Assembly: GCF_025685425.1 (NCBI RefSeq)
Contig: NZ_JAGTAS010000052.1
Span: 1 to 64,000 of the forward strand
Direction: 5' to 3'
Length of the DNA stretch: 64,000 nucleotides
DNA from: Terriglobus albidus
GTDB lineage: Bacteria > Acidobacteriota > Terriglobia > Terriglobales > Acidobacteriaceae
Part shown: piece by piece, positions 1-64,000 of the stretch
Position numbering within the stretch: the stretch's first letter is position 1
Layout: every line of letters starts with the position of its first letter
Made by a program: the position numbers and the translations under genes
The notes under the pieces: model-generated
Databases searched by the model: none
What the model saw: only the letters and a program-made list of their open reading frames with translations
What the model was told of the DNA's origin: nothing

Positions 1-108
1 CTGAAGAAAAAGGCTCCGGCAGAGCTCTTCCTCCCAGAAGGCGCCTTCGACTTCGTGCAGTTCTGGCAAAATCCTGCTAAGTTCACAAACGTTGCACTTG
101 GCGCTTGA
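1..108 (+). CDS. 3' end of an unidentified gene
   Basis: An open frame enters from the left edge and ends with TGA at 106-108, giving 35 residues. The visible tail contains LPEGAFDFVQFW and ends NVALGA, so its composition looks like a real protein. I do not recognise the family. It converges on the kinase gene that ends at 183. The 74-bp gap between them contains a weak GCCCTG/CAGGGC pairing with a long loop and nothing else I can call. The entry rests on reading frame and composition only. Confidence 0.4.
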   Translation: MKKKAPAELFLPEGAFDFVQFWQNPAKFTNVALGA

Positions 109-182
109 ATCCGCCCTGCTTCTCTACCGAAATCTTTCAGGGCCGGGGCCATTAGCGTAGCAAAGACTAAGTCGACACTCGC

Positions 183-1466
183 CTATGCGTCACGCACGAC
201 CTGGAAAAAATCCTCATCGCCCATCTGTCCACCCTTGAGTGCAAGTTCGATATCGAGTGCACCATGCGTGCGGCAAAGAGGAACGCCGGTATGAAGATTG
301 GCCTGCCAGGTAAGTGCCCTGAGTCCAAGCTGCCGAACCGCGTGCGAGCTGGTATCGCCACCGCAAAGCAGAACACGCGAGATGTGAGTAGCCTGCACAA
401 TCTGACGCATCATGACGCCGAGGAGTTCGCCCAGGGTTGACCCCGATGCCGGCCCGCTGACCGGCCCCATCGCACTGTAAAGCACGGTATCCCTTCCCTG
501 CCCTATGGACTGAATAGCCTGAGCAACCACGGCCTGCTGACGGCTTGCATCTCCAAGGAGTTCCTCTGGATCGAGGGCGATGCCTGCGAAACCATGCGCT
601 AGTGCCCAACGAAGTTGCCGTTCTGTAGCAACAGAGCAGGAGCCGCTCAGAGCCAGGAGAGGTCCTCGCACCTTCGGGGGCAATGACACGTCTGATCTAG
701 AAACAAAATTCAAGCCGACATCGCGCCACGCCTCTACCAAAGCTGCGGTCAACCCTGAGCTTCCAACCGCAAACATCTGCTGTTGTCCGGCGGCCCGCCA
801 GAGAAGCTTGCCTATCGTCCTCAGTTCGGGTGCATGCACTGTATCAAAGAGCACGGCATCCGCACCTGCGGTCGTGGCTTTCGCAAAGGCGCCGAATCCA
901 TCTCCTCTGCGAATGTTCCGGTAGTCCACATGGTCTATCCGGAGTGTCGTCTGTGCACAGAGATGTTTGCGCAGATCCGCTTCCCGCATCGGCGTCACAG
1001 GATGACGGCTCATCGCGTGCCGATCGATACGCAACACCCTGCCATCAGGGCCGGCAGCGTACAAGCGTCCTCGCCACACATATCGCCGAAGATGAGGAGC
1101 ACCCACAACGATGGGCACCGTGTGTCCGTCAAAGCTCTCTCGGCCGATCTCCATCGCGCAGCCGATACTCCCGATCGACGGTGACGAGTCGAAGGTGGAG
1201 CAAACCTTGTAGTGCGTGATGGGAGCGCCCGCTGCCCGCGACGAACGGAAGACTGCGGGAAGGTTTTGCTTCATCCACTCCGGTGACTGGGAACGGCTCT
1301 CTCCGGCGATTCCATAGGCGCGGAGCTCCGGAACCAATGCCAGGTCTTCAACCGTCGGTGGAGCGAAAAACAACGCGGCAGGAATGCCACCGCGGGCAAG
1401 CTGCTCCAGCACATCAGTGGAACCAGTAAAGTCGTCGCCGTAATAGGTATAAAGCAGGTCTCGCAT
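183..1466 (-). CDS. DUF1537 four-carbon acid sugar kinase, candidate 3-oxo-isoapionate kinase
   Basis: This 427-residue cytoplasmic protein belongs to the four-carbon acid sugar kinase family. The N-terminal sugar-binding domain opens with YYGDDFTGSTD (about residues 8-18). The C-terminal nucleotide-binding domain carries GGDTSSHAV near residue 370, and SSGLTAALVEAW lies near residue 240. Known members phosphorylate L-threonate, D-erythronate or 3-oxo-isoapionate. It starts 5 bp after the stop of the RuBisCO-like gene, with GGAG about 10 nt before the ATG. The RLP neighbour favours the 3-oxo-isoapionate kinase (OiaK) role, but substrate cannot be read from sequence alone. It is the last gene of a five-gene leftward operon. 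Confidence 0.85.
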   Translation of the reverse strand: MRDLLYTYYGDDFTGSTDVLEQLARGGIPAALFFAPPTVEDLALVPELRAYGIAGESRSQSPEWMKQNLPAVFRSSRAAGAPITHYKVCSTFDSSPSIGSIGCAMEIGRESFDGHTVPIVVGAPHLRRYVWRGRLYAAGPDGRVLRIDRHAMSRHPVTPMREADLRKHLCAQTTLRIDHVDYRNIRRGDGFGAFAKATTAGADAVLFDTVHAPELRTIGKLLWRAAGQQQMFAVGSSGLTAALVEAWRDVGLNFVSRSDVSLPPKVRGPLLALSGSCSVATERQLRWALAHGFAGIALDPEELLGDASRQQAVVAQAIQSIGQGRDTVLYSAMGPVSGPASGSTLGELLGVMMRQIVQATHISRVLLCGGDTSSHAVRQLGLRALTWQANLHTGVPLCRTHGALDIELALKGGQMGDEDFFQVVRDA

Positions 1467-1471
1467 GCGAC

Positions 1472-2743
1472 TCAGGCTCCGAAGAGCTCAAGGGCCTGTG
1501 CCAGCTCGTGATGGCGGGTTGCGAACGCAGCCAGAGAGACGCCTTCAACAGCAGCCTGCCAGGCCTGCTGCAGACTGCGCACACCTGCAGCCGGACCTCC
1601 GGGATGTCCCATGATTCCTCCGCCACAGGCATAGATCAGATCTGTGCATCCAAGGGCCTTATAGGTATCGGGCGCCTGACGCGCACTTTGTCCCGATGAG
1701 AAGACAGGCATGATCTCGCAGCCGGGCGAAGGCGCCGGAAACATCGGCGTAAGGCAGGCTCGGGCGGACGCAATGACCGACTCATCGCTCTCGCAGAATT
1801 TATTGCGCAATCCATTCACATGCGTGTGATCGATGCCGGCAAGCCGCCACAGCTTGCTGAAGGCAACGAAGCTCATCCCCAGGACAGGCGATCGGCCAAG
1901 CATTCCCCAGCCATTGCGATGGCCGTGGATCGGAACCTGTGCATGTGCGCGAAGAACCTTCATCGCCGGCAGACCGATAGAGTTCATGCTCACCATGACA
2001 GATAGTCCGCCTTCGGCGACAACGTGGTCATGACGCCGCAGCATCTCATCGATCTCCCCGGTCAGATTCGGCGCGTACATCACCTGCTTCCCTGTCCGCT
2101 CCGCAAACTCCCGCAAGACACGCATCACTGCCGAGACGCGCTCTTCAAACGGACAGTGCACTCCATCGGTCTGCAGCTCATCATCCTTGATGAAGTCGAT
2201 GCCCGCTTCGGCCAGCACGCGTACTTGCGCAGCCGTAGTCTCCGGATCCATGCCGATGCTGGGCTTGATGATCGTGCCGATCAGCGGTCGCCCGTACACG
2301 CCTGTCAGCGACCGCGTGCCTTGGACGCCAAACTGTGGCCCCTGGTACCGCGAAAGAAATTCGGCCGGCAGTTCCAGATCCAGAAGTTTCAAACCGGAAA
2401 ACGTCTTCAATTCCGAAAGATTGCCGGCAACAGTTGCGAGAAGATTCGGCAGTGAAGGGCCGATATTCTCAAGCGGCCATGAGAGCGTGACTTCTGCCGT
2501 ACGCCGAACCCCATCCCAGTTCTTTGGTGTTCCGGCGCCTGGCAACGAGGGAACAGCGACCGCCTCTCTCTCGACGATGAGTTCGACCTGCGCGGCAAAG
2601 CGCTCACGCAAGGCCTCCGTCTCTCCAGGAACACGAAGAAACGTTCCCGTGGACTGCTCACCGGCCATGGTCTCCGCTGCCTGCTCCAACGGAAAGGCTG
2701 TTTCGATGAAGTAGCGTGCACAGATACGCGGATGAGTGCTCAT
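1472..2743 (-). CDS. RuBisCO-like protein (RLP)
   Basis: This 423-residue protein has the RuBisCO large-subunit fold. The active-site lysine is in GTIIKPSIGM (K160). The metal-binding set KDDE is in FIKDDEL (K186, D188, E189, equivalent to K201/D203/E204 of RuBisCO). HGHR (H275, R276) and DHTH (H306, H308) follow, and GGGIMGHPGG forms the C-terminal phosphate site. The loop-6 region reads GLRNKF, unlike the GKLEG of true carboxylases, so I do not expect CO2 fixation. RLPs beside DUF1537 kinases act on 3-oxo-isoapionate 4-phosphate, as decarboxylase (OiaC) or transcarboxylase/hydrolase (OiaX). Which of the two applies here is unknown. It lies 12 bp after GH127 and 5 bp before the kinase. Confidence 0.85.
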   Translation of the reverse strand: MSTHPRICARYFIETAFPLEQAAETMAGEQSTGTFLRVPGETEALRERFAAQVELIVEREAVAVPSLPGAGTPKNWDGVRRTAEVTLSWPLENIGPSLPNLLATVAGNLSELKTFSGLKLLDLELPAEFLSRYQGPQFGVQGTRSLTGVYGRPLIGTIIKPSIGMDPETTAAQVRVLAEAGIDFIKDDELQTDGVHCPFEERVSAVMRVLREFAERTGKQVMYAPNLTGEIDEMLRRHDHVVAEGGLSVMVSMNSIGLPAMKVLRAHAQVPIHGHRNGWGMLGRSPVLGMSFVAFSKLWRLAGIDHTHVNGLRNKFCESDESVIASARACLTPMFPAPSPGCEIMPVFSSGQSARQAPDTYKALGCTDLIYACGGGIMGHPGGPAAGVRSLQQAWQAAVEGVSLAAFATRHHELAQALELFGA

Positions 2744-2755
2744 TCGGACCCCTCC

Positions 2756-4666
2756 TCAGCCGCGATAAAAATAGCTCGTGTAGCGCTCATTCTCGACGCG
2801 GTAAAGCGGAACAAAGACAGCATCCCGCCCCGCATACCGTTCGGTATAAGCCTGTGGGCCCGCGGCCTTCAGATTGGATGGCAGCGGTAGCTTCGCGTGT
2901 GCCTCGGCGGCGGGGATATTCAGCGCAACATACTGCACCGGGCCGCGCATCAGGGCGACCACATCCGGGTTCCGGTCATCGATGCTTTCGGTGCGGAAGT
3001 CCTGGGGAAGCATCAGCTCCACGCGATCCCCCGCCTTCCAGCGGCGGCGCAGCGCATAGAACGTTCCAGCGGAAGCACTGGCCGTTTCCACCTTTCCGTT
3101 CACACGGATGGTGGCAGGCCGCTGCAGCCAGCCGGGAATACGAAGGTGCAACGCAAAGGTCGCTTCCCTGGCAGGGTACACAGTCAGCATTACGTGATCG
3201 TCGATGGGATACTGCGTCTCCTGGGTCAGAACGACAGCAAGATCCTTCACCTGGGTCTGTACGCGAGATGGCGCATAGAGCGTGACATACAAGCCATCGT
3301 CCGCACCGAAGTAGAGATTGAGCGGGTAATCCGCTACCGTCTGCACCAGCGTGCCGGAACAGCAGGGCTACTTCTGCTTGTAATAGACCTTCTCCGCGTA
3401 GGGCCCGTAGGTGGAGTAATACGGATAGCGGCCCTCTGAATCTGGCCGCTTCACTCCGAGTATTGTGTTGAAGAGAACGCGCTCCAGGTTGTCGGCATAG
3501 GCCGTGTCCTGCGGAACTCCGGTACGCAGCAGATACCGCGCAAGCTTGGTTGCAGCATAAGCGCCACAGGGAGTCTCAAAGTGATCGACCGTGCTGCTGA
3601 GCGATGCATACAGCTCGCCACGATGGGGAGTAATGAAGGTCTCGTTTGGTCCCCAGCCGCCGCTGGAGAACTGCTGCGTCATGGTCAGCAGCAGAAAGGC
3701 ATGGCGCATGGCATCGCGGTACTTTGTATCTCCAAGCGCGAGATATGCGCTGCCTCCGGAAGAGAGCGCAATCGCGTGCGAGTACGCATGCTGGCCGGGG
3801 AAAGGATCTTCCGTACGGGCAAGCCGATCGAAGAACTCGCGGTCTAGCAGATATCGCACCGCATACTCGCGGAACGCCGGGTTCCCCGTGGCCTCGGCCG
3901 CAGCGAAAAGATTCTCCGGCATGATGTATGTCTCGTCATACGGAGGGTCTTTCTTACCGATACGATCGCGTCCCTGTGCCGGCAGAAGAGGCTTCGCTCC
4001 ATCGAAGACACGATTCAAGAGGTCGTTCGTACCGGGAACCCTGGACAGCGTTCCCGCATCCAGCAGGCCGATCAAGTGCTTGTCGAGCGTGTAGCAAGTC
4101 CAGAGATTTGTCTCCGGCCGAAGGATACTGACATTCTGCGGTCCAAGCGTCGCTGCAAAGCCTTCTACGAGATCATGAGCTTTGGCGTGGCAAACCTCAT
4201 CTCCTGTAGCTGCCCCCATACGGGCCATACCGGAGATGTACTGCCCAAGACTGTGGCCAGGAACGAAGCCATCGCGGTCATACCAGCCGCCCATATCGTC
4301 ACCGGGCGCAGGCAGACCTGCACGCTGCCGATAGACCTTCAGCAGCCGGTCGTTCGAGAGGGAAAGGTAATGTGCCTTGAGCGCAAAGTATTGCTCGGCA
4401 AAGGGACCGCCCGTCAACTGTACTTCGCCGTACTGCAATTGGCGCAGCGGAGCACGATCGGCGCTCTGATCCACCGCAGCTTCAGCTCCGATCGCCGTTG
4501 CGGCAACGGTCATCGCGGAGGTCTTCAGAAATTCTCGACGGGTAAAGCTTTTTCCCTGTAGGTGTGGAGTAGGGCATCCGCATCTGTGGGCGTTTTCCGC
4601 AATGAAAACGCCGCTGCACTCCTCTTTCGGGCTACCCAGCAACAGGGAAAATGCTCTAAAGCTCAC
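2756..4666 (-). pseudogene. GH127 (DUF1680) beta-L-arabinofuranosidase-like gene with in-frame TAG
   Basis: One continuous frame of about 636 codons, the normal GH127 length, is interrupted by a single TAG at 3370-3368. Upstream reads GPYAEKVYYKQK; downstream reads PCCSGTLVQTVADYPLN without any frame change. The adjacent cysteines (codons at 3364-3359) match the metal/nucleophile Cys pair of GH127, and FETPCG upstream probably supplies the other ligands, so the stop splits the active site. TRREFLK followed by an Ala-rich stretch is a Tat signal, but no ATG precedes it in frame. The only start is GTG 4666, which makes the first roughly 36 residues a translation of repeat copy A. The 432-residue upstream product should be inactive. 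A sequencing error (TGG to TAG) or suppression remains possible. Confidence 0.8.
4545..4657. repeat. MITE-like palindromic repeat, copy A
   Basis: An imperfect palindrome of about 113 bp. The right end is ACAGGGAAAATGCTCT and the left end, AAGCTTTTTCCCTGT, is its degenerate complement. The centre is GGCGTTTTCCGCAATG with a facing GAAAACGCC. It lies over the 5' end of the GH127 frame and encodes that frame's N-terminal residues. It has the same orientation as the copy at 55667-55780 and the opposite orientation to those at 48429 and 51607. Confidence 0.75.
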
Positions 4667-4750
4667 GGTCTCTCTCGTTTCCTGCTACGCAACGGAAGGA
4701 TAAAACACGGTGAAGATGATTTGCCGCATGTGCTGACATTCAGAACACGA

Positions 4751-4765
4751 TTCCGGGATGCGGAA
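4751..4765. promoter_or_regulatory. Putative operator TTCCG-N5-CGGAA upstream of GH127
   Basis: This is a perfect 5-bp inverted repeat with a 5-nt spacer in the 117-bp gap between the MFS stop and the GH127 start. It is followed by CTCCAT. A near-identical site (TTCCA-N5-CGGAA then CTCCCAT) lies in the divergent promoter region at 6863-6877 of the same locus. Two related sites inside one locus suggest a shared local regulator. No regulator gene is visible in the locus. Confidence 0.4.
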
Positions 4766-4783
4766 CTCCATTTATGTCAGGTT

Positions 4784-6055
4784 TTATGCCAGGTCTTCAG
4801 CCACATCCAGACCGCGTGTGCAGTCCACACGTGCAAAGATCACCGCAGCCAGCAGGATCATGGCGGCAATCATCCGCACTGGAAGATCGTAGTTCCCGGC
4901 AAACTTCACGACGTAGCCGAAAACGATGGTGCATACCCAGCCACCGAGGTTTCCCGCGGTATTCATCACGCCGGAGGCGGTGCCGCCAAAGTTGCCGCCA
5001 AGCCCCATCGCCATGGCCCAGGCCGACGGCAGCATCAGGTCCATCACACCGAAGCCCGCTGTCGCCAACACGATGATGCCTGTGTGTGTCTGGACCGCGG
5101 TCATGCCATACAACAAGCAAGCCGCAACACTAAGGCAGATTGCCGTCACCCAGCGATAGGATCTGCGCCGGCCAAAGCGTATGACCAGCCACTCCGACAG
5201 CACTCCACCTGTGAGATTGCCTGCCAGTCCCATCAGGAATGGCAGCGATGCCCAGATGCCCATCTCTGCCACAGTGAAGTGGGCACTGCGCACCAGCCAG
5301 GTCGTAAACCATCCAAAGAAGAACCAGCTCCCCCACGCATAGCAGAAGTAAGCCACTGATAGCAGCCATAGATCCGGTAGACGGAAGAGCCGCGACCACG
5401 GAACCTTCTCCTGCAGCTCTGAATCTTGATAGCCGGCCGAGGTGACTGTTGGGGAACCGATTTCAATCAGCTCCTCCATGTCAATGCCGGGCATAGTCTC
5501 TGGGCTTTCGCGAAACAGAAACAGCCATAGGGCAACCCAAACAAATCCGATCGCGCCCATGCACCAGAAGATTCCACGCCAGCCCACAGATCGCGCTAAC
5601 GGCACAAGCAGCAGCGGCGCCAGCGCTCCGCCAAGCCTGCTGGCGCCCCACACGAAACCCTGCGCACGCGCATGTTCCTTTTTAGGGAACCAGCGGCTGA
5701 TGACACCGGCCGCGTTCGGATAGGCTCCTGCGGCTCCCATGCCGAAGAGGAAGCGTGACGCCGCGATCTGCAGAAAACTGCGGCACCATCCCGTCATCGC
5801 TGTGAAGAAGCTCCACCAGGTGACGATGCGTGCGAGCTCTTTGCGTCGGCCGTGCCGGTCTCCCATGGCTCCGGATGGAATCTCGAAGATGGCGTTTGCC
5901 AGGATGTAGGCTCCGAGCACCCATCCCCACTGCTCTTCCGAGAGATGAAGATCGTTGCGGATGCCGCTCTCGGCAACCGGCAAAGCCAGCCGGTCCAGAA
6001 ACGTAATGATGCTGAGGGCACACAACAGCATCAGCACCATGTGGCGCTTCTTCAA
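4784..6055 (-). CDS. MFS transporter, anion:cation symporter (hexuronate-type) family
   Basis: A 12-helix inner-membrane permease of about 423 residues. The conserved MFS loop between helices 2 and 3 reads GAMGDRHGRRKE, and early residues FLDRLALPVAE resemble ExuT/GudP-type sugar-acid symporters. I chose TTG 6055 as start because GGAGG sits 7 nt before it, while the ATG at 6040 has only a weak purine run. The TTG overlaps the TGA of the racemase-like gene, giving translational coupling. Its place in the operon suggests uptake of the sugar or sugar acid processed by the RLP and kinase. The substrate itself is inferred from context only. Confidence 0.85.
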   Translation of the reverse strand: MKKRHMVLMLLCALSIITFLDRLALPVAESGIRNDLHLSEEQWGWVLGAYILANAIFEIPSGAMGDRHGRRKELARIVTWWSFFTAMTGWCRSFLQIAASRFLFGMGAAGAYPNAAGVISRWFPKKEHARAQGFVWGASRLGGALAPLLLVPLARSVGWRGIFWCMGAIGFVWVALWLFLFRESPETMPGIDMEELIEIGSPTVTSAGYQDSELQEKVPWSRLFRLPDLWLLSVAYFCYAWGSWFFFGWFTTWLVRSAHFTVAEMGIWASLPFLMGLAGNLTGGVLSEWLVIRFGRRRSYRWVTAICLSVAACLLYGMTAVQTHTGIIVLATAGFGVMDLMLPSAWAMAMGLGGNFGGTASGVMNTAGNLGGWVCTIVFGYVVKFAGNYDLPVRMIAAMILLAAVIFARVDCTRGLDVAEDLA

Positions 6056-6753
6056 ACAGCAACCTCCACAGGCTTGCCCAGCAACACGTCGCAAGCGTGC
6101 AGCACATCCCGAGCGCGCAACACGGCAAGCTCAGGCGAGCTCAATACGGGTATGGGCAAAGCGCCCGGTCCCATGGCCTGCACAACTCGCGCCATGCTGG
6201 CCTGCGCCAACACAACAACATCCACGTTCTTCATCTCCTCCAGCAATGCCTTCGACAGAATACGATCATGAGTCGCGGTATCGCCGGCGAGCACGGCTTC
6301 GAACGCTCCATCGCAGAGCGATGAGACCAACTCTACTTTCTTTCCTGCCGCATCAGCCTTGTCGTGTAGTAGCGCCAGCGTCGGCTCCAACGTGGTGCGC
6401 AGGGTCGCCATGACACCGATGCGGCTTCCACGCCGCACAGCCTCTTCGGCCATGGCATCATCCACGCGGATCACGGGAATATCCATCACCTGCCGCCCAA
6501 TACGAACACCTGCCCCAATAGAAGAACAGGTCACCATCACAGCATCCGCGCCTGCGTCCTGCGCCGACTGCAGCGTGGCCAATAGACGCCGGATCGTCAC
6601 CCGTCGCAGCGCACCATGGCGGATGGTGTCTTTGATCAGGCTCTCATCCACCATATGAAAGACATTGACCCCGCTCAGATGCTGCGAGCACAGCGCGCCA
6701 AAGATAGGCGTTAGCGTAGGGCTGGTATGAATCAGAGCGAGTGTCTGGGGCAC
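6052..6753 (-). CDS. Asp/Glu/hydantoin racemase family protein lacking the second cysteine
   Basis: A 233-residue protein of the aspartate/glutamate racemase fold, a duplicated Rossmann-like domain. The first catalytic cysteine is present in VMVTCSS (C76). The second motif, usually LGC, reads VVLAQASM, so alanine (A185) stands where the second cysteine is expected. Two-base racemisation is therefore unlikely. Single-cysteine relatives such as arylmalonate decarboxylase and maleate isomerase do other chemistry, although arylmalonate decarboxylase keeps the opposite cysteine. It is the first gene of the operon and overlaps the MFS start. A step on a branched-chain sugar acid is plausible from context but unproven. 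Confidence 0.75.
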   Translation of the reverse strand: MPQTLALIHTSPTLTPIFGALCSQHLSGVNVFHMVDESLIKDTIRHGALRRVTIRRLLATLQSAQDAGADAVMVTCSSIGAGVRIGRQVMDIPVIRVDDAMAEEAVRRGSRIGVMATLRTTLEPTLALLHDKADAAGKKVELVSSLCDGAFEAVLAGDTATHDRILSKALLEEMKNVDVVVLAQASMARVVQAMGPGALPIPVLSSPELAVLRARDVLHACDVLLGKPVEVAV

Positions 6754-6839
6754 GAGAAGGACTCCTTGCAGAAGGTAGGTCTGGTTCTATCTTGCCCTTC
6801 ATCGGATGTAAAGCGTGCAGTGCAGAAATCCCGCAATCA

Positions 6840-6877
6840 TTCCGCTATGATTCACTCCGGAATTCCATCTTGCGGAA
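6840..6877. promoter_or_regulatory. Cluster of TTCCG/CGGAA half-sites in the divergent intergenic region
   Basis: The 233-bp gap 6754-6986 separates the leftward operon from the rightward glycosidases and must hold both promoters. It contains TTCCG at 6840, CGGAA at 6858 and TTCCA-N5-CGGAA at 6863-6877. The last matches the site at 4751-4765 in arm sequence, spacing and the CTCC(C)AT that follows. The rest of the gap shows nothing else I can call. The operator role is inferred. Confidence 0.4.
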
Positions 6878-6986
6878 CTCCCATGCCCAGGGACAGGCAA
6901 AGAACCAAAGCTTTGAGAGAGATCACCGTTGCACTTGCCACTCGGCGCAACCCACGTGTACTTCTACTGTGAACTGTGGAGACACA

Positions 6987-8147
6987 ATGATTCGCACTAA
7001 CCGCCGCGAGTTTCTCGCCATGGTAACCGCCGCCGCACTTTCGCCGGCGGCAATGGCACAGGATGATCCGGCCGCTCCGTTTCGGACACCGTACAAATAT
7101 CCAAAGCTCATTCTCGCTCCAGCCAATCCGTCCATTCCGAGTAATGCTCCCGCCGGAAGCGAGGTCTTCGACTCACGCGGAGTAGATGACCCAATCGTCT
7201 TTCGCGCCGGCGGCGCCTTCTACATGCTGTACATCGGCTTCGACGGAATCGGATATCAGACCGGCCTCGCCAGCAGCAATGATCTCGTGACATGGAAACG
7301 CGAAGGAAACGTCGGCCCACGCGATCCAAATTCGAAGTACACACGGTTCAACCTGGCGATCAGCACGATTCTGCGCGATAAGAACCTTCATGGACGCGGC
7401 GACGCAATTAAGGTCGATGGTCAGTATCTCGCGGCCTGGCATGCCTATCCTGCTGCCGGTTACGAGTCCGGTCCCGCCGTCATCGGCCTGGCGCGCTCTC
7501 GCGATCTTCGACATTGGACACTCACGGAACCGATCCTCCGCCCTGAAGAAGGAGCGGCGTGGGAACGTGGCGGCCTGTACCGTCCGGACGTCTTCGTCGA
7601 CGAGTACGAGGGGAAGCGGACTTATTTTCTCTACTACAACGCGAAGACAGAAACCCTTCCGAAGGATGAGGGCGGAGGTTGGCATGAGCAGAGTGGAGTC
7701 GCTACCAGTACCGATCTGGTGCACTGGACACGATCGCCGCTCAACCCTCTTTTGGAGAATGGCCCCCGTGGGGCGGGAACTTATCCTAAAGGCAGCCCAA
7801 TTGCCGCGAGCGCTCCTTCTGCCGACGCGCGTGACAGCCGCTTTGCCTCAAACCCGTACGTCATGAAGTGGGGTTCGAGCTATGCGATGTACTACTTCGG
7901 TTTCAACTACGAACGCCCGGGTCGCGCCCGTGAGCTGCTCGCATTGGGCCTCGATCCCTTTCATTTCCAGAAGGCGCCGGAGGTGCTGATCGATACCGGT
8001 GCGCCGGGTTCCATCGACGAGACGTTCGCCCATAAGCCATCGCTGATCTATCACGAAGGTGCGCTTTACCACTTTTACTGCGCCGTCTCGGGCAAATATC
8101 CAAATGAGGTTCGCGGCGTCGCCGTCGCACGGTCCAAACCATGGTGA
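6987..8147 (+). CDS. Exported GH43-like five-bladed propeller glycosidase
   Basis: A 386-residue protein starting at ATG 6987 with GGAG 7 nt upstream; a longer open frame runs further 5' but lacks these signals. It begins with a twin-arginine signal, NRREFLAMV followed by AAALSPAAMAQ. The body shows repeated propeller blades of the GH43/GH32/GH130 type: VDDPIVFRAGGAFYMLYIGF, SNDLVTWKREG, RPDVFVDEYEG, STDLVHWTRSP. Asp in VDDP and Asp/Glu in later blades are candidate catalytic residues. The exact family and substrate are not resolved. Its stop overlaps the GH29 start by 7 bp, so the two are co-translated. Confidence 0.7.
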   Translation: MIRTNRREFLAMVTAAALSPAAMAQDDPAAPFRTPYKYPKLILAPANPSIPSNAPAGSEVFDSRGVDDPIVFRAGGAFYMLYIGFDGIGYQTGLASSNDLVTWKREGNVGPRDPNSKYTRFNLAISTILRDKNLHGRGDAIKVDGQYLAAWHAYPAAGYESGPAVIGLARSRDLRHWTLTEPILRPEEGAAWERGGLYRPDVFVDEYEGKRTYFLYYNAKTETLPKDEGGGWHEQSGVATSTDLVHWTRSPLNPLLENGPRGAGTYPKGSPIAASAPSADARDSRFASNPYVMKWGSSYAMYYFGFNYERPGRARELLALGLDPFHFQKAPEVLIDTGAPGSIDETFAHKPSLIYHEGALYHFYCAVSGKYPNEVRGVAVARSKPW

Positions 8148-9793
8148 GATTCACTCTTTTGAAGAACACGGCCATTACGGGTTTAGCGGCCTTGCCATTC
8201 ATCGCCGCCTCTGCAGTGGCCCAGACACAGGCAATCCACGACAAGACAGTCGCGGCACAGGTCAGCAGGGTGCAGCGTTACACGGCAGCGGCCAAGCCAT
8301 TCGCAGCCAACTGGGACTCGCTGGCGGCCTATCGCACACCGACATGGTTTCAGGATGCGAAGTTCGGCATCTTCATTCACTGGGGCGTCTACTCCGTTCC
8401 TGCCTTCGCCAACGAATGGTACTCGCGGAATATGTACGTCCCGGGCAACAAGGCCTACGAACATCACATCGCCACCTACGGACCGCAAAGCAAGTTCGGC
8501 TACAAGGACTTCATCCCGATGTTTCGTGCGGAGCACTTCGATGCCAATGCCTGGGTTGACCTTTTCCAGAAAGCTGGAGCGCGCTATATCGTTCCCGTAG
8601 GCGAACACTGCGATGGCTTCGCCATGTATGCCTCCGATGTAACACCGTGGAATGCCAAAGCCATGGGGCCGCATCGCGACATCGTCGGCGAGCTTTCCGC
8701 CGCGACGCGATCACACGGGCTGAAGTTTGGTGTCTCCTCGCACACCGCCGAACACTGGTGGTGGTATGGCCTTGGCCGCACCTTCGACTCCGACGTGCGG
8801 GCCATGAGCTCCACTGCGTCGAACGGACTGCCACCCACATCGCTACTGTACGGCCCCGCATCCCCAAGGAACCTTCCCGCGGCAGACGGCGCCGTAGACG
8901 ATCGCAAAGAGCCTGATCCCGATCATCTTGAACGCTGGGCGCCTCCCAGCCAGGAGTTCCTGAACGAATGGCTGGCAAAATCAACCGAGATCGTCGATAA
9001 GTACCACCCGGACTTCATGTACTTCGATTGGTGGATTGGCCAACCTGCTTTCAAACCCGCACTGCAGCAATTCGCCGCTTACTACTATGACCGCGGCGCC
9101 GAGCGGCACGAACAGCCGGTGCTTACCTACAAACAGGAGTCGATGCCCGCCAACGTTGCCACCCTGGACATCGAACGTGGCAAGCTCGACACCCTTCGCC
9201 TGCTGCCCTGGCAGACAGATACCTCGGTCTCCATTCACTCCTGGGGATATGCAGAACATGATGAGTACCGCACGGCGAAATCACTCGTGCATCAACTCGT
9301 TGATACCGTCTCCAAGAACGGCAACCTGCTGCTGAACGTTGGACCGAAGGCCGATGGCACCATTCCCGAAGAAGCCAGAACGGTTCTGTCGCAGATAGGC
9401 GACTGGCTGCGAGTAAACGGCGAGAGTATCTACGGAACACGCCCCTTTACCGTCTTTGGCGAAGGCCCAACCAAAGCGCCAAAGAACGCAACCGAGAAGA
9501 ACAACGATATCCAGAACTACACGGCTCAGGACATCCGCTTCACCGTCTCGCATGGCCGCAGCGAGCCATTGCTCTATGCCACTCTTCTGGGATGGCAATC
9601 CGAAACCGTCATCCACACACTCTTCGCAGGAAATCCATACCTTCCTGGCACGGTGTGTGCTGTCGATCTGCTAGGTGGCCAATCAAAACTGACCTTTCAG
9701 CAGCGGCCAGATGGATTGCACGTCACCATGCCGTCCGCAGAAGGACTAGGCGATATCGCATACGTGTTGCGCATCCATACGCGTTGCAAGTAA
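8141..9793 (+). CDS. Alpha-L-fucosidase, GH29
   Basis: A 550-residue secreted GH29 enzyme with an N-terminal signal peptide (LAALPFIAASAVAQ). Family landmarks are WFQDAKFGIFIHWGVYS near residue 68, EHCDGFAMY near residue 150 and FDWWIGQPAF, whose Asp (about D296) is the expected nucleophile. LLLNVGPKADG marks the end of the catalytic barrel, and a beta-rich C-terminal domain follows. It releases alpha-L-fucose from plant or other glycans in the periplasm. It overlaps the upstream glycosidase gene. No lipobox is visible. Fucose occurs in xyloglucan and in RG-II, which fits but does not prove a pectin-directed locus. Confidence 0.9.
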   Translation: MVRFTLLKNTAITGLAALPFIAASAVAQTQAIHDKTVAAQVSRVQRYTAAAKPFAANWDSLAAYRTPTWFQDAKFGIFIHWGVYSVPAFANEWYSRNMYVPGNKAYEHHIATYGPQSKFGYKDFIPMFRAEHFDANAWVDLFQKAGARYIVPVGEHCDGFAMYASDVTPWNAKAMGPHRDIVGELSAATRSHGLKFGVSSHTAEHWWWYGLGRTFDSDVRAMSSTASNGLPPTSLLYGPASPRNLPAADGAVDDRKEPDPDHLERWAPPSQEFLNEWLAKSTEIVDKYHPDFMYFDWWIGQPAFKPALQQFAAYYYDRGAERHEQPVLTYKQESMPANVATLDIERGKLDTLRLLPWQTDTSVSIHSWGYAEHDEYRTAKSLVHQLVDTVSKNGNLLLNVGPKADGTIPEEARTVLSQIGDWLRVNGESIYGTRPFTVFGEGPTKAPKNATEKNNDIQNYTAQDIRFTVSHGRSEPLLYATLLGWQSETVIHTLFAGNPYLPGTVCAVDLLGGQSKLTFQQRPDGLHVTMPSAEGLGDIAYVLRIHTRCK

Positions 9794-9877
9794 GCATGTC
9801 GACAAGTCCGGGATACCCATACCCTGGGTACCCCATCTCCCCTTAGGGACATGGGCATTCGAGCTACGCCAACAGAC

Positions 9878-9988
9878 TGGGTGCCCCATATCTGGCGGCT
9901 TCATCGCCAGATGTGGGATGAGCGTCACGAAAATCCAGGCATTCCGCAAAACCCACATCTCGGCTGCGCCGAGATATGGGGCACCCAG
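9878..9988. repeat. Facing pair of GGGTGCCCCA hairpin repeats, locus 1
   Basis: The forward copy (9878-9917) starts CTGGGTGCCCCATATCT and closes CGCCAGATGTGGG around a GGCG/CGCC stem. The reverse copy (9952-9988) has the same flanks but a CGGC/GCCG stem. The two outer arms are inverted. They fill the gap between GH29 and the tRNA gene. Both can fold as RNA on either strand. Confidence 0.7.
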
Positions 9989-10052
9989 TGCTTCAGGGAT
10001 ATGCAGACGTGGATCCCCCTGATCCTTGGACCCTACGCGTAAATTTAGTGAT

Positions 10053-10129
10053 TGGTGGCGGTGGACAGAATCGAACTGTCGACCTACGGGTTATGAGTCC
10101 GTCGCTCTAACCATCTGAGCTACACCGCC
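10053..10129 (-). tRNA. tRNA with CAU anticodon (elongator Met, or Ile2)
   Basis: A full 77-nt cloverleaf with encoded CCA: acceptor GGCGGTG/CACCGCC, D-stem GCTC/GAGC, T-arm GACAG-TTCGATT-CTGTC. The anticodon loop is CTCATAA, with CAT at 10095-10093. G1-C72 pairs, so this is not an initiator tRNA. Elongator tRNA-Met and lysidine-modified tRNA-Ile2 share this anticodon, and I cannot separate them with certainty. The last anticodon-stem pair is A31-C39, a mismatch. Confidence 0.9.
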
Positions 10130-10219
10130 GGCGCTTGGAAGGAACTGACGCACCAAGGTGGCGCAACCAGCTAAACTTCATTTTACGGCAAAACGCCGCG
10201 AACGGAAACCTGCATCCCG

Positions 10220-10960
10220 ATGTCTACAAAACCACACGTCCTTGGTGTCATTCCTGCACGCCTTGCATCCACGCGACTCCCACGAAAAGTTCTGCTCCCT
10301 ATCGCCGGCAGGCCTATGCTGGCGTGGGTCTATGAGGCCGCGAAGGCCTGCCCCGGGCTCGACGACCTGATCGTCGCCACCGATGCCGAAGAGGTCGCGG
10401 ACTTGTGCCGCGAGAACGGATGGCCCGTCGCTATGACCGCCTCCGACCTGCCCAGCGGCACTGACCGCGTTCGCGAGGTGGCCCGGCATCACTCGGCCGA
10501 TATCTATGTCAATATCCAGGGCGATGAGCCCCTGCTCAAGCCGGAGCACATCGATGCTCTTCTGGCGCCCTTCCGCAAGCCCGACGTCGACGTCACCACC
10601 ATCAAGACGTTGTGCACGCCGGAGAATGTCCACAACCCGAATGCCGTAAAGGTGGTCACCGCTCTCGATGGCCGTGCGCTCTACTTCTCGCGCGCCACCA
10701 TTCCCTACCACCGCGACCGTATCGGCGACGTACCGTACTGGAAACACATCGGGCTCTATGCATATCGTCGACAGACCCTGGAGCGTTTCACAGAGCTCGG
10801 CCCCTCCGCACTGGAACAGACCGAGCGCCTGGAACAGCTACGCCTGCTCGAAAACGGCTTTGCGCTCTACGTGGAGCCCGTCCACTTTGACACCATCGGA
10901 GTCGACACTGAGACCGACCTGAAGGCCGCCGAAGCTGTGCTGTTGAAACGCGAAGGTTAA
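10220..10960 (+). CDS. kdsB: 3-deoxy-manno-octulosonate cytidylyltransferase
   Basis: A 246-residue cytoplasmic enzyme that activates Kdo with CTP to CMP-Kdo for lipid A core assembly. The nucleotide-binding start reads VIPARLASTRLPRKVL (residues 10-25). NIQGDEPLL near residue 96 and HIGLYAYRR near residue 175 are family hallmarks, and FDTIGVDTETDL closes the protein. The length is normal for KdsB. Its presence shows the organism makes a Kdo-containing lipopolysaccharide. It converges on frr, with a strong hairpin in the 52-bp gap. Confidence 0.95.
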   Translation: MSTKPHVLGVIPARLASTRLPRKVLLPIAGRPMLAWVYEAAKACPGLDDLIVATDAEEVADLCRENGWPVAMTASDLPSGTDRVREVARHHSADIYVNIQGDEPLLKPEHIDALLAPFRKPDVDVTTIKTLCTPENVHNPNAVKVVTALDGRALYFSRATIPYHRDRIGDVPYWKHIGLYAYRRQTLERFTELGPSALEQTERLEQLRLLENGFALYVEPVHFDTIGVDTETDLKAAEAVLLKREG

Positions 10961-10964
10961 ATGC

Positions 10965-10991
10965 GAGCGGGGACCTCGCGGGTCCCCGCTC
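10965..10991. terminator. Bidirectional hairpin between kdsB and frr
   Basis: A perfect 11-bp stem GAGCGGGGACC/GGTCCCCGCTC with loop TCGCG sits 5 bp after the kdsB stop and 22 bp from the frr stop. There is no clear U-run on either side. Its position between convergent genes supports a terminator or mRNA-end role. Confidence 0.65.
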
Positions 10992-11012
10992 CCATGACAG
11001 ACTTGCGCCGGA

Positions 11013-11597
11013 TCAGATGGTGAGAATCTCTTTTTCCTTCGCCTTGAAGAGCTCATCGATGCGCTTGATTTCGGCATCGGTCAATTGCTGGACCTCTTCA
11101 GTCGCACGCTTTTCATCGTCAGCCGAAATGGCTTTATCCTTGGCGGCCTTCTTGATCTGATCGTTGCCGTCGCGGCGAATGTTGCGGATAGCGGTCTTGT
11201 GGTCCTCCACCGTGGAGGAGAGCTGCTTGACTACCTCTTTACGGCGGTCTTCGGTCATCGGCGGAATCGGCACACGGATGATCTTGCCGTCGTGCATCGG
11301 GTTGAATCCCTGACCGCCGGTACGGATGGCCTTCTCGATCAAGCCAACAACGCCAAGATCGAACGGCTGCACCACGATGAGCTGCGGCTCCGGCGTGTTG
11401 ATCTGTGCAAGCTGATTGATGGGCATCTCGCTGCCGTAGTAGTCCACGCGGATGTTGTCGAGCATGTGCACGCTGGCTCGTCCGGTGCGAACGCCAAGAA
11501 GATGCGTGCGGAATTCCTCCACCGACTTCTCCATGCGTCGCTTGAGATCCTGGTGCAGATCCTTGAGCGCGGGGATATTTGCCATTACCGATGCCAT
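11013..11597 (-). CDS. frr: Ribosome recycling factor
   Basis: A 194-residue protein that splits post-termination ribosomes together with EF-G. Family motifs include EFRTHLLGVRTGRASVHMLD near residues 27-46, PINQLAQI, and the conserved end segment DEKRATEEVQQLTDAEIKRI. I chose ATG 11597 because GAGGA lies 7 nt upstream and the length then matches the family's 185 or so residues. An upstream in-frame extension to 11705 looks non-coding. pyrH, a common partner, is not adjacent here. A divergent small gene begins at 11754. Confidence 0.95.
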   Translation of the reverse strand: MASVMANIPALKDLHQDLKRRMEKSVEEFRTHLLGVRTGRASVHMLDNIRVDYYGSEMPINQLAQINTPEPQLIVVQPFDLGVVGLIEKAIRTGGQGFNPMHDGKIIRVPIPPMTEDRRKEVVKQLSSTVEDHKTAIRNIRRDGNDQIKKAAKDKAISADDEKRATEEVQQLTDAEIKRIDELFKAKEKEILTI

Positions 11598-11753
11598 ACA
11601 GTCTTCCTCAATGCGCGGATGCGCAAATGTTGATTCTAGAGGATTGGCCTGATTTTGTGGGGCTTTGAATCGAATCCGAGTATTTTTGTTACACCCTGTG
11701 TCCATACCACACAGGACCTATGGAGCAGTGCCCTCCCCCTGATGGAGATCGAT

Positions 11754-12062
11754 ATGACGTCTGTCCCTCTCTCAGAGGAGGTTGAGAACAGAATTCGAGC
11801 CATGTTCTCAGGTGAAGTCGCTCGCGCGTCGGCGCGCAGCATGCTGCTGGAATACCAGACCGAAGCGTGGCACGGCGAGGTGGAGCGCGTCAGGATCGGG
11901 GTTCTACAAATCTGCCAGGGCAACCTGGAACGGATGCGACGCTTGGTTGACGTCGCCAAGAGAGACTACCGGGATTTGCTGATGCTGGCCGAATACATGC
12001 CGGCCGACGGCAACAAACCAATCAGCCAGCGAAACGCACGCAGAGAGACGCCCGACGAGTAG
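11754..12062 (+). CDS. Small hypothetical protein
   Basis: A 102-residue soluble, charged and probably helical protein that I do not recognise. It contains FSGEVARASARSMLLEY and ends with a polar tail. The start at ATG 11754 is supported by GGAG about 8 nt upstream; the frame is open further 5' without a better signal. It is divergent from frr and ends 25 bp from the lipA stop. No catalytic motif, membrane segment or signal peptide is visible. Confidence 0.6.
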   Translation: MTSVPLSEEVENRIRAMFSGEVARASARSMLLEYQTEAWHGEVERVRIGVLQICQGNLERMRRLVDVAKRDYRDLLMLAEYMPADGNKPISQRNARRETPDE

Positions 12063-12087
12063 AAATCTGATCTTGGGCTGCGCCAGG

Positions 12088-13002
12088 TTAGACCAGGCCG
12101 GTCGACTGTGCCTGTTCATGGGCGTGGTAGCTGGAGCGCACCAGCGGACCGCTCTCCACATGCCGGAAGCCCATACGCAACGCCTCTTCCTTCAGAAACG
12201 CGAACTCCTGCGGGGTGTAATAGCGCTTCATTGGGATATGGTCTTTGCTGGGGCGGAGATATTGTCCGATGGTCAGGATGTCCACCTTGATCGCCGCCAG
12301 GTCACGAAATACCGCGAGCAGCTCATGCGTCTCCTCGCCCATGCCGACGATGATGCCGGTCTTGGTCACCTGATTCGGGTTCAGTTCCTTCGCCAGCCGC
12401 AGATAGTCTATGGAGCGTTCGTAACGGCCACCCGATTTGGCGACACGATAGAGCCGCGGGACGGTCTCGATGTTGTGATTCAGCACCTCAGGCCCTTCAG
12501 CGACCACCATATGGATAGCCTCTTCGGTGCCCTGAAAATCTGGCGTCAGCACCTCAACCTGGCACCGTGGGGCCAGCCCGCGAATCTGGCGGATGACCTC
12601 AACAAAAGCCCGGGCAGCGCCGACGTTGTCATCGTCGCGATTGACGCTGGTGATAACGGCATGCTTCAGGCCGAGCGTCGCCACAGCCTCCGCGACGCGG
12701 CGCGGCTCATCATGATCGATCGGTTCGGGCTTGCCGCTCGGCACCGCGCAGAATCCACAGCGGCGGGTGCAGCTATTGCCCAACATCATGAAAGTGGCTG
12801 TCTTATGATTCCAACACTCGCCGATATTCGGGCAGTGCGCACTCTCACACACGGTATGCAGCCCAAGCTCGCGCGTAAGCTTTTTCAGCGCATGAAAGGT
12901 CTCGCCCATGGGAGCGCGCGCCTTCAGCCACTCCGGCTTGGGAGCAGGCTTACGCGGAGAGAGATCAATCTGAATCAGGTCTGACGCGGCAACAGGAGCC
13001 AT
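12088..13002 (-). CDS. lipA: Lipoyl synthase
   Basis: A 304-residue radical SAM enzyme that inserts two sulfurs into octanoylated lipoyl domains. Both iron-sulfur clusters are visible: the auxiliary cluster CESAHCPNIGEC (Cys53, 58 and 64 counted from the GTG just upstream) and the radical SAM cluster CTRRCGFC (Cys79, 83 and 86). ATG 13002 is preferred over the adjacent GTG 13005. It is the last gene of a run with mutY, a c-type cytochrome and a small membrane protein. lipB is not in the window. Confidence 0.95.
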   Translation of the reverse strand: MAPVAASDLIQIDLSPRKPAPKPEWLKARAPMGETFHALKKLTRELGLHTVCESAHCPNIGECWNHKTATFMMLGNSCTRRCGFCAVPSGKPEPIDHDEPRRVAEAVATLGLKHAVITSVNRDDDNVGAARAFVEVIRQIRGLAPRCQVEVLTPDFQGTEEAIHMVVAEGPEVLNHNIETVPRLYRVAKSGGRYERSIDYLRLAKELNPNQVTKTGIIVGMGEETHELLAVFRDLAAIKVDILTIGQYLRPSKDHIPMKRYYTPQEFAFLKEEALRMGFRHVESGPLVRSSYHAHEQAQSTGLV

Positions 13003-13026
13003 CACCCTCTATTGTAGCCCCAGCTT

Positions 13027-13395
13027 CTAGTGCACCCGATCGCGGACCTCTGCCCGGATCAGGTACAGGAAAAACACCATGCCGAACCCGGCCATCACGA
13101 TCAGGCGAAAGTCGCGAGTGGCCGTGAAACCAAAGAGGTAACCAAGGGACAGCAGCAATGAGCCGGCGGTCACAATGGCCCATCCCCAGCGGCGCAGCCG
13201 CAACAGGCCAAAGACGCCGACGACCAGCAGGCTGGCGATCGGCAGCACAACGTACCTGCCCTGCTGGTTCCACGCTCCGTTGATCGCGCCAAAGACGCCG
13301 AACAGAGCTACCACCAGCATGAACACACAAATCATGGCCATGCCGGGCAGCATGCCCGAGACGCGAGGAGCAGGTTTCTGAGGAACATCACTCAT
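13027..13395 (-). CDS. Small four-helix membrane protein
   Basis: A 122-residue protein with four predicted transmembrane stretches (about residues 15-40, 48-66, 72-90, 96-113) and a charged C-terminus RAEVRDRVH. The family is not recognised. Its start overlaps the stop of the cytochrome c gene by four bases (ATGA), and lipA follows after about 25 bp, so it is co-transcribed with both. A role with the cytochrome in the membrane is possible but only inferred from coupling. Confidence 0.7.
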   Translation of the reverse strand: MSDVPQKPAPRVSGMLPGMAMICVFMLVVALFGVFGAINGAWNQQGRYVVLPIASLLVVGVFGLLRLRRWGWAIVTAGSLLLSLGYLFGFTATRDFRLIVMAGFGMVFFLYLIRAEVRDRVH

Positions 13396-13751
13396 AAGGT
13401 ATGCAGATAGGCCAGCAGATCGGCCATGTCCTTCTCATTTACGCTTCCGCCCATGGCGGGCATCATGTTACGGCCGTGCAGGACCGTGGACTGTACGCGC
13501 TCGTCGGTCGCCGCCGCCCCGCTGGGCAGATATTTCTTCTGGTAAATACCCATAAGGGCCGGGCCCTGCAGAGGTTTGTCTTCGCGATCGTTGTGACACT
13601 GACGGCAGCTTGTCTGAAAGACCCAGTACCCGCGGGTCTGCTGGTCGTTCAGCTTCTGCAGCGAAGTCGGCGGGGCAAGGTGACGACACCCCAGTAATAT
13701 GGTCGCGACAACAGCGGCCGTCAAAACAATGGATATCTTCTGCAGCGGCAT
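13392..13751 (-). CDS. Lipid-anchored class I cytochrome c
   Basis: A 119-residue periplasmic electron carrier. The signal peptide ends in a lipobox ATILLGC (Cys22), so it should be membrane-anchored. The haem site is CRQCH (Cys49, Cys52, His53), and the axial methionine is probably in RNMMPAMGG (M97 or M100). The C-terminal helix DMADLLAYLHTL is typical of small cytochromes. It is coupled to the downstream membrane protein and follows mutY after 34 bp. The redox partners are unknown. Confidence 0.85.
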   Translation of the reverse strand: MPLQKISIVLTAAVVATILLGCRHLAPPTSLQKLNDQQTRGYWVFQTSCRQCHNDREDKPLQGPALMGIYQKKYLPSGAAATDERVQSTVLHGRNMMPAMGGSVNEKDMADLLAYLHTL

Positions 13752-13785
13752 GCCCTTCTATTGTCGCATCACAGTTCCTGGTGCA

Positions 13786-14880
13786 TCACCGTTTGCGGTG
13801 CATCACCGCTTCCGGCTGCGGCATGCGCACACCGGGCGACGCAATCAGGTGCAATCGCCGCAGTACCTTGCGCGCCAATCCGGTCAACGGAAGATCAGCG
13901 AGTTGCCCCAGGCGGCACCACTCATAGTCGCGGATCGATAATGGCAGTTCCCTGACCAGAGTCTTGTCAGCCGTGAAGACCTCGACATAGTAGTTCGTAT
14001 TCGTAATCGAGTGCCGGACGCGCAGCGTCGGCGTATGTTCTCCTGCTCCCTCCAAAGGGAGCTCCGGCAGCTCATACATTCCCGGCATCAGCGAAGCATC
14101 CGTGGGACGACGATGCAGCATCACCTCGATGGCGGAACCGCGCTTGCGCTGATGCAGCAGATAGGCCACCCGCCGGCTACGCATCTTCTCGCGCGCCTCG
14201 GTCTTATGCTCCCCCTTCGTAAGGCAGAAATCATAGACCGGACATTGCAGACACAGCGGACCTTTGGGGAGGCAGATCGTAGCCCCAAGCTCCATCATCG
14301 CCTGATTGTGGTCTCCGGGAGCGTTGGTTCCCGATCTCCGCTGCGGGACCAGGACAGCCGCCTGCTCGGCAACAAACCGCTTGCTTTCTGAGGTGGTCTC
14401 CTCTGGCCTGCCAGTCAAGCGAAGCAGGACACGCTCTACATTGCCATCCACCACAGCAATGCTTTCGCCAAAGGCAATACTGGCGATGGCCGCCGAGGTG
14501 TACTCTCCAATGCCGGGCAACTTGCGCAGCTCAACCGAGGTTGACGGCAACACTCCGTCCAGTTCCGCGGTGATGAACTGCGCCGCCTTGTGCAACATGC
14601 GCGCACGCCGGTAGTAGCCCAGGCCGCTCCACACCGCCAGCACGTCCGCCTCCGGCGCCAGCGCCAGAGAAACAATCGTGGGAAACTTTCTCAGGAAACG
14701 CGCATAGTGTTCCAGAACGGCGTTTACCCGTGTCTGCTGCAGCATCACCTCACTGACCCATATGCGATATGGATCGCGGGTCTCGCGCCACGGAAGTGCG
14801 CGCGCGTGCTGCTTGTACCACCTGGCGAGCACCCGCCGGAACTCGGCAGCCTGCTCGGAAGGTAAATCCGTATTCGGCAT
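13786..14880 (-). CDS. mutY: A/G-specific adenine glycosylase
   Basis: A 364-residue base-excision repair enzyme that removes adenine opposite 8-oxoguanine. It shows the helix-hairpin-helix LPGIGEYTSAAIASIAFG and the catalytic Asp in VVDGNVERVLLRL. The 4Fe-4S cluster CLPKGPLCLQCPVYDFC has the normal C-X6-C-X2-C-X5-C spacing. A C-terminal NUDIX-like domain follows for 8-oxoG recognition. ATG 14880 is the likely start; an upstream TTG at 14925 adds 15 unconserved residues, and neither has a strong ribosome-binding site. Confidence 0.93.
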   Translation of the reverse strand: MPNTDLPSEQAAEFRRVLARWYKQHARALPWRETRDPYRIWVSEVMLQQTRVNAVLEHYARFLRKFPTIVSLALAPEADVLAVWSGLGYYRRARMLHKAAQFITAELDGVLPSTSVELRKLPGIGEYTSAAIASIAFGESIAVVDGNVERVLLRLTGRPEETTSESKRFVAEQAAVLVPQRRSGTNAPGDHNQAMMELGATICLPKGPLCLQCPVYDFCLTKGEHKTEAREKMRSRRVAYLLHQRKRGSAIEVMLHRRPTDASLMPGMYELPELPLEGAGEHTPTLRVRHSITNTNYYVEVFTADKTLVRELPLSIRDYEWCRLGQLADLPLTGLARKVLRRLHLIASPGVRMPQPEAVMHRKR

Positions 14881-14994
14881 AACGACTGATTTTAAAGCTT
14901 CAACCCCAAAGGAAGGTTTTACCAAACAAGATATTGTTTCCTATATGAAACGAGGTGATTAAAGCAGGTCCTTCGCTCTCCCACCTGCGTTTCC

Positions 14995-15040
14995 AACTGG
15001 CAACTGTTAACTGGCAACTGCCGTTAGCAACTGGCAACTG
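14995..15040. repeat. Three perfect copies of AACTGGCAACTG
   Basis: Identical 12-mers lie at 14995-15006, 15009-15020 and 15029-15040, ending just before the YdeI-family stop. The spacers differ (2 and 8 bp), so this is not a CRISPR array. A diverged GTTGCTGG/TTCC-type run at 16259-16296 may be related. Confidence 0.6.
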
Positions 15041-15043
15041 CTT

Positions 15044-15652
15044 TTAGCAGTTCTGGTACTTCCAGTTTCTCTGCTTGCCTTCAGCAATCCAGGTCACGGC
15101 TTGTTCGATGCGCGTAGTGCGGGTGGCATCACGCTTGGCTTCGTTGATCCACTCCAGGTATTCGCGTTTGCAGGAGGGGCTGAACGCCTCATAGACCTTG
15201 GTCGCGGCCTTGTTCTTCTTCAGGGCTGCCGCAAACTCCGGATGGATCCCCGGCAGAGCCTTCGGCGCGGTCTTCTTCCGCTTCATCAGGCTCTCGCCGC
15301 CTTCAACTGCCGTGGCCGCCTCTTTGATCAGCTTGAGCAGCATCCTGTCGGAGGGAAGGTCTTTTACCGAGGTGATCCGTCCCAATGTTCCCATCGATCC
15401 ATCCGACTCGAAGCCCGCCGCCTTCAGCTGCTCACGAACGCTGGAAGCCCAGACACCGAAGCTGCAATGCGCCTTGAACGCCGCCATGTTGGCAACGATC
15501 TTGCCGCCGGGAGTCGTAAAGAACGGCATGCTCCACTTGATCGTCTCCTGCACGTCGGGCAGCGCACGGTGCATGGTCTCGCGGATATGGTTCAGAATCG
15601 GCTGGGCAAAGGGCTGTGCCTTTGCAATGTAGGCATCGACGCGCGCGTCCAT
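15044..15652 (-). CDS. YdeI/OmdA family protein with DUF1801 domain
   Basis: A 202-residue cytoplasmic protein. The N-terminal DUF1801 (SCP2-like) part shows IKWSMPFFTTPGGKIVANMA. The C-terminal OmdA domain has AALKKNKAATKVYEAFSPS followed by KREYLEWINEAKRDATRTTR, which is diagnostic of the family. The biochemical function is unknown; B. subtilis YdeI and Salmonella OmdA are linked to antimicrobial peptide or bacteriocin resistance. I chose ATG 15652 because homologues begin there; the frame is open to 15682. No ribosome-binding site is evident. Confidence 0.85.
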   Translation of the reverse strand: MDARVDAYIAKAQPFAQPILNHIRETMHRALPDVQETIKWSMPFFTTPGGKIVANMAAFKAHCSFGVWASSVREQLKAAGFESDGSMGTLGRITSVKDLPSDRMLLKLIKEAATAVEGGESLMKRKKTAPKALPGIHPEFAAALKKNKAATKVYEAFSPSCKREYLEWINEAKRDATRTTRIEQAVTWIAEGKQRNWKYQNC

Positions 15653-15665
15653 GCGCACCATCATA

Positions 15666-15701
15666 CGGTCGGAGAACCGCAACCGGTCGGAAAACCGCAG
15701 C
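15666..15701. repeat. 18-bp tandem duplication
   Basis: CGGTCGGA(G/A)AACCGCA(A/G)C occurs twice in a row (15666-15683 and 15684-15701), in the short gap between the YdeI-family start and the DtxR-type gene. Each unit contains a CGGT..ACCG inverted pair. It may affect start choice for the YdeI gene or act as a regulatory site; no function is shown. Confidence 0.5.
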
Positions 15702-15774
15702 GGTTAACTAAATTCTGCCGCTACAGCTCATGCGGCCGGCGATCTGTTTCCTTCCTCTGAAATAATGTCAGAAC

Positions 15775-16254
15775 GTGGAGAAGAAGCCGCCAAGCCGCCG
15801 TAGCGAGTCGATCGATAACTATCTGAAGGCCATCTTCTCCCTGGGTGGCGGAGATGATCATCTGGTGGGCTCCAAGCAGATCGCCGATCGCCTGGGAATC
15901 GCTCCCGCATCCGTAACCAACATGCTGCAGCGTCTTGCCGGGCAGGCACGCCCGATGGTGCGCTATGAACGACACCGCGGCGTGAAACTCACCGCCGTGG
16001 GACGAAAGAGAGCCCTGGAGATCGTGCGCCACCACCGGCTGATCGAGACTTTTCTCTTCGAAGTACTCGGCTACCCGATCGAGGAGCTTCACGACGAAGC
16101 CGAGCGCCTGGAACACTTCATCTCAGAGCGGTTCGAAGAACGTGTCGCCTCACGGCTCGGCAACCCGACACAAGACCCGCACGGACACTGCATTCCCGCA
16201 CTCGACGGCTCCATGCCGCCGCAGCACCGCGCCGGCTGCCGCTGCTATGTCTAG
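15775..16254 (+). CDS. DtxR/MntR-family metal-dependent transcriptional regulator
   Basis: A 159-residue repressor. The winged-helix domain (residues 10-75) includes SKQIADRLGIAPASVTNMLQRL. The dimerisation domain has HHRLIETFLFEVLGYP and ERLEHFISERFEERV, and ends with DPHGHCIPA. The length fits the MntR type without an SH3-like third domain. Metal ligands such as His and Glu in these helices are present, but metal choice (Mn or Fe) cannot be fixed. The start is GTG. No transporter target is nearby, so it probably acts elsewhere. Confidence 0.88.
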   Translation: MEKKPPSRRSESIDNYLKAIFSLGGGDDHLVGSKQIADRLGIAPASVTNMLQRLAGQARPMVRYERHRGVKLTAVGRKRALEIVRHHRLIETFLFEVLGYPIEELHDEAERLEHFISERFEERVASRLGNPTQDPHGHCIPALDGSMPPQHRAGCRCYV

Positions 16255-16258
16255 ACGA

Positions 16259-16296
16259 GTTGCTGGTTCCTAGTTCCTGGTTGCTAGTTTTCCTGG
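16259..16296. repeat. Degenerate GTTGCTGG/TTCCTAG run
   Basis: A short iterated stretch of TTGCTGGTTCCTAG-type units follows the regulator stop. It resembles, in complement, the AACTGGCAACTG units at 14995-15040. Function unknown. Confidence 0.4.
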
Positions 16297-16317
16297 GGTA
16301 TCACTAAATCCAAACAG

Positions 16318-16338
16318 CCCATACACCCGGTGTATGGG
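16318..16338. terminator. Hairpin between convergent dtxR-type and HAD genes
   Basis: A perfect 9-bp stem CCCATACAC/GTGTATGGG with a CCG loop lies 8 bp from the HAD stop. There is no U-run. Its place between convergent stops suggests a bidirectional terminator. Confidence 0.5.
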
Positions 16339-16346
16339 TAATCCCG

Positions 16347-17012
16347 CTACTTCACGGAAGGAAAAGTCAACCTCAGTCCATCTTCGGACGCCGTGAACTG
16401 CACCTCATCCAACGAGGGCACAATCCAGTCCGCCTGCGACAGCTCTTCCTCGGTATGCGTTCCCAACACCGCCAGAACCCTAGCTCCCGCAGCCTTGCCT
16501 GCACCCACCCCGGCGGGAGCATCCTCAATCACGATGCATTCCTCGGGAGCAAAGCCCAGAAGCGCGGCTCCACGCTGATAGGGTTCCGGATGGGGCTTAC
16601 CATTGGTCACCATGTCGCCGGCGACCAATTTCTCGGGCCACGGCAGACCCGCAGCTTCCAGGCGAACCTCCAGCAGGCGACTGGTGCAGGAAGTGACAAT
16701 GGCCCAGCGCTCCGGCGGAAGTGTAGTCAACAGATGTCTTACTCCGGGCAACACCTCGATATCGTCGGTGTCGGCCATCTCGAGGTCTTCAATCACCCGC
16801 AAGCCCTCTTCCGGATCGATATCGGGGCGGAGACTCTTCACCGTGTCGATGGCGCGCGCACCGTGGGGAACGTTATAGTTCTCGGCGTCGGGAACGCCGT
16901 ACATCTTCGCCCACTGGCGCCAGCAGCGGTTCACGCTGCCGATGGAACTGATCAGAACTCCGTCATTGTCGAACAACAGGCCTTTGGCAAAAACGGTGAT
17001 GCGCTCAGCCAT
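16347..17012 (-). CDS. HAD superfamily sugar-phosphatase-like hydrolase
   Basis: A 221-residue HAD-IA protein. Motif I is LLFDNDGVL (nucleophile Asp near residue 15), motif II is VTSCTSR, the motif III lysine is in GKPHPEPY, and motif IV is CIVIEDAPAGVGAG. A helical cap lies between motifs I and II. The layout is that of beta-phosphoglucomutase and 2-deoxyglucose-6-phosphatase relatives. Its start overlaps the end of the phosphohexomutase gene by 8 bp, so it probably works in sugar-phosphate metabolism. The substrate is unknown. Confidence 0.85.
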   Translation of the reverse strand: MAERITVFAKGLLFDNDGVLISSIGSVNRCWRQWAKMYGVPDAENYNVPHGARAIDTVKSLRPDIDPEEGLRVIEDLEMADTDDIEVLPGVRHLLTTLPPERWAIVTSCTSRLLEVRLEAAGLPWPEKLVAGDMVTNGKPHPEPYQRGAALLGFAPEECIVIEDAPAGVGAGKAAGARVLAVLGTHTEEELSQADWIVPSLDEVQFTASEDGLRLTFPSVK

Positions 17013-18438
17013 GCAACACGAACTCCCGCGCAGCCTCCAAAACCTTGTTTACTGACTCCACCGAGCACGACTCGCAGTAGACACGCAGCAACGGCTCCGT
17101 TCCGCTGGCGCGCAGCAGCAACCAGGTCTCCGCTGCATTCGGCTTCGTCGCGGCCTCCGGATTGTCCAGGAAGAACTTGATGCCGTCCATCGTCTCCACC
17201 CGCAGTACCTTCATCCCAGCGAAGGCATCCACGCCAGCCTTGGCGCGGTTGATGGCGCTCTGCTTCAGGCTGTCATCGATATGCATGTCGATGCGGCCAT
17301 ACTGATGCTCGCCGTACTCAGCCTGCAGCGAGGCCACAAGCTCACCCAGTGTCTTCTTCTCGTCGGCCATAATATTGGCCAACAACAGGCTGTTCAGAAG
17401 GCCATCGCGCTCCGGCAGGTGCTTGGAGATACCCATGCCGCCGGACTCTTCTCCGCCGATCAGGATCTCCTTCTCCAGCATCAGGTCGCAGACGTACTTG
17501 AAGCCGATGCCATGCTCATTCAGCTTTCTGCCGTGCTTGGCGCAGATGCGGTCAATCATCTTGGTGGTGTTAAAGGCGCGCGTTACCTCACCCGGCCACT
17601 GCTTGCGTTCAATCAGCCACTTCAGCAGAACGCAGAAGATCTTATGAGCGTCCACCACATTGCCATGCTCATCAACGGCGCCGATGCGATCTGCGTCTCC
17701 GTCGGTGACCAGGCCGGCATCGCACTTCTCTGCGACGACCACCTTCTGCGTCAGCGCAATGTGCGGAAGAATCGGCTCGGGGTTGATACCCGGGAAGCTT
17801 GGATTGATCTCGCTGCGCATCTCGACATTGGGGATACCCGCTTTATCAAAGATGCCCTTGATCACGCCGCGGCCCGCACCGAACATCGTATCGATCAAAA
17901 AACGATAGCCGGACGCCTTGATCGCACCCAGGTCAACAAACTTCGTGATCGCCGCAATGTACTCCGGATTGAAATCGACCTCTTCAATCGGAGCCGGCTT
18001 CTCTGCTGCCGGAAGCGGAGCCAGCAGATAGCTCTCAATCGCAGTCATGATGGAGGGCTTACCGCTGCCGCCATAGCTGGCCTTGTACTTCACACCATTC
18101 CACTCCGGCGGATTGTGGCTGGACGTAATCATCACGCCGCCTGCCGCCTTGCGGCCGCGCACAGCGTAAGAGAGCGCAGGCGTCGGAGTAATGCCGTTTG
18201 CCAGAAAGACCGGAATTCCGGCGGACGCCAATACGTCGGCTGCTACTTTGGCAAAGCTCTTCGAACCGAAGCGGGTGTCATACCCGATGCAGACGCCGGC
18301 TGCCGGATCTTCGTGCTTCAGCACATAATGCGCAATCGCACTGACAGCGACGCGAACATTGGCATAAGTGAAATCATCGGCAATGACGCCGCGCCATCCA
18401 TCCGTCCCAAACTTAACAACGGTCTTCGCTTCGCTCAT
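17005..18438 (-). CDS. Phosphoglucomutase/phosphomannomutase family protein
   Basis: A 477-residue alpha-D-phosphohexomutase. The N-terminal KFGTDGWRG loop, the phosphoserine site ITSSHNP (S107), the metal loop GDADRIG and the C-terminal phosphate-binding RASGTEPLLRVY are all intact. It interconverts hexose 6- and 1-phosphates. It is directly downstream of the mannose-1-phosphate guanylyltransferase gene with no gap. That favours making mannose 1-phosphate for GDP-mannose, although glucose specificity cannot be excluded. Confidence 0.9.
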   Translation of the reverse strand: MSEAKTVVKFGTDGWRGVIADDFTYANVRVAVSAIAHYVLKHEDPAAGVCIGYDTRFGSKSFAKVAADVLASAGIPVFLANGITPTPALSYAVRGRKAAGGVMITSSHNPPEWNGVKYKASYGGSGKPSIMTAIESYLLAPLPAAEKPAPIEEVDFNPEYIAAITKFVDLGAIKASGYRFLIDTMFGAGRGVIKGIFDKAGIPNVEMRSEINPSFPGINPEPILPHIALTQKVVVAEKCDAGLVTDGDADRIGAVDEHGNVVDAHKIFCVLLKWLIERKQWPGEVTRAFNTTKMIDRICAKHGRKLNEHGIGFKYVCDLMLEKEILIGGEESGGMGISKHLPERDGLLNSLLLANIMADEKKTLGELVASLQAEYGEHQYGRIDMHIDDSLKQSAINRAKAGVDAFAGMKVLRVETMDGIKFFLDNPEAATKPNAAETWLLLRASGTEPLLRVYCESCSVESVNKVLEAAREFVLHG

Positions 18439-19587
18439 CTAGATCAGCTCTTTCCTGCCGAGTTCCTGCAGCGCCTTAACTACTTTGCCGACATCCTGGG
18501 AGTGCTCACGAGTAGTAACCAATAGAGCGTCCTCGGTCTCAACCACGACAAGGTCGTTGACACCAACGAGAGCCACCGTGCGCTCCTTGGCATAGACATA
18601 ATTGCCTTTGGCATTCAGAGCGATCACGCCCTGACCATCGACAACGTTGCCGTGCTGATCGCATCCGGGCGCGGCAATCGACCGCTGATGCTCATGCAAA
18701 GCTGCCCATGAACCGAGATCGTTCCATCCAAACTCCGCGGGAATGCAATAGATACCCGAGCTCTGCTCACCCTTACCCGATCGAGGCTCCAGTACGGCAT
18801 AGTCGATGGAGATGTTCTCGCACTCCGGATAGAGACGCGCAAAGACCTCTTCAAACTCCGGAGTACCATAGGCCTGCGCAATCTCGTCCAGCTTCACCGC
18901 GACCTGCGGCACATGTTCGCGCAAGGCATTGGCCAGCGTGCGTGCTGTCCACAGGAAGATGCCGCTGTTCCATGAATAGCGCCCGGTTGCGACAAACTCA
19001 ACCGCCGTGGGCTTGTCCGGCTTCTCCGTAAAGCGATGAACATGGCGCACAGGCAGCAGCAGGCCCGGCGCCGGCATGGCAACGTCGCCCTGCTCGATAT
19101 AGCCATAACCAGTCTCCGGCCGGGTCGGCGGAACCCCCATGACAACGATGTTGTCTCCGGCTGCGGCGACGGCAATGCCGGCACGCAACGCAGCTGCAAA
19201 ACGTCCGGCATCCTTCACAACATGATCGGAGGGGAAGATCCCAATGACCGTGTCCGGCTCATCACGCTCCATCAGAAATGCAGCGAGACCGCAAGCCGGC
19301 GCCGTATTACGGGCGGCCGGCTCACACAAAATGTGCCCCACCGGTACATCCGGTAACTGTGCGCCTATTTTCTCTGCGAGGACCGAGTTTGTGATCACCC
19401 AGATGTTCTTGCGTTCTGTGGTCAGCGCCAGGCGGTCCACAGTCTGCTGAATCATCGTCCGTTCGCCGTCAAGCGCCAGGATCTGTTTTGCTGTGGCCTT
19501 CCGGCTGCGAGGCCAAAAGCGAGTGCCACTGCCGCCTGCCAGGATGACAGGCACAAAATTGGGGGCTTTCGAAGATGTCTGTTCCAT
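18439..19587 (-). CDS. manC: Mannose-1-phosphate guanylyltransferase
   Basis: A 382-residue nucleotidyltransferase forming GDP-mannose from GTP and mannose 1-phosphate. The signature VILAGGSGTRFWPRSR lies at residues 14-29, followed by a lysine in KQIL. FPSDHVV, FTEKPD and NSGIFLW are further active-site segments of the family. It is the single-domain form; the C-terminal isomerase domain of bifunctional ManC is absent. Its stop abuts the start of the phosphohexomutase, giving a GDP-mannose operon with the HAD gene. Confidence 0.9.
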   Translation of the reverse strand: MEQTSSKAPNFVPVILAGGSGTRFWPRSRKATAKQILALDGERTMIQQTVDRLALTTERKNIWVITNSVLAEKIGAQLPDVPVGHILCEPAARNTAPACGLAAFLMERDEPDTVIGIFPSDHVVKDAGRFAAALRAGIAVAAAGDNIVVMGVPPTRPETGYGYIEQGDVAMPAPGLLLPVRHVHRFTEKPDKPTAVEFVATGRYSWNSGIFLWTARTLANALREHVPQVAVKLDEIAQAYGTPEFEEVFARLYPECENISIDYAVLEPRSGKGEQSSGIYCIPAEFGWNDLGSWAALHEHQRSIAAPGCDQHGNVVDGQGVIALNAKGNYVYAKERTVALVGVNDLVVVETEDALLVTTREHSQDVGKVVKALQELGRKELI

Positions 19588-19615
19588 CAGTCTCCGCTGG
19601 AGTTTTTGCCTACGG

Positions 19616-20818
19616 CTACGACAGTTTCGCGAAGAATTCCTTCATGCGGGCAACACCCTTGTCAATGACGTCCTCAGAAACGGCATAAGAGAGACGTACA
19701 TGCTCGGTGGTACCGAACGGCTCACCGGGTACCGTAACCACATGAGCTTCGCTTAACAGCTTAGATGCAACATCTGCCGCCGAGTTCAGTCCCCCCTTAC
19801 CAAGAAATGCCTTGATATTGGGATAGACATAGAACGCCCCCTCGGGCACAGTGCAGGTGAGCCCCGGAATTCCCTTGAAGCCTTCCAGCACACGGTCACG
19901 CAGACGAATGTAGTCCGCCCGCATCTCCGCAATGCACTCCTGGCTCGCCGTCAGAGCGGCAATCGAGGCGTACTGCACGGGCGTCGCGACGTTCGATGTG
20001 CTCTGGCTCTGCAGCTTGCTCATCGCTGCAATCAGGGCCTTCGGTCCAAGTGCATAGCCCGCACGCCAGCCGGTCATGGCATAGGTTTTTGACAACGAAC
20101 CCAGTACCAGGATGTGCTCCTTGCAGTCGGTAAACGATCCGCCGCTGATGCAGGCGCCGGTAAAGTTCAGATACGCGTAGCACTCATCCAGCAGGACGTA
20201 GATGCCCTTGGCATGCGCCAGACGGATGATCGACTCCAGGTCAGACGGAGCAATGATCGCACCCGACGGATTCGACGGAGTGTTCAGGATGATGACCTTG
20301 GTCTTCGGCGTAACAACCGCCTCGATCATCTTTGCGGTGATGCGGAAGTTCTCCGCCTCGCTGCTCTCGACATATACGGGAATGCCGCCCGCATACTGAA
20401 TGATGTCCTTGAAGCTGACCCAGTACGGCACCGGCAGCACAACCTCATCGCCATGGTCGACCAGCACCTGGATGGCATTGAAGAGCGCATGCTTGCCGCC
20501 CACGGAAAAGACGCACTCCTCTACGGCGTAGTTGGTGCCGAAGTCAGCCTTGTGGCGCTCGACGATCGCCTTACGCACCTCGGGGATACCGGCAACAGCC
20601 GTATAACGCGTGTGGTTGTCCTCAATCGCTTTGATCGCCGCATCTTTGATGTGACGCGGAGTCGCGAAATGCGGCTCACCTGCGCCGAAGTCAGCCAGGT
20701 CAATCCCCTGCGACTTCATCTTCAGCGCTTCGGCCGTAATCGCCATGGTCGCTGAAACTTCGATGCGGTTGATGCGGTCGGTCAGAACCTTCTTCTGCGT
20801 TGCTGTTGCGGTGGTCAT
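19616..20818 (-). CDS. PLP-dependent aminotransferase, aspartate aminotransferase class I
   Basis: A 400-residue cytoplasmic enzyme of the AspC/AAT-Igamma group. The PLP lysine is K244 in SLSKTYAMTGWRAGY. NTPSNPSGA (residues 179-187) binds the cofactor and substrate, and the Arg of the C-terminal VRLSYA binds the substrate carboxylate. It most likely transfers amino groups between aspartate and 2-oxoglutarate; some members also accept prephenate. It stands alone between manC and coaD with short gaps and no visible terminator. Confidence 0.9.
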   Translation of the reverse strand: MTTATATQKKVLTDRINRIEVSATMAITAEALKMKSQGIDLADFGAGEPHFATPRHIKDAAIKAIEDNHTRYTAVAGIPEVRKAIVERHKADFGTNYAVEECVFSVGGKHALFNAIQVLVDHGDEVVLPVPYWVSFKDIIQYAGGIPVYVESSEAENFRITAKMIEAVVTPKTKVIILNTPSNPSGAIIAPSDLESIIRLAHAKGIYVLLDECYAYLNFTGACISGGSFTDCKEHILVLGSLSKTYAMTGWRAGYALGPKALIAAMSKLQSQSTSNVATPVQYASIAALTASQECIAEMRADYIRLRDRVLEGFKGIPGLTCTVPEGAFYVYPNIKAFLGKGGLNSAADVASKLLSEAHVVTVPGEPFGTTEHVRLSYAVSEDVIDKGVARMKEFFAKLS

Positions 20819-20865
20819 AGTACCAGTGTCGCAGATTACACAGTGGGAGCGAAACCCCTCCTGCG

Positions 20866-21348
20866 TTAGACTTTCGCCCGCAGACGATCCATCACCAGCC
20901 CCGGCACCAGGCTGCTGACGTCGCCGCCCAGTTGAAACACGCCCTTGATGAGCCGCGAACTCACATAAGTGTACTTTTCATGGGGCAGCATAAAGATGGT
21001 CTCTAGCTCAGGATCGAGCTTCCGGTTCATCATGGCCATCTGGAACTCGTACTCATAGTCGCTGATGGCCCGAATGCCACGCAGGACCGCCACTGCTCCC
21101 TGCTCCCGGGCAAAATCCACCAGGAGACCGTCAAATGTCTGGACGGAGACATTCGGAAAAGCCTCCGCAGCTTCGCGGATCATCTCCAGCCGCTCTTCCA
21201 CCGTGAATAGCGGCGTCCCCTTGTTCACATTACGCAGAATGGCTACCACCAGATGGTCCACAATCTTCGACCCGCGTGCGATCAGGTCAAGGTGGCCGTT
21301 GGTCAACGGATCGAAGGTGCCGGGATAGATGGCTCGTACGGGCGTCAT
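20866..21348 (-). CDS. coaD: Phosphopantetheine adenylyltransferase
   Basis: A 160-residue enzyme of coenzyme A synthesis, joining 4'-phosphopantetheine and ATP. The nucleotidyltransferase signature is YPGTFDPLTNGHLDLI at residues 8-23. VLRGIRAISDYEYEFQMA and YTYVSSRLIKGV are the other family blocks. ATG 21348 gives the standard length; the frame continues upstream to 21429 without homology. It is divergent from the DUF2199 gene across 35 bp. Confidence 0.95.
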   Translation of the reverse strand: MTPVRAIYPGTFDPLTNGHLDLIARGSKIVDHLVVAILRNVNKGTPLFTVEERLEMIREAAEAFPNVSVQTFDGLLVDFAREQGAVAVLRGIRAISDYEYEFQMAMMNRKLDPELETIFMLPHEKYTYVSSRLIKGVFQLGGDVSSLVPGLVMDRLRAKV

Positions 21349-21383
21349 CGCACATGCAGCATACACGCTTATGCTGGAGATGT

Positions 21384-21962
21384 ATGGCGAACGGCTTCCT
21401 TTGCTCGGTCTGCGGGCAGATTCATCCACCAGCTCCGACCAGCTACAGCATCCAGGCTCCCGATGCCTATATCGCCATTCCCGACGAGGAACGAGCCACC
21501 CGAGCCCAGATCTCGGCGGAGCAGTGCATCCTCGATGAACGGCAGTTTTTTCTTCGCGGACGCATCGTTCTGCCCATCCTCAATCAGCAGAACCAACCCG
21601 CGCCTGAGCTTCTGGACCCGCGTTCAGGTCCTGCCCTGGAGATCAGGATCGAAGCTCCCTACTTTGCCTACGGCTGCTGGGTGGAGGTAAGCCCCAGGAA
21701 CTTCTTCCGCGCCCACGAGCTCTGGAAGACTGCTGGACGAGAGAACGAGCCGCCCTTCCCCGGTTACCTTGCCAACGAGCTGCATCACTATCCCCCGACG
21801 CTCGGCCTTGAGGTACTGGTAGCAACGCAACCGGTGGGAAGACGCCCCCACCTGACTGTCCTCGATCAGACGCACCCGCTGGCACAGGAACAGATGATGG
21901 GACTCAGCACAGAACGTATCCAGCAGATCGCCGAACAGATCCTGCATCACCCGAGGACATAG
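21384..21962 (+). CDS. DUF2199 domain-containing protein
   Basis: A 192-residue protein matching the DUF2199 pattern. A CxxC-type start (FLCSVCGQIH) is followed by AYIAIPDEER, CILDERQFFLRGRIVLPIL and WVEVSPRNFFRAHELW. The two N-terminal cysteines plus His suggest a small metal site. Function is unknown. GGAG lies 6 nt before ATG 21384. It is transcribed away from coaD and converges on recA across a 240-bp repeat-rich gap. Confidence 0.8.
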   Translation: MANGFLCSVCGQIHPPAPTSYSIQAPDAYIAIPDEERATRAQISAEQCILDERQFFLRGRIVLPILNQQNQPAPELLDPRSGPALEIRIEAPYFAYGCWVEVSPRNFFRAHELWKTAGRENEPPFPGYLANELHHYPPTLGLEVLVATQPVGRRPHLTVLDQTHPLAQEQMMGLSTERIQQIAEQILHHPRT

Positions 21963-22008
21963 GACGGTTCGTGTTCGATACCTTCCCCGCCCGGGTGGCC
22001 CTCGGGGT

Positions 22009-22135
22009 CCCCAGAGATCTTTGTTCTCTGGGGTGATCGCTCGCAACGCGAGGGTGGGTAAAGAAGCCACAGATTCTTCGTTGTAAATCCTGAGATCCCC
22101 GAACCCACCCTGACTCCGTGAGGGTGGGGGCACCC
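22009..22135. repeat. Facing pair of GGGTGCCCC-type hairpins, locus 2
   Basis: The left element has GGGGT followed by the 9-bp stem CCCCAGAGA/TCTCTGGGG (22009-22033). The right element (22104-22135) is CCCACCCT/AGGGTGGG, followed by the inverted anchor GGGCACCC. Between them a GCGTTGCGAG-type segment (22037-22057, read on the minus strand) matches part of locus 3 at 24310-24335. This fills the gap between the DUF2199 gene and the recA terminator. Confidence 0.6.
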
Positions 22136-22157
22136 GGTGGGGGAAAAAGTAGTTAAC

Positions 22158-22190
22158 GCAACAACGCCGCCCCGAAGGCGGCGTTGTTGC
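22158..22190 (-). terminator. recA terminator
   Basis: A perfect 14-bp stem GCAACAACGCCGCC/GGCGGCGTTGTTGC with a 5-nt loop lies 12 bp after the recA stop. On the minus strand it is followed by ACTACTTTTT. This is a convincing intrinsic terminator. Confidence 0.85.
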
Positions 22191-22202
22191 ACACACGGTC
22201 GA

Positions 22203-23270
22203 TTACTTGCGTCCGCGGACGACTTCCTGGGCCGCCGCCTGGCCGTTCTCCGGCACCGCCGGAACATCTGCAGGTGCAGCGCCGATCTTCAGCTTGGCGC
22301 GCAGTTCGCTGTTGATCCGCTCAAAGGTGTCCTTGTTTTCCTTCAGGAAGCCGCGCACGTTCTCGCGTCCCTGACCGATGCGCTCGCCCGAGTAGCTGTA
22401 CCAGGCGCCGCTCTTCTCCACAATGTTGTTGGCGACTGCCAGATCCAGCACATCGCCCTCGCGGGAGATACCTTCGCCGTACAGGATGTCGAACTCAGCC
22501 TCGCGGAACGGAGCCGCCACCTTGTTCTTTACCACCTTGGCCTTGGTGCGCGAGCCGGTAACAACCTCGCCTTCCTTCACCGCACCGATGCGGCGGATGT
22601 CGATACGTACTGAAGAGTAGAACTTCAGAGCACGTCCACCGGTGGTGGTCTCGGGATTACCGAACATGACGCCAATCTTCTCGCGGATCTGGTTGATGAA
22701 GATGAGCGAGGTGCGCGACTTGGCCACAGTGCCGGTCAGCTTACGCAGCGCCTGCGACATCAGACGAGCCTGCAGACCGACGTGTGAGTCACCCATCTCA
22801 CCATCGAGTTCAGCCTTGGGCACCAGCGCTGCCACCGAGTCCACCACCAGCACATCAATGGCGCCGGTACGAACCAGGGCTTCCGTGATCTCGAGGGCTT
22901 GCTCACCATAGTCCGGCTGGCTGACCAGAAGGTTATCAACGTCAACACCGAGCTTGCGGGCATAAATCGGATCCAGAGCATGTTCGGCATCGACAAACGC
23001 CGCCAGACCGCCGGCCTTTTGCGCCTCCGCGATGATCTGCAGGGTGATGGTCGTCTTACCTGAAGATTCCGGACCGTAGATCTCGATCACGCGGCCACGA
23101 GGCACGCCGCCCACCCCGAGGGCCGCATCGAAGGAGATGGACCCGGTCGAAATCACCGAGATCGGGACGATGGCTTCACGCGCGCCCAAGCGCATGATCG
23201 ATCCCTTGCCGAACTGCTTCTCAATGCCGGCCATCGCCAGCTCTACTGCTCTTGTGCGCTCATCCGCCAC
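22203..23270 (-). CDS. recA: Recombinase RecA
   Basis: A 355-residue DNA recombinase and SOS coprotease. Walker A is GPESSGKTT near residue 66 and Walker B is [19 protein letters not shown] and [21 protein letters not shown] cover the DNA-binding loops L1 and L2. The C-terminal tail is alanine- and glutamine-rich. Divergent nth lies 162 bp away, and the gap contains a perfect GCGAAAA-CA-TTTTCGC palindrome that may regulate either gene. Confidence 0.97.
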
Positions 23271-23361
23271 GTTGCTTATCTCCTCAGTCGGTCCCGCATC
23301 CCTCTTGCTGTTGCAGGAAATCAGAGTCTAGCAGCAAAGTGACAGCGCAAGCAAAGAAAAA

Positions 23362-23377
23362 GCGAAAACATTTTCGC
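23362..23377. promoter_or_regulatory. 16-bp palindrome between recA and nth
   Basis: GCGAAAACATTTTCGC has perfect 7-bp arms around CA. It is 92 bp upstream of recA and 56 bp upstream of nth. Two DNA-repair genes read away from it. It matches neither the E. coli, Bacillus nor alphaproteobacterial LexA consensus. It could be a lineage-specific LexA site, but that is an inference. Confidence 0.45.
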
Positions 23378-23432
23378 CTCCTGCGGTGGAAAACCCGTAC
23401 AAAACCCGCCGCGCTATGATTCGGAAACAACC

Positions 23433-24185
23433 ATGGCCACCAAGTCCGCCAAGCCAGCCACTGCTCCTGCCATAAAATCTTCCGCCCTGAAGAAGGCCGT
23501 CGCAAAGAAGATCACTCTGAAAAAGAACTCGTACGATCCGCTCGCCCCGGAGAGAGTCACCGCCATCCTGGATGCCCTGCGCAAGGCGTACCCCAATGCC
23601 GTCTGCGCGCTGCACCACAACTCCGCATGGGAGCTGGTCGTCGCCACAGCCCTCTCCGCCCAGTGCACCGACGTCCGCGTCAATATGGTCACACCGGAGC
23701 TCTTCCGCACCTTCCCAACCCCCAAGGCCCTGGCCGAAGCGCCTTTGCCGGCCATTGAAGAGATCATCCGCACTACCGGCTTCTTCCGCGCCAAAGCGAA
23801 GAACATCCAGGGAGCCGCAAAGGCCGTGGTTGAAAAATTCGGCAACAAGGTCCCCCAAACCCTGGAAGAGCTGATCACACTCCCCGGCGTCGCCCGCAAG
23901 ACCGCCAACGTCGTTCTCGGCTCCTGGTTCGGTATCGCCGTCGGAGTAGTAGTGGATACCCACGTACTCCGCATCTCACGCCGGCTCGAGCTGACCAAAC
24001 ATACGGACGCGGTAAAGGTGGAACGGGACCTGATCAAGATCCTTCCGAAGGACGAGTGGATCAACTATTCGCACCGGGTCATCTACCACGGCCGTCAGGT
24101 CTGCATCGCCCGAAAACCCCGCTGCACCGACTGCACCCTGGAAAAGCTTTGCAACTCCAATGACAAGACCTGGAGCTCGCACTAG
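23433..24185 (+). CDS. nth: Endonuclease III
   Basis: A 250-residue DNA glycosylase/AP lyase for oxidised pyrimidines. The helix-hairpin-helix LPGVARKTANVVLGSWFG contains the catalytic lysine, and VDTHVLRISRRL has the catalytic Asp. The 4Fe-4S cluster is CIARKPRCTDCTLEKLC. The first roughly 30 residues are an Ala/Lys-rich basic extension not found in the short E. coli enzyme; it may add DNA affinity. GGAA precedes the ATG. It is divergent from recA. Confidence 0.95.
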   Translation: MATKSAKPATAPAIKSSALKKAVAKKITLKKNSYDPLAPERVTAILDALRKAYPNAVCALHHNSAWELVVATALSAQCTDVRVNMVTPELFRTFPTPKALAEAPLPAIEEIIRTTGFFRAKAKNIQGAAKAVVEKFGNKVPQTLEELITLPGVARKTANVVLGSWFGIAVGVVVDTHVLRISRRLELTKHTDAVKVERDLIKILPKDEWINYSHRVIYHGRQVCIARKPRCTDCTLEKLCNSNDKTWSSH

Positions 24186-24210
24186 TTTTTCTACAAACTT
24201 TTCCCAGTCC

Positions 24211-24347
24211 GGATGCCCCACCCTCACGGAGTTAGGGTGGGCGGGGAGTACCCCAAATTCCGGACGGATACCCACGACTCGCATTTCGAGGCCCCGGTTT
24301 TCGTGGCTCACTTTACCCACCCTAGCGTTGCGAGGGTGGGGCACCCC
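24211..24347. repeat. Facing pair of GGGTGCCCCA hairpins, locus 3
   Basis: The left copy (24211-24241) reads GGATGCCCCACCCTCACGG then AGGGTGGG. The right copy (24316-24347) reads CCCACCCTAGCG then CGAGGGTGGGGCACCCC. The stems are CCCACCCT/AGGGTGGG in both but the loops differ. They fill the gap between nth and the eamA stop, which are convergent. Confidence 0.7.
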
Positions 24348-24440
24348 GGCAAGGAGATAGTCAAAAAACAAATACAGTTCGTCGATTTATTTTCAAATAC
24401 ATGCAATGAATAGTGAATTACACACTTTCAGAAATTACTT

Positions 24441-24860
24441 TCAGGCGAAGGCCAATACGACTGCACCCGCGGTAATCAGCAGACCGCCAACTACCTTCAA
24501 CGGTGTCAGCGCCTCCCCTAGAAACATCCACGCAAAGACGATTACCAGCGCCACACTCAGCTTGTCGATCGGGGCCACACGGGATGCCTGTCCAAGCTGC
24601 AGGGCACGGAAGTAGCACAACCAGGACAGCCCGGTCGCAAGCCCCGACAGTGCAAGAAAGATCCAAGATCGGGTATTGATATGGCGCAGCTCACCATGCT
24701 TGCCCAGGCTGAGAGCGATACCCCAGGCAAAGACAAAGATCACGCTGGTACGTACCGCGGTCGCCAGGTTGGAGTCGATATTCGCCACACCGATTTTGGC
24801 GAGGATCGCCGTTGCCGCCGCAAAAACAGCTGAGAGCAAGGCCCATACCAGCCAGCTCAT
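24441..24860 (-). CDS. EamA-domain small membrane transporter
   Basis: A 139-residue protein with five hydrophobic segments forming one EamA half-unit (DMT superfamily); two-unit DMT proteins are about 300 residues. Conserved pieces are SAVFAAATAILAKIGV near the start and RVAPIDKLSVALVIVFAWMFLGE. It should work as a dimer. The substrate is unknown. Its start overlaps the hemD stop by four bases, so it is the tail of the haem operon, which may be incidental. Confidence 0.85.
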   Translation of the reverse strand: MSWLVWALLSAVFAAATAILAKIGVANIDSNLATAVRTSVIFVFAWGIALSLGKHGELRHINTRSWIFLALSGLATGLSWLCYFRALQLGQASRVAPIDKLSVALVIVFAWMFLGEALTPLKVVGGLLITAGAVVLAFA

Positions 24861-25609
24861 GCGGGCTGCTCCAGCGCAGACGCAATAGCCCTTGCAAGCG
24901 AGATCACATTAGCCTCCTTTGCTTCGACGGTCGGCAGGTAGCCAGCGTCACGTAGCGTGGCAGAGGTAATAGGACCGATGGTCGCCAGGATCGTTGACCC
25001 CGGTAGCCGCAAGCCACCCGCATCCAACGCCTGCAGCAGATGATGCACCGACGAAGATGAGGTAAAGGCGACAGCAGCGGGCCGGGCTGGGCCTGAGAAG
25101 AGAACCTGCAGCGAGCCAGGGGCCGCGGCAGGAATCACGGTTCGATAGGCCTCGGCAATCTCCACCGTCGCCCCCGCCGCTTCAAGTGTTGCAGGAAGAA
25201 CGTCACGCGCCACGGCGGCACGTACCAGCAGCATACGTGCCCCAGGGGCATAAGGCAGCAGGACCTCGGCCAGACCTTCTCCAGTCGCCTTCTCCGGCTG
25301 CAGCGTGACCTCGAAACCGGCTTTCTGCGCTGCCCGTGCCGTGATACTTCCGATCACTGCCAGCCGCAACCCCTCCGGCAAATCTCTATGGAAACGCTGG
25401 CGAAAGACCTCAACGGCATTCGAGCTGGTAAACAGCAACCAGTCGAAGGTAGAGAGCCGGGCGATGGCGTTATCCAGTCCCGCAAAGCTCTCCGGCTGCG
25501 CAATCTCGAGCACAGGAACAATTACCGGCTCCAAACCAGCCGCCCGAAGCGCATCAGCCAGCTCAGAGCTCTGATGGAGAGCGCGGATGACGAGGACTCG
25601 ATGAGTCAT
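24857..25609 (-). CDS. hemD: Uroporphyrinogen-III synthase
   Basis: A 250-residue enzyme that closes hydroxymethylbilane to uroporphyrinogen III. HemD sequences diverge widely. Here FDWLLFTSSNAVEVF, VAFTSSSSVHHLL and ATIGPITSATLRDAGY fit the two-domain fold, and the position right after hemC is decisive. ATG 25609 is preferred over the adjacent GTG 25612. It overlaps eamA downstream and follows hemC by 18 bp. Confidence 0.9.
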   Translation of the reverse strand: MTHRVLVIRALHQSSELADALRAAGLEPVIVPVLEIAQPESFAGLDNAIARLSTFDWLLFTSSNAVEVFRQRFHRDLPEGLRLAVIGSITARAAQKAGFEVTLQPEKATGEGLAEVLLPYAPGARMLLVRAAVARDVLPATLEAAGATVEIAEAYRTVIPAAAPGSLQVLFSGPARPAAVAFTSSSSVHHLLQALDAGGLRLPGSTILATIGPITSATLRDAGYLPTVEAKEANVISLARAIASALEQPA

Positions 25610-25627
25610 CACGAAACGAGTATGCCG

Positions 25628-26566
25628 TTAAACCGTTGGATGAAGAAGTTCGTTGGCCCCGCGCCGCGCCAGCTCTCCCGCGACAAACTCGCCGAAGCTC
25701 TGCGGGGTGTCCTCCTCTTCGGGAGTACGCGAGATTTGCACCATCCGATCGCCGTCCTCAGCAACGACGCAGGCCAGCATGCGGCGGAACTTTCCTTCTC
25801 CGGCGCAATGCGCTCCGATGGGCACGCTACAGCCTCCCCCTAGCGCTGCAAGCACAGCACGCTCGGCATCCACACACCACGCTGTCGTCCCACAATGCAG
25901 CACGCGAACCGTCTCATGCACCGCAACATCTCCAGCGCGAATCTCAATGGCTAGAGCCCCCTGCCCTGGCGACGGACAGATATCTTCCGGATCGAAGCGC
26001 TGGCGAACCCAGTCCGGCGGCATATTCAGCTTCTCCGGCCCCAGGCGATCCAGCCCGGCGGCAGCCAGAATCAACGCATCGCACTGCCCTTCCCGCAGCT
26101 TGCGCAGACGGGTGTCGATGTTGCCGCGGATCGGCACAAACTGGAAGTCGGGGCGATGCGCCAGCAACTGCGCCTTGCGGCGAGGGCTGGTCGTGCCGAT
26201 GCGAGCGCCGATCGGCAGAGTATGCATCAGCAGCCACTCCGGGCAGATCAGAGCATCGCGTGAGTCTGCACGTTCAGGAATCGCGCCCAGTTCGAAGGCC
26301 GGGTTCAACTCCGTCGGCAAATCCTTGAGCGAGTGCACCGCCAGATCGACCTTACCGGCGGCAAGAGCCTCTTCGATCTCCTTCGTGAAGATTCCTTTGC
26401 CGTCGACACCTGCGGGTGCAACGAAGCCGGGTTCCTGCATCCGATCGCCGGTGGTCTTGATGATCTCAATGGAGACCTCGTGGCCGTGCGCGCGCAGCAG
26501 GCCGGCGACATGTTCAGCCTGCCAGAGCGCTAGTGCCGATCCACGGGAGCCGATACGAAGGTTCAC
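25628..26566 (-). CDS. hemC: Porphobilinogen deaminase (hydroxymethylbilane synthase)
   Basis: A 312-residue enzyme polymerising four porphobilinogens. The dipyrromethane-binding cysteine is C246 in ALGGGCSVPIGAHC. The catalytic Asp is in VHSLKDLPT (D82), and the substrate-binding arginines are in GTTSPRRKAQL and RGNIDTRLRKL. It starts with GTG overlapping the hemA TGA (GTGA), so translation is coupled. Confidence 0.95.
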   Translation of the reverse strand: MNLRIGSRGSALALWQAEHVAGLLRAHGHEVSIEIIKTTGDRMQEPGFVAPAGVDGKGIFTKEIEEALAAGKVDLAVHSLKDLPTELNPAFELGAIPERADSRDALICPEWLLMHTLPIGARIGTTSPRRKAQLLAHRPDFQFVPIRGNIDTRLRKLREGQCDALILAAAGLDRLGPEKLNMPPDWVRQRFDPEDICPSPGQGALAIEIRAGDVAVHETVRVLHCGTTAWCVDAERAVLAALGGGCSVPIGAHCAGEGKFRRMLACVVAEDGDRMVQISRTPEEEDTPQSFGEFVAGELARRGANELLHPTV

Positions 26567-27828
26567 TTGGACTCTCCTTCCTGTTGGGGAACGAAGGCGC
26601 GGCGCAGCGCATCCAGAGTCTCGGCATCGCCATCGCGTGCCGCTTCGCGCACTCCGGCCATCGGTCCATGGAGAAACTTGTTCACCAGGCCGCGGGTCAA
26701 TGCCTCCACAGCCTGCTGCTGTTCAGCGGTAAGCCCCGCTAGTCTGGACTGCGCACGGCGCAACTCCGCCTCCCGGATCGCCTCGGCAGTTACCTGCATA
26801 GCCCGGATCGTGGGCACTGCATCCAGAGTCTGCAGCCGCTGTTCGTAGCGATCCACCTCGCGGGCTACGATCCGTTCAGCCGCCTGCGCTTCTTTGCTGC
26901 GCTCAGCCAGGTTGGCAGCGGCGACCTGCTGCAGGTCATCGATGTCATAGACGAATGCGCCGTCGATCTGGTTCATCGCCGGCTCCACATCACGAGGTAC
27001 AGCAATGTCGATGAAGAACATCGGGCGTCCCTTGCGGCGAGAAAGCAGGTCGCGCCCCATCTTCACAGTGAAGACGGCCTCCTGCGATCCGGTCGAGGTC
27101 ACGACGATATCCGCCAGATGCGCCTGTGCCGCAAGAGCATCGAAGTCCATCACCGAACCGTGAAACTCCTCGGCAAGGTGTTGGGCACGAGAGCGAGTGC
27201 GATTTGCAACGTACAGAGTTCCCGCGCCCTGCGCGATCAAATGCCTGGCCGCGAGCTCCGACATCTTGCCGGCGCCTACCAACAGAATCGTCTTGCCCTT
27301 GAGCGAGCCGAAGATCTTCTGCGCAAGGTCGACCGCAACGGAAGCAATCGATACTGAGGTAGAACCGATCTGGGTCTCACGCCGCACCTTACGTGCAACC
27401 GTGAAGGCACGCTGCAGCAGCGGCTCGAGCGTCGACTGCACCGCACCGACCTCGCGGGCGACGGTATAACTCTCCTTCACCTGGCCAAGAATCTGAGGCT
27501 CCCCGACCACCATAGAGTCCAGCGAAGACGCGACGCGGAAGAGGTGGCGTACGGCCTCACGCTCCGAATATTCGTAGAGGTGCGGCTCGATCTCCTGCTT
27601 GGAGATGGCGAAATATTCGGCAAGAAAACGGCGCAGGTCGGTGTTGTCCTCGTGGCAGGTCACCAGCTCCACGCGATTGCAGGTGGAGAGGATCATGCTC
27701 TCGTGTACGCCCGGCTGATGCAACAGCGACCGTGTGGCGTCAGCAAGACGGCCGGACGGGATTGCCAGGCGCTCGCGCACCTCGATCGGAGCCGTATTGT
27801 GGTTCACTCCCAGGAGCGCGATCTTCAT
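26563..27828 (-). CDS. hemA: Glutamyl-tRNA reductase
   Basis: The first enzyme of the C5 haem pathway, 421 residues from ATG 27828. The catalytic cysteine is C50 in ILSTCNRVE, the family's exact position. GEPQILGQVKESY, the NADPH-binding LLVGAGKMSELAARHL and the C-terminal dimerisation helices are intact. A longer open frame upstream lacks homology. The start overlaps the stop of the hemX/ccsA-like gene (ATGA). Confidence 0.95.
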   Translation of the reverse strand: MKIALLGVNHNTAPIEVRERLAIPSGRLADATRSLLHQPGVHESMILSTCNRVELVTCHEDNTDLRRFLAEYFAISKQEIEPHLYEYSEREAVRHLFRVASSLDSMVVGEPQILGQVKESYTVAREVGAVQSTLEPLLQRAFTVARKVRRETQIGSTSVSIASVAVDLAQKIFGSLKGKTILLVGAGKMSELAARHLIAQGAGTLYVANRTRSRAQHLAEEFHGSVMDFDALAAQAHLADIVVTSTGSQEAVFTVKMGRDLLSRRKGRPMFFIDIAVPRDVEPAMNQIDGAFVYDIDDLQQVAAANLAERSKEAQAAERIVAREVDRYEQRLQTLDAVPTIRAMQVTAEAIREAELRRAQSRLAGLTAEQQQAVEALTRGLVNKFLHGPMAGVREAARDGDAETLDALRRAFVPQQEGESK

Positions 27829-28637
27829 GAGGTGAACCTGTGCACGTTCGAGAACTGGTTTGCCGCCCATGCCGCAATCATTACCAGGAAGACAAAGCTT
27901 GAAAGATAGACAGCCCGCCGGCCGCGCAACCCCGAGCTACGCCGGATCTGGATCATCAGAATGTATGCGACCCACATGCCGAAGCTGAGCAGGACCTTCG
28001 GATCGGCGAAGTAAGCCGGGCCAACCGTCTCCTGCGCGACCACCGACCCGATCAGCAGACCGCCGGTCATGCAGGGCAGACCGAAGAGCAACGACTTCAG
28101 CGCAATCTGATCCATGGTCTCGAGCGGCGGCAACCACCCGGCCAGGGATCCAAGGCCCTTGGTCTTCAAGCGGCGCTCCTGGACGAGATACAACACACTT
28201 GCCAGCAGAGAGACCATCATCGCGGCATAGGCGGCGAGCAGTAGCGCAACGTGCAGCCAGATCCAGCCGCTGCGTACCAGTGCGGAGTCCGCAAAATGCT
28301 GCCCGGGCACAAACGCAGCCACCAGCGCCAGCGTGAACGCGATGGGCAATGCGAAGACACCAAGCTGCAGCGTACGATAGCGCCAATACACCAGCAGAAA
28401 CGCACCGGCAATCAACATGGCCATCAGCGCCTGCACCTCACGTGCCTCAACAGGCACGCGATGATGAGCGGCATTCATCGTCTCAGAGAGAGCCACGAAC
28501 TGAAACAAGACGCCCATGATGGCAGCGGGCAGGGCGATATGGCGCCAGCGTGGGCGCTCATACAGCGCCGCCGGCAAAACCGCGAGGCTGGCAACCCCAT
28601 ACAGCAGAACCGCGACCCTGAGCCAGAGCAAAGACAT
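27825..28637 (-). CDS. HemX/CcsA-like cytochrome c assembly membrane protein
   Basis: A 270-residue protein with about eight transmembrane helices. The WxWD-like region is SGWIWLHVALLLAAYAAM, and conserved histidines such as ETMNAAHH and the WLH segment fit haem-handling CcmC/CcsA/HemX proteins. ATG 28637 has GGAAG about 7 nt upstream; the frame is open to 28697. As the first gene of hemX-hemA-hemC-hemD it resembles HemX, which lowers HemA levels in Bacillus. A cytochrome c maturation role is the alternative. Confidence 0.85.
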   Translation of the reverse strand: MSLLWLRVAVLLYGVASLAVLPAALYERPRWRHIALPAAIMGVLFQFVALSETMNAAHHRVPVEAREVQALMAMLIAGAFLLVYWRYRTLQLGVFALPIAFTLALVAAFVPGQHFADSALVRSGWIWLHVALLLAAYAAMMVSLLASVLYLVQERRLKTKGLGSLAGWLPPLETMDQIALKSLLFGLPCMTGGLLIGSVVAQETVGPAYFADPKVLLSFGMWVAYILMIQIRRSSGLRGRRAVYLSSFVFLVMIAAWAANQFSNVHRFTS

Positions 28638-28780
28638 GGCGAACTTCCAGTATATAAGGTCGCGGCCATCGGCTTTTGCTTTCACCAGCTTAGACACCGG
28701 AATTCGCGTGAGATCCCCGATCGAGCCTCACGTTCACATGGACAATGATGCGACCGGCGCAAAGCCGATAAAATCGCCGG

Positions 28781-30154
28781 ATGCGCAGTTGGAAACAGGA
28801 CCTGTGGTCGATGGTGAAGCTGGCGACGCCTGTCGTCCTGGCAGAGCTTGGCTGGATGCTGCAGGGCATCGTCGACGTCATCATGGTGGGCCGTCTTGGC
28901 CCGATCGGTATCGGCGCCGTTGCCCTGGGCAACGCGCTCTACTATGCGCCTTCCCTCTTCGGCATCGGTCTCATCCTCGGTCTCGACACCATGGTCTCGC
29001 AGGCCTATGGCCGTAAGGACTATGACGCCTGCCACCGCTGGCTGGCGCAGGGTGTTTATATCGCTCTGCTGGCTACGCCTCCGCTCATGCTGCTGGTGTG
29101 GGCGCTCGGGCAGATGGTGGGCCACTTCGGTGTCGCATCTGCCCTGGTGGAACCGACCTCACACTATGTCAGTACCCTGGTCTGGGGAACCTTGCCATTG
29201 CTGCTCTATGCGGCGTCACGGCGATACCTGCAGGCTGTCGGCCAGAGCCGCATGGTGACCATCACCTTCGTTGCCGCCAATATCGTGAACTGGGCGGGCA
29301 ACTGGGTGCTGATCTACGGACACTTCGGCATGCCGGCGATGGGAGTACGAGGCTCAGCTCTTTCCACTGTGCTTTCACGCGTGCTGATGGCTGTCATGTT
29401 GCTGGGCTTTGCCTGGAAATATGAGCGCCGGCGCGGCCATCCGCTCTTTGCTCGCTGGGCAGGACCGCACTGGCAACAGATTCGGCATCTCGCCCGAATC
29501 GGCCTGCCTGCGGCACTGCAGATCATCCTGGAGATCGGCGCCTTCGGCTTTTCGACCGTGCTTGCCGGTAAGGTCTCCGCCATCGCCCTTGCCGCACACC
29601 AGATTGCGCTGAACTACGCAGCGCTGGCTTACATGGTGCCCCTCGGTATCTCTGCCGCTGCCTCGGTCGCGGTTGGCCACGCGGTAGGAGCCGGAGACCC
29701 CGAACGCGCCCGCAGCGACGGTTGGCTGGCCATGATCCTGGGCGTGAGCTTTATGGCTGTAGTGGCCGTGGTCTTCGTCGCGCTTCCCGGCCCGTTGATC
29801 GCACTGTATACGACCGATATCGCCGTCCTCAGAGAAGGCGCGCGCCTGTTGTGGCTGGCCGCAGCCTTCGCCGTCTTCGATGGAGTCCAGACCATCGGCA
29901 CCGGAGCGCTGCGTGGCCTTGGCCTGACACGGGTTCCGATGCTGAGCAATCTCTTCGGCTACTGGGCGTTTGGATTGCCGGTGGGCATCGCGCTCTGCTT
30001 CAGGAAGAGATGGGGAGTAGAGGGTATCTGGATCGGTCTGACAGCCGCTCTGATCGTCATCGCCTCAGCCCTGTTCTTCTACTGGCGCAGCCGTTCGGCG
30101 GCGCTGGTAAACGGAGAGTTCGCCGCACAGCCGGCTACGTTGGAGACCCATTGA
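28781..30154 (+). CDS. MATE family efflux transporter
   Basis: A 457-residue, 12-helix cation-coupled exporter. The N-terminal repeat shows LATPVVLAELGWMLQGIVDVIMVGRLG, abbreviated here by its first helices, and the second repeat begins ARIGLPAALQIILE with HQIALNYAALAYM. GLDTMVSQAYG is a family hallmark. Typical substrates are cationic drugs and metabolites; here it is unknown. It is divergent from the haem operon over 143 bp and is followed by a hairpin before mutS. Confidence 0.92.
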   Translation: MRSWKQDLWSMVKLATPVVLAELGWMLQGIVDVIMVGRLGPIGIGAVALGNALYYAPSLFGIGLILGLDTMVSQAYGRKDYDACHRWLAQGVYIALLATPPLMLLVWALGQMVGHFGVASALVEPTSHYVSTLVWGTLPLLLYAASRRYLQAVGQSRMVTITFVAANIVNWAGNWVLIYGHFGMPAMGVRGSALSTVLSRVLMAVMLLGFAWKYERRRGHPLFARWAGPHWQQIRHLARIGLPAALQIILEIGAFGFSTVLAGKVSAIALAAHQIALNYAALAYMVPLGISAAASVAVGHAVGAGDPERARSDGWLAMILGVSFMAVVAVVFVALPGPLIALYTTDIAVLREGARLLWLAAAFAVFDGVQTIGTGALRGLGLTRVPMLSNLFGYWAFGLPVGIALCFRKRWGVEGIWIGLTAALIVIASALFFYWRSRSAALVNGEFAAQPATLETH

Positions 30155-30155
30155 T

Positions 30156-30183
30156 TCCGGCCCATGAAATACACAGGGCCGGA
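30156..30183 (+). terminator. Hairpin between MATE gene and mutS
   Basis: The stem TCCGGCCC/GGGCCGGA (8 bp) with a 12-nt loop starts one base after the MATE stop. No U-run follows, so it may attenuate rather than end transcription into mutS. Confidence 0.4.
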
Positions 30184-30201
30184 CAAGTATTCTGAAGTCC
30201 C

Positions 30202-32853
30202 GTGTCAGAGATTTCACAGCCAGCCATGACGCCGTTTATGCGCCAGTACACCGCGGCGCAACAGGCCCACCCGGAGTGCCTGATCTTCTTCCGCATGGGC
30301 GACTTCTATGAGCTGTTCTACGACGATGCCATCAAGGTCTCGCGCGAGCTGCAGCTCACACTCACCGCCCGCGATAAGCAGAAGTCCGTTCCGATGTGCG
30401 GCGTCCCCTACCACGCCGCCGAAACCTACATCCAGCGCCTGCTGCGCAAGGGCTATCGCATTGCCATGTGCGAGCAGATGGAAGACCCGAAGACGGTGAA
30501 GACTATCGTCCGCCGCGAGGTCGTCCGCGTGCTCACGCCAGGCACCGCCCTGGATCCATCGCTCGGCTCTGACGAGAACAACTTCCTCGCCAGCCTGGCG
30601 CCTGTCGGCAAAGATAGCTTCGGTGTTGCGGTGCTCGATCTCTCCACCGGCGACTTCCGCTCCACCGAATTCCGTGGAGCCGATGCCTTCTCTCTCGCGC
30701 TCGATGAGCTTGGCCGCCTACGCCCGGTAGAACTTGTCCTTCCCGAAGGCTTTCATCCGGGTAAATCCGGACTGCTGCCGGACGACGAGGTCGAGCTTCC
30801 CGGACTCGAAGTTCGCACTCGCACTCCGGTCGAGGACTGGGTCTTCACCGCCGACTACGCTCTGCCTCTCCTGCAGGGCCACTTCCATACGCACTCGCTC
30901 GACGGCTTCGGACTGGCCGGCCATACTGCCGCCGCAGTCGCCGCGGGTGCGCTGGTGCACTACGTGCGCAGCACCAAGCAGGGGGAGTTGCAGCATCTCG
31001 ATGGCCTGAAGTACTACCAGCGCGGCGGCTCGCTGGAGCTTGACGCTGTCTCGGTGCGTAACCTGGAGCTGGTCGAGCCCCTGTGGACGCAGGAAGGAGT
31101 GGAGAGCACGCTCTTCCATGCTCTGGATACATGCTGTACACCGATGGGCAAACGTCTCCTACGTTCTGCGCTGCTGCGCCCCATGGCGGATGCTGCCTGC
31201 ATCAACCGCCGCCTCGATGCTGTCGATGAAGCTGTTGGTTCGCTTCGTCTGCGTGAGCAGTTGCGCCGCGCCTTGGATAACGTTCTCGATCTGGAACGCC
31301 TGCTGGCGCGCGTCTCCATGGACTCCGCCGGGCCGCGTGATGTGTTGGCGCTGGGCCGAACCCTGGGAGCTTTACCCACCGTACTGGCAGAGGCTGCAGC
31401 ATTCAAAGCGGAAGGCTGGCAGACGCTGACCTCGGGTTTCGATGCCTTGACCGATGTCTATGCAGCCATCGTCAACACCATCGCTGAAGAGCCGCCCGTC
31501 ACGCTCGCCGATGGCGGCTTCATTCAGCCGGGCCGCGATGCCGAGCTCGACGAGCTACGCACACTTTCGCAGTCCGGCCGCCAGTCGATTGCGGCCATCG
31601 AAGAACGCGAGCGCGAACGCACCGGTATCTCCTCGCTGAAGGTTCGGTATAACTCCGTCTTCGGCTATTACATCGAGATCACCAAGTCGAACCTGGGCTC
31701 CGTTCCCGCCGACTACGAGCGCAAGCAGACGCTGGTCAACGCCGAGCGCTTCACGACGCCCGAGCTGAAGGAGTACGAGACCAAGATCCTTACCGCGCAC
31801 GAACGCTCGGTCGAGATTGAGAAGCGTATCTTCGCGGAGCTGCGTACCACCGTGCTGGCCGCTGCCCATCGACTGAGGGAGACCGCCCGCCGGGTTGCGG
31901 AGATGGATCTGACGGCCGGCTTCGCGCATCTCGCCGCATTGCGCAACTACATCCGTCCGCAGATCGAACCCGAAGGCTGCATCTACGAGGTCGTGAACGG
32001 CCGTCATCCCGTGGTCGAGCGCCGGTTGGAGCTCGCCGCCAGCGGACGGTTCCATCCCAACTCCATGCATCTGGACGGCGTGGAAGGCCCCTCGCTCTTG
32101 CTGATAACCGGACCCAACATGGGTGGTAAATCCACCTACCTGCGACAGGCAGCGCTGCTGGTCATTATGGCGCAGATGGGCTGCTTCGTTCCGGCCGAGC
32201 GCATGCGGCTCTCCCTGGTCGACCGCGTCTACACCCGCATCGGCGCCAGCGACAACGTCTCGCGCGGCCGCTCCACCTTCATGGTCGAGATGACCGAGAC
32301 CGCCGCCATCCTTAACACCGCCACCGAACGCTCGCTCGTGCTGCTGGACGAGATGGGCCGTGGCACAGCCACCTACGATGGCCTCTCGCTTGCATGGGCA
32401 ACGGTCGAACACCTCCACAACCGCATCGGCGCCCGCACGCTCTTCGCCACGCACTACCACGAGCTCACACTGCTGAGCGATCAGCTATCGAAGCTCGAAA
32501 ACCTCCGGGTCGCCTGCAAGGAAACATCAACCGGCATCGTCTTTCTCCATGCAGTCGAACGCGGCCCTGCAAACAAGAGCTATGGTATAGACGTCGCCCG
32601 GCTCGCCGGTCTGCCCCAGACAGTCATCGATCGCGCACGTGACGTACTACGTCTGCATGAGAAGGCGGAGAACGCCTCAGTTCGCGGAGCGATCCCAGCT
32701 CCGCCACAGCCCGCCTTGCAGATGACAATCTTTACACCGCTCTCGCAGAAGATCGTCGACCGACTGCAGGAGACCGATATCAACTCTCTGACGCCGATGC
32801 AGGCACTCCAGCTTCTGGACGAACTCAAACGCGAACTGGAAGGACAGGCATGA
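30202..32853 (+). CDS. mutS: DNA mismatch repair protein MutS
   Basis: An 883-residue mismatch sensor. The mismatch-binding FRMGDFYELFYDD is near residue 32, where Phe and Glu contact the mispair. The ATPase has Walker A TGPNMGGKSTYLRQ near residue 637, Walker B LVLLDEMGRGTATYDGLS and the switch FATHYHELTLL. The C-terminal helix-turn-helix tail is retained, so it is a MutS1. The start is GTG with a weak ribosome-binding site. Its stop overlaps the anmK start (ATGA). mutL is not in the window. Confidence 0.97.
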   Translation: MSEISQPAMTPFMRQYTAAQQAHPECLIFFRMGDFYELFYDDAIKVSRELQLTLTARDKQKSVPMCGVPYHAAETYIQRLLRKGYRIAMCEQMEDPKTVKTIVRREVVRVLTPGTALDPSLGSDENNFLASLAPVGKDSFGVAVLDLSTGDFRSTEFRGADAFSLALDELGRLRPVELVLPEGFHPGKSGLLPDDEVELPGLEVRTRTPVEDWVFTADYALPLLQGHFHTHSLDGFGLAGHTAAAVAAGALVHYVRSTKQGELQHLDGLKYYQRGGSLELDAVSVRNLELVEPLWTQEGVESTLFHALDTCCTPMGKRLLRSALLRPMADAACINRRLDAVDEAVGSLRLREQLRRALDNVLDLERLLARVSMDSAGPRDVLALGRTLGALPTVLAEAAAFKAEGWQTLTSGFDALTDVYAAIVNTIAEEPPVTLADGGFIQPGRDAELDELRTLSQSGRQSIAAIEERERERTGISSLKVRYNSVFGYYIEITKSNLGSVPADYERKQTLVNAERFTTPELKEYETKILTAHERSVEIEKRIFAELRTTVLAAAHRLRETARRVAEMDLTAGFAHLAALRNYIRPQIEPEGCIYEVVNGRHPVVERRLELAASGRFHPNSMHLDGVEGPSLLLITGPNMGGKSTYLRQAALLVIMAQMGCFVPAERMRLSLVDRVYTRIGASDNVSRGRSTFMVEMTETAAILNTATERSLVLLDEMGRGTATYDGLSLAWATVEHLHNRIGARTLFATHYHELTLLSDQLSKLENLRVACKETSTGIVFLHAVERGPANKSYGIDVARLAGLPQTVIDRARDVLRLHEKAENASVRGAIPAPPQPALQMTIFTPLSQKIVDRLQETDINSLTPMQALQLLDELKRELEGQA

Positions 32854-34049
32854 GCAAACAGCCCGTGCGCGAACCCGTTGCGATGACTGTCGCCGGCGTG
32901 ATGTCCGGCACCTCCGCCGATGGTGTCGATGTTGCTGTCGTCCGCATCTCTCCCGGCAAACACGTACCGAAGCTGAAGCTGCTGGAATACCGGGCCTTCC
33001 CCTATCCCAAGCCGCTGCGCAATTCCGTATTGGCAGCGATGGATGCCCAATCGATCTCAGCGGCGGAGATGGCGCGGCTGCACTGGCGATTAGGCGAGGT
33101 CTATGCCGACTGCATCGCACAAACCCTCACTGCCTCAAAACGCAGAGCATCACTGGTCGGCGTCCACGGACAGACGATCTACCACCAGGGCGATGCATCG
33201 CCCTATCTGGGCAAACCGCTGAAGTGTACCTGGCAGCTAGGCGAAGCAAGCTGCATTGCCGAACGTCTCCGGACCCCGGTGATCAGTGACTTCCGCCCCG
33301 CCGACATGGCCGCCGGCGGTCATGCCGCGCCTCTGGTACCAATGCTGGACTACACCGTCTTCGCGCACACCAGGCGCAATCGCGTGCTGCAGAACCTTGG
33401 AGGCATCGCCAATCTCTCCGCGCTTCCGGCAGGTTCCGATGCAGACAAGCTGCTCGCCTTCGACACCGGGCCAGCGAACATGGTGGTCGATGCACTGATG
33501 CAGCGTCTCTTCCAGAAGCCGTATGACCGCAATGGGGCTATTGCAAAACGTGGGGTAGTTCTGCGGCCCGTGCTGGACACGCTGATGCGCGATCCATACT
33601 TCACCGCAGCGCCACCGAAATCCACCGGGCGCGAGCAGTACGGCGCGGCCTTCGTCGACAAGCTGCTGAAGCTCTGCGTCAAGACCCGCAGCGAAGACAT
33701 CATCGCCACAGCGACCGCGCTCACGGCTGAAAGCATCGCTCACGCCTACCGGACATTCGTATGGCCGCACCTCGGCATGAACGCTCCGCTTGCCGCGGGT
33801 ACGGACTTTATCCCCGCCGGCGGTGGAGCAAAGAATGCCACCTTGATGCGGATGCTGCGGGAACGTCTCGAGCCGCTGGGCATCACCTTCATCCCCATCG
33901 AGAACTTCGGTCTGCCCGCTGAGGCAAAGGAGGCTGCAGCGTTTGCTCTGCTCGCTTGGCTCACCTGGCATGGCCTGCCGGGGAACGTTCCGTCAGCCAC
34001 CGGTGCCTCGCGACCCGTCGTTCTCGGAAGGGTAACGAATGCGCATTAG
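32850..34049 (+). CDS. anmK: Anhydro-N-acetylmuramic acid kinase
   Basis: A 399-residue kinase that opens and phosphorylates 1,6-anhydroMurNAc from peptidoglycan turnover, giving MurNAc-6-phosphate. Family motifs are VMSGTSADGVDVAVV near residue 13, VGVHGQTIYHQG, SDFRPADMAAGGHAAPLVP, NLGGIANLS and FDTGPANMVVDAL. It overlaps mutS by four bases and the binding-protein gene by 11, so all three are translated from one message. Confidence 0.95.
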   Translation: MSKQPVREPVAMTVAGVMSGTSADGVDVAVVRISPGKHVPKLKLLEYRAFPYPKPLRNSVLAAMDAQSISAAEMARLHWRLGEVYADCIAQTLTASKRRASLVGVHGQTIYHQGDASPYLGKPLKCTWQLGEASCIAERLRTPVISDFRPADMAAGGHAAPLVPMLDYTVFAHTRRNRVLQNLGGIANLSALPAGSDADKLLAFDTGPANMVVDALMQRLFQKPYDRNGAIAKRGVVLRPVLDTLMRDPYFTAAPPKSTGREQYGAAFVDKLLKLCVKTRSEDIIATATALTAESIAHAYRTFVWPHLGMNAPLAAGTDFIPAGGGAKNATLMRMLRERLEPLGITFIPIENFGLPAEAKEAAAFALLAWLTWHGLPGNVPSATGASRPVVLGRVTNAH

Positions 34050-35580
34050 AGGGTTCTCCAGGCTCCTCGCCACCTTGCCGCTCATTACTCTCGCGCTTGC
34101 AACAGGGTGCCGTACGAAGCCCGAAGGCAACATGGTCGTAATGGTCATCGAGTCGAGTCCGAATAATCTCGATCTCCGCATCGGCACAGACGCACAGTCA
34201 GAACGTATCGGCGGATTGATCTTCGACCCTCTGGTTCACAAGGACGAGCACTACAACCCGCAGCCGTGGATCGCGGAACGGTGGGAGCAGCCCGAGCCCA
34301 CACGCATGGTCTTCCACATTCGTCATGGCGTCACCTTCCATGACGGCCGCCCGCTTACCGCCGAAGATGTGGCCTACACCATCCGCTCCCTTCAGGATGG
34401 TTCCATCGTCACCAGCAAGGGAGCCAGTCTCTCGGCCATCAAGCAGGTCGAGACGCCCGATCCCTACACCCTGGTGCTGCACCTCGATAAGCCCGATGCT
34501 TCCCTGCTCTTCAACCTCTCCGATGGTCTCTTCGGCATCGTCCCGCGCGGCAGCGGCAAGGAACTTGGAGGCGCACCTATCGGCAGCGGCCCCTTCCGTT
34601 TTGTTTCGCAGGTCGTTGACAAAGAGGTTGTCGTCGAGCGCAATCCTCAAAGCTGGTCCGGTGTGCCGAAGATCGAGCGTGTACGCTTCGCAGTCATCCC
34701 CGATGCGGTCACGACCGCTCTGGAGCTGCGCAAAGGCTCTGCCGACATTGCATCGAATGTCATCACGCAGGACATGGTCTGGGCGATGCGCAACGAGAAA
34801 GAGATCGTTACCGACGTCGGTCCCGGCTCCATCCTGAACTACATCAACTTCAACTGTAACGACGCCCTGCTCAGGCATCGCGAGGTGCGGCAGGCGATTG
34901 CGCTCGCAATCAATCGTCAGCCCATCATTCATGCCCTCTTCCGCGATCATGCGCGCCCCGCGGCATCGCTGCTACCGAACGGACACTGGGCACAGGCAAC
35001 AGCGAGCGAACTACCCGACTTCTCCTTCAATCCCGAGCGCGCCCGCAAGCTTCTCGACGTGGCAGGCTTTCCTGTGCGGCAGAATGGATCACGCTTTCAG
35101 TTGACGATGAAGACCTCGACCGATGAAACGACCCGCCTGCTCGCAGCCATCCTGCAACAGCAACTGCGGGCTGTCGGAATTGATCTGCAGATTCGTTCGA
35201 ATGAGTTTGGCACCTTCTACGCCGACGTCACCAAGGGAGCCTTCCAGATCTACGGCCTGCGTTGGATCGGTTCAAACGAAGATCCGGATATTTTTCGCTA
35301 CACCCTCTCCTCAAAGAGCTTTCCGCCCAAGGGAGCGAACCGTGGCCATTACAGCAACCCTGAAGTGGACAAGCTGATCGCAGAAGCAGCGGTTGAGCCA
35401 GACCAGGCAAAGCGCCGTCCCATCTACGTTCACATTCAACAGTTGTTGGCAGAGGACGCCGCCGGCGTTAATCTCTGGTACCTGGACAACACAGTCGTCC
35501 ATTCCCGCCGCGTCACCAACATCCATCCCAATCCCTCGGCGAGCTACGACTTCCTGCGCGAAGCCGAGGTCGTGCATTAA
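34039..35580 (+). CDS. Peptide-type ABC transporter substrate-binding lipoprotein (SBP family 5)
   Basis: A 513-residue extracytoplasmic solute-binding protein. The lipobox LALATGC puts the lipid on Cys24. The OppA/DppA signature is visible as IAERWEQPEPTRMVFHIRHG and GRPLTAEDVAYTI, with RQAIALAINRQPI and WYLDNTVVHSRRVTNIHPNP later. It likely binds oligopeptides or murein peptides. The overlap with anmK suggests recovery of cell-wall fragments. No permease or ATPase genes are adjacent, so it must share a transporter encoded elsewhere. Confidence 0.88.
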   Translation: MRIRGFSRLLATLPLITLALATGCRTKPEGNMVVMVIESSPNNLDLRIGTDAQSERIGGLIFDPLVHKDEHYNPQPWIAERWEQPEPTRMVFHIRHGVTFHDGRPLTAEDVAYTIRSLQDGSIVTSKGASLSAIKQVETPDPYTLVLHLDKPDASLLFNLSDGLFGIVPRGSGKELGGAPIGSGPFRFVSQVVDKEVVVERNPQSWSGVPKIERVRFAVIPDAVTTALELRKGSADIASNVITQDMVWAMRNEKEIVTDVGPGSILNYINFNCNDALLRHREVRQAIALAINRQPIIHALFRDHARPAASLLPNGHWAQATASELPDFSFNPERARKLLDVAGFPVRQNGSRFQLTMKTSTDETTRLLAAILQQQLRAVGIDLQIRSNEFGTFYADVTKGAFQIYGLRWIGSNEDPDIFRYTLSSKSFPPKGANRGHYSNPEVDKLIAEAAVEPDQAKRRPIYVHIQQLLAEDAAGVNLWYLDNTVVHSRRVTNIHPNPSASYDFLREAEVVH

Positions 35581-35591
35581 ACCCATACACT

Positions 35592-35785
35592 GGGTGCCCC
35601 ACATACGCGAAGCTTATGTGGGCATTCGAGCGAAGCTCGAACTGTTTTTGGTTTGTCATTTCGTAGCGGCCGCAGGGAGCGGAGAAATCTGCTCCTCTAC
35701 CCATGCTTCCCCCACCCCTCTCAGCGGAAAGGCGGATCGAGCTTCGCTCGATACACCCACATAAGCTTCGCGTATGTGGGCACCC
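35592..35785. repeat. 194-bp inverted-repeat unit between convergent genes, locus 4
   Basis: Two 49-bp arms (35592-35640 and 35737-35785) are near-perfect inverted copies. Each contains the GGGTGCCC(C)ACAT anchor, an ACGCGAAGCTTATGTGGG hairpin and a TCGAGCGAAGCTCGA palindrome. The 96-bp middle holds GTTTGTCATTTCGTAGCG...GGAGAAATCT (35651-35690), which recurs inverted at 63094-63134. It lies between the stops of the binding-protein gene (35580) and the barrel gene (35791), so it may also end both transcripts. Confidence 0.8.
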
Positions 35786-35790
35786 AATTC

Positions 35791-36357
35791 CTACTCCTCC
35801 GACATCATCGACTTACCACGCCATAGACGGAAAGTAATACCCGTCGAGATCCCATACGGATGAATGGCCCCATACGAAAACTGCGGCCACATCTGGTACT
35901 CCACATCCACCACCTTCACCGCAAAGCGCTTGTGATACCACTCCACGCCACCTCCGGGCGCAGCGACGAAGTAGTTACCGTTCGCGTAACCGAAGGGAAA
36001 CTTGAAGTGCCCGATACCAACCAGCCCCTTGGCGTATGGCCGCACACTGCGGGTCATAAAGTTGAAGCGTGGACCAGCGAGATACGTTGACTGGTTGCTC
36101 CCATTGGGATCGTTATGGAACCGCAACCAGCGCGCCTCTCCTTCTATGCCCCAGCGATGGCTGATATTGGCATCGCCCCATAGGGTGAGACCGCCAAGCT
36201 GACGTTGACCATAGTCCGACTGGAAGATGCTGAGTCCGCCGCCTGCCATCACATGCGGACCCGGGCCTCTCCCCGCAGCAACGGCCTGTGCTTCCACTGA
36301 CGCACTACATCCTAAAACCATCGATAGAGCCGCGATCGCGGCGAACCACAGCCGCAT
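35791..36357 (-). CDS. Outer-membrane beta-barrel protein
   Basis: A 188-residue exported protein with an N-terminal signal (MRLWFAAIAALSMVLGCSASVEAQA). The mature part alternates short amphipathic strands with turns: GGLSIFQSDYGQRQ, GIEGEARWLRFH, RPYAKGLVGIGHF, GISTGITFRLWRG. This is the layout of the OmpA/OmpW-like small barrels (OMP_b-brl). ATG 36357 lies two bases after the TAA of the giant NHL/Ig protein gene, so the two are co-transcribed. Function is not known; a structural or adhesion partner is possible. Confidence 0.75.
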   Translation of the reverse strand: MRLWFAAIAALSMVLGCSASVEAQAVAAGRGPGPHVMAGGGLSIFQSDYGQRQLGGLTLWGDANISHRWGIEGEARWLRFHNDPNGSNQSTYLAGPRFNFMTRSVRPYAKGLVGIGHFKFPFGYANGNYFVAAPGGGVEWYHKRFAVKVVDVEYQMWPQFSYGAIHPYGISTGITFRLWRGKSMMSEE

Positions 36358-36359
36358 AA

Positions 36360-39300
36360 TTACTGCCCCACCGTAAGCGTCACGTCGATGGCCTGTTTCG
36401 CTCCGCTGGTCGTTCCAACGCCGGTGACCTGGAAGGTATAGGAACCAGCCGGCGTTGTGTTGGTATGCAGAGCACCGGTACAACCGGTCGTTCCGCCGGC
36501 GACACCGATCATCGCCAGAGCCATCAGTAGGCCGCCCAGCCAGCGGCGGCGTTTACGCATACCCATGCCCAGTAGCCCAAGCACGGTTACGCCAGGCCAC
36601 AGAATCGTGGCCAGAATCGGCGTGTCCGTATTGCGCACACTCGCAGACGCTCCTGCTCCTAGCGGGTTTCCGGTATCGATCTGGAGCTGTACCTGCTGCG
36701 TAATGTTCGCGCCCAGCTTCAGCGAGTTCGGCGAGAACGTGCAGGTCGCGGCGAACGGCAGGCCATTGCATCCAAGGTTCAGCGTGTCGGCAAAGCCGTT
36801 CAACGATGCGATGGACAGCGTCACCGTCACATGGTCACCGCTGGTCAGATTGACTTTCGATGGAGACAAGGCGAGGGTAAACTGCTGCGCCTGAGAAACA
36901 ACTACATCGACGGAGGACGAAGCAGAACCGGCATACAGAAAGTCTCCGCTGTATGTCGCCACCACATGGTAGGTTGCCGCTGACGGCGATACGGTTAGAG
37001 TCGCAAGACCGTTGGTGTCCACTGCGGCCGTGCCAAGAGTTGTTGTACCCGAAGTGAAGAGGACAGCACCGGTCGGCATCGCCGGCCCCGTGCCCCGTAC
37101 CACGGCCACCAGACTAACGGTCTGGCCGGTCTGCAACGAAGTAGCTGAGACGCTCAAGCCCGTGGTTGTTGGCCGTAGATCCATCTCCTGTGTCAACGTT
37201 GCGGAGCTCGACAGATTGAGCGTATCGCCGCTGTACTGAGCAGTAATGACGTGCTTGCCGCCAACCAACGTAGCGCTCGAGATACTGGCATTGCCATTCG
37301 CATCCAACGTGGCCTGTCCCAGCAACGAGCCGCCGTCAAGGAACGTGACCGATCCCGTGGGCTTGCCGTCCACATTCGTGACCTTCGCCGTCAGCACCAC
37401 GTTCTCTCCCGTAAGCGCCGGGTTCAGGCTTGATACCAGTGCAACCTGACTGTTCTGCCGCACCAATAGCTGAATGGGTGACGAATCAGCCGCAGTATTC
37501 TTCGCATCGCCGGCGTAATGCACGATGAGCGTGTGTGGCCCGATCGTGAGTGAAGAAGTGATCAGGGTCGCTGTTCCGTTGGTCCCCAGTGTGGCAGTTG
37601 CGACAGACGTTGTGCCGTCGAGCAGAGTCACTTGCCCGGTCACATCGCCACCATTGCCGGTCACCTGAACCTGTACCGTGAGCGCCGAACCATAGATCAA
37701 CGTTGTCGTGCTGGGATTCGCCTGCACAGTTGTCGTCGCAGAAATAATCTGCTGCAACAACACCGGAGAACTGGCTGATGCATTGGTGCTATCCCCACTG
37801 TAGATGGCTGTAATGGAATGTGTTCCTACCGCCAGGTTCGCAGTCGAAAAAATAGCCACGCCGTTCTGCAACGAAGCTGTTCCGAGAGACGTCGAACCGT
37901 CCTTGAAGGCCACCGTTCCTGTAAGATTGCTGCCTCCGCTGACCGTCGCAGTGAACTGCACGCCACGGCCGGCGATCGAGGGATTGTTACCGGACGCGAC
38001 CGCAACCGTGATCGCCTGCAACACGGTCAAAGAAAGCGCATTTGAAGTTGCGGCAGCGTACGTGGCATCACCCGCATAGATTGCGGTGATGGTGTGAATG
38101 CCGGGTGTCAGGGATGACGTCGGCAGGCTCGCTACGCCGCTGCCGTTGAGGATTGATGCCCCAATCAACACGCCACCATCCAAAAACTGTACCTGGCCTG
38201 GCGGAACGCCACCATTACTGGTCGCAGTAGCCACCAGCGAAACCGGCTGCCCACTTACCGAGGGGTTCGCACTGGCAGCCACCCGCAGTGTAGTGGTTGC
38301 CTGCACAATCTCCTGCGAGATAGGAGTCGAGCTCGATGCGGTATTCTTCGCATCACCGGCATAATCCGCGGTGATGACATGGGTGCCAACACTCAGCGTC
38401 GAAATTGCGAAGCTCGCCTTGCCGGCTCCGTTCAACGTGACCAGACCGATTGGAGTGCCGTTGTCTTTGACACCAACCGTTCCAGCCGGAATTCCGCCCG
38501 AGCCGGTAACCGTAATGGAGAAGGTTACGACACTTCCTGCAATCGCCGGCGATCCGCTGCTTGTAATTACTGTCGAAGTAGTCGCCTGTCGTACCGTCAC
38601 CGCCGCAATGTTAGAGGTGCTGGTTGCGTAGTTCGTACTGCCGCTATAGGTCGCTGTCAGCGTGTGCGAGCCAACAGAAAGTGACGTCGTCACCAACTGC
38701 GCCACGCCATTGGAAGGAACAGTCGTTGTCCCAAGAACCGTCGAACCATCATAAAAAGTAACCGTACCGGTCACCTGCCCGCCGGTGGTCTGCGATGGCG
38801 TCACCGTCGCAGACAGTTGTAACTGAGCCCCGGCATCGACTGTCGAGGCACTGGCCGACAATAACGTGGTCGTCGGGATGGTATCGACGGTAAAGTTCAG
38901 TGCGGTCGAAGTACTGGTGGAGTTGTTCGTATCACCCCCATAGGCAGCCGTGAAGGAATGTGCGCCGCCATTCAGACCTGTGGCTGTCCATGTAGCAATG
39001 CCACTGCCGTTGAGGTTCGCAGTGCCCAGGATGTTCGAGCCATCCTTGAAGGTCACCGAGCCAGTCACGGCAACCAGACCACTGTTGCTCACGGTAGCCG
39101 TCAAGGTAAGAGGCTCACCCGCTTTGATCGACGAAGGCGCCGCGCCGAGTGTCGTCAAACTCGTGTCCTTCTGGACTGTCTGCGTCACCACGTTGGAGAC
39201 GGCATTGATGGTATTCGTATCTCCGCTGTAGGTGGCCGTAATACTGTGAGTACCGACGCTAAGAGTATTAACGGTTATCTGTGCAACGCCGGAGCCATTG

Positions 39301-41504
39301 ATCCCTATGGTCCCCAGATTGGAAGAGCCATCCTGGAAGGTAATCGATCCAGTCGGAGAACCGGCAGCCGTTACGGTCGCCGTAAAGGTCACCGGCTGCT
39401 TTATGACAGTGGTTGTGTTGCTGGAGGCTAGATTCACTGTCGCTGCCTGCTTAACCACCTGCGTTACTGCGGTAGAGGTGCTGGGATTGTTATATTGATC
39501 GCCCTCATAACTTGCCGTCAGTGAGTGGCTCCCCAGAGCGAGAGTGCTGGTGACCAGCGTCGCCGCACCGGAGGCGAGGTTCACCGGCGAACCAAGCGGC
39601 GTCGAACCGTCATAAAAGGTAACTTTGCCTGTCGGAACATTGGTTCCGCTGGTCTGCACCTGGGCGGTCAACGTCACCGCCTGCGCGAGCGCCGATGGAT
39701 TCGGGCTGGAGGAGAGATTGACCGTCGTCGGGTCCAGTGTGAGCACTTCGCCGCTCAACAAAAGTACCGCCGGCGCGTTGATGGCTGCCGACTGCACCTC
39801 AATGCGGCCATTGACTGGGTTTCCGATTACCTGGGGATTGAACTGCGCACCAACGACACAGTTTGTGGAACTGGCCAGAACAGTATTGGTACCGCACATG
39901 CCGGACACATTACCATCCAGCGATGCATTCGATACCGTAGCGACGTTGGTAATCGTCATCGTCGTGTTGCCGGCATTCTCGACAGTAATCGTCTGCGTCG
40001 GCGAGGTCCGGCCTACGCGGATCGCGGCAAAGGTCATCTTCGCAAGGTTCGTCGTGATCTTGCGGACACGGTTGTGGAACATATCCGCGATATAGAGGTT
40101 GCCGTAACCATCCAGAGCCATCGAGTACGGGCCATAGACCATGGCGGCATTGGCGGGTCCATCATCACCCTGGAAAGATTGGCCGCCGGTACCGGTAATG
40201 GTCTCGATCAGTCCAGAGACCGCATTGATGCGTCGCACGCGGTTATTGCTGGTGTCAGAGATCAACAGGTTTCCAGCGACATCGAATAACAATGCTCCCG
40301 GGTAACGCAGCTGAGCGCTCGAGGCTGCACTGCCATCACCGGAGAATCCCGGCACACCCGTACCCGCGACCAGTTGGATCACGCCGGAAGTGACACACCG
40401 CACCATGTGGTTGCCCTGGTCTGCGATGCATACATGGCCATCGGCAGCGACAGCGATTCCCCAGGGAAGATTGAGCTTTGCGGAAATGGCGGTACCTCCG
40501 TCGCCGCTATACCCTGCCACGCCGGTCCCGGCGAAAGCATTGATGGTTCCTGTTACCAGATCCAGCTTGCGCACCGCGCTGTTACCGGTATCCGCAATGT
40601 AAAGAATCCCCGCTGCCGGATCGACAGCAAGTCCGTTCGGCCCATTCAGATGGGCAGAGGTCGCTGCACCGCCATCCCCGGAGTGGCCTGCTGTGCCCGT
40701 TCCGGCGACCGTACGAATGATGTTCGTGCCAAGGTCTACCGCGCGCACCACGTGGTTGTAGTTGTCGGCGATGTAGAGGTTGCCAAGGCCATCCAGCGCC
40801 AGCCCAGTGGGATTGCTGAGTGAAGCTCCGGTAGCCGGACCGCCGTCCCCGGTGTATCCGGGATCGCCATTGCCTGCAATGGTGGTGATTATCTGGGTCT
40901 GAGCATCGATCCGCCGGACACGATTGCTGCTGGAGTCGGTGACATAGAGGTTTCCCGCGGCGTCCACCACGACGCCCTGAGGCAGGAAAAGGGTCGACTG
41001 CGTCGCCGGCATACCATCGCCACCATAGATCCAGGTTCCATTGCCCACCACCGTGGACATCGTGCCGGGCAACCAACCCACCAGAGGACCAGAGCCCGTT
41101 CCGCTTAAGAGAACCCACCCCATCACCGTGCCGCTGCCACTCTTCAGGACAATGCCGCCGGAGCGCAGTCCCGGCGATTGCGGCGCAAACTGCACTGAGA
41201 CCGTACAACTCTGAGTCGGGACGTAGCTGTTACCGATAGTGCAACTGCCGCCGCTGACGAATGAAAAGTCATAACCGGAGAGCCCCTGTGTACCCACGGT
41301 AATCGAGCCAAGACTTCCACCAGTGGTCACCGGAACCGTGACGGTCTGGGTGCTACTGCCGGTCCCGACGGCAACCGCCGATGGGAACTGAAATACCTGT
41401 GCTGCAGAGGGAACCGCTGCGAGGAGAGAAGCAGCCAGAACGGGCAGAAACGCGCACACACGTTTCCACAAGGTGTAGAGAGAACCAAGACGGCAAGACT
41501 GCAC
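36360..41504 (-). CDS. Giant secreted NHL-repeat and Ig-like repeat protein
   Basis: About 1714 residues. A signal peptide (FLPVLAASLLAAVPSAAQ) is followed by a beta domain, six NHL blades of the type GNLYIADxxNHRVRxI (roughly residues 150-490), a choice-of-anchor-D-like domain, then ten Ig-like Big_3_5 repeats of about 95 residues (roughly 600-1536), each with GTVTFxDGSTxLGT and SVGxHTITAxYSGD. A C-terminal domain ends in a hydrophobic helix plus RKRRR, then a second hydrophobic stretch and about 45 more residues. I chose GTG 41504 for its GAGG and its sensible signal peptide; the frame opens at 41603. A surface adhesin or glycan-binding scaffold is likely, with no enzyme motif. Confidence 0.85.
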   Translation of the reverse strand: MQSCRLGSLYTLWKRVCAFLPVLAASLLAAVPSAAQVFQFPSAVAVGTGSSTQTVTVPVTTGGSLGSITVGTQGLSGYDFSFVSGGSCTIGNSYVPTQSCTVSVQFAPQSPGLRSGGIVLKSGSGTVMGWVLLSGTGSGPLVGWLPGTMSTVVGNGTWIYGGDGMPATQSTLFLPQGVVVDAAGNLYVTDSSSNRVRRIDAQTQIITTIAGNGDPGYTGDGGPATGASLSNPTGLALDGLGNLYIADNYNHVVRAVDLGTNIIRTVAGTGTAGHSGDGGAATSAHLNGPNGLAVDPAAGILYIADTGNSAVRKLDLVTGTINAFAGTGVAGYSGDGGTAISAKLNLPWGIAVAADGHVCIADQGNHMVRCVTSGVIQLVAGTGVPGFSGDGSAASSAQLRYPGALLFDVAGNLLISDTSNNRVRRINAVSGLIETITGTGGQSFQGDDGPANAAMVYGPYSMALDGYGNLYIADMFHNRVRKITTNLAKMTFAAIRVGRTSPTQTITVENAGNTTMTITNVATVSNASLDGNVSGMCGTNTVLASSTNCVVGAQFNPQVIGNPVNGRIEVQSAAINAPAVLLLSGEVLTLDPTTVNLSSSPNPSALAQAVTLTAQVQTSGTNVPTGKVTFYDGSTPLGSPVNLASGAATLVTSTLALGSHSLTASYEGDQYNNPSTSTAVTQVVKQAATVNLASSNTTTVIKQPVTFTATVTAAGSPTGSITFQDGSSNLGTIGINGSGVAQITVNTLSVGTHSITATYSGDTNTINAVSNVVTQTVQKDTSLTTLGAAPSSIKAGEPLTLTATVSNSGLVAVTGSVTFKDGSNILGTANLNGSGIATWTATGLNGGAHSFTAAYGGDTNNSTSTSTALNFTVDTIPTTTLLSASASTVDAGAQLQLSATVTPSQTTGGQVTGTVTFYDGSTVLGTTTVPSNGVAQLVTTSLSVGSHTLTATYSGSTNYATSTSNIAAVTVRQATTSTVITSSGSPAIAGSVVTFSITVTGSGGIPAGTVGVKDNGTPIGLVTLNGAGKASFAISTLSVGTHVITADYAGDAKNTASSSTPISQEIVQATTTLRVAASANPSVSGQPVSLVATATSNGGVPPGQVQFLDGGVLIGASILNGSGVASLPTSSLTPGIHTITAIYAGDATYAAATSNALSLTVLQAITVAVASGNNPSIAGRGVQFTATVSGGSNLTGTVAFKDGSTSLGTASLQNGVAIFSTANLAVGTHSITAIYSGDSTNASASSPVLLQQIISATTTVQANPSTTTLIYGSALTVQVQVTGNGGDVTGQVTLLDGTTSVATATLGTNGTATLITSSLTIGPHTLIVHYAGDAKNTAADSSPIQLLVRQNSQVALVSSLNPALTGENVVLTAKVTNVDGKPTGSVTFLDGGSLLGQATLDANGNASISSATLVGGKHVITAQYSGDTLNLSSSATLTQEMDLRPTTTGLSVSATSLQTGQTVSLVAVVRGTGPAMPTGAVLFTSGTTTLGTAAVDTNGLATLTVSPSAATYHVVATYSGDFLYAGSASSSVDVVVSQAQQFTLALSPSKVNLTSGDHVTVTLSIASLNGFADTLNLGCNGLPFAATCTFSPNSLKLGANITQQVQLQIDTGNPLGAGASASVRNTDTPILATILWPGVTVLGLLGMGMRKRRRWLGGLLMALAMIGVAGGTTGCTGALHTNTTPAGSYTFQVTGVGTTSGAKQAIDVTLTVGQ

Positions 41505-41717
41505 GGAAGCCGGACCTCGAAACAGATAGCTCCAGCAGTGTTTTAACCCGGCGAATGTTCCTTTGTACGGGATATATATCGTTCCACGATACGTCAGGCA
41601 CACAGCATCCGATGTTCGTTCTCAGCGGGATGTCATAGGTCGTCGGGGGAGAACCTGCTGAAGTGTTAACCAGGAAAGTACCACCGGTAACATTATTCCC
41701 GTCATCATTTTTGGGGA

Positions 41718-43028
41718 TTACTGGGTATGCAGTCCCGATTTGGTAATTGCGAGGCGAACCTCGTCTGCCTGCATAAATGTGGCCCAGATCATCTCGGTGC
41801 GGAGGTTTTCGGCCATCAACACGCCGATTCCCTGGTCAATTCCCAGAACGTCGTCGTTATACCAGCGAGCCTGGGGCCGAAGGGCGTCAGTAAAGCCGTA
41901 TCTTCCCCAGGCCTCCTTGCCATAGCGCTCTCGCAGCGACATCAGCACCCGCAGGCATTCCTGGGGCATAAAGGCCACAGATCCTGCCGTAGCGCACGGC
42001 ACCACACTTCCGTCAATGTGGCCAAGCGCCGGCGGCCCTCCCCAGGCCTGGTAGCCGCGCTGTGAGTCTGAGGAAGTTATTCCCCAGTAGTCGTCGTTGT
42101 ACCACTGCTTCATCGAGAGGCAGAACGCCCTGTGCGCCCGGGTCGCCGAGACGGAGTTATCGAAGTAGTTTGCAAACTTATCGCGCAGATTGCGGAAGTC
42201 AAACCAGGCATGCGAGAACTGGTGCGTAAACAGAGGATCGGGGCCGCTGATGTAGCGAATTCCCGAATAACTGGCAATCGGCCGCCGAAAGTATTGCCAG
42301 TAAATTCCATCGATTGGATGGGTGTTCGAGCCGATAGCTAACAACACCAGCATCATCAGTTCGCAGTAATGCTGCCAGCGAACAGCCAGAAAGCCGAACT
42401 CCGGTGTCCATCCCATGCTGAACTGCGTTTCCTTGTTCAGCATCCAGGGAAAGTCCACACGGTCGTAGATCTTCGTTGCCAGCTCTGCGATCTGGGTGCC
42501 CAGACCCGACGTTCTCTTGAAGTACTCCCGTGCCATCAGAGCGCCGCACAGAAAGATGCACGTATCGATCGAAGAAAGCTCGCACTTGAAGGCGCGCGTT
42601 CCCGTCTCCATATCGTTGTAGTGATAGAAGAAGCCGTGCTCCTGCGGCAGCTGCTCCCAATGGTACTGAAGCGTTCTCAGCACACGGAGGCGAATATCGT
42701 TGCGCGGCAGATAGCCGCGCCAGTCAGCAATACACAGCGCCGTCAGGCCGAAACCAGTCGCAGCAATACTGGAGACACGCCGGCTCTCTTTGCCGCGGGA
42801 CGACGGGATCTGGGCCAGGGCGCGATCACGCACCTGACCGGTCTTATCACTTGCCTCTTCCCAGAAGTAGCGGCAGCCTGCCTGGGTCAGGTCCTCGAGG
42901 AATGCATCCTCAGGCGCGGTAAGCTCCCGCTTCTTTGCACTGCCAAATGGGAAGGCAAGCGCTGTCTGGTTTAGTCCCAGTCCGGCCGCGCCGGCGGCCA
43001 CCAGTTTCAGCGCATCTCTCCGGTTCAA
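41718..43028 (-). CDS. Glucoamylase-family (PF10091/GH144-like) glycosidase
   Basis: A 436-residue exported protein with a twin-arginine signal (NRRDALKLVAAGAAG...ALA). The (alpha/alpha)6-barrel family is recognised from CRYFWEEASDKTGQVRDRA, SIAATGFGLTALCIADWRGY, FPWMLNKETQFSMGWTPEFGF and GPDPLFTHQFSHAWFD. Close relatives include GH144 endo-beta-1,2-glucanases. Catalytic Glu/Asp cannot be fixed by reading alone. Its start overlaps the GH39 stop by four bases. The 213-bp gap to the giant protein start shows no hairpin or other feature I can call. Confidence 0.8.
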   Translation of the reverse strand: MNRRDALKLVAAGAAGLGLNQTALAFPFGSAKKRELTAPEDAFLEDLTQAGCRYFWEEASDKTGQVRDRALAQIPSSRGKESRRVSSIAATGFGLTALCIADWRGYLPRNDIRLRVLRTLQYHWEQLPQEHGFFYHYNDMETGTRAFKCELSSIDTCIFLCGALMAREYFKRTSGLGTQIAELATKIYDRVDFPWMLNKETQFSMGWTPEFGFLAVRWQHYCELMMLVLLAIGSNTHPIDGIYWQYFRRPIASYSGIRYISGPDPLFTHQFSHAWFDFRNLRDKFANYFDNSVSATRAHRAFCLSMKQWYNDDYWGITSSDSQRGYQAWGGPPALGHIDGSVVPCATAGSVAFMPQECLRVLMSLRERYGKEAWGRYGFTDALRPQARWYNDDVLGIDQGIGVLMAENLRTEMIWATFMQADEVRLAITKSGLHTQ

Positions 43029-44557
43029 CGAATCTCCACCAGCGCCAGGCCCTGCGCCGGAACATGCACCGTCAGCTTGCCGCCACGAACTGCAAGCCTC
43101 TCCGGCGCGGCCAGGGCGCCGGCTTTCTTCAGTGCTGCGATCTGTGCCTGGGTCGGCGTTGCAGGCCTTCCCATGTCGTCATATGCCTTCACTACATTGC
43201 CGTGGTTCGCATCAAGGCGCCATACTGTCGCTGAAGTTGCTCCCCTGCCCTTCACCACCACCTCGAAGGTCTTTTCGGGGACACTGTCATACGTCTCCTT
43301 TGTATACGATGCTCCAGTTCCCGCCGGGGGTGCGTAGTTCCACACCGCGATCGCAAGTCTGCCCGATTTCGTTTTGGTCGCTATTACATCGTCGCTATCG
43401 TCATCCAACTCCAGGCGCTGATCGCCCAATTTGTGCAGCAAAACAAATGCATTGAAGGCCGGTTTGGGAATTCCGCGCTCTGCGATTAGACCGAATCCAC
43501 CATAAAACGGAGTCTTCACAACTCCCTGCTCCTCAAAGACATCGGAGAAGGTCCAGTAACTCATCATGTCGACCAGCCCATCGCATTGCCGGATCGTGTC
43601 GGCCAGCCACGGACCCATGTAGATGGAATCTGTGACATTCGGCTCATTCGCATAACTTGCGTTGTACTCACTCAAGATGAATGGAATATCCGGATAAGCC
43701 GATGCCGCAATCTCGTTGTGCACTTTGCTGACTGCGCGACACACCATGCTGTCGCGTGGGATCCGCTCCTCGGTCTTAAAGACGTCTTTCGCCGTGTCGT
43801 TGGCATAGACATGGCTGGAGACGAAATCCACCGGAACATTGGTCTGCTTGCAGTGCGCCAGAAACTCACCGGCATAAGCAGCCTGCGCGGTGGACGGACC
43901 ACCGACGCGGATACGATCATTCACGCCCTTCAGGGCACGGGCGGTATGGTCATAGAGCTCGTAATAAGTCGGCATGGAGGGTTTGCCACCCCAGAAGTCG
44001 AGGTTCGGTTCATTCCATACCTCGAAGTACCAGGTCGCCACTTCATCGATGCCATATCGTGCGACAAGATGCGTGGCGAAGGCACGGATCATGTCGTCCC
44101 ACAACGTATAGTCTTTCGGTGGAGAGATGTTCTGCTTGTACCAGAAGGCATGCAGTTGATTCGCATCGGCGGCCAGCTTCTTCGGCATAAAGCTGAGCTC
44201 GACAAATGGCTTTACCCCCTCCTCCAACAAACCGTCATAAATCTGGTCGATGTAGGAGAAGTTGTAGACGGGCTTTCCCTGCGCATCCAGATCGAAGAGA
44301 CCAACTTCATCCATGAAGATGCCATGCGGACGTACGTAAGTGAATCCGGTTGCCTTTTTTACTGTTCGCAGATCCTGCCGATAACTCTCACGCAAACTGA
44401 GGATCGCTCGTCCTGAACCGAACATCGTCTCCCAGAAATGAGGCAACGGCGTTCCCTGGTTTCGTGCATTGATAACAACTTGTTCAAAATCCTGCGCCGG
44501 CATGGACGCGGCAACGGCTAATACAAGCACCGACAACGATTGAACCCAGCGAAGCAT
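43025..44557 (-). CDS. GH39 beta-xylosidase-like glycosidase
   Basis: A 510-residue secreted enzyme with a signal peptide ending about residue 21. The acid/base Glu is E183 in FEVWNEPNLDFW and the nucleophile Glu is E297 in FILSEYNAS, both typical of clan GH-A family 39. SHVYAND and the C-terminal beta-sandwich are also family-like. The expected reaction is release of xylose (or iduronate in some relatives) from oligosaccharides. It is coupled to the GH144-like gene and lies downstream of the TonB-dependent receptor. Confidence 0.88.
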   Translation of the reverse strand: MLRWVQSLSVLVLAVAASMPAQDFEQVVINARNQGTPLPHFWETMFGSGRAILSLRESYRQDLRTVKKATGFTYVRPHGIFMDEVGLFDLDAQGKPVYNFSYIDQIYDGLLEEGVKPFVELSFMPKKLAADANQLHAFWYKQNISPPKDYTLWDDMIRAFATHLVARYGIDEVATWYFEVWNEPNLDFWGGKPSMPTYYELYDHTARALKGVNDRIRVGGPSTAQAAYAGEFLAHCKQTNVPVDFVSSHVYANDTAKDVFKTEERIPRDSMVCRAVSKVHNEIAASAYPDIPFILSEYNASYANEPNVTDSIYMGPWLADTIRQCDGLVDMMSYWTFSDVFEEQGVVKTPFYGGFGLIAERGIPKPAFNAFVLLHKLGDQRLELDDDSDDVIATKTKSGRLAIAVWNYAPPAGTGASYTKETYDSVPEKTFEVVVKGRGATSATVWRLDANHGNVVKAYDDMGRPATPTQAQIAALKKAGALAAPERLAVRGGKLTVHVPAQGLALVEIR

Positions 44558-44587
44558 TGTCTCCCCTTACTTTCTTGGACGCAAAAT

Positions 44588-44619
44588 AACGCCGCGACGG
44601 CAGAGACCGTCGCGGCGTT
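44588..44619 (-). terminator. Hairpin after the TonB-dependent receptor gene
   Basis: A perfect 13-bp stem AACGCCGCGACGG/CCGTCGCGGCGTT with a CAGAGA loop, followed on the minus strand by ATTTTG. It lies 96 bp after the receptor stop and 30 bp before GH39, so it may partly uncouple the glycosidases from the receptor. Confidence 0.7.
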
Positions 44620-44714
44620 GCCTTCAAATTAGGCCTTTATCAGCGGGCTGAAGGCCGCTGCTCCCACCAGTTTCAGTCATGCTGTATCAGATCAATTGGA
44701 TTTGTCGATACGCT

Positions 44715-47700
44715 CTAGAAGTTGAAACGGCCCGTGAACTCGATCACCCGGGCGCCAAGAGCTCGCTGTGCGATGCCGAACTGCCGGTTCGAGGTAACAC
44801 CATCGGCACTGATGGTATTGGTGATGCTCGCCGGATCAAGATTGAGCTTGTTGAGGATATTGAAGAAGTCTGCACGAATGACGAACTTTGCATTCTCCCC
44901 GAGAAAGCCCCACTTCGGCAGACCAAACCCTTTCTGCCCCGACATATCGAGGTTGAAATATCCGGGACCGCGAAGACTGTTACGTCCGACACCGGGTACA
45001 GGAGGGATGCCCGAGCCGGCAGTGTAGTTTGGAATCGTGAAGTAGTTCAGCGCACCGCCGGCATAGTTGCTGCCGGTCTTGAACGCGTCATTGCTCTGGC
45101 TGGTGCCTGCGCCTCCCCGATAGCCGCCCGCGCGCAGTGAGCTATAGCCGCTGCCGGTATAAACGATATTGCCACCATAGTTCGAGTAGAGAGGCTGCCA
45201 GGGATATCCCGAGTGCCAGTTCATAATGCCGCTGAACTCCCAGTTCCCGGCAACCTTCTCCCGCCAGTCATTCCCGCGGAAAAGAACCGGACGGAAGGTG
45301 CCGTAGAGCTTGACATTGTGTTTCACGTCATAGTCCGAAGGACCGGTAGCAAAACGGATGTCATAGGGATACTCGCCGATGTAGTAGTCATTCGATCCGT
45401 TATCCATCGATTTCGCATAGCGATACTGCGCATCGATATCGAACATCTGCGAGAAGCGGTGATTCAACTCCACCCATCCCGCATTGAAGTTCGCATTGGC
45501 ATCGTTCACGTAGAAGTACATGTTCTGGATGCGGGGATCCCGGATGTTTGGGTAATTCCAATTGAGATTCAACTGGCGAGTGTAGTGCCGGGTAGAGCTA
45601 CCCTGGTATCCAAACGTCGCCACCCAATTGCCGCCAAGCTCCTGACTGGCCGTCAGGGAATAACCGTAGGTCACGGGAGTGGGTAGAGAAAGAGGGAAAC
45701 CTGTCAAAGAGAGCGCTGTACCTCCAACAGGCAAGCCCTTGGAGTCAAAGGTCTGCCTCGCCGCGGGATTCGAGGGGTATCCATCAAAAGAGGTTGGGCT
45801 GCTTGGAGTTTGATACAGGATGCTGCCGCATCCGGTGCGAGCGTTTACATTAGTGCACTGCAGCGTGAGGTTTGTGACCAGCGGAGGATTGGCCCGGCCA
45901 TTCAGCGTGATGGCTTCCTGCATACGGTTGTAGCCAATGCCGAAACCACCACGAATGACAAACGGCTTACTCCAGGCCATCTTCGGTGTGAAGGCGAAAC
46001 CAACCTGAGGTCCCCAATTATTCTTGGAGGCGCTGTAGAGGTCGCCGCCAACACGAATGGAGGCCCCGGTCAGAAGCGCATTCCCCTGACCGAGGACAAC
46101 ATTGCTGAGATTGTTGTATTTCTCACGGACCGGTGTGTAGTACTCCCAACGCAGGCCGAGATTGAGGGTAAGATTCGGTAACGCCTTCCAATCGTCCTGG
46201 ATAAAACCTGCCCAGATGTTAGAGCGGATGTATTTCTTGTTCGACGTCGGGGAACCGGTTCGAGGATCGAAGTTACCGCTTTCCTTGTAAGGTACGTCGT
46301 TTGCGACATCCCATAGATTGCGGAAGAAGTACTGCGGCCGAGCCGCGCCCGCCTGTACATCGTTGTCCTGTTCCCAGTAGAGATCCGCTCCTGCCTTGAT
46401 GGTGTGCGAACTAATCGTTTTTGTCACTACGTCGCGGAAGTTATAGGTCGTTTGGTAAAAGACTCCAGGTCCGGGTGCTCCTGCAGGCTGAAGGATTGGC
46501 ATGGTTCCCGGAGCATCGGTGGTAAGCGTAGGCAATCCCCATGGTTCCTGTGAGTTCGAGGTCACTTCATTGAAGTACCAACGAGTCACGTTTCCACGTA
46601 CTTCATTCACGAGTGTCGGGCTGAAAGTATGGTTCCACAGCAGAGATGCGGCATAGTTCAAACGGTTCGAATGCCAAAGGTTTGCGGAACGAATCGGGCC
46701 GTTGTAGAAAGTTGAATTGCTCGGAACCCAATATGTCGTATAGGTCAGCAGGTCATGTTGCGTGATCTGCGCGTCCGCTCGACCCTGAAATTGCTGAAAT
46801 GTATTTTGAACCGGGTTTGCGGTTGTGACATTGAAGACATCGGGGACCCCATCAAATCCGCCACCAACACCAGGTGTTCCGCTACTGACATAGGTTGGAT
46901 CAGGAGTGCCAAGAGCGCTTGACGTCGGGGACCCAAGATCAAGTCCACCGTTAACATCATGACAACTTGCAGACGAAAGGCCGATGTCGCTACAGGTTCT
47001 TCCGTTGATCCCGACAGAGGAGACGCCCATCCCCTTGTAGTTATATAAGCGAGTGCCGATGCCATTCGCTTTACGACTCGCTAGAGTCTGGATGTATTGC
47101 GGCGTCTCATACCAATCATTGCCATAACTGATGCTGTTATTCCGCAGCGTCTCATAGGAGAAGAAGAAGAAGAGTTTGTTCTTCCAGATCGGTCCACCGA
47201 CACTGCCGCCGAACTGGTTGAACTTACTGGAGTCGCGTAGTGTCTTCGTGTTCGGCCCGTTGTACCGTTGATACGCATTCAGTCCAGGCCGGTGAAATTT
47301 GAAAAAACCACTGCCATGCCAGCTATTGGAACCAGCCTTTGACACGACCTGCACCTGGCCGGCGCTGTTATGTCCGCTCTCAGCATCGTAAGGATTCGCA
47401 GAGACTCGAACCTCTTTGACGCTCTCTTCGTTCGGTGTGATCACGGCGGCGCCGCCCCAGGCAAGGCTGTTGACCGAGACACCATCGACCTGCATGTTAT
47501 TTGAGGTATTGCGGGTCCCGTTCGCGCTCACCTGCGCCTGATTTTCTGTCTGAAAGATGCTGCTCGTCGTACTCGCTCCTCCGGGACCGGCATTCCCTGG
47601 AAGGTTGTTAGCGCCACCGGCGCCGGCACGGGACGAGTCACCAAACATGCCGGGAGCAAGTTGCAGTAATTGGAACGGATCGCGTCCAGTCGATGGCAGT

Positions 47701-48143
47701 GATTGTATCTGCTGTGTCGAAATCGTTCCGCCGATCTGCGCATTCTGCGTATTGATCAACGGCGTGGCATCAGTCACTTCTACCGTTTCCGTCACCGCGC
47801 CGATCTTCAGCACGATATTCAGACCAGTGGTCACTTCACCTTGCACCGTGACATTGGAAAGCTGCTCCTTCACGAAGCCGGGAGCTTCCACCGTCAGCAT
47901 GTAGTTCGAAGGTGCAAGGCGCGAGAAAGAATACGTTCCATCCGCGTTTGAGGTGGTTTGTAGTGTACGGTTCGTCGCCTTATCGACCAGCGTAATCTTT
48001 GCGTTGGGAATCACCGCTCCATCTGGATCAGTGACCGTACCCTGCAGTCCGGCACGATATTGCGCCAGCACAACGGCTGGTATCAACAGCACAAGGGCCA
48101 TGAGCATGGCCGCACGCATCATGCATTTCCCGTTATTCTTCAT
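44715..48143 (-). CDS. Oar-like TonB-dependent receptor with carboxypeptidase-regulatory domain
   Basis: A 1142-residue outer-membrane receptor. A signal peptide (ALVLLIPAVVLAQ) is followed by a Cna-B/CarboxypepD_reg domain (TVTDPDGAVIPNAKITLVDKA, start near residue 35). A plug domain runs from about residue 120 (TPLINTQNAQIGGTISTQQI), then a long 22-strand-type barrel ends in aromatic RVIEFTGRFNF. This arrangement is greatly expanded in Acidobacteriota and serves uptake of large glycans or peptides. A strong GGAGG precedes ATG 48143. Downstream GH39 and GH144-like genes suggest a glycan ligand. Confidence 0.93.
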   Translation of the reverse strand: MKNNGKCMMRAAMLMALVLLIPAVVLAQYRAGLQGTVTDPDGAVIPNAKITLVDKATNRTLQTTSNADGTYSFSRLAPSNYMLTVEAPGFVKEQLSNVTVQGEVTTGLNIVLKIGAVTETVEVTDATPLINTQNAQIGGTISTQQIQSLPSTGRDPFQLLQLAPGMFGDSSRAGAGGANNLPGNAGPGGASTTSSIFQTENQAQVSANGTRNTSNNMQVDGVSVNSLAWGGAAVITPNEESVKEVRVSANPYDAESGHNSAGQVQVVSKAGSNSWHGSGFFKFHRPGLNAYQRYNGPNTKTLRDSSKFNQFGGSVGGPIWKNKLFFFFSYETLRNNSISYGNDWYETPQYIQTLASRKANGIGTRLYNYKGMGVSSVGINGRTCSDIGLSSASCHDVNGGLDLGSPTSSALGTPDPTYVSSGTPGVGGGFDGVPDVFNVTTANPVQNTFQQFQGRADAQITQHDLLTYTTYWVPSNSTFYNGPIRSANLWHSNRLNYAASLLWNHTFSPTLVNEVRGNVTRWYFNEVTSNSQEPWGLPTLTTDAPGTMPILQPAGAPGPGVFYQTTYNFRDVVTKTISSHTIKAGADLYWEQDNDVQAGAARPQYFFRNLWDVANDVPYKESGNFDPRTGSPTSNKKYIRSNIWAGFIQDDWKALPNLTLNLGLRWEYYTPVREKYNNLSNVVLGQGNALLTGASIRVGGDLYSASKNNWGPQVGFAFTPKMAWSKPFVIRGGFGIGYNRMQEAITLNGRANPPLVTNLTLQCTNVNARTGCGSILYQTPSSPTSFDGYPSNPAARQTFDSKGLPVGGTALSLTGFPLSLPTPVTYGYSLTASQELGGNWVATFGYQGSSTRHYTRQLNLNWNYPNIRDPRIQNMYFYVNDANANFNAGWVELNHRFSQMFDIDAQYRYAKSMDNGSNDYYIGEYPYDIRFATGPSDYDVKHNVKLYGTFRPVLFRGNDWREKVAGNWEFSGIMNWHSGYPWQPLYSNYGGNIVYTGSGYSSLRAGGYRGGAGTSQSNDAFKTGSNYAGGALNYFTIPNYTAGSGIPPVPGVGRNSLRGPGYFNLDMSGQKGFGLPKWGFLGENAKFVIRADFFNILNKLNLDPASITNTISADGVTSNRQFGIAQRALGARVIEFTGRFNF

Positions 48144-48428
48144 CCTGCCTCCAAAGAAGCCGCACCAGGAGCCGTCACATTCGGGAGCCGTCCATTATTT
48201 ATGTGGGAGACGGCAGACTTTTCGGTACCTGGCCTGCAATTGGTCACACGCCCAGACACACGTCATGTGTCCGCTGGCAATAGCCGCGCACGTCATCACG
48301 CGGTTTCCAATCCAGAAAACCGGCTGGCAGGAAGATGCAGGGATTGTCAGAGTGGGTTGTCTTCTAGGACGACTTCAGAGACACCGGCCGCTACTACAAA
48401 GGATCGCTTCAAGCAGCGATCGAGAACT
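48144..48428. other. Receptor upstream region with a GACACA-CGTCA-TGTGTC palindrome
   Basis: This 285-bp stretch between the TonB-receptor start and repeat copy B has no credible gene. It must hold the receptor promoter. The only clear symmetry is GACACACGTCATGTGTC at 48255-48271, a 6-bp inverted repeat about 110 bp upstream of the start codon, which could bind a regulator. I see no riboswitch-like fold. Confidence 0.4.
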
Positions 48429-48541
48429 AGAGCATTTTCACTGTTGCTGGGTGTCCCGGAAAGGCGTGCAGCGGCGTTTTTATCGCGGAAAACGCCCATA
48501 GGTGTGGAAGCCCTGCTGTACACCTACAGTGGAAATGCTCT
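48429..48541. repeat. MITE-like palindromic repeat, copy B
   Basis: This is the best-preserved copy. The left end AGAGCATTTTCACT faces the right end AGTGGAAATGCTCT, and both are flanked by CTAG. The core GCAGCGGCGTTTTTATCG with GGAAAACGCC is the inverse of copies A and D. The right terminal CTAG supplies the TAG stop of lepB. Confidence 0.8.
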
Positions 48542-49088
48542 AGCGCACTACGCCCATCTGGTCGAAGGGCCAGAAGACCAGCACAGCTTTACCGTAGATG
48601 TATTTCCGGTCCACAGCGCCGAACTCGCGGCTGTCGCTCGATACTGAGCGGTGATCACCCATCACCCAATAACTCTCCGGACCAACCGTCTGCAGAGTCA
48701 CGGAACGCTCATCACGAAAACGCGCGGGCACATATGGCTCCGGCACGAGGTTGCCATTGACATATACACGGCCACGACGAATCTCCAGCGTGTCGCCGGG
48801 TAACGCAATGACGCGTTTGATGTAACTTTTCGAAGGATCGCGCGGATAGTTGAACACTACTACATCGCCACGATGAATATCGCCGACGCGGTACGCAACC
48901 TTATTGATGAACAGGCGGTCCTGATCTTCGAGCCGCGGCAGCATCGATGTACCTTCCACCACAACGGGCTGGTAAAGGAAGACGATGATAAATGCCGAGA
49001 TTGCGATGGAGATGACGAAATCGCGAATCCATCCGGTCACCTGACGGCCCGGCTGCTGCGGCTGACTCGTTTTTAACTCGTCTTGCAT
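48540..49088 (-). CDS. lepB: Signal peptidase I
   Basis: A 182-residue membrane protease that removes Sec and Tat signal peptides. One N-terminal transmembrane anchor (about residues 22-40) precedes box B, VEGTSMLPRL, with the nucleophile S48, and box D, YIKRVIALPGD, with the general base K91. GDHRSVSSDSREFG is box E. ATG 49088 is preferred; a GTG two codons upstream is possible. Its TAG stop lies in the terminal CTAG of repeat copy B, so the repeat may have set the present C-terminus. Confidence 0.95.
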   Translation of the reverse strand: MQDELKTSQPQQPGRQVTGWIRDFVISIAISAFIIVFLYQPVVVEGTSMLPRLEDQDRLFINKVAYRVGDIHRGDVVVFNYPRDPSKSYIKRVIALPGDTLEIRRGRVYVNGNLVPEPYVPARFRDERSVTLQTVGPESYWVMGDHRSVSSDSREFGAVDRKYIYGKAVLVFWPFDQMGVVR

Positions 49089-49127
49089 GACCACCTGAAA
49101 TATTAGACGGGAGATAGCACTAATCTA

Positions 49128-50105
49128 CTACTTCAGACCCAGTCCCGGCTTCATCAGCCGGCCATCCAGGCCGTCGGGAGACCATTCCTTCACAATCTCC
49201 CGCGCAATTTTGGCAATCGTCCCCTCTCCTTCATTATCTGTCGTCCAGCTCGTGTCCTTGTTCTGCCAAGTGAAGATGCTGATCACAATCGGTCCCGATT
49301 TGGCCGCGACGATTGCTACATCATTCCGTACGGCATTGAGGGAACCGGTTTTACTGGCAATCGCCGAACCGGCCTCACTGGAGTCCAGTGTCTCCAGATA
49401 GCGCGGGATCGTATTGCGGTAAAACTGGTTCCGTAGCATGTTCAGCGCAGTCTGGCAGATTGCCTCATCCTGGGACTGGGCCGGACCTCCCAGGTCACAA
49501 CGGCCGATCTTCTCCATCACCGTCGCCATCTCGCGCGCCGTGGTCTTTCCCAGGCCGAACTTCGGCTGATCCTCGGGCATGGGCTCGGTAGCGGGCTTCA
49601 TCACCTTCTTATAGAAATGTGTATCTTTCAGGCCGAGCGCCAGAATACGGTCATTTACAGCCTTTACCCCGAAGCGGTCGATCGCCAGATTGGTGGCCGT
49701 ATTGTCGCTGAGGATGATCATCAGGGAGAGAACGTCCTTCAGAGTCAATTCTTTGGGAGCATCCAGGAAGGTCAGCACACCGGAGCCGCTAACCGCATCG
49801 CCCGGCTTCAAGACGATCTTTTCGTCCCATTTAGCCTTGCCATCACGGATCTGCTCCATGGCTTCATACAGCATCGTCAACTTAATGACGGAGGCGGTTT
49901 GGACGGGTACATCCGCATCCACCGCAATCACTTTGCCGGTGTTAAGCTGCCGTGCGTAAACGGCAACTTTGCCATGGTGCGCCGCGATCAGCCCACGGAT
50001 CGGAGCGGGAACCGATACATCGGCAATACGCTGCTGTGCATACATCAGCGATGTGGTGGCGAGACAGAGGCAGGTCTGAATCCAAACTTTCCGGAAGTAA
50101 AACAT
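49128..50105 (-). CDS. Serine hydrolase of the class A beta-lactamase fold
   Basis: A 325-residue exported protein (signal peptide near residues 8-23). The active-site sets are S72-V-I-K75, S133-D-N and K252-T-G, the SXXK, SDN and KTG elements. The omega-loop EXXXN-type motif carrying Glu166, which deacylates beta-lactams, is not recognisable between DTHFYKKVMK and EPMPEDQ. It may be a penicillin-binding or peptidase-like relative, or an unusual beta-lactamase. ATG 50105 has AAGGTG upstream. It stands alone, without an AmpR-type regulator. Confidence 0.8.
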   Translation of the reverse strand: MFYFRKVWIQTCLCLATTSLMYAQQRIADVSVPAPIRGLIAAHHGKVAVYARQLNTGKVIAVDADVPVQTASVIKLTMLYEAMEQIRDGKAKWDEKIVLKPGDAVSGSGVLTFLDAPKELTLKDVLSLMIILSDNTATNLAIDRFGVKAVNDRILALGLKDTHFYKKVMKPATEPMPEDQPKFGLGKTTAREMATVMEKIGRCDLGGPAQSQDEAICQTALNMLRNQFYRNTIPRYLETLDSSEAGSAIASKTGSLNAVRNDVAIVAAKSGPIVISIFTWQNKDTSWTTDNEGEGTIAKIAREIVKEWSPDGLDGRLMKPGLGLK

Positions 50106-50214
50106 AAATGGCACCTTAACATAACGAAGGATCAACCAACACTTTCTGGTGCTATAGCCATCTAACCCAGAGTATCTTTCCGTCCACTCGCATGTTCGTT
50201 AGAAAGGACTTCGT

Positions 50215-50958
50215 ATGTCTCGTTCGTTTTCTCTCGTAGCCACCCTTATTTTGGCCACGGTCGGTTTCACCGGATGCAAGAGCTCACAGCCCCCGACACC
50301 TCCAGGGCAGTCGCCTAACAGCGCCAGCTTGCCGGTAAATGGTCAGCCGGCGCCCAGTGGTACAGCGCCCGCAACTGCTACCGGCAACTCTGCTGCTCCG
50401 GCCCCGCCGCCGGCGGCTCGTACTGCCCGTCCCGCTGCGCCGGCCGCCCCTGTCGTCACCACGGTGACCGTTCCGGATGGCACACGAGTGGGAGTCCGCG
50501 TAAACCAGACCATCTCCGCCAGGAACTCCAATGTGGGTGACGGCTGGAGCGGCGTGCTGAACGCCCCGATCGTTGTTGGCGAGACCACCGTCTTCCCGCG
50601 CGGCACCGAAGTAAGCGGCACCGTAATTGCAGCCAAAGGACAAGGACGCTTCAAGGGCGCGGGAGCCCTCGGCATTGAGCTGAGCCAGATCGGCGGAATG
50701 CGCGTCTCCTCGTCTCCCTACGAAGTTGCGGTGAAGGGTAAGGGCAAGCGCAGTGCCGGATTCATCGCCGGCGGCGCAGGTCTGGGCGCCCTGATCGGCG
50801 GCCTGGCAGGCGGCGGGAAAGGTGCAGCGATCGGTGCTGCCTCCGGAGCCGGAGCCGGAACCGCTGGCGCGGCCTTCACTGGAAACAAGGATGTCACGAT
50901 CCCCGCGGAGACCCTCATCAACTTCACCCTTACGGCCCCTCTGACGGTCCGTAAGTAG
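50215..50958 (+). CDS. Glycine-zipper lipoprotein
   Basis: A 247-residue envelope protein of unknown function. The lipobox is ATVGFTGC (Cys21). A Pro/Ala-rich linker (about residues 25-80) leads to a beta-rich domain with GTRVGVRVNQTISARNSNVGD and VFPRGTEVSGTV, then a glycine zipper (FIAGGAGLGALIGGLAGG, about residues 183-220), and ends with VTIPAETLINFTL. This resembles conserved acidobacterial lipoproteins that line the periplasmic side of the envelope. A strong hairpin follows, separating it from engB. Confidence 0.75.
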   Translation: MSRSFSLVATLILATVGFTGCKSSQPPTPPGQSPNSASLPVNGQPAPSGTAPATATGNSAAPAPPPAARTARPAAPAAPVVTTVTVPDGTRVGVRVNQTISARNSNVGDGWSGVLNAPIVVGETTVFPRGTEVSGTVIAAKGQGRFKGAGALGIELSQIGGMRVSSSPYEVAVKGKGKRSAGFIAGGAGLGALIGGLAGGGKGAAIGAASGAGAGTAGAAFTGNKDVTIPAETLINFTLTAPLTVRK

Positions 50959-50977
50959 CCAGAACAGAAACCATTAC

Positions 50978-51002
50978 GGGCGCGGAGAATCTCTCCGCGC
51001 CC
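50978..51002. terminator. Hairpin between lipoprotein gene and engB
   Basis: A perfect 11-bp stem GGGCGCGGAGA/TCTCCGCGCCC with an ATC loop lies 20 bp after the lipoprotein stop. It lacks a U-run but is strong. engB begins 16 bp later, so its promoter or leader must overlap this structure. Confidence 0.6.
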
Positions 51003-51017
51003 GCTACACTTAATAGC

Positions 51018-51608
51018 GTGAAGGTCTCCGCAAAATTCCTGCTCTCAGCCACCAGCCCATCGCATTTCCCGCCACCCTCGGTGCCTGAGATCGCATTTCT
51101 GGGCCGTTCCAATGTTGGTAAGTCCAGCCTGATCAATGCATTACTCGGAACCACCATTGCCCGGGTCTCATCTACTCCCGGTCGTACACGGGCCATCAAC
51201 TTTTTTGCCCTGTCCACATCTGCAAATGCGCCTGCAAAGATGATCTTTGCCGACCTGCCCGGCTACGGCTACGCCAAAATCTCGAAGTCCATCTCCGCGG
51301 AGTGGCCCTCGTTCATTGAGCCATACCTTACCGATCGTGAGTCACTGGCGCTCTCAGTCTGCCTGGTCGATACCAATATCCCGCCACAGGCCAGCGACCG
51401 TATGCTGATCGATTTCCTGCAGCAACACCAACGGCCGTATCTGGTCGTCGGGACCAAGGCAGACCGTCTCTCCAATAACGCCTTGGCAAAGTCGATTGCG
51501 GTGCTGAAACGGGAACATCAGATCGATGATCTCGTGCCGTGTTCAGTTAAGAAACCGGATGGGACAAAGGCTCTATGGTCGCGCCTGCTGGCAGCGCTGC
51601 CGTCGTAG
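51018..51608 (+). CDS. engB: Ribosome-biogenesis GTPase YihA/YsxC
   Basis: A 196-residue TRAFAC GTPase needed for 50S maturation. G1 is GRSNVGKSSLINA, G2 lies in SSTPGRTRAINF, G3 is DLPGYGYA, G4 is GTKADR and G5 is around CSVKKP. The start is GTG. Its TAG stop is the first codon of repeat copy C (TAGAACATTTTC), so the mobile-type repeat has supplied the end of this gene. Confidence 0.95.
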   Translation: MKVSAKFLLSATSPSHFPPPSVPEIAFLGRSNVGKSSLINALLGTTIARVSSTPGRTRAINFFALSTSANAPAKMIFADLPGYGYAKISKSISAEWPSFIEPYLTDRESLALSVCLVDTNIPPQASDRMLIDFLQQHQRPYLVVGTKADRLSNNALAKSIAVLKREHQIDDLVPCSVKKPDGTKALWSRLLAALPS

Positions 51609-51696
51609 AACATTTTCCCTCTTGGTGGGTATCCCGGAAGAGGAGTGCCGCGGCGTTTTCATTGCGGAAGACGACCTGGAAAGCTGGCGATCTACC
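51607..51696. repeat. MITE-like palindromic repeat, copy C (shortened)
   Basis: The left end AGAACATTTTCCCTCTTGG and core GTGCCGCGGCGTTTTCATTG match copy B in the same orientation. The right part is degraded and shortened, ending GATCTACC where copy D has GCTCTACC. It joins the engB stop to the pseudopilin stop. Confidence 0.65.
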
Positions 51697-52093
51697 ATGT
51701 CGAATACATGCTGCCGTCGGTGCCGATCTCCTGCGATCCGCTATGGACATCCTGAATACCTGTATCCGTCTGATCGACGGAGTTGTAGGTGCCGTCGGAG
51801 CTGGTCTGCCAGGTATCGCTGCGATGAGTAAAGGGATCGACCGGCATTGTCTTCAGATACCCCGCCTGCACCAGGTCCTCCAGTGTCTGCGGACCTTTCT
51901 CCTTGTCGACGGTGTAGGAGTCGATCGCCTGACGCATGGTCTGCAGATCTTCCTTCAGGACAGCTTCTTTGGCCTTCTTCACCGCATTCTGATATGCGGG
52001 TATAGCCATGGCCATCAGCAGAAGAATGATGGTCATCACAATGATGAGTTCAATCAGAGTGAAGCCGCTCTCGGGGTTCCGCTTCCTTACCAT
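51692..52093 (-). CDS. Type II/IV pseudopilin (GspG-like), distal
   Basis: A 133-residue prepilin-like protein. The leader MVRKRNPESG is cleaved before FTLIELIIVMTI, with Glu5 of the mature form intact. An N-terminal helix of about 30 residues leads to a small globular domain containing TLEDLVQAGYLKTMPVDPFT, as in GspG major pseudopilins. It is the last gene of a leftward set with another pseudopilin and a secretin. Its TAG stop coincides with the worn end of repeat copy C. Confidence 0.88.
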   Translation of the reverse strand: MVRKRNPESGFTLIELIIVMTIILLLMAMAIPAYQNAVKKAKEAVLKEDLQTMRQAIDSYTVDKEKGPQTLEDLVQAGYLKTMPVDPFTHRSDTWQTSSDGTYNSVDQTDTGIQDVHSGSQEIGTDGSMYSTW

Positions 52094-52554
52094 TCGGAAT
52101 ACCTCGATCCGTCAAGAGCTGTGCCCGTGCTGCGGGTATGCACATCGAAGACATTTTGGCCGCCCCAGCTATCGCTGCTCGGGTCATCCTGCATGGAGCG
52201 CAGCCCCCAATCGGTATTTCCGGTCATTGGATCTTTAGGAATCTGCCTGAGGAAACGCACCTTGTGCCCCTGTACATCCACGCCATTGACCAGGGTCTCC
52301 AGGTCGGGCGGATAGTTCATGCTCTCGAGCTTGGTCTGAAAAGCGCCGCGATCGGCAGCGTCTTTATAACGATCGATCGCCGCACGCATCTCCCACAAAT
52401 CGCGCCGAAGCTCCCGCTCTCTTTGACGCTTGAGCTGGAAGCGCGCGATCGGAAGCACGGCAGACGCAAGGATGGCAATGATCGCTGTCGCTACGATCAG
52501 TTCCACCAGGGTGACACCCGCCTCCCCTTTACGGTTTGGAGCATGCTTCGGCAT
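52087..52554 (-). CDS. Type II/IV pseudopilin (GspG-like), proximal
   Basis: A 155-residue prepilin-like protein. The leader MPKHAPNRKGEAG is cleaved before VTLVELIVATAII. The globular part shows PPDLETLVNGVDVQG and FLRQIPKDPMTG, followed by WGLRSMQDDPSSDSWGGQNVFD, a GspG-type calcium-loop-like region. It overlaps the following pseudopilin by 7 bp and follows the secretin by 3 bp. The two pseudopilins share a similar C-terminal ending (SMYSTW, SRYSEW), suggesting duplication. Confidence 0.88.
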   Translation of the reverse strand: MPKHAPNRKGEAGVTLVELIVATAIIAILASAVLPIARFQLKRQRERELRRDLWEMRAAIDRYKDAADRGAFQTKLESMNYPPDLETLVNGVDVQGHKVRFLRQIPKDPMTGNTDWGLRSMQDDPSSDSWGGQNVFDVHTRSTGTALDGSRYSEW

Positions 52555-52557
52555 GAC

Positions 52558-54906
52558 TTACTTCACGTGCACAATGGCCTGAGAACCGACAGCCGGCAGG
52601 TTCACCTGCGCCGAGTTCTGCGCACCCACCTTCGTTAGCATGAGGTTGGAATCACCGGCGGCAGTGGCCTTGAAGGTCAGCACGCAGATACTTCCCTGCC
52701 CATCGACACCCTTGGTCGAAGGCGGACGGGAGGCGGAAATCGTTACCATGCCATTGCCTTCATCGCGATGCGCCAGAGCCACAGCCTGACCGTCACGCCC
52801 CAGCATCTCTCCGCTGTCTACGTTCACTAGTTGCAGGACCTGCGGATTGAACTGCATCTGCAGCGGTACCGAGTACAGGTCACGAGCGTTTGAAGCCATC
52901 ACTGCGACCTGGAAAGTACTGCCGACCGCCTGAGTCGCATTGCCCGGCGTAATTGCAAAGCTGACAGGCGCCGTCACCGGAGCCGAGGTCGTCGCCGTAC
53001 CGTCCTGTTGAAGCTGCTGCAGAGCTGCATTTGCGGCAGCAGCAGCCGTGGTGCGCTGCGCGGGTGCGGCAACCGGTCCAACACCGGGATTAGCTGCGCC
53101 GGTTGTTCTGGTCGACGCATTATCCTGGGCTGATTCGCGGCGCAGTTCAATCGACTGGCTGGTGCCCGTATCGATGGCGCGCGTATTCATGCGGCTGAGC
53201 AGGCTCTCCCGCACCAGGTGCGGAATCAGCAGGAAGACAACCTCATCCTGCGACTGGGTCTTTGACCTGGAACCGAAGACATACTTCAGCAGTGGCAACT
53301 CCCCGAGCCCCGGCGTCCCACTCACACTCAACGAATCCTGCCGCGTCAGAATACCTGCAAGAATGCTGGGCTCGCCTTCCTTGAGCTGAATCACATGCTC
53401 CACCGAACGCTGGCTGATGATGGGCTGGGTAACGGAACTGATGGTCACCGAGCCGCTCTGGGAGGTGACCTCGATCTTCATCTTCAGCGTGATATCCCGA
53501 TCCGTATGCACGGTCGGAGTCATATCGATGTTTACACCAACATCGATATAAGTGAACTGCGTGTTCACGAGCGCGCTGACGGCGGTCGTCGTACCCGAGG
53601 CGAATGATCCGGTCGCGATGGGAATCTTGGAACCGATCTTCAGAGTCGCTTTTTGTCCATCGGTGGCGCGAATACGGGGGTTCTGCAGAATGCGCGTGTC
53701 GCTATCCGTGAGCAGCGCATTCACCGTGCCGGTTCCAATGGACACATTGAAGTTGTTCCCGTTGAGATGGGCCAGCTGATTAAGGGTAAGGCTATTGTTG
53801 GTGTTCGAAGAGGAGGAGTTCGAGTTGGAACTGGAATTCGATGAATTGGTACTGGAAGTACTCGACGCAACAGGGGTAACCGCAAAGGACTGCGGAAGCG
53901 TAATACCCAGATTACGAACCTTCTCGCGATTCACTTCCAGTACGGCTACATCGACCACGACCTCCGGCTTGGTACGGTCAAGATCGCTCAGAAGCTTCTG
54001 CGCCAACAGAAGCTGGTCAGGCGTGGCCCGCATCACGACGGCATTCTGGCTGGGAATGGCATAAACGCCGACGTTCTGCCCTGTGCCGAAGACGTTGCGC
54101 AGAGCCGTGACAATTTCGTTGGTGTCGGCGGTCTGGGTGGCATTGGTCAGATAGAAGGTCTGGACAGCCATCTCGTCCAGGTCCTGACGCTTATTACGGG
54201 TGTTTTGCGCCACCAAGATGGTGTTTTCTGTCACCGGCTTCCAGAAGGTACCGGAGATGGCGCCCACAATGCGCAGGGCGTCATACAGTGACACATTATT
54301 CAATTCCACCGGGATACGCGTGGAGGTATATGCCGGATCAAACAGGACATTCAGGCCCGCGGCCTTGCCGATGGCCTGATAGATGTTCTTCGTATCTTCC
54401 ACCATGCGAAGCGTGATGGGGTCATTCGAGATGGGCTTGAGAGCGACCGGCCCGCCCAGGCCGGCAATTTCCGCCTGAGTGGCCAGAATTCCACTCTCCA
54501 ACGACTGCTGTTGCGGTGTCGGGGGAGCGGTCGCCATCTTCTGGGTTATGTCCAGTTCCTGCTGTGCGGTCTGGTTCGCAGGATCGATCTGCAGCGCACG
54601 CGTGAACTCCGTAAGAGCCCCTCCGACGTCGCCTCCCTGCCGCAAAAGACGTCCACGGTCTACATGCGCCGTTGCCGCCTCAAACCGCAGACGTTCCGTT
54701 TTCAGCTTGTAGCGAATATCTTTCGGTTTCTTTGCCAGCGCCTGGCGATATGCCTCATAGGCCGCGTCGAAATCTTGCCGCTCCTCGGCCCGCTGTCCCC
54801 GTTTATAAAACGAGCCGGCAGACTGGGCATGCGCTGCCCCTCCGGTGAGGGCCAGAACGGTGACGACGAAGGCTACGTTGCGAAGGGACGTGAAGCTGCG
54901 ATCCAT
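52558..54906 (-). CDS. Secretin with N-terminal TPR and C-terminal cohesin domain
   Basis: A 782-residue protein from ATG 54906; longer upstream frames lack support. A signal peptide (to about residue 27) is followed by TPR-like helices (30-115), an STN/N0-type domain (155-235) and a secretin N-domain (248-315). A Ser/Asn-rich linker (350-372) precedes the secretin beta domain (385-566), which has VGVNIDMTPTV and LKEGEPSILAGIL. A Pro/Ala/Thr spacer then leads to a cohesin-type domain (about 648-782). The core should form an outer-membrane secretion pore. The cohesin tail is an extra binding module. It heads an operon with two pseudopilins. Confidence 0.88.
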   Translation of the reverse strand: MDRSFTSLRNVAFVVTVLALTGGAAHAQSAGSFYKRGQRAEERQDFDAAYEAYRQALAKKPKDIRYKLKTERLRFEAATAHVDRGRLLRQGGDVGGALTEFTRALQIDPANQTAQQELDITQKMATAPPTPQQQSLESGILATQAEIAGLGGPVALKPISNDPITLRMVEDTKNIYQAIGKAAGLNVLFDPAYTSTRIPVELNNVSLYDALRIVGAISGTFWKPVTENTILVAQNTRNKRQDLDEMAVQTFYLTNATQTADTNEIVTALRNVFGTGQNVGVYAIPSQNAVVMRATPDQLLLAQKLLSDLDRTKPEVVVDVAVLEVNREKVRNLGITLPQSFAVTPVASSTSSTNSSNSSSNSNSSSSNTNNSLTLNQLAHLNGNNFNVSIGTGTVNALLTDSDTRILQNPRIRATDGQKATLKIGSKIPIATGSFASGTTTAVSALVNTQFTYIDVGVNIDMTPTVHTDRDITLKMKIEVTSQSGSVTISSVTQPIISQRSVEHVIQLKEGEPSILAGILTRQDSLSVSGTPGLGELPLLKYVFGSRSKTQSQDEVVFLLIPHLVRESLLSRMNTRAIDTGTSQSIELRRESAQDNASTRTTGAANPGVGPVAAPAQRTTAAAAANAALQQLQQDGTATTSAPVTAPVSFAITPGNATQAVGSTFQVAVMASNARDLYSVPLQMQFNPQVLQLVNVDSGEMLGRDGQAVALAHRDEGNGMVTISASRPPSTKGVDGQGSICVLTFKATAAGDSNLMLTKVGAQNSAQVNLPAVGSQAIVHVK

Positions 54907-55127
54907 GTTTCTATAGAGGCTCAAATATGTGGGTGAAATCGGACCGCTCCCCGCTTCCTGATGGCGAAAGTATAGCATTCCGTTTCTCTTAGACGCCGAC
55001 CTTGCCCTTGAAGCTGGCTGCCAAAGACCTGGCCAGAGTTGGAATCTTTTGCCGCGTGTTAACATCAAACGTCCAGATGCCCCGTTCTATAAGCCAACCC
55101 GTTCCCGGAGCAGTTAAGGCGCGCCCC

Positions 55128-55610
55128 ATGCGCCCGCGTGATCCCGTGGCGACGGGAGAGCGGGACGCCGCGCAGAACCGCGCCGCCAGCCACAATTATT
55201 TTCTGACCGACCGTTTTGAGGCCGGCGTCGCCCTGCGCGGTACCGAGGTCAAATCCGTCCGCGAAGGCAAGGCCAATCTGAAAGACGCCTACGGTCTGGT
55301 AAAAGACGGAGAAATCTACCTCCTTAACGCGCACATCGGTCCCTTCTCTCATGGCAATGCCATGAATCATGATTCGCTGCGGACTCGCAAGCTGCTGCTG
55401 CACAAGGAGGAGATTCGCAAGCTAGTAAGTAAGACGACGCAGAAGGGGTTTACGCTTATTCCGACCCGCCTTTATTTCAGACATGGCCGCGTGAAATGTG
55501 AGTTGGCTTTGGCCAGGGGTAAACAGGATTGGGACAAGCGCGAGACCGAGCGGCGTCGGGAAGCCGACAAAGAAGCCCGTGCTGCGGTGGCGCGGGGCCA
55601 ACGGCGCTAG
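55128..55610 (+). CDS. smpB: SsrA-binding protein
   Basis: A 160-residue partner of tmRNA in ribosome rescue. NRAASHNYFLTDRFEAGVAL, GTEVKSVREGKANLKDAY and GPFSHGNAMNHD are family blocks, and the basic tail (DKRETERRREADKEAR) enters the mRNA channel. I chose ATG 55128 for length; the frame is open from 55002. The 221-bp gap to the divergent secretin holds both promoters and no other feature I can call. The ssrA gene itself is not seen here. Confidence 0.95.
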   Translation: MRPRDPVATGERDAAQNRAASHNYFLTDRFEAGVALRGTEVKSVREGKANLKDAYGLVKDGEIYLLNAHIGPFSHGNAMNHDSLRTRKLLLHKEEIRKLVSKTTQKGFTLIPTRLYFRHGRVKCELALARGKQDWDKRETERRREADKEARAAVARGQRR

Positions 55611-55666
55611 ATTGATTGTCGAATTGCCGACATTCTGTCTACGATGGAAATTTCTTATCCGGCGTT

Positions 55667-55780
55667 AGAACATTTCCCTATATGTATGGTGAAGGGCTTC
55701 CGCTTCTATGGGCGTTTTCCGCAATGAAAAACGCCGCTGCAGGCCTCTTCCGCGATACATAGCAATAGCGAAAATGCTCT
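55667..55780. repeat. MITE-like palindromic repeat, copy D
   Basis: The left end AGAACATTTCCC faces the right end GCGAAAATGCTCT. The core ATGGGCGTTTTCCGCAATG with AAAACGCCGCTGCA is almost identical to copy A and in the same orientation. It ends 3 bp before the pepA start, so it forms the whole pepA leader and may carry its promoter. Confidence 0.8.
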
Positions 55781-55783
55781 ACC

Positions 55784-57307
55784 ATGAGGAATATGCAGAC
55801 CAAGCTTTTTTTTGAGGATGCCGCATCCTCCGCCTCCCCCCTGCTGACCGTTTTCGCCCTCGACCAGAACACGGAAAAGGAAGGCGACCCGAAAATCGCT
55901 CTACTCTCTGTGTCTGCCGCCGTACAGTCGGCAACCGCCGCCGTGCTGAGCTCCGGAGAGTTCAAGGCAGGGGTTGCGGAGACTCTGCTGCTGCATAACC
56001 CGGCTGGCTTGAAGGCTGCCCGGCTCCTCATCATCGGTGTGGGCAAGGTAAAGTCTCTTTCTGCCGTCGAGCTACGGAAGGCCGCAGGCACGGCTGTGCG
56101 TTTTGCCAAACCTCGCGGTATCCGCGACCTAGCAATCATCTTCCCTGAGGGCCAGGACCTTGCGGTTGAACCAGCCCGTTCGGCACAGGCCATCGTTGAA
56201 GGCGCGATCCTGGCCGACTTCGATCCGGACACCTATAAGTCCGACCGCAAGGACCAGAGCATCTCTTCCCTTGCTCTGTATGCCCCCTCCGGGGCGCGTG
56301 CGGCCGTTGAAACCGGCGCCGCCGAGGGTGAAATTATCGCCTCCGCGCAGAACTTCGCCCGCTCGCTGGTCAATGAACCGGGGAACAAACTTACCCCCAC
56401 TGTTCTGGGGCAGCGCGCTGCGGAGATGGCCAGAACGGCTGGTCTCGCCGCTGAAGTGTACTCGACCGACAAGATGAAAGAGCTGGGTATGGGCGCCTTC
56501 CTCGGCGTGGCCCAGGGCAGCTATGAACCGCCTGCACTCATCGTGCTGACCTACACGCCTCCCTCGGCTCCCGCAGCGGACGCCCCGGTCTTTGGCCTGG
56601 TTGGCAAAGGCATTACGTTCGACACGGGCGGTATTTCAATCAAGCCGGCTGACGGCATGGAAAAGATGAAATACGATATGGCCGGCGCTGCCGCCATGCT
56701 GGGCGCCATGCAAGCCATTGCCGCGCTCAAGCCGCCGTTCAAAGTCATCTCTGTCATCTGCTCCTGCGAGAACATGCCCTCAGGCCGCAGCTACAAGCCG
56801 GGCGACATTCTCACCTCAGCCAGCGGAAAGACGATTGAGATCAACAATACCGATGCCGAGGGCCGCCTGGTGCTGGCCGATGGCCTCTGGTATGCCAAGC
56901 AGCTTGGCGCAACCAGGCTCGTCAATGCAGCCACTCTCACCGGAGCCTGCGCTGTCGCCCTGGGCTTGATCAACGCCGGCCTGTTCACCAACGATGAGGC
57001 CACCAGCGCAGCGTTTGCGAATGCTGCCAAAGTTGCCGGAGAAGGTTTCTGGGCACTTCCCAGCTCGGACGAGTATCTGCAACTGATGAAGTCTGCCATC
57101 GCCGATCTGATGAACACCTCCAACACACGTTGGGGCGGAGCCTCCACGGCAGCCGCCTTCCTAAAGGAGTTCGTCGGTGATACCCCCTGGATCCACCTCG
57201 ATATTGCCGGTCTGGCCTGGCAGGACGCAGACAAACCCTGGATGCCGAAAGGCCCGTCGGGTTTTGCCGTACGCTCCATCGTGGAATGGGTTCGTTCGAC
57301 ACAGTAG
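55784..57307 (+). CDS. pepA: Leucyl aminopeptidase, M17 family
   Basis: A 507-residue cytosolic two-metal aminopeptidase. The family signature NTDAEGRLVLAD lies near residue 355. Metal and substrate ligands are in VGKGITFDTGGISIKP and KYDMAGAAAM, and SGKTIEINNTD and NAATLTGACAVALG complete the active site. The N-terminal macro-like domain is normal. ATG 55784 or ATG 55793 could start it; GAGG sits just before the second. Repeat copy D ends 3 bp upstream of the first. Confidence 0.95.
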   Translation: MRNMQTKLFFEDAASSASPLLTVFALDQNTEKEGDPKIALLSVSAAVQSATAAVLSSGEFKAGVAETLLLHNPAGLKAARLLIIGVGKVKSLSAVELRKAAGTAVRFAKPRGIRDLAIIFPEGQDLAVEPARSAQAIVEGAILADFDPDTYKSDRKDQSISSLALYAPSGARAAVETGAAEGEIIASAQNFARSLVNEPGNKLTPTVLGQRAAEMARTAGLAAEVYSTDKMKELGMGAFLGVAQGSYEPPALIVLTYTPPSAPAADAPVFGLVGKGITFDTGGISIKPADGMEKMKYDMAGAAAMLGAMQAIAALKPPFKVISVICSCENMPSGRSYKPGDILTSASGKTIEINNTDAEGRLVLADGLWYAKQLGATRLVNAATLTGACAVALGLINAGLFTNDEATSAAFANAAKVAGEGFWALPSSDEYLQLMKSAIADLMNTSNTRWGGASTAAAFLKEFVGDTPWIHLDIAGLAWQDADKPWMPKGPSGFAVRSIVEWVRSTQ

Positions 57308-57335
57308 AAACAAAAAGTAGTAGACGCGCCTCAGA

Positions 57336-57695
57336 ATGTTGCAACAACCCACGATTCTTTTCGTCGATGACGAACCCGTCCTGCGCGAGCTTCTCCCCCT
57401 GTGGCTCGCGCAGCACGGATACCGCGTGCTAACAGCCTCGAGCGGAGAAGAGGCCCTGGCGATTCTGCAAAACGAAGCTGTCGATGTTCTGCTGACCGAC
57501 TACAACCTTCCCGGCATCAGCGGAGCACAATTGATCGAACAGGTTCCGCACAAGCCTGCGCTCGTCCTGTATTCCGATGCGGCCGATTTTCCTGAGAAAG
57601 AAAAACACCGCCTCAGAATTCGGGAAGTGCTTTCCAAACCTATTCGGCGCGAAATCCTGCTCTCCGCGCTTAAGGACATTACGATCCAGAACTAG
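57336..57695 (+). CDS. Stand-alone response regulator receiver domain
   Basis: A 119-residue CheY-like protein with no output domain. The acidic pair is D11/D12 in FVDDEP, the phosphoacceptor is D55 in LLTDYNLPG, the switch Ser is S80 and the lysine is K101 in LSKPIRRE. It probably relays phosphate to a partner protein; no histidine kinase is near. It follows pepA by 28 bp. Its TAG stop overlaps the TAG of the facing PfpI gene in a shared CTAG. Confidence 0.88.
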   Translation: MLQQPTILFVDDEPVLRELLPLWLAQHGYRVLTASSGEEALAILQNEAVDVLLTDYNLPGISGAQLIEQVPHKPALVLYSDAADFPEKEKHRLRIREVLSKPIRREILLSALKDITIQN

Positions 57696-58255
57696 GCCGC
57701 AGATCTCCGTCTTCCGGCGTCGGCGATCCGGTTGATCGTCGTGGCATTGAATGCCTTCAGGTCGTCTGGCTTGCGGCTGGTCACAAGCCCGTTGTCTTCG
57801 ACAACTTCGCGATCCACCCAAATGGCTCCGGCATTCATCAGGTCAGTCTTCAGCGACGGCCATGAAGTCATGGTCCTTCCCTTCACGACACCGGCCTCAA
57901 TCAGAGTCCACGGTCCGTGGCATATTGCCGATACCGGCTTACCGGCGGTGAAAAATTCCTTCACAAAGCTCACCGCGCCCGCATCCATACGAAGACGATC
58001 AGGATTCATCACGCCGCCCGGCAGTATCAGAGCGTCGTAATCTGACGCCTTGGCCGATTTGAGCTCAACGTCGACCTTCACGGTCTCGCCCCAATCGGTC
58101 ATATCCCAACCTTTAACCTCACCAGGCTTTGGAGAGACGACCTCAACGGTCGCTCCTGCCGCCTTCAGAGCCTTTTGCGGCCCAGTTAGCTCTACTTGCT
58201 CAAAACCGTCGGTCGCGAGAATCGCGACACGTCTCCCGTTCAGCTCATTTGCCAT
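57692..58255 (-). CDS. DJ-1/PfpI family protein (YhbO-like)
   Basis: A 187-residue class I glutamine amidotransferase-fold protein. The nucleophile elbow is AICHGPW (C112, H113), and E20 in DGFEQVEL completes the usual pocket. LILPGGVMNPDRLR is typical of the YhbO/PfpI branch. Members have been described as stress proteins with protease, deglycase or glyoxalase activity; which applies here is open. It lies downstream of argS with an 81-bp gap and ends tail to tail with the receiver gene. Confidence 0.88.
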   Translation of the reverse strand: MANELNGRRVAILATDGFEQVELTGPQKALKAAGATVEVVSPKPGEVKGWDMTDWGETVKVDVELKSAKASDYDALILPGGVMNPDRLRMDAGAVSFVKEFFTAGKPVSAICHGPWTLIEAGVVKGRTMTSWPSLKTDLMNAGAIWVDREVVEDNGLVTSRKPDDLKAFNATTINRIADAGRRRSAA

Positions 58256-58336
58256 CTGTTACCTCCTCATGCCGGAGATAAGACAGGTTCGGCCGCCTCT
58301 TCGTTGCCCGAAGATTCTGGCCAACCACAACACTCC

Positions 58337-60313
58337 CTACATGACTTCAGGAGCTTCAATCCCAAGCAACGATAGGGCGCGAACCATCTCGCGTTTGGCG
58401 ACAGCCGCCGTAGCCAGAAGCAGTTTCTTCTTCGCCTCATCCGTCTCAGTGAGGATGTGATGCTTGTGGTAGAAGTTGTTGAACTGCTGCGCCAACTGAA
58501 AGACATACTTCGCCAGGATCGCCGGTTCTGCATTCTGGATGGCCTGCTCGATCACCATCGTCAGCTTCGAAGCTGTGAGCCATACCTCCCAGATACTGGC
58601 GCCGTTCTCTCCTTCCAGCAGATCCCCTGCGGCAAGGTCAGTCACAGCGTCCTGCTCCTCGACGCCCGCTTTACGGAAGATATTTGCGGCGCGCACGATG
58701 GCGTACTGCACATATGGCCCGGTCTCTCCCTCAAAGCTCAATGCATCGCGGAAGTCGAATGCAATCACGGTATTCCGTGAGTACTTCAGCATGAAGTAAC
58801 GCAGAGCGCCAACAGCGATTTTGCGCGCGGTTTCGAAGCGATCTGCCTCATCGAGTTCAGGATGACGCGCGTCCACTTCAACCTTCGCAGCGGCGATCAG
58901 CTTGTCCAGCAGGTCGTCAGCTTTGACACCGAATCCCTTGCGCCCGCTCACCTCGATGTACGCACGTTGCTGGTCTTCCTCACTGACGGTGTAGCCCAGT
59001 TCAATTGCGCAGCGTGGCGTCAATGCCACCATCTCGTAGTTCAGATGGGTATAACGATCGGCGGCATCCTCATATCCCATGCCGCGCAACGCCTGAATGA
59101 CATTGCTCTGGGGGTCATTCTGACGCGAGTCGATGACGTTGTAGATGGCATCGGCGCGGCCGAAATAGGGATGCGGCTCTTCGCCATCTTCGGTCGAGAT
59201 CCAACACATATGGTTGGGGTATTGGTGAAATGGCTTGTAGCCGAAATCCTTACCCAGCAGACCGAACTTCCACAAATGATAGGCAATGTCCTTACCAACA
59301 TAGGTCACGGTGCCGTTTGACCGCACGATCACCTTCGCATCACCGTCAGGACCTTCGGTAGGGAACTCCGAGCCGGCGCGACGCATCACCCAGCACCCCT
59401 TGTTTTTGCCTTCGGTCTCCTGGTAAAGCACGCCCTTCTCAATCATCAGCGCTCGTGCTGCTTCCCAGAACTTCAGATGGAGAATTTCGCTCTCTCTGGG
59501 CAGGAAATCATACTCGATGCCGAGCCGTTCCATGGTCTCAAGGTGACGCCGCAGGACGGCTGTTGCAATCAGGTCGGCAACCTCGGCCGTCTCATTGCCG
59601 CCATGCTCAATGGCGTGCAGCGTGTCGAGACGCAGCTTCTTCCGCGCTTCCTTCTCCGCTTCATCAGCCGTGTACCACTGCGAGACACGCGCATACAGGT
59701 CCCACATGTAGAAGTCGACTCGTTCGTTCCTGGCTGCGAGTTCTTCCAGCAACGACTTCACACCGGCCAACGTGCGACCTTCCAGGGCCACCAGGCCCAC
59801 GACTACATCCGCTACCTGCACGCCGGTGTTATCGATGTAGTTCTGAACGCCGACATCATAGCCGCTCTTATATTCGTCTTTGCGCAGCAGGCGCTGAAAG
59901 GTATCTCCCAGAATGGCATTGCGCAGGTGCCCGATGTGAGCAGCCTTGTTCGGATTGATACTGGTGTGCTCCACCAGCCGGAAGCCCGGACCTCCGACGT
60001 CGGCATGCTCGCCGGTTGCGATACGGTCGGCAACCACGCCGCGATCGAGCTTGATATTCAGGTAGCCCGGACCGGCGATCTCCACCGAGGCGACGCCGTC
60101 GATCGATTCGAGCTCAGGACGAAGCTCCTCGGCAACCGCCCGAGGCGCCTTCTTCACTCGTTTCGCCAGTTGCAGTGCTACCGGCAGCGCGTACTCGCCG
60201 AACTCTAGCTTCGGCGGCTGCTCCACGGCAACCTGGGGCAGTTCAATTCCGTATTTTTTCTCAACGACAGCAGCAATCTGCCGCAGCAGATCTAATTGAA
60301 TCTTGCGATACAT
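58337..60313 (-). CDS. argS: Arginyl-tRNA synthetase
   Basis: A 658-residue class I synthetase. The HIGH motif is NPNKAAHIGHLRNA near residue 118. An N-terminal Add-1 domain (about 1-100) precedes it, and the C-terminal DALR anticodon-binding domain includes GPYVQYAIVRAANIFRKAG and FNNFYHKHHILTE, with the usual short end ALSLLGIEAPEVM. The KMSK-like loop is degenerate, as in many ArgRS. It follows the YbhN-like gene by 12 bp, so the two are probably co-transcribed. Confidence 0.96.
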   Translation of the reverse strand: MYRKIQLDLLRQIAAVVEKKYGIELPQVAVEQPPKLEFGEYALPVALQLAKRVKKAPRAVAEELRPELESIDGVASVEIAGPGYLNIKLDRGVVADRIATGEHADVGGPGFRLVEHTSINPNKAAHIGHLRNAILGDTFQRLLRKDEYKSGYDVGVQNYIDNTGVQVADVVVGLVALEGRTLAGVKSLLEELAARNERVDFYMWDLYARVSQWYTADEAEKEARKKLRLDTLHAIEHGGNETAEVADLIATAVLRRHLETMERLGIEYDFLPRESEILHLKFWEAARALMIEKGVLYQETEGKNKGCWVMRRAGSEFPTEGPDGDAKVIVRSNGTVTYVGKDIAYHLWKFGLLGKDFGYKPFHQYPNHMCWISTEDGEEPHPYFGRADAIYNVIDSRQNDPQSNVIQALRGMGYEDAADRYTHLNYEMVALTPRCAIELGYTVSEEDQQRAYIEVSGRKGFGVKADDLLDKLIAAAKVEVDARHPELDEADRFETARKIAVGALRYFMLKYSRNTVIAFDFRDALSFEGETGPYVQYAIVRAANIFRKAGVEEQDAVTDLAAGDLLEGENGASIWEVWLTASKLTMVIEQAIQNAEPAILAKYVFQLAQQFNNFYHKHHILTETDEAKKKLLLATAAVAKREMVRALSLLGIEAPEVM

Positions 60314-60325
60314 ACTCTCTCTACT

Positions 60326-61342
60326 TTACGGAAGCTCGGCCGGCAGCTCTTCCACTTCCCGCGTCAGCGAGGGATGTGGACCGCGCTGCGCGCGGTGCGA
60401 CAGAAACATGAAGCCACCGGCAGCCGTTACCGTGAACAGGATAAAAACATGGACAACTAAAGCAAAGGCCACTGCGGGCGTCTCCGCTGCTCCGTGCGAG
60501 ACCATGGCCAGTTTTGCTGTGAATTCGAAGGTACCCACTGCTCCGGGCGAGCTCGGAATGAGATAGGAAAGATTGCTGAAGGCCAGGGCGCCCCAGGGGC
60601 CGATCCAGTCACTCACAATTCCCAAGGCACGCGCTACCGCGACGAAAATCATTCCCTCACATGCCCATAAGACAAAGGACTCCAGCAGAAGCGCCAGGCG
60701 CACCGGCAGAGAGATGATGGCAATTGCATCCAAAGCCGAGACCAGCCGAGCTTCGATTTTGCCGACGAGCCCAGGATGCGGCAAAAGGTTCAAGAGCTTT
60801 CCAAAGGGAGATTTGAGCTTCGCCGCAGCCAACAGCAGCACCAGTACCGCGCCGCTCACTCCCAGCAACAACACGCGCGCCACGATCTGAGTTTTGGGCG
60901 AAATCAGCGTCGAGTTGCGCCCCATCGTAGCTACAAACAGAAGCAGCAGCGTGAAGACGTCCAGAACGCGTTCCAGAACGACGGTGCTTAAGATTACAGG
61001 CGCGGTTGAATTCAGGTCGCCGGCGTAGCTGAAGACGCGGAGAAAATCTCCAATGCGAAGCGGCATGATGTTGTTCGCAGCAAAGCTCGTCATCAGAACC
61101 CGCGCACAGGTGGAGAACTTCGCCCGGCTTGAGGCATGCATCATCAGCCACCAGCGATGCGACCGCAGGGTGTAACCCGCAATCAGAAAGACCACGGCAA
61201 CCAGCATCCATGAAGGCTCAACCAGCCGTACTTTGCGTAGACCGGCATAGTCCACCTTATGAAAGGTGAACCAGAGGAAAAAACCGCTGATTAGAAAACC
61301 GGGGATTGTTTTCAGCAGATTACGGCGCTGCTGCGGCGTCAT
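60326..61342 (-). CDS. YbhN/AglD-type lysylphosphatidylglycerol synthase membrane-domain protein
   Basis: A 338-residue protein with eight or nine transmembrane helices, matching the UPF0104 membrane domain. SRAKFSTCARVLMTSFAANN and MPLRIGDFLRVF are the family core, with LVVLERVLD-like VVLERVLDVFTLL and SPGAVGTFEF later. Relatives include the flippase part of MprF. No synthase (GNAT) domain is attached, so lipid or polyprenyl-sugar flipping is more likely than lysyl transfer. It is the promoter-proximal gene before argS. Confidence 0.85.
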   Translation of the reverse strand: MTPQQRRNLLKTIPGFLISGFFLWFTFHKVDYAGLRKVRLVEPSWMLVAVVFLIAGYTLRSHRWWLMMHASSRAKFSTCARVLMTSFAANNIMPLRIGDFLRVFSYAGDLNSTAPVILSTVVLERVLDVFTLLLLFVATMGRNSTLISPKTQIVARVLLLGVSGAVLVLLLAAAKLKSPFGKLLNLLPHPGLVGKIEARLVSALDAIAIISLPVRLALLLESFVLWACEGMIFVAVARALGIVSDWIGPWGALAFSNLSYLIPSSPGAVGTFEFTAKLAMVSHGAAETPAVAFALVVHVFILFTVTAAGGFMFLSHRAQRGPHPSLTREVEELPAELP

Positions 61343-61525
61343 GCGGTTATCCTTGGACGGGCCTTGGGAGTGGCCACGGGCAACAGTTCATGGGTGCAGA
61401 GCATCGTCCTTATTATAGTGAGGACGACAAACGGGCCAATTTCTTCCCGATTAAGCCACGCACCGAAACTTTTTCCACATTGCTGTTCGTCTAAACACTT
61501 AGCCCATCGGGAGTTCTTCTAACCA

Positions 61526-63055
61526 TTGGCCACGTTCGTCGTCGTAACGCAACCGCAACAGGTAGAGCGCCCTGTTCGCCAGTTCACCGCCTCTCGTAGC
61601 GGACAAGCCCTGGTTCTGGTTGTTCTCGCGCTTGCGGCCTTGGTGATTCACGGTTATCACCCCTACAGCGAAGATGGCGGTATTTATATTGCCGCCGCCG
61701 AACACGCGTTGCAGCCCCAGCTCTTCCCTCACCTCAGCCAGTTCGCGGATGCACACGTCTCCTGCCTCTTTTTTTCACGGATGATGACCGGCATCGCGAC
61801 ACTCGCGCATTTGAGCCTGACCTGGGTCTTTTTTCTTGGCTATGTGGCGTCCATCTACCTCACCCTGAGCGGGCTGTACAGCATTCTGCAAACATGTCTG
61901 CGCAGCGAGGCGGCCCGCTGGTTCGGCCTGCTCCTCTTCACCGCGATCATGTCGATGCCTGTCGCAGGGACATCGATCATCATGGTGGATCCCTATCTCA
62001 CCTCGCGTTCGCTTGGTCTTCCGCTGGTGCTCTTTGCCATCGCCGAATCGCTGCAAGACCAGCCACGCTGGGTGCGCATCGTGATTTTCCTCGTGCCGGG
62101 CAGCCTGCTCCATCCGCTGATCGCCGCCTGCGGGATTTACCTGATTGCACTGATCGTTGCCCTTCGCAGCGGAAACCGCGCCATGGTGTACGGCGTCATC
62201 GCATTTGCCCTGGCGACATCGACGGCCGTCCATTGGCTTGCACCGGTCGAATCTTCTGCCTATCGCGAAGCCGCCGTCTCCCGGACCTACTGGTTCCTTA
62301 CTCGCTGGAGTTGGGATGAAATCATCGGTGTGATTGCGCCGATTCTGTTGCTTTTGGCTCTGGATCGCTTTCGTCTGACAACCTTCACCGATACCTTTTC
62401 GACCTTCCTGCGGGCTCTCTGTCTCGGTGGGATCGTCACCATCGTGGTCAACCTGCTGTTCGCACATCCCGAGAGCGGCAACCATCTGGTCGCCAGTCTG
62501 CAGCCTCTTCGCTTTTTCACATTTCTCTATCTGGTGATGGCTCTGGCGCTCGGCTCACTACTTGCACTGATACCTCGCAGGATTGTTGGTGGACTCATCA
62601 TCGCCGCACTCGCGGTATTTCTTTTCCTGGTACAGCGCAATATCTATCCGAACACGGTTCATCTGGAACTCCCCTGGCGAACCTTGTCCAATGAGTGGGA
62701 ACGCGCCTTCCTCTGGATACGGGAACATACGCCGCAGGACGCCGTATTCGCGATGGACTCCGACTACCACAACCTTCCGGGCGAGGATACCCACGTCTTC
62801 CGCGCAATTGCGCTGCGCGATGCGTTGCCGGATTATTCCAAAGATGGAGGGATCGCTGCGGTAAAACCATCCGTTGCGAACGACTGGATCCGCGGTGTAG
62901 CCCTGCAGCGTGATCTCGATGCCCTGGATGACACGACACGTATCGCCAGAATGAAACCGGCGGGTGTGACCTGGGTGATCCTTCGCCCTTTAGCCAACAC
63001 CCGCCTTGATTGTCCCTACGTCGATCACGATATCCGCATCTGCCGGATTCCGTAG
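61526..63055 (+). CDS. Polytopic membrane protein, GT-C-like architecture
   Basis: A 509-residue protein with about ten transmembrane helices and a soluble C-terminal domain of about 130 residues. The first outer loop holds HPYSEDGGIYIAAAEHAL with acidic residues placed as in GT-C glycosyltransferases; VDPYLTSRSLGLP follows. The C-terminal part contains WERAFLWIREHTPQDAVFAMD, seen in several such proteins. The family is not confirmed. The start is TTG 61526 with GGGAG 12 nt upstream, so the true start may differ. The 183-bp divergent gap to the YbhN-like gene has a TCGTCC/GGACGA pairing around a TATTATAGT -10-like box. Confidence 0.6.
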   Translation: MATFVVVTQPQQVERPVRQFTASRSGQALVLVVLALAALVIHGYHPYSEDGGIYIAAAEHALQPQLFPHLSQFADAHVSCLFFSRMMTGIATLAHLSLTWVFFLGYVASIYLTLSGLYSILQTCLRSEAARWFGLLLFTAIMSMPVAGTSIIMVDPYLTSRSLGLPLVLFAIAESLQDQPRWVRIVIFLVPGSLLHPLIAACGIYLIALIVALRSGNRAMVYGVIAFALATSTAVHWLAPVESSAYREAAVSRTYWFLTRWSWDEIIGVIAPILLLLALDRFRLTTFTDTFSTFLRALCLGGIVTIVVNLLFAHPESGNHLVASLQPLRFFTFLYLVMALALGSLLALIPRRIVGGLIIAALAVFLFLVQRNIYPNTVHLELPWRTLSNEWERAFLWIREHTPQDAVFAMDSDYHNLPGEDTHVFRAIALRDALPDYSKDGGIAAVKPSVANDWIRGVALQRDLDALDDTTRIARMKPAGVTWVILRPLANTRLDCPYVDHDIRICRIP

Positions 63056-63093
63056 TTCTTGGTGTATTGCTCACCGCAGTACGGGTCGATAAG

Positions 63094-63134
63094 AAGATTT
63101 CTCCGCGCCCGTTGGTCGCTACGAAATGACAAAC
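63094..63134. repeat. Dispersed GTTTGTCATTTCGTAGCG...GGAGAAATCT element
   Basis: Read on the minus strand, this repeats the middle of the 35592-35785 unit, with the ends conserved and the centre changed. It is flanked by small palindromes (CGCGCGAAGCGCG near 63145 and TTCGCG/CGCGAA at 63169-63187) and by TTGGGGCACC, a worn half of the hairpin family. It fills the 179-bp gap between convergent genes; nothing else is seen there. Confidence 0.65.
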
Positions 63135-63234
63135 GAAAATACGCTCGCGCGAAGCGCGATACCCACCGTTCGCGATCAAACCGCGAAGAATTGGGGCACC
63201 GAGTATCTACTGCTTCCGAATTCGTCGATAACCC

Positions 63235-64000
63235 CTAGTTGCTTGCTCCCGAGGCTGTAGCCGCAGGTGCGGGCTGCAATACGACGTTCTCCTGATCCTT
63301 GGCCTGCAGCTTGTTATAGAAGGTCCGGATTGTCGGATAATCGGTGACTGGGTAGATCAGACCGTTGCGCGCGAGGTTACGGCGAACCGTGATCGTGTTC
63401 GTCACCTGCTGGCTGCTGATGTCATACAGCATGCTGTCCAGAATCTTGTCCTGCGTTGTACCAGGAGCCGACTCGACCTTCATTCCTGCCGGAAGAACAT
63501 AACGGACCGCATCGCGTTCCCATACTTCATAGTTGAAGTAGACCGGAAGCTCACGCTTTTCATGCGGGAACGCAGCCTTGGCGCGCGACTCATAGATATC
63601 GCCGGGAAGAATCATACGCTTCGAGGTCGCTACACCTACAGGACCACTCACCTTCAGCGCCACTTTCAGAGGCTTTTCGTAGTCATAGAGCTGCTCGATC
63701 TTCGTGACCTCCGCTTCCATGCCGGCGGGCAGCATGGCTTCCACGGCATCCTTCAGATCGCGGTTCAACTCTGTTTCGTCGGTACGGGTTGCACGTTGAC
63801 GCCAACGTACGGCGGGAGCTCCCATGAAAGTAAATACGCCTACACCAGTTGCTTTGCCTGTTTCGTCGAGTTTCAGATCAGCGACTCGCTGCACCTGAGA
63901 GTACTTATAGCTCTCGCCCGGAAGCTCCGCGACCTTGACACCCTGATCCGTCTGACGAATGCCACCGGCATACGTGTGCTTCCAATCCAAGTGTCCGTAG
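63235..64000 (-). CDS. C-terminal part of a DUF3857 transglutaminase-like protein (truncated by window edge)
   Basis: The frame runs off the right edge without a start; 254 residues are visible. Landmarks are AVRWRQRATRTDETELNRDL, KRMILPGDIYESRAKAAFPHEKR, VRYVLPAGMKVES and NTITVRRNLARNG, which match the C-terminal beta domain of DUF3857/transglutaminase proteins common in Acidobacteriota and Bacteroidota. The tail is Ala/Pro-rich. The catalytic transglutaminase part would lie upstream, outside the window. Function is unknown; an exported location is likely. Confidence 0.7.
   Translation of the reverse strand, partial: YGHLDWKHTYAGGIRQTDQGVKVAELPGESYKYSQVQRVADLKLDETGKATGVGVFTFMGAPAVRWRQRATRTDETELNRDLKDAVEAMLPAGMEAEVTKIEQLYDYEKPLKVALKVSGPVGVATSKRMILPGDIYESRAKAAFPHEKRELPVYFNYEVWERDAVRYVLPAGMKVESAPGTTQDKILDSMLYDISSQQVTNTITVRRNLARNGLIYPVTDYPTIRTFYNKLQAKDQENVVLQPAPAATASGASN

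What the first reader, a model, noticed from the sequence alone, without database searches (positions are those of the whole stretch)
183..9793. Candidate D-apiose/isoapionate catabolic locus in an acidobacterium
The sequence shows an RLP (K160, K186-D188-E189 set, non-carboxylase loop 6) five bases from a DUF1537 kinase, with a sugar-acid MFS permease, a racemase-like protein, GH127, a GH43-like enzyme and GH29. RLP plus DUF1537 kinase is the published core of the 3-oxo-isoapionate branch of apiose breakdown (OiaK with OiaC or OiaX). Apiose occurs in RG-II, which also carries beta-L-arabinofuranose and fucose, matching GH127 and GH29. The apiose dehydrogenase and lactonase genes are not in the window, so the link is inferred. 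The racemase-like gene would be a new partner for this pathway.
Basis: partly seen in the sequence, partly recalled or inferred. Interest (0 to 1): 0.7.

Follow-up and report, generated by a model that had tools for sequence, protein, structure and literature searches.

The report
Three-enzyme pathway for a pectin sugar-acid
A soil acidobacterium carries a small gene cluster that probably takes up an acidic sugar cut from the plant pectin RG-II, perhaps aceric acid, and breaks it down with a racemase-like protein, a kinase and a RuBisCO-like protein; this would be a new use of the RuBisCO fold, not the known apiose route.

Summary
The genes are real. On the minus strand lie a PF01177 racemase-like protein (RAC), MFS permease, GH127 (interrupted by an in-frame stop), RLP and DUF1537 kinase; divergent to them are a GH137-like enzyme (not GH43) and GH29. 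RLP and kinase score best against the OiaX and OiaK models of apiose catabolism, below NCBI's cut-offs. The apiose reading fails in the host genome: no D-apionate lactonase, no ApnO-like oxidoisomerase, no strong apiosidase. RAC tracks RLP: 7 of 7 RLP genomes among 199 Acidobacteriaceae have a close RAC. RLP, kinase and RAC recur together in Acidobacteriota, sphingomonads, Ramlibacter, Rufibacter and a haloarchaeon. In three RLP-free relatives a RAC homologue adjoins 3-oxo-tetronate kinase. RAC therefore most likely works next to the kinase, making the beta-keto acid it phosphorylates. In the RG-II setting the best substrate is aceric acid, whose ketose is 3-oxo-isoapionate with CH2OH replaced by CHOHCH3; RAC, kinase and RLP would give 3-phosphoglycerate plus lactate without a dehydrogenase. 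The module is well supported; RAC's reaction and the substrate are inferred, and RAC also occurs beside apiose genes in other bacteria.

The parts
6052..6753 (-). RAC: single-cysteine Asp/Glu racemase-superfamily protein (PF01177); proposed alpha-ketol/aldose-ketose isomerase making the kinase's substrate
   Evidence: invariant C76; the second Cys position of hydantoin racemase 3qvj holds invariant Gln184; co-occurs with RLP
4784..6094 (-). MFS permease, sugar-acid (galactonate-transporter-like) type
   Evidence: TIGR00893 205 bits (below cut-off 395), PF07690; overlaps the RAC gene; conserved with RAC in relatives
2756..4666 (-). GH127 glycosidase with Tat signal, interrupted by an in-frame TAG at 3368-3370
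   Evidence: C-terminal piece matches aceric acid hydrolase NF049879 at 88 bits (cut-off 950); intact in relative G266
1472..2743 (-). RuBisCO-like protein, OiaX/OiaT superfamily; proposed C-C cleavage of the phosphorylated beta-keto acid
183..1466 (-). DUF1537 four-carbon-acid-sugar-type kinase, OiaK-like
6741..8147 (+). GH137-like beta-L-arabinofuranosidase (listed GTG start overlaps RAC and is probably too long)
   Evidence: relatives
8141..9793 (+). GH29 alpha-L-fucosidase-like enzyme
   Evidence: PF01120 350 bits

Best explanation
The cluster is an RG-II oligosaccharide utilisation locus whose only recognised intracellular metabolic enzymes form a short pathway: the MFS permease imports a sugar acid, RAC isomerises it to a beta-keto (alpha-hydroxy) acid, the DUF1537 kinase phosphorylates the CH2OH next to the ketone, and the RLP removes or transfers the carboxyl group and cleaves the product. 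The most likely substrate is aceric acid (3-C-carboxy-5-deoxy-L-xylose, RG-II side chain B). Its ketose, HOOC-C(OH)(CHOHCH3)-CO-CH2OH, is 3-oxo-isoapionate with CH2OH replaced by CHOHCH3. If the RLP acts like the Xanthobacter transcarboxylase/hydrolase, the products are 3-phosphoglycerate and L-lactate; if it only decarboxylates, 5-deoxypentulose 1-phosphate, which an aldolase would split to DHAP and acetaldehyde. Shown here: gene content, conserved linkage, absence of the known apiose genes, RLP clade and a clade-specific substitution, RAC active-site pattern. Inferred: RAC's reaction and its place before the kinase, the substrate, the products. The chemistry is recalled.
For: (1) RAC and RLP co-occur: in 297 Acidobacteriota genomes RLP in 8, RAC in 8, both in 6 (Fisher p 8.6e-10, not corrected for kinship); those 6 have no ApnO match, and the other two RLP genomes have ApnO and no RAC. 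In 199 Acidobacteriaceae, 7 of 7 RLP genomes have RAC at 334-371 bits and no other genome exceeds 243 (the two samples share five of these genomes; in G366 the two genes lie on different short contigs). (2) Recurrence: on an RLP tree of 95 rows RAC needs 8 changes against 23.1 for shuffles, 0 of 500 as low; adjoining RLP-kinase-RAC genes in Rufibacter; RAC-RLP-kinase near ABC permease genes in Ramlibacter; RAC near RLP-kinase in Natronosalvus. (3) In 3 of 3 RLP-free Acidobacteriaceae with a 236-243-bit RAC, it adjoins a 3-oxo-tetronate kinase (367-383 bits, cut-off 350); in two an OtnC-like decarboxylase (220 and 228 bits, just under cut-off 250) is there too. A Haladaptatus plasmid has RAC, DUF1537 kinase and class II aldolase together. 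This ties RAC to the kinase whatever cleaves the product. (4) No apiose genes in the host. (5) GH127 lies directly before RLP and tracks RAC: 11 of 18 RAC loci against 3 of 62 without RAC. In G260, by contrast, an apiosidase adjoins RLP, with kinase, ApnO and a Gfo/Idh gene near. (6) RG-II setting: GH137-like gene in the window; a BPa0997 relative (510 bits; BPa0997 as GH138 is recalled) in Bryocella, with a homologue beside G074's cluster; GH78, GH42 and GH106 in related loci. (7) RLP residue 225, next to conserved N226, is A/P/V/I in 19 of 19 of the GH127-RAC clade and F in 67 of 76 others. (8) RAC keeps one Cys and has Gln at the second Cys position, which suits one-base proton transfer better than racemisation (inference).
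Against: RAC also occurs with ApnO: 4 of 80 loci carry both. Seven sphingomonad genomes (G004-G010) have ApnO, ApnL and a single RLP; RAC is in six of their seven RLP loci (the seventh contig ends), and in six ApnO lies 15-27 kb from RLP on the same contig. G013 also has ApnO besides RAC. So RAC could be an accessory of apiose breakdown. Sphingomonas kyeonggiensis (G003) has RAC, RLP and strong apiosidases (353 and 342 bits) but neither ApnO nor ApnL. RAC with RLP in Ramlibacter and Natronosalvus is not in a pectin locus as far as annotated. The GH127 is not an orthologue of the aceric acid hydrolase model (87-109 bits against 950), and Bryocella's copy is nearer 5opj (127 bits) and 4qjy (76) than 5mqo (66). 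The GH127-RAC clade is one clade, so the residue-225 pattern and the GH127 link may each be single events; the sister rows L012 and L014 also have small residues there. Two ApnO-type Acidobacteriota RLPs score higher on the OiaX model (518, 569 bits). No aldose-ketose isomerase in PF01177 is known to me. No structure of RAC was obtained.
Confidence: 0.45

Rival explanations
1. Apiose breakdown: OiaK plus RLP act on 3-oxo-isoapionate 4-phosphate, and the dehydrogenase, lactonase and oxidoisomerase are unrelated proteins encoded elsewhere; RAC is an accessory.
For: RLP and kinase score best against OiaX and OiaK; active-site residues are those of RLPs in ApnO loci; RAC co-occurs with ApnO/ApnL in sphingomonads and with ApnO in L017, L018, L022 and L040; RG-II contains apiose.
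Against: No ApnL, no ApnO, no strong apiosidase in the host; none of the 6 module-bearing Acidobacteriaceae has ApnO. It would need unrelated replacements for each.
Confidence: 0.25
2. The same RAC-kinase-RLP module acts on another branched or linear sugar acid from RG-II or elsewhere, and RAC does a different step (epimerase of the RLP product, lactone or keto-acid chemistry).
For: RAC with RLP also lies outside pectin loci (Ramlibacter, Natronosalvus) and with OtnK/OtnC; RAC homologues in rhizobia lie by unrelated oxidoreductases.
Against: The window clade is tied to GH127 and RG-II enzymes; among RG-II sugars only apiose and aceric acid are branched (recalled chemistry).
Confidence: 0.22
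3. A decaying or chance assembly: GH127 is interrupted and the contig ends beside the kinase, so the locus may not work in this strain.
For: In-frame TAG in GH127; contig edge.
Against: The other six genes are open and 81-95% identical to an intact locus in the single-contig genome G266; the arrangement recurs across phyla.
Confidence: 0.08

Closest known systems
D-apiose catabolism via 3-oxo-isoapionate (OiaK with OiaX or OiaT; Carter et al. 2018, not held; seen only through PMC6302742 passages and NCBIfam; the name OiaT is recalled)
   Same: DUF1537 kinase plus RLP of the same superfamily, conserved RLP active site, RG-II context
   Different: No ApnL, ApnO or strong apiosidase in the host; PF01177 protein, MFS and GH127 instead; RLP 45% identical to an annotated OiaX and 62-64% to Ancylobacter/Xanthobacteraceae RLPs
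3-oxo-tetronate pathway (OtnK, OtnC; NCBIfam NF043035, NF043034)
   Same: DUF1537 kinase then decarboxylation of a beta-keto acid phosphate; a RAC homologue beside OtnK in three relatives
   Different: The window's cleaving enzyme is an RLP, not a class II aldolase-type decarboxylase; its kinase scores 187 against 350 on the OtnK model
Asp/Glu/hydantoin racemases (PF01177; hydantoin racemase 3qvj)
   Same: Family and first catalytic Cys
   Different: Second Cys position holds invariant Gln184; linked to sugar-acid kinases
Bacteroides RG-II degradation (GH137, GH138, GH127 aceric acid hydrolase BT1003)
   Same: Related GH137, GH138 and GH127 enzymes in the window or its relatives
   Different: GH127 only distantly like the aceric acid hydrolase model; proposed metabolic enzymes for the released acid are in the locus

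Membership tests
Apiose 3-oxo-isoapionate pathway | OiaK-type DUF1537 kinase | tested here: inconclusive
   Best NCBIfam model is OiaK, 393 bits, cut-off 700; four kinases of loci with ApnO score 426-575, also below
Apiose 3-oxo-isoapionate pathway | RLP decarboxylase/transcarboxylase (OiaX/OiaT) | tested here: inconclusive
   OiaX model 449 bits, cut-off 700; three RLPs of ApnO loci give 440-463, two others 518 and 569
Apiose 3-oxo-isoapionate pathway | D-apionate lactonase ApnL | tested here: not met
   0 matches in the host; 15 of 26 genomes in the same search match, 7 over cut-off
Apiose 3-oxo-isoapionate pathway | Oxidoisomerase ApnO (here the protein next to RLP-kinase, PF16896 in the member scanned; its identity as ApnO is inferred from context) | tested here: not met
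   Host only 27-28 bits; best hits of 385-534 bits in genomes that have it
Apiose 3-oxo-isoapionate pathway | Activity on 3-oxo-isoapionate | not testable with these tools
   needs enzyme assay
PF01177 two-cysteine racemases | Two catalytic cysteines | tested here: not met
   C76 present, second position is Gln184
Aceric acid hydrolase (NF049879) | Score over curated cut-off 950 | tested here: not met
   88 bits for the window's C-terminal piece; 87-109 in four intact relatives
GH137 (BT0996 N-terminal domain) | Sequence match to solved structures of that domain | tested here: met
   5mt2/5mui 76-77 bits, E about 1e-20; that these entries are BT0996 is recalled
Methionine-salvage RLP | Best match to MtnW models | tested here: not met
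   MtnW models 201 and 155 bits against 449 for OiaX

The most novel reading that the evidence does not exclude
A complete, redox-neutral catabolic pathway for aceric acid: a one-cysteine Asp/Glu-racemase-fold aldose-ketose isomerase, a DUF1537 kinase and a RuBisCO-like transcarboxylase/hydrolase turn it into 3-phosphoglycerate and L-lactate. The same racemase-fold isomerase serves as a general entry enzyme for DUF1537 kinase pathways that end in either an RLP or an OtnC decarboxylase.
Probability: 0.35. Interest if true: 0.85.

Novelty: new variant of a known kind. Interest (0 to 1): 0.68.

Why it matters
No paper on bacterial metabolism of free aceric acid showed up in the listings of my searches (titles and starts of abstracts of the papers listed, in an open-access library only). 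If the reading holds, it gives RuBisCO-like proteins a new physiological substrate, assigns a role to a single-cysteine branch of the racemase superfamily that recurs next to DUF1537 kinases, and explains how soil bacteria finish one of the oddest sugars of the plant cell wall. It also warns that 'RLP plus DUF1537 kinase' is not enough to annotate apiose use.

Tried and rejected
Apiose as substrate was tested by genome search and not supported in the host. Methionine salvage and threonate/erythronate kinase readings were tested with NCBIfam and rejected. GH43 was replaced by GH137-like. The idea that GH127 is a proven aceric acid hydrolase was dropped (scores far below cut-off). The idea that RAC simply replaces ApnO one for one was weakened by loci and genomes with both. 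Columns separating RLP sets were scanned twice, with different rules and sets: one search gave 32, 260 and 266, one search gave 82 and 225; I use only 225, for its place beside N226, with no structure to check it. Fisher tests ignore kinship. L007, L012 and L013 were left without the RAC label on the tree, and counted as lacking RAC, although their contigs end near by; L045, L067 and others were counted as they stood. Rows L040 and L064 of alignment A2 are partial.

The AlphaFold job for RAC had not returned at the last poll, so no fold search was run. One search found no solved relative of a conserved sphingomonad protein (c35). Several neighbours matched no Pfam model. Papers: PMC6302742, PMC13001218, PMC12168206 and PMC10850190 were seen as passages, PMC12282258 as passages and its abstract-plus-introduction section; all others only as listings.
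Full report
What is there. The window begins at base 1 of contig C56 of a 6.1-Mb genome in 58 contigs. On the minus strand, in transcription order, lie a PF01177 racemase-like gene (RAC, 6753-6052), an MFS permease (6094-4784), a GH127 gene (4666-2756), an RLP (2743-1472) and a DUF1537 kinase (1466-183), with 12 bases between GH127 and RLP and 5 between RLP and kinase; two hydrolase genes run the other way (6741-8147, 8141-9793). GH127 carries an in-frame TAG at 3368-3370; the same-genus genome G266, a single 6.4-Mb contig, has the gene open. The 'GH43-like' gene matches 5mt2 and 5mui (76-77 bits) and the first 350 of 1400 positions of NF049877, so I call it GH137-like.

RLP and kinase. The RLP keeps K160, K186, D188, E189 and a loop-6 Lys (K315) shared by all 15 RLPs compared. 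Its best NCBIfam model is OiaX (449 bits; cut-off 700); MtnW models give 201 and 155. It is 45% identical to an Agrobacterium RLP annotated OiaX and 62-64% to Ancylobacter and Xanthobacteraceae RLPs. [quoted passage not shown] by kinship the window RLP is more like the latter (inference; neither assayed protein was in hand). The kinase is OiaK-like (393 bits) rather than 3-oxo-tetronate (187) or D-threonate kinase (75).

Two kinds of neighbourhood. Of 80 RLP loci fetched (the 80 best of 468 relatives), 51 carry a protein of the c2 cluster (PF16896 in the one member scanned; probably ApnO by context, since no NCBIfam model named it), 18 carry RAC, 4 carry both, 14 carry GH127 (only within the stretches held, many cut by contig ends). 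RAC and GH127 go together (11 of 18 against 3 of 62, p 8e-7); RAC and c2 avoid each other (4 of 18 against 47 of 62, p 6e-5). These tests ignore kinship. In a c2-type locus from the same phylum (G260), RLP adjoins an apiosidase, with kinase, ApnO and a Gfo/Idh dehydrogenase near. In the window type RLP adjoins GH127.

Genome tests. The host has no ApnL, no ApnO and only 64- and 55-bit apiosidase matches. In 297 Acidobacteriota, RLP is in 8 genomes (E <= 1e-80), RAC in 8 (E <= 1e-30), ApnO in 5 (E <= 1e-50): 6 have RLP and RAC without ApnO, 2 have RLP and ApnO without RAC, and the two further RAC matches (G228, 162 bits; G212, 109 bits) have no RLP. In 199 Acidobacteriaceae RLP is in 7 and all 7 have RAC at 334-371 bits; three others have a RAC homologue at 236-243 bits without RLP. 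G366 and G486 of the seven were not tested for ApnO; the other five were. The two samples overlap, and G172 is the contig of L002, so these are not independent of the 80 loci. The searches score only the best candidates of a first look. Apiosidase (27 genomes): six Acidobacteriaceae (G000, G266, G074, G137, G298, Bryocella) reach at most 71 bits and G172 232; eight sphingomonads reach 340-371; two ApnO genomes (Ancylobacter) and two RLP genomes without ApnO (G012, G015) have none; one ApnO genome (G017) has 72. So apiosidase marks RG-II use rather than the apiose route as such.

What RAC does. In the three RLP-free genomes the RAC homologue adjoins a DUF1537 kinase that passes the OtnK cut-off (367-383 against 350), with an MFS gene and a PfkB-type kinase, and in G451 and G489 an OtnC-like decarboxylase (220 and 228 bits, just under 250) and a LacD/DeoC aldolase. 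A Haladaptatus plasmid has RAC (36% identical), DUF1537 kinase and class II aldolase together. Rufibacter has RLP, kinase and RAC as three adjoining genes followed by a bile-acid:sodium-symporter-family gene and a pectinesterase. So RAC keeps company with the kinase whichever enzyme cleaves the product. H9, D36, C76-S77-S78, D98, H162-D163, Q184, S186 and S206-P207 are among the positions invariant in all 14 RACs aligned (nine from RLP loci, four from OtnK/aldolase loci, one from R. etli). Against hydantoin racemase 3qvj, C76 aligns with the first Cys and Q184 with the second; 3qvk, which reads Ser at both places, suggests that these are its catalytic pair. A single-base enzyme suits a 1,2-proton transfer (aldose to ketose, or 2-oxo to 3-oxo acid) better than racemisation; this is inference.

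Why aceric acid. From recalled chemistry, aceric acid is 3-C-carboxy-5-deoxy-L-xylose. Moving its carbonyl from C1 to C2 gives the same hydroxy-keto acid head that OiaK and the apiose RLPs handle, with one extra carbon. No oxidation is needed, which fits a locus whose only recognised cytosolic metabolic enzymes are RAC, kinase and RLP. The transcarboxylase/hydrolase reaction would give 3-phosphoglycerate and L-lactate. RLP position 225, next to conserved N226, is small (A/P/V/I) in 19 of 19 of this clade, against Phe in 67 of 76 others, which could make room for the extra carbon; the sister rows L012 and L014 also have V and A, four haloarchaeal rows and L042 have Cys. RG-II as target is supported by the GH137-like gene, a BPa0997 (GH138, recalled) relative in Bryocella (510 bits), and GH106, GH78, GH42, GDSL esterase and RhaT genes in related loci. 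PMC12282258 (one section) describes RG-II chains A and B; PMC10850190 (passages) names BT1003 as an aceric acid hydrolase among GH127/GH146 enzymes.

Against this. RAC and ApnO coexist in sphingomonads, in L017, L018, L022 and L040, and in G013; there one RLP would serve both sugars, or RAC would serve apiose. S. kyeonggiensis has apiosidases and RAC but no ApnO or ApnL. Ramlibacter and Natronosalvus have RAC and RLP outside annotated pectin loci. GH127 here is far from the aceric acid hydrolase model. I therefore hold the RAC-kinase-RLP module at about 0.75 and aceric acid as its substrate at about 0.45.

Noticed in passing
L156, L157, L158 (genomes G451, G489, G332): Acidobacteriaceae loci with RAC homologue, OtnK, MFS and PfkB-type kinase; OtnC-like and LacD/DeoC aldolase in L156 and L157, GH31 in L157 and L158: an unassigned sugar pathway that recalls sulfo-glycolysis joined to the oxo-tetronate branch.
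   Followed up: partly
window 3368-3370: In-frame TAG inside GH127 immediately before its PCCSG motif; relatives are open there. Real or assembly error unknown.
   Followed up: partly
L095 14729-18678; L094 7040-8518: Glycolate-oxidase-like FAD-linked (PF01565/PF02913) and Fe-S (PF02754) genes next to ApnO in sphingomonad RG-II clusters, as expected if the RLP releases glycolate from apiose.
   Followed up: partly
L003 4162-5445; L124 14520-15707; L130 7498-8748: Regulator with IclR helix-turn-helix joined to a periplasmic sugar-binding domain (PF13407; scanned in L003), conserved beside the RLP cluster in Acidobacteriaceae.
   Followed up: no
L016 5731-6969; L128 12868-14451; L160 3038-4291; L027 17607-19466: CoA-transferase family III gene (PF02515 scanned in L016 and L027, the others by similarity) recurring near RAC-RLP loci of two phyla.
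   Followed up: no
L137, L138, L139, L140: Four haloarchaeal plasmids carry this RLP, three with a DUF1537 kinase beside it, with varied partners (RAC and SDR; ApnO-like and GntP; TRAP and aldolase; FGGY kinase and Fba), hinting at several substrates.
   Followed up: partly
L132, L141, L143: Rhizobial RAC homologues (46-50%) lie with FAD oxidoreductases, ABC transporter genes and (L143) putA, with no RLP in the stretches shown; otnK lies 8-9 kb away in L132 and L141.
   Followed up: no
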